This document shows, in pieces, positions 1-6,100 of a stretch of DNA of 6,100 nt (its first letter is position 1; each line of letters starts with the position of its first letter). The notes under the pieces are model-generated. The model searched no databases, was not told the origin of the DNA, and saw only the letters and a list, made by a program, of their open reading frames with translations. The DNA is from Clostridiales bacterium (GTDB lineage Bacteria > Bacillota > Clostridia > Oscillospirales > Oscillospiraceae), in the NCBI GenBank assembly GCA_902363045.1, contig CABIYX010000061.1, positions 1 through 6,100 on the forward strand. Reading direction: 5' to 3'. The position numbers were made by a program, and so were the translations under genes.

Positions 1-93
1 CCGGCCCGCCGAGCCGGAACGCCCTCACAGGGTACTCACGCCCCAGCTTCGAGCCGGAGCCGACCACCCGAAATCCCTGCAAAATCCCCTGCA
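1..93. repeat. Terminal direct repeat, left copy (circular-contig overlap)
   Basis: These 93 bases are identical to 6008-6100. Both copies lie inside the same reading frame of the replication gene, and joining them gives one uninterrupted protein. The simplest reading is that the molecule is circular (6,007 bp) and the assembler or linearisation kept an overlap. It is not a biological repeat such as an IS end or an attachment site. Count this sequence only once in any annotation. Confidence 0.93.
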
Positions 94-715
94 TTTGTGG
101 CTCCTTGATGGTGGAGGTAAACTTATTCCAAATCTGCCGAGTGAGGGAATATTTCAACTCTTTCAAGCATTTCTGGTTGTACGGGTACATAGGCACCGGC
201 TCTTTCAGCACATAATACAGGTGAAGCCCTGTCCCGCTGTTTACAACAAAGGTTGCCTGGGGCAAAATATCCTTGTTCATCTGGTGCAGCGTGTCCCGGA
301 GCTGGGGCATACCTACCCCGTCCAGGTCAAAGACCAAAGCATAGAGATACCGGGCATTTTTGCCGCACCGCCGCAGCCCAAAATAGGAGATCGGGGACAT
401 AATCGTAAAATCGGTGTCTTGCAGCTCCCTCAGCTCGTCCAGCTCGTCAGTGATGGTACAGCGTTTCGCTTTACCGTCCCCCTCGATCTGCAGGGCGATC
501 CCGGTTGCCCTGTCAACCTCACCTTTCGTCACTGTCACCGCGATCCCGTTTCCCTTCCTGTCCTCAAAATGGCCCTTCCTCTCGAAAGATCCTTCCGGGA
601 AGATCTCACGATAAAACTCATACGGCTCCACCGGCTCCAAAAACTTCTCTAAATGCTCATTCTTTTCCCTGTAAAGTTCCCGGAGCTGTTCCAGGGCTGC
701 TTGCTGATCCTCCAT
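1..715 (-). CDS. rep: Plasmid replication protein (primase-polymerase type), N-terminal part; gene continues across the circular joint
   Basis: The start is ATG at 713-715, with GAGGTG six bases upstream. This part encodes residues 1-238 of a 508-aa protein that continues at 5196-6007. Residues 129-132 read FDLD and 160-168 read SGTGLHLYY. Together with R216/K223 in GFRVVGSGSK, these match the hhhDhD, sGxGxH and basic motifs of archaeo-eukaryotic-type primase-polymerase (AEP/Prim-Pol) domains of plasmid replication proteins. D130/D132 would bind metal and H165 the nucleotide. The N-terminal 30 residues are charged and helical. The role inferred is origin-specific primer or DNA synthesis at plasmid replication start, in the cytoplasm. 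The long structured leader upstream (716-1084) suggests post-transcriptional or copy-number control. The family is assigned from motifs, not from a database hit. Confidence 0.8.
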   Translation of the reverse strand, partial: MEDQQAALEQLRELYREKNEHLEKFLEPVEPYEFYREIFPEGSFERKGHFEDRKGNGIAVTVTKGEVDRATGIALQIEGDGKAKRCTITDELDELRELQDTDFTIMSPISYFGLRRCGKNARYLYALVFDLDGVGMPQLRDTLHQMNKDILPQATFVVNSGTGLHLYYVLKEPVPMYPYNQKCLKELKYSLTRQIWNKFTSTIKEPQMQGILQGFRVVGSGSKLGREYPVRAFRLGGP

Positions 716-751
716 TCCTTACACCTCTTTTCGTACATTCTGCAAACCCAC

Positions 752-825
752 AGGGGGAAAAGGGGGAGCCAAAGAGCGGCCCCTTCGGGGCCTTAAAGAG
801 AAAGTCACCTCCCCCTTTTCCCCCT
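752..825 (-). promoter_or_regulatory. Perfect 17-bp inverted repeat with inner hairpin in the rep leader
   Basis: The left arm 752-768 (AGGGGGAAAAGGGGGAG) and the right arm 809-825 are exact reverse complements. Inside them, GGCCCC-TTC-GGGGCC at 778-792 forms a second, CUUCGG-like hairpin. In the rep transcript the outer stem would end about 36 nt before the start codon, just upstream of the GAGGTG ribosome site. It could act as an attenuator, an antisense-RNA target controlling copy number, or a cruciform recognised during replication. Downstream of the stem on the minus strand there is no T-run, so a simple terminator is unlikely. The structure is seen directly; its role is inferred. Confidence 0.6.
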
Positions 826-873
826 CGCTCTGGGGCATGGAAATGATGGAAAACCTTTCAGGTTTACCACATT

Positions 874-905
874 CCCACACCCCGCCGCTCACCCCCATAA
901 CCCCC
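874..905 (-). other. Putative G-quadruplex-forming tract upstream of rep
   Basis: On the minus strand the runs read GGGGG, GGGGG, GGGG, GGG with intervening loops of 4, 8 and 3 bases. The middle loop is one base over the usual 7-base limit. The tract lies in the presumed rep leader, between the 44-bp repeats and the long inverted repeat. It is structure-prone by composition only. Confidence 0.35.
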
Positions 906-963
906 TCCGACTTTCTCCCTGTCAGAGAGAGAATATTTTATTATTTTTTCCCTGGCCTAAAGG

Positions 964-1007
964 CCATAGGGGGGCATATATTATCAATACATTTTATTCC
1001 CTATTTT
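964..1007. repeat. 44-bp direct repeat, copy 1 (candidate iteron)
   Basis: This copy is identical over 44 bp to 1041-1084, with a period of 77 bp. Each copy begins CCATAGGGGGGCATATATTA and ends in TTTTATTCCCTATTTT. Within it, ATAGGG (966-971) and CCCTAT (999-1004) are complementary and could close a 27-base loop. The inside is strongly AT-rich. Perfect conservation between copies while the 33-bp spacer is unique sequence suggests a protein-binding or unwinding element. The C-terminal HTH of Rep is an obvious candidate partner. Confidence 0.75.
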
Positions 1008-1040
1008 ACGACAAACCCATTTCAGCTTGTCCCCTTCACC

Positions 1041-1084
1041 CCATAGGGGGGCATATATTATCAATACATTTTATTCCCTATTTT
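1041..1084. repeat. 44-bp direct repeat, copy 2 (candidate iteron)
   Basis: This is a perfect copy of 964-1007, separated from it by 33 bp of unrelated sequence (1008-1040). It sits just before the hairpin that follows mob. The flanks diverge immediately after CTATTTT (ACGAC versus TACTG), so the repeat boundaries are sharp. Confidence 0.75.
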
Positions 1085-1096
1085 TACTGTTATTAT

Positions 1097-1136
1097 AGCC
1101 TGTCCGGGCGGCTCTTGCAAGGCTCCCGGACAGGCT
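1097..1136. terminator. 12-bp-stem hairpin following mob; probable terminator
   Basis: AGCCTGTCCGGG (1097-1108) and CCCGGACAGGCT (1125-1136) form a perfect 12-bp stem with a 16-base loop. On the minus strand the stem begins four bases after the mob stop codon, the right place for a mob terminator, but it is followed by ATAATAACAG rather than a T-run. On the plus strand the stem is followed by TCTTTT, a better intrinsic-terminator tail, which would protect mob from transcription entering from the other side. I list it as possibly bidirectional. Confidence 0.55.
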
Positions 1137-1140
1137 TCTT

Positions 1141-2367
1141 TTACAGCTCCATACCGCCCCAGGTGTGGCCCTGTTCCTGTTCTCTCTCCGGCTGCTGCAC
1201 CTCTGGCACTGGTAGCAGCTCCCGCGCCTTTTCGACCAGGGGCCGGAACTGCTCCGGCAAGTGCTGATCCAGAAAGTCCAGCACCGCCCCGATCCCTTCC
1301 CGGAGCCGCGCCGAAATCCCACGCTCCCAGCTCAAATCTTCTTCCAGGTATTCCACCTGCACTTTGAGCTGCCGGTTTTCATTTTCAAGCCGCTGCCGCT
1401 CCTGGGCCTCCTTCAGTTTTTCTTTCATCGAGGGGATTTTCTGCTGAAGCTGTTGGTTTTCTACCTTCAGCTCCCGCACCTTCTGCTCTGCCGCCGCGCC
1501 CCGGATCACCGCCGCCTTCAGCTCCTTCACCTGCTCCACCGTCACACCCTTGACGGCCCCTGTCAGCGTCTTTTCCGGCTGTATCGCGTCCAGATCGGGC
1601 TTAACCTTCTCCACCGCTTTCAGCAGCTTCACATTCCCTTGCAGGGCCTTTCTCTGCTTTTCCAGGGCCGCGATCTCCTGCTCTGCTGCTGTCACCTGTT
1701 CCTGGATAGCTTCAAGCCGCTGGGCCGCTGCTCTGTACTCTGGTAGCTCCATACGCTCGCGGCCACCGCCCAGGCTGATAATCTCAAACTCGTGAGCCTG
1801 GGCGATTTCCGTTAGGGCTTCTTTCTCCCGTTCCATCCAGGCTTTCCATTCGGTCTGCTTTCGGCCCATCCCTTCAAATCCCTGCTGCTTTAACGCCTGT
1901 TTCATTGATACCCGCGTTGAGAGGCCCCGGCTCTGCTCCGTTGCCACAGGCACGAAGTCCACATGGAGGTGGGGCGTGGCCTCGTCCATGTGCAGCACCA
2001 TATTGAACACCCGCAGATGAGGGTTGCGCTCCTGGAAGGACTCTGCAAATTCTTTGAGAGCTGCCGCCGCCCGTTCCCCTCCAGGGGAGCCGCACCCGCA
2101 GTCCGTCAAGTTGCCGATCTGGAAGATAGCCTCGTGAAATAGCTTCTCCTGTTTGCTCTGCCGGATATGCTCATAGTAATCTGGTATCTTGTCCCTGGTC
2201 TTTTTCTTTTTGGCATTGTAGGCGGCCAGGGCTTCATCGAAAAGTTCGTGGTACACCTTCTTCAAATCCTCGTTGCAAAAGGTGACATTCTGCCCCGACC
2301 TGCTCCGGTCTACATTCGCCGCTGAAAAGCTCCTGTTGTTGTGCCGGATACTTCCCCGGCCCGTCAT
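1141..2367 (-). CDS. mob: MOBV (Pre/Mob family) relaxase, plasmid mobilization protein
   Basis: This 408-aa protein should nick one strand at oriT and lead it into a recipient when a helper conjugation system is present. HNNR lies at residues 9-12. The family's metal-binding motif HxDExxPHxH is intact as HMDEATPHLH at 126-135. These, with the ERNPHLRVFNMVLHMDEATPH context, identify the Pre/Mob (Mob_Pre, MOBV) relaxase fold in the first 200 residues. Residues about 208-345 are a long Glu/Gln/Lys/Leu-rich coiled coil (LEKQRKALQGNVKLLK, ENQQLQQK) typical of the C-terminal half and likely used for dimer or coupling contacts. The tail (365-408) is Pro/Glu/Gln-rich. The ATG at 2367 places HNNR at the usual distance from the N terminus, but only CGGGA touches it, so the ribosome site is poor. 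No frameshift is visible. Confidence 0.93.
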   Translation of the reverse strand: MTGRGSIRHNNRSFSAANVDRSRSGQNVTFCNEDLKKVYHELFDEALAAYNAKKKKTRDKIPDYYEHIRQSKQEKLFHEAIFQIGNLTDCGCGSPGGERAAAALKEFAESFQERNPHLRVFNMVLHMDEATPHLHVDFVPVATEQSRGLSTRVSMKQALKQQGFEGMGRKQTEWKAWMEREKEALTEIAQAHEFEIISLGGGRERMELPEYRAAAQRLEAIQEQVTAAEQEIAALEKQRKALQGNVKLLKAVEKVKPDLDAIQPEKTLTGAVKGVTVEQVKELKAAVIRGAAAEQKVRELKVENQQLQQKIPSMKEKLKEAQERQRLENENRQLKVQVEYLEEDLSWERGISARLREGIGAVLDFLDQHLPEQFRPLVEKARELLPVPEVQQPEREQEQGHTWGGMEL

Positions 2368-2435
2368 TCCCGAAATGGTTGTGCCTATAAAATCACCCGT
2401 CCCTTTCCTGCAAAAGCCTATATCCTACTACTCCT

Positions 2436-2464
2436 ATTTTACCATAACTGGCCGCAGGCCACAA
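2436..2464 (-). promoter_or_regulatory. Candidate extended -10 promoter of mob, with a palindrome in the spacer
   Basis: On the minus strand, TTGTGG (complement of 2459-2464) is followed after exactly 17 bp by TAAAAT (complement of 2436-2441). The -10 is preceded by TGG, giving an extended -10 (TGgTAAAAT). The -35 is weak (TTG only), which an extended -10 can offset. The spacer carries TGGCC-GCA-GGCCA (2449-2461), a possible operator. Relaxases of this family, such as MobM of pMV158, are known to repress their own promoters. Transcription would begin about 60 bp before the mob start. Confidence 0.5.
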
Positions 2465-2471
2465 CCTCTTT

Positions 2472-2554
2472 GTTACTTTCTTGTGAGAAAGTAACGCAAA
2501 AGCACTTTCACACCGCCGCCCCTTCGGGGCTGGCAGTATGAAAGTGCTTTTGCG
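2472..2554 (-). other. Candidate origin of transfer (oriT): two adjacent inverted repeats upstream of mob
   Basis: CGCAAAAGCACTTTCA (2495-2510) pairs perfectly over 16 bp with 2539-2554, and the stem continues with a few mismatches into a GCCCC-TTC-GGGGC tip (2518-2530). Directly beside it, GTTACTTTCT (2472-2481) and AGAAAGTAAC (2486-2495) form a perfect 10-bp stem with a TGTG loop. Paired inverted repeats directly upstream of the relaxase gene are the arrangement of MOBV oriTs. On the mob-sense strand, TTTTGCG/TTACTTTC at 2495/2494 resembles the pMV158 nick context GTGTG/TTATACTTTA, so I suggest it as the nick site with low certainty. On the plus strand, TTGCGCCCTG (2549-2558) instead resembles IncQ-type nick sites. 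Confidence 0.65.
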
Positions 2555-2609
2555 CCCTGCCGGGGGCTAAAAGAAGCAGCCTCACAACTGTCTCCAAGAA
2601 TTTCTGTTG

Positions 2610-3551
2610 TCACTCTACTTCTTCTGGTGCAAGAGGATAGCCACACAATTCATCTTCCTGTGCAGAAACCTCTGCGTCCTCTGTTTTTACAAGGCCGCTT
2701 TCTTCAAGCAAATCTGGCGGCACAGCACTTACAGCTAACTGTTGTTCTTCCGGCAAGCTATTATACCAATCCAGCCATTCAAGCGTTTCTTTGGAAAGGC
2801 CCTCCGCATCTACCATCCGATCACCATATCGGACTTGATTTCCGGCTCCTTCTCTTTGCTCAAAAACGATCCATTTCTCGTTCATAAAAATCTCTATGGT
2901 ATTGTCGGCCCCGTATTGATATTCAAATCCTGTTCCAAAATTAGATTGGTTATCCTTTGTCGGTATCTCAGAGCCATCAACCGATGAAGTGATTTCCCCG
3001 TCCATTACCCCGCAACGGCCACTTATGGTACTTTCTTTCCCCGTATCATAGTAGAGTTTGCCATCCACCATTACCATAGGGATTTTATCCCATTCTTGCG
3101 TTTCTTCCTGTCCCGGCAGTTCATTCTCACTTACAGGAACAATCTCATATTGGTAGTTGTCCCAATAAGATTCAATATCAGCTGCTGTAAAATAATCCAG
3201 TTTCTCCTCTGGAAGTTTCAGTCTGCCTGACTTTACTGCTTCTGCACAGTAGATAATCTCATAACTTGTATCATTTGAGAGATTAAACCGAAAACTTGTT
3301 ACTGTCCCTCCAGCAACAGGCTCCGTTTTTTTATCGCTTACCTCCAATCCCGAAAACAGAAAATAAATATCCTCTATATCATCGGTTTTTGTAATGACTT
3401 GCTTTTCAGCGGAGTTTGGCACAACATTGCGATACATCTCGATATTATTCACATCAGCAACATCAAAAGGCATTGAAATAGTTTCCTTTTTTTCGCAACC
3501 AGTGAATACCAAAACCATAGCCGCCACCAAAACAAGAGCAATCTTTTTCAC
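2610..3551 (-). CDS. Secreted lipoprotein of unknown function (cargo gene)
   Basis: This 313-aa protein starts with GTG at 3551, with AAGGCGG nine bases upstream. Residues 1-18 form a lipoprotein signal peptide (KK, hydrophobic core, FTGC) with the lipid-bearing Cys at 19, so it should be anchored on the outer face of the cell membrane. Three parts are visible: an N-terminal domain (about 22-135), a middle domain (about 154-232, WDKIPMVMVDGKLYYDTG to NEKWIVFE), and a short helical C-terminal piece (about 250-285, ETLEWLDWYNSLPEEQQ). I recall the middle and C-terminal parts from clostridial lipoproteins and from the sensor regions of BlaR1/M56-like proteins, but cannot verify this. No catalytic motif is visible. 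The base composition is clearly lower in GC than its neighbours (19 of 60 G+C at 3241-3300, against 40 of 60 at 1201-1260 in mob), which suggests separate acquisition. There is no transposase or IS end beside it. Confidence 0.85.
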   Translation of the reverse strand: MKKIALVLVAAMVLVFTGCEKKETISMPFDVADVNNIEMYRNVVPNSAEKQVITKTDDIEDIYFLFSGLEVSDKKTEPVAGGTVTSFRFNLSNDTSYEIIYCAEAVKSGRLKLPEEKLDYFTAADIESYWDNYQYEIVPVSENELPGQEETQEWDKIPMVMVDGKLYYDTGKESTISGRCGVMDGEITSSVDGSEIPTKDNQSNFGTGFEYQYGADNTIEIFMNEKWIVFEQREGAGNQVRYGDRMVDAEGLSKETLEWLDWYNSLPEEQQLAVSAVPPDLLEESGLVKTEDAEVSAQEDELCGYPLAPEEVE

Positions 3552-3606
3552 TGTATCACACCGCCTTTCTTAACTTGTAGTGACGAAAAAAATATCCTTT
3601 TGTTTC

Positions 3607-4140
3607 CTATCTGCCACCAAAAATTTTTGAAAACCAGCTTTTTTTCTGTTCCGGTTCCTGCTGATCCGTTCCAGCCTCCCCGGTAATAAGCTGCTGCTGG
3701 ATTGTCCCCGCGTGTAGGGCCTGGGCCGCTGCCGCTGTCTGCTGGGCGGCGGCCAGCGCGTCAGTAAGCCGGGTAATGGTCTGGGCCTGCTGCTCGATCT
3801 GCCGGTCTTTCACTTCAAGCTGCCCCTGCAGCGTGTCGATGGTGGCCTGTAAAACAGAAATCACACCATCAACCTCTGCTGTTTTTTCTGCATTTTTGGT
3901 TGACGGCGCGTCAACCAAACCGTCAACCGCGCCCGTCAACTGGTTGTCGGTGGTTGACGGTGCAATTTCAGAAAACGCCTGTTTTATCAGCTTTTCGCCG
4001 TCAACCTCTACCATCAACCTACCGTCAACCGTTGCCGTCAACCCCTGTAAACTGGTTGACAGTGGTTCACGCTTAATTTTTTTGAAAACAGCTTGCTTTG
4101 ATACCCCTATCTCGTCAGCTATCTGCCGGATCGTTTTCAT
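3607..4140 (-). CDS. RepB/DUF536-like plasmid replication-associated protein with N-terminal HTH
   Basis: This 177-aa protein has an N-terminal helix-turn-helix (residues 5-24, RQIADEIGVSKQAVFKKIKR), followed by STSLQGL...VEVDGEKLIKQAF, the typical layout of RepB/DUF536 accessory proteins of Gram-positive theta plasmids. A Thr/Val/Asp-rich linker spans about 35-92. A coiled coil (about 93-148) carries LQATIDTLQGQLEVKDRQI and ends in LHAGTI, and the C-terminal tail is KKSWFSKIFGG. The likely role is DNA binding in replication control or partition. The ATG at 4140 overlaps the stop of the upstream gene (ATGA), implying translational coupling. A GTG 27 bp upstream is possible but unnecessary. 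The linker-coding DNA holds twelve copies of a 9-bp motif, described separately. A 55-bp gap with no clear terminator separates it from the lipoprotein. Confidence 0.8.
   Translation of the reverse strand: MKTIRQIADEIGVSKQAVFKKIKREPLSTSLQGLTATVDGRLMVEVDGEKLIKQAFSEIAPSTTDNQLTGAVDGLVDAPSTKNAEKTAEVDGVISVLQATIDTLQGQLEVKDRQIEQQAQTITRLTDALAAAQQTAAAAQALHAGTIQQQLITGEAGTDQQEPEQKKSWFSKIFGGR
3866..4062. repeat. Intragenic iteron-like array: twelve copies of CCGTCAACC / GGTTGACGG
   Basis: Copies start at 3866, 3898, 3908, 3920, 3933, 3942, 3952, 3998, 4011, 4022, 4035 and 4054. Those at 3898, 3920, 3952, 3998, 4022 and 4035 are exact on one strand or the other; the rest differ at one base. Those at 3898, 3942, 3952 and 4054 read GGTTG... 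on the plus strand and the others read the reverse. Most neighbours are 9-13 bp apart, about one helical turn, in two clusters (3898-3960 and 3998-4062). The copies at 3898 and 3908 form a palindrome, GGTTGAC-GGCGC-GTCAACC. In the protein they encode VDG, LT/LM or PST/LST according to frame, so the shared sequence exists only at the DNA level. It is probably a binding array for the HTH protein encoded by the same gene, or for Rep. Confidence 0.8.
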
Positions 4141-4385
4141 ACCTTTACGAACAGGCCCACAGGACACACGCCCTTAAACCCCGGCGTAGATATGTACCAG
4201 CAGCCGGGGCCTGTCGGCTCCCACGCTACTTCCAGGGTAATCTCGTGCCACCCATCAGGGAACAGGGCCGTAAAACCCTGCCCTGCGTGTATGCCGCGAC
4301 CTTCCAGGAGCAGCCGAGGGTGCGGATCATCGTCTGCCGGATCGGGAAGCTGTATCTGCGCGATCCTCTCTTTATCCCAGCTCAT
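4137..4385 (-). CDS. Small DUF5348-like plasmid protein, function unknown
   Basis: This 82-aa protein starts with ATG at 4385, behind a strong AAGGAGG nine bases upstream. The first 25 residues are charged and Pro/Asp-rich. Residues 26-82 look like one small beta-rich domain: LLLEGRGIHAGQGF, then DGWHEITLEVAWE, WYIS, and a hydrophobic end GLFVKV. That pattern (G-x-H-x-G, then D-G-W, then WY, then GL-V) resembles DUF5348 proteins of Firmicutes plasmids and integrative elements; the match is from memory. It lies 18 bp after the toxin gene, and its stop codon overlaps the start of the RepB-like gene, so the three should share one transcript. No catalytic residues are evident. Confidence 0.7.
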   Translation of the reverse strand: MSWDKERIAQIQLPDPADDDPHPRLLLEGRGIHAGQGFTALFPDGWHEITLEVAWEPTGPGCWYISTPGFKGVCPVGLFVKV

Positions 4386-4403
4386 AGACCTTTCCTCCTT
4401 CCC

Positions 4404-4676
4404 CTAAAATAAATCGCTATGCGATCCCGTCCGGGTGAGATATAAAATCAGCTCGTCCCCGTCCACTTCGTAGATCAGCAACCAATCCGGCGTAATGTGG
4501 CACTCACGACACCCCGTATAATCCCCGGAAAGTTGGTGCTCCCTGTTCTTCTCTGGCAACGGCTCCCCCGCAGCCAGCTTTTTAATAATATCCGTCAGCA
4601 AAGAAATATCAAAGCCGCGCTTTTTCACGCGCTTCAAATCCTTCTGAAATTTTGTGGTTGGTCTTATGTTATACAT
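4404..4676 (-). CDS. yafQ: YafQ-family (RelE superfamily) type II toxin, ribosome-dependent mRNA interferase
   Basis: This 90-aa protein should cut mRNA in the ribosomal A site unless bound by its antitoxin. The pattern YxIRPTTKFQKDLKRVKKRG, then LxxGEPLPEKNREHQLSGDYTGCRECHITPDWLLIYEVDGDELILYLTRTGSHSDLF, is the YafQ signature. The residues that matter in E. coli YafQ (H50, H63, D67, W68, H87, F91) have counterparts H47, H60, D64, W65, H86 and F90, so the enzyme looks intact. I chose ATG at 4676 over a TTG two codons earlier because AGGAG lies 10 bases before it. The ATG overlaps the antitoxin stop by 8 bp (ATGTATAA), the usual coupling for this pair. Confidence 0.93.
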   Translation of the reverse strand: MYNIRPTTKFQKDLKRVKKRGFDISLLTDIIKKLAAGEPLPEKNREHQLSGDYTGCRECHITPDWLLIYEVDGDELILYLTRTGSHSDLF

Positions 4677-4950
4677 CGGCAAGCAGCTCCTCCATCATCT
4701 GATCGACATTGGAATAGGTCTTGCCGAGGCTCGGATCGGCCTTCATTCTCTTTACTTCCTTGATTGCTTCAACGGTTTCAGCGTTCGGCACATCGCCGCT
4801 GATTTCAAAGGGTATTCTATACTCCCGCACCGCCTTACGCGCAAAAACATTGAACGCCGTTGTCATCGTCATTCCCATATCAGCACAGAACGCCTCAAAC
4901 TGCCGCTTCAAGTCTGCGTCCATACGAATGTTAATATTTGTATTTGCCAT
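4669..4950 (-). CDS. dinJ: DinJ/RelB-family antitoxin
   Basis: This 93-aa protein neutralises the YafQ-like toxin encoded directly downstream and should repress its own promoter. Residues 1-45 (MANTNINIRMDADLKRQFEA, then FCADMGMTMTTAFNVFARKAV) form a ribbon-helix-helix DNA-binding and dimerisation domain. Residues 46-93, acidic and helical and ending MMEELLADV, are the toxin-wrapping tail. The start is ATG at 4950, with AAAGGAG nine bases upstream. A TTG three codons earlier would touch that ribosome site and is rejected. The pair heads an operon with the DUF5348-like and RepB-like genes, which would couple plasmid addiction to replication or partition functions. Confidence 0.93.
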   Translation of the reverse strand: MANTNINIRMDADLKRQFEAFCADMGMTMTTAFNVFARKAVREYRIPFEISGDVPNAETVEAIKEVKRMKADPSLGKTYSNVDQMMEELLADV

Positions 4951-4981
4951 AGGTAGCAACTCCTTTCATTCTTATTATATC

Positions 4982-5011
4982 CATTGTATAACTTTTTATT
5001 TACAATGTCAA
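4982..5011 (-). promoter_or_regulatory. Sigma-A promoter of the toxin-antitoxin/RepB operon with overlapping operator-like inverted repeat
   Basis: On the minus strand TTGACA (complement of 5006-5011, a perfect -35) is followed after 17 bp by TACAAT (complement of 4983-4988). Transcription would start about 25 bp before the antitoxin ATG. CATTGTA (4982-4988) and TACAATG (5001-5007) form a 7-bp perfect inverted repeat lying over the -10 and the -35 edge. Its placement fits autorepression by the ribbon-helix-helix antitoxin. The promoter is clear; the operator is inferred. Confidence 0.75.
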
Positions 5012-5195
5012 TATATGTTCCTGACCGTTTACCCAAGCACTGGCCCTTAAACTTCTACCCTGGTATGTTCGCATTTAGAGGGCAAAAAAGCCTTGATTTA
5101 TGCGGCTTTCCAAACGCGGTAGAGAGGGGGCCGGTATATTTACCCTCGGAGGGCTGAAAACGGCTTCTAAAGCGTAACAGGGGCCTTTCTGGGCC
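5012..5195. other. Intergenic region between the end of rep and the toxin-antitoxin promoter
   Basis: These 184 bp contain no credible gene. The only clear element is the rho-independent terminator at 5084-5109. GGGGCC/GGCCCC inverted segments near 5180-5209 overlap the end of rep but have no T-run. Confidence 0.6.
5084..5109 (-). terminator. Rho-independent terminator of rep
   Basis: On the minus strand AAAGCC, an 11-base loop and GGCTTT are followed by further T, giving six T in a row (complement of 5084-5089). The stem is short (6 bp), but placement about 90 bp after the rep stop and just before the next operon's promoter supports it. Confidence 0.6.
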
Positions 5196-6100
5196 TTATT
5201 CCTGGCCCCCATCGTGCAGCGCATCCAGGAGCCAATCGCTCAACTCCTGGGAAGGGGACACCCGCACCGTTATATGCCCATTTTCAAAGCGCACCGCTGG
5301 CGGCGGACAATCCCACCACTTGCGGACGGTTTTCGGATCAAGGCCAGTTTCCCGGTGACAGTCGGCCTTGCGCCCCTCCGGGTGCTGCTGCCGCCATTCA
5401 TAAACCCGCGCCTGGGCCGTTCCGCTGCCTTTAGGCCGCCCGTTCCCTTCTCTCCAATTCGTACCATTAGCCTTATCGTTAATCTCCTGGATTGCTCTCG
5501 CGCCCTGCAAATGTACTGGCTGTTTGCGCCAGTTCCGCTTGTTGACAGGCATAGTCAGACCGGAGAGCTTCGCTATATCGTCCCTGGGGAATGTCACATA
5601 GTCCTCGTTGAACATCTCCAGGGCGCACACCACATCATCTTTCGTGAAGCGGTTTATATCCTCCACGCTCATATCATCGTAAGGCCGGAGCAGCGCGAAA
5701 GCGTCCCGGCGCAGCTCGTCCTCGTCTATCCCGCATTTTTTCGCATAAATCGCCAGCGTCATAATGCCATAGAAACGATGGCCCACCCGGATTTCATCGG
5801 CGATCCGGTGCAGCCACCAGTCGTAAAGGTCACGCTTGACCGTCCAGCGGCCCCGCCGCTCCTTCTTGACGATCCGCCGCTCATACCAATCCGGGTACTT
5901 CTCTTTCGCCTCGGCCAGCGACAGGCGGCTCTTTCTCATAAGCCCTTCAAGCCGCTGCTGCTCCCCGTTGCTGTCCGGGATATAATCAAGCAGCCGCACC
6001 AGCTCCACCGGCCCGCCGAGCCGGAACGCCCTCACAGGGTACTCACGCCCCAGCTTCGAGCCGGAGCCGACCACCCGAAATCCCTGCAAAATCCCCTGCA
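5196..6100 (-). CDS. rep: Plasmid replication protein, C-terminal part with HTH domain
   Basis: This is the continuation of the gene that starts at 715; bases 6008-6100 duplicate 1-93. It supplies residues 239-508 and stops with TAA at 5196-5198. Taken alone it could be read as a 297-aa protein from a TTG at 6089, but that codon is Leu212 of the full protein and not a start. Residues about 260-385 are helical, rich in Trp, Arg and Asp, and probably form a primase C-terminal or helical domain. A GRPKGSG linker (428-434) leads to a helix-turn-helix at about 436-471, including KADCHRETGLDPKTVRKWW, which is well suited to binding origin repeats. I saw no Walker A motif, so helicase activity would come from the host. 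A rho-independent terminator lies about 90 bp downstream. Confidence 0.8.
   Translation of the reverse strand, partial: QGILQGFRVVGSGSKLGREYPVRAFRLGGPVELVRLLDYIPDSNGEQQRLEGLMRKSRLSLAEAKEKYPDWYERRIVKKERRGRWTVKRDLYDWWLHRIADEIRVGHRFYGIMTLAIYAKKCGIDEDELRRDAFALLRPYDDMSVEDINRFTKDDVVCALEMFNEDYVTFPRDDIAKLSGLTMPVNKRNWRKQPVHLQGARAIQEINDKANGTNWREGNGRPKGSGTAQARVYEWRQQHPEGRKADCHRETGLDPKTVRKWWDCPPPAVRFENGHITVRVSPSQELSDWLLDALHDGGQE
6008..6100. repeat. Terminal direct repeat, right copy (circular-contig overlap)
   Basis: This is an exact duplicate of bases 1-93. The offset between copies (6,007) is the inferred plasmid length. It encodes part of the replication protein on the minus strand, around its conserved GFRVVGSGSK stretch. 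Confidence 0.93.

Follow-up and report, generated by a model that had tools for sequence, protein, structure and literature searches.

The dense array of 9-bp repeats that lies inside the Par-like gene of a small clostridial plasmid is likely to be both the binding array of the winged-helix domain encoded by this very gene and the predicted plasmid centromere of a one-protein partition system, a reading that draws on sequence comparisons and on analogy with known partition proteins. With less assurance, we lean towards a broader view in which a single 240-bp piece of the gene holds the code for the DNA-binding domain together with the centromere that it reads, so that (i) segregation identity would be switched by one recombination between conserved flanks, (ii) the residues of the wing and linker would be limited to what the sites spell and (iii) at least four such self-matching pieces would exist, of which related gut-plasmid backbones carry three.

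The window, which is how we refer to the whole 6,100-nt stretch of DNA that was analysed, is in its entirety a circular plasmid of 6,007 bp, with ends (1-93 and 6008-6100) that are identical over 93 bases. It encodes a MobV-type relaxase, a RelB/YafQ toxin-antitoxin pair, a lipoprotein-like ORF, the 177-aa helix-turn-helix (HTH) protein of interest and a 508-aa protein that is labelled Rep on account of its size and place, a classification without a family match. As Pfam gives no family for this protein (E up to 0.05), the RepA_N initiator included, the comparison with RepA_N plasmids made in an earlier sequence-only reading of this DNA is an analogy only. No Pfam or NCBIfam match to a ParA-type ATPase or to ParB was found among the 8 window ORFs or ORF pieces. 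Two 44-bp direct repeats (964-1007 and 1041-1084) lie between mob and rep, are kept in several class-B plasmids (classes are defined below) and may belong to the replication origin or the rep leader, while a hairpin-forming inverted repeat (2495-2554), which relatives match in both orientations, is found directly upstream of mob. The 82-aa ORF upstream of the Par-like gene overlaps its start, which leaves no intergenic space there; this ORF contains no copy of the 9-mer CCGTCAACC, the array lying inside the Par-like gene and not upstream of it.

Table 1. Position of the Par-like gene, its predicted domains, the repeat array and the exchanged piece in the window.
Feature	Position	Strand	Basis
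82-aa ORF upstream of Par-like gene	4137..4385	-	Overlaps Par-like start by 4 bases
Par-like gene, 177 aa: winged helix, linker, coiled coil, basic-aromatic tail	3607..4140	-	ORF and start codon, AlphaFold2 model, similarity to pSK1 Par in PDB profile and fold searches
Winged HTH, residues 1-58	3967..4140	-	pLDDT 78-89 over blocks of residues 1-60
Linker, residues 60-86, predicted disordered	3883..3963	-	pLDDT below 50
Long helix/coiled coil, residues 82-156	3673..3897	-	pLDDT 79-91 over residues 91-140, ends lower
Tail KKSWFSKIFGGR, amphipathic, MinD/RocS-like by resemblance	3610..3645	-	Tails of 18 listed genes and discussion in the RocS paper
Array block 1, five CCGTCAACC-like sites (3998, 4011, 4022, 4035, 4054)	3998..4062		Motif search
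Array block 2, seven sites (3866, 3898, 3908, 3920, 3933, 3942, 3952)	3866..3960		Motif search
240-bp exchanged piece, codons 16-95: recognition helix, wing, linker, whole array	3856..4095		blastn against six class-B plasmids

The sequence-only reading had described twelve 9-bp copies at 3866..4062, in both orientations and all three registers and mostly 9-13 bp apart, and a motif search bears this out. At no more than one mismatch, CCGTCAACC matches the window 14 times versus 1.25 expected (0 of 200 shuffles reach 14), with twelve of these matches in the array (6 exact, 6 with one mismatch) and two isolated ones at 510 and 2974. The array copies are distributed 3, 4 and 5 over the codon phases and 8 and 4 over the strands, and 8 of the 11 distances between neighbours are 9-13 bp. 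Block 1 overlaps the codons of the wing and of the helix that follows the recognition helix, block 2 those of the linker and of the coiled-coil start, and the site-free gap that separates them corresponds to the codons for most of helix 46-58. Plasmid-wide, the strongest repeat cluster lies in the Par-like gene (z 14.6), the best segment off the gene reaching z 3.9, and same-strand pairs of 9-mers within 30 bp occur in the array only across the assembly. The assembly contains 27 exact 9-mers, 6 of them in the array, versus 19 for a reversed control pattern; the idea that a chromosomal set of these motifs could serve as nucleoid anchors was discarded, there being no sign of it among the exact 9-mers. 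Three natural length variants of the window protein (P0001, P0076 and P0092) differ by +18 or -8 residues in the wing/linker, P0001 being 18 residues longer via a duplicated linker stretch, and the number of array copies therefore probably varies.

The closest structural relative of the 177-aa protein is pSK1 Par (PDB 8csh), a centromere binder, the Foldseek match of the model to Par being weak (E 0.023). The window protein has the MerR-like winged HTH at its N-terminus, related to that of pSK1 Par, as well as the central coiled coil expected of pSK1 Par-like proteins, the latter as a predicted helix, and the C-terminal KKSWFSKIFGGR, compared by eye with KKGFWSRFFGN of the staphylococcal protein L073, may by resemblance be an amphipathic membrane tail. 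L073 matches DUF536 (PF04394) at E 2.7e-12; the window protein gives no match at E up to 0.1, the relatives L016 and L040 (E 0.02 and 0.01, respectively) missing the cut-off, and the rep_pAB02_ORF2 model (NF038291) scores 33.2 bits on the window protein (E 6.3e-8), which is under the curated 85 bits. The resemblance of the gene product to pSK1 Par is why, among the three options put forward by the sequence-only reading, we prefer a partition (centromere-like) site. An improbable alternative, although the one that survives best, is that the array is an autoregulatory roadblock, in which the protein would bind its own coding sequence and stop transcription with no role in partition. Autorepression is usual among partition proteins, the sites are inside the gene and downstream of its start, and the 82-aa ORF that overlaps this start makes intragenic control plausible, but a repressor would seem to need fewer than the twelve sites that the two blocks spread over 197 bp, and the protein's closest structural relative binds a centromere, although autoregulation would be compatible with partition.

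The relatives of the Par-like gene were sorted by recognition helix into four classes, some looser relatives being placed in A. Each class has its own repeat, i.e. GGTTGACGG in class A (helix KQAVFKKIKRE), GTTTGCGAT in class B (helix KTAVxKQIxNL), TCCGTATGC in class C (helix KQAVYKRxKGK) and GTTGCGAAA in class D (helix EQAVRAWxRRN), and the arrays are at about the same gene position across classes. In 55 of 57 full-length clostridial genes (not de-replicated, and matching only by chance the number of loci in the scan mentioned below), the own-class motif outnumbers each of the four other motifs counted; it is absent from the other two (L044 and L063), and copies of another A-D motif never exceed two per gene in this set. 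Neighbouring sites are 9-13 bp apart in 49/74 cases in class A, 39/60 in B, 12/25 in C and 6/15 in D (24 genes, seven each of A, B and C and three of D). Over the 37 unique genes in a set of 57, repeat similarity tracks residues 4-26 (r 0.74, partial 0.72, 0/2,000 permutations) and shows no such relation to the coiled coil (partial -0.002, 958/2,000 permutations). Since helix and array adjoin, their covariation alone is no proof of recognition, and we therefore place the weight on the unchanged backbone and on the separate array of each class.

These comparisons draw on 57 loci from one scan of genome contigs, with more from plasmid records and from genome searches (E cut-off 0.001, a number of the matches being weak or incomplete). 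A homologue search gave 3,935 entries, 120 of which were listed. The covariation and the 57-gene count leave out the fragments L008, L030, L036, L037, L039 and L054-L057, as well as all Lactobacillales, staphylococcal, L059, L093 and L104 genes, while the first motif matrix and its recoding cover 41 chosen genes (L024, L032, L044 and L063 not among them) and the recoding for the best 9-mer covers 28 chosen genes.

A point absent from the sequence-only reading is that the whole array shares an exchanged 240-bp piece with the recognition helix. Six class-B plasmids (L010, L011, L013, L016, L017 and L023) align to the window by blastn in long pieces of 92.7-96.6% identity, and in 6/6 the homology ends at 4096 and restarts at 3855; the alignment of the class-A plasmid L004 is continuous across this interval. 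The par genes of L016 and L017 are identical, so there are five distinct genes among the six plasmids. On the shared backbone, which is about 95% identical, these plasmids are nearly the same as the window, with identities of 93-100% for Rep, 97-98% for Mob where present (the mob region is absent from the L016 contig), 98-100% for RelB and 95-98% for the 82-aa upstream ORF. The lipoprotein region (about 2579-3655) differs or is absent in class B but also in L004 of class A, and thus does not track class. Since Rep, Mob and RelB are nearly unchanged while the repeat differs, they are unlikely readers of the motif, and the comparison points to the Par-like gene's own product, whose predicted DNA-binding specificity changes with the repeat. 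Rep is more distant in other class-B members (L038 35-36%, L067 77%, L060 88% over a part) and in class-D plasmids (35-44%), so this backbone argument rests on the six plasmids. At the level of shared bases, L003 (class A) and L010 (class B) agree at 92% over codons 1-16, at 43-55% over codons 17-92 and at 86% after that. The window's exact last 82 residues recur in 43 of the 181 database proteins listed, 36 of which are class A, three have a class-B helix, two a class-C helix and two other or truncated starts. One of the three with a class-B helix, P0137 (known from one contig of 1,878 bp), is a hybrid that joins this helix to a class-A linker, which counts against the favoured reading.

The same six plasmids bear on whether the array might consist of iterons, read either by the plasmid Rep or by the HTH protein acting as a replication protein, which we regard as slightly less probable still than autoregulation. 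Names lend this some credit, relatives being annotated RepB-like or RepX and lactic-acid-bacterial DUF536 proteins being called replication proteins, such as the DUF536 protein RepB' of pRC18, described as a replicase in the accessible part of the source (PMC7117683), and so does the repABC family, in which RepC is reported, in the portion available, to bind an origin that lies within the sequence encoding it (PMC2783167). A wholly different repeat in six plasmids whose Rep is 93-100% identical makes Rep an unlikely reader, which tells against the second origin considered in the sequence-only reading, and the plasmid has a separate 508-aa Rep-type gene with the 44-bp repeats beside it. Initiation of replication by the HTH protein itself keeps a low but real probability.

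That the repeats are a mere by-product of duplicated VDG/PST-type linker peptides with no DNA function is very improbable, since the copies occupy three phases and both strands, none of 5,000 synonymous recodings reaches 12 copies, codons are conserved inside the motifs and the classes carry different repeats at the same place, even though five of the 12 copies encode VDG/VDA, all in one phase, and P0001 owes its extra residues to a duplicated linker. Recoding with the gene's own codons keeps a mean of 5.2 of the 12 copies (maximum 11), which together with the VDG/VDA phase means that roughly two fifths of the array are expected from amino acids and codon usage. The earlier statement that protein repetition cannot explain the array thus stands for the excess over recoding and not for the copies that the protein accounts for, and this excess is best explained by selection on the DNA, as the same reading had proposed. 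When the window is compared with nine relatives, codons for the same amino acid are identical in 182/210 cases where their third base falls within the motif, versus 243/381 outside the motif in the same half of the gene and 279/465 in the C-terminal half; for L010 and seven class-B relatives, codon identity is 183/189 in the motif, 356/422 outside it in the same half and 250/358 in the C-terminal half. An alignment of homologues, suggested by the sequence-only reading, likewise reveals 9-mers that are kept while linker residues drift (L007 and L031). Pure protein repetition as the origin of the array was rejected on the basis of recoding and codon conservation.

If the array is a centromere read by the Par-like protein, as we favour, a mechanism may be sketched from pSK1 Par and RocS, in which (i) winged helices would bind the array sites, which are often spaced by roughly one turn of DNA, (ii) the coiled coil would link the bound winged helices into a nucleoprotein complex, (iii) the C-terminal amphipathic tail would tether this complex, probably to the membrane, and (iv) tethering would hold plasmid copies apart or carry them to both daughters. 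A swap of the 240-bp piece would then change the specificity of the protein and its sites in one step, yielding a new compatibility type. Were this true, recombination could hardly part the protein from its target because both are the same bases, and this would account for small plasmids switching partition specificity with no mismatched intermediate. It would also provide (i) a natural set of matched domain-site pairs (on related backbones for A to C, on a more distant one for D) for a Par-like recognition code and (ii) a 6-kb plasmid of gut Clostridia in which one-protein, ATPase-free partition becomes testable, and it would mean that labels such as 'RepB-like' or 'hypothetical' may conceal partition genes.

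The pSK1 centromere lies upstream of par, and the repeats of that system thus differ in place from the array described here, which is intragenic and varies along with the HTH. Staphylococcal L073 and L074 have intergenic space upstream of par, whereas the window gene has none; their par genes contain no array, and repeat clusters are found upstream of par instead, with modest z values of 3.4 and 4.9. Both also have a GAGTCCCAA repeat cluster within rep (501-875), as expected for an origin inside rep. The likeness to ParZ of Borrelia burgdorferi, one of description, is that of a centromere-binding protein that binds within its own gene, which is reported for ParZ (PMC9712426) and predicted for the window protein. 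However, ParZ works with ParA, which was not found among the 8 window ORFs or ORF pieces, and neither a repeat array nor an exchanged piece figures in the accessible part of its description (PMC9712426). RocS of Streptococcus pneumoniae, described in the available part of the source as a winged HTH, a coiled coil and an amphipathic tail like that of MinD, by which DNA is anchored to the membrane (PMC11500499), resembles the predicted domain order of the window protein, but RocS is chromosomal and an intragenic array is not reported for it there. As for repABC plasmids, the portions at hand describe an origin inside the initiator's own coding sequence for RepC (PMC2783167), a replication target where the array here is a predicted centromere, and parS sites inside coding sequences (PMC9040568), which are separate sites and not a dense array that changes with the binding domain. 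Binding within one's own gene (ParZ), an origin in the initiator gene (RepC) and parS in coding sequences are therefore already reported, as far as these sources go. What is new here are recognition-helix classes with their own repeats and a helix, wing, linker and array that differ as one 240-bp piece; the literature within reach, most subscription journals lying outside it, contained no report of a Par-like gene with a dense self-matching array, nor of array and binding domain being exchanged together.

The arrays are not equally strong throughout the family. In recodings scored on the best 9-mer, L015, L020, L032 and L044 fall below the best recoding and L026 ties with it; scored on the core GTTGAY, L026 (p 0/2,000) and L032 (p 0.0095) exceed the recodings and L029 has no copy. 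No array was found in L104. Class C has just 3-5 sites per gene, in a single phase in the five genes tested, and GTTGAY is weak in Lactobacillales RepX genes (4-7 per gene, p 0.04-0.31 in 8 genes); in two more Lactobacillales genes, the best 9-mer of L078 beats all 60 recodings and that of L077 ties. L070 and L072 have a TAGTAAC-like core, with p about 0.03 for GTTAC. A distant relative, L093 (1298-1953), which we term class E, has a gene with nine copies of the AT-rich 9-mer AAATCGAAA, its reading frame being interrupted in this assembly; the same 9-mer is the best one in L080, where it does not beat recoding, and is also present in 2-5 copies in class-B genes.

Genome searches found matches in 6/391 genomes of the class (with a single sequence), 20/394 of the order (with a profile) and 11/398 of the phylum (with a profile), and 48 pattern matches in viral contigs included no relative. 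Several members can reside in one assembly, namely A+D (G000), A+C+D (L002, L022, L043) and A+C (L001, L021), and one assembly lists B+B+D (L018, L025, L053), i.e. two class-B plasmids, which counts against the favoured reading; such multi-member assemblies are too few for compatibility to be judged from counts. The second family member in the window's own assembly (G000, contig C63, L059) is of class D. Two type-strain assemblies, of the genera Angelakisella and Negativibacillus (L001 and L002), list the same plasmid, all seven query pieces being 100% identical to the window, which reflects either transfer or cross-contamination. Finally, a class-B member is found on a mobilizable plasmid of Blautia hydrogenotrophica (L065), with an annotated erm(B) gene downstream.
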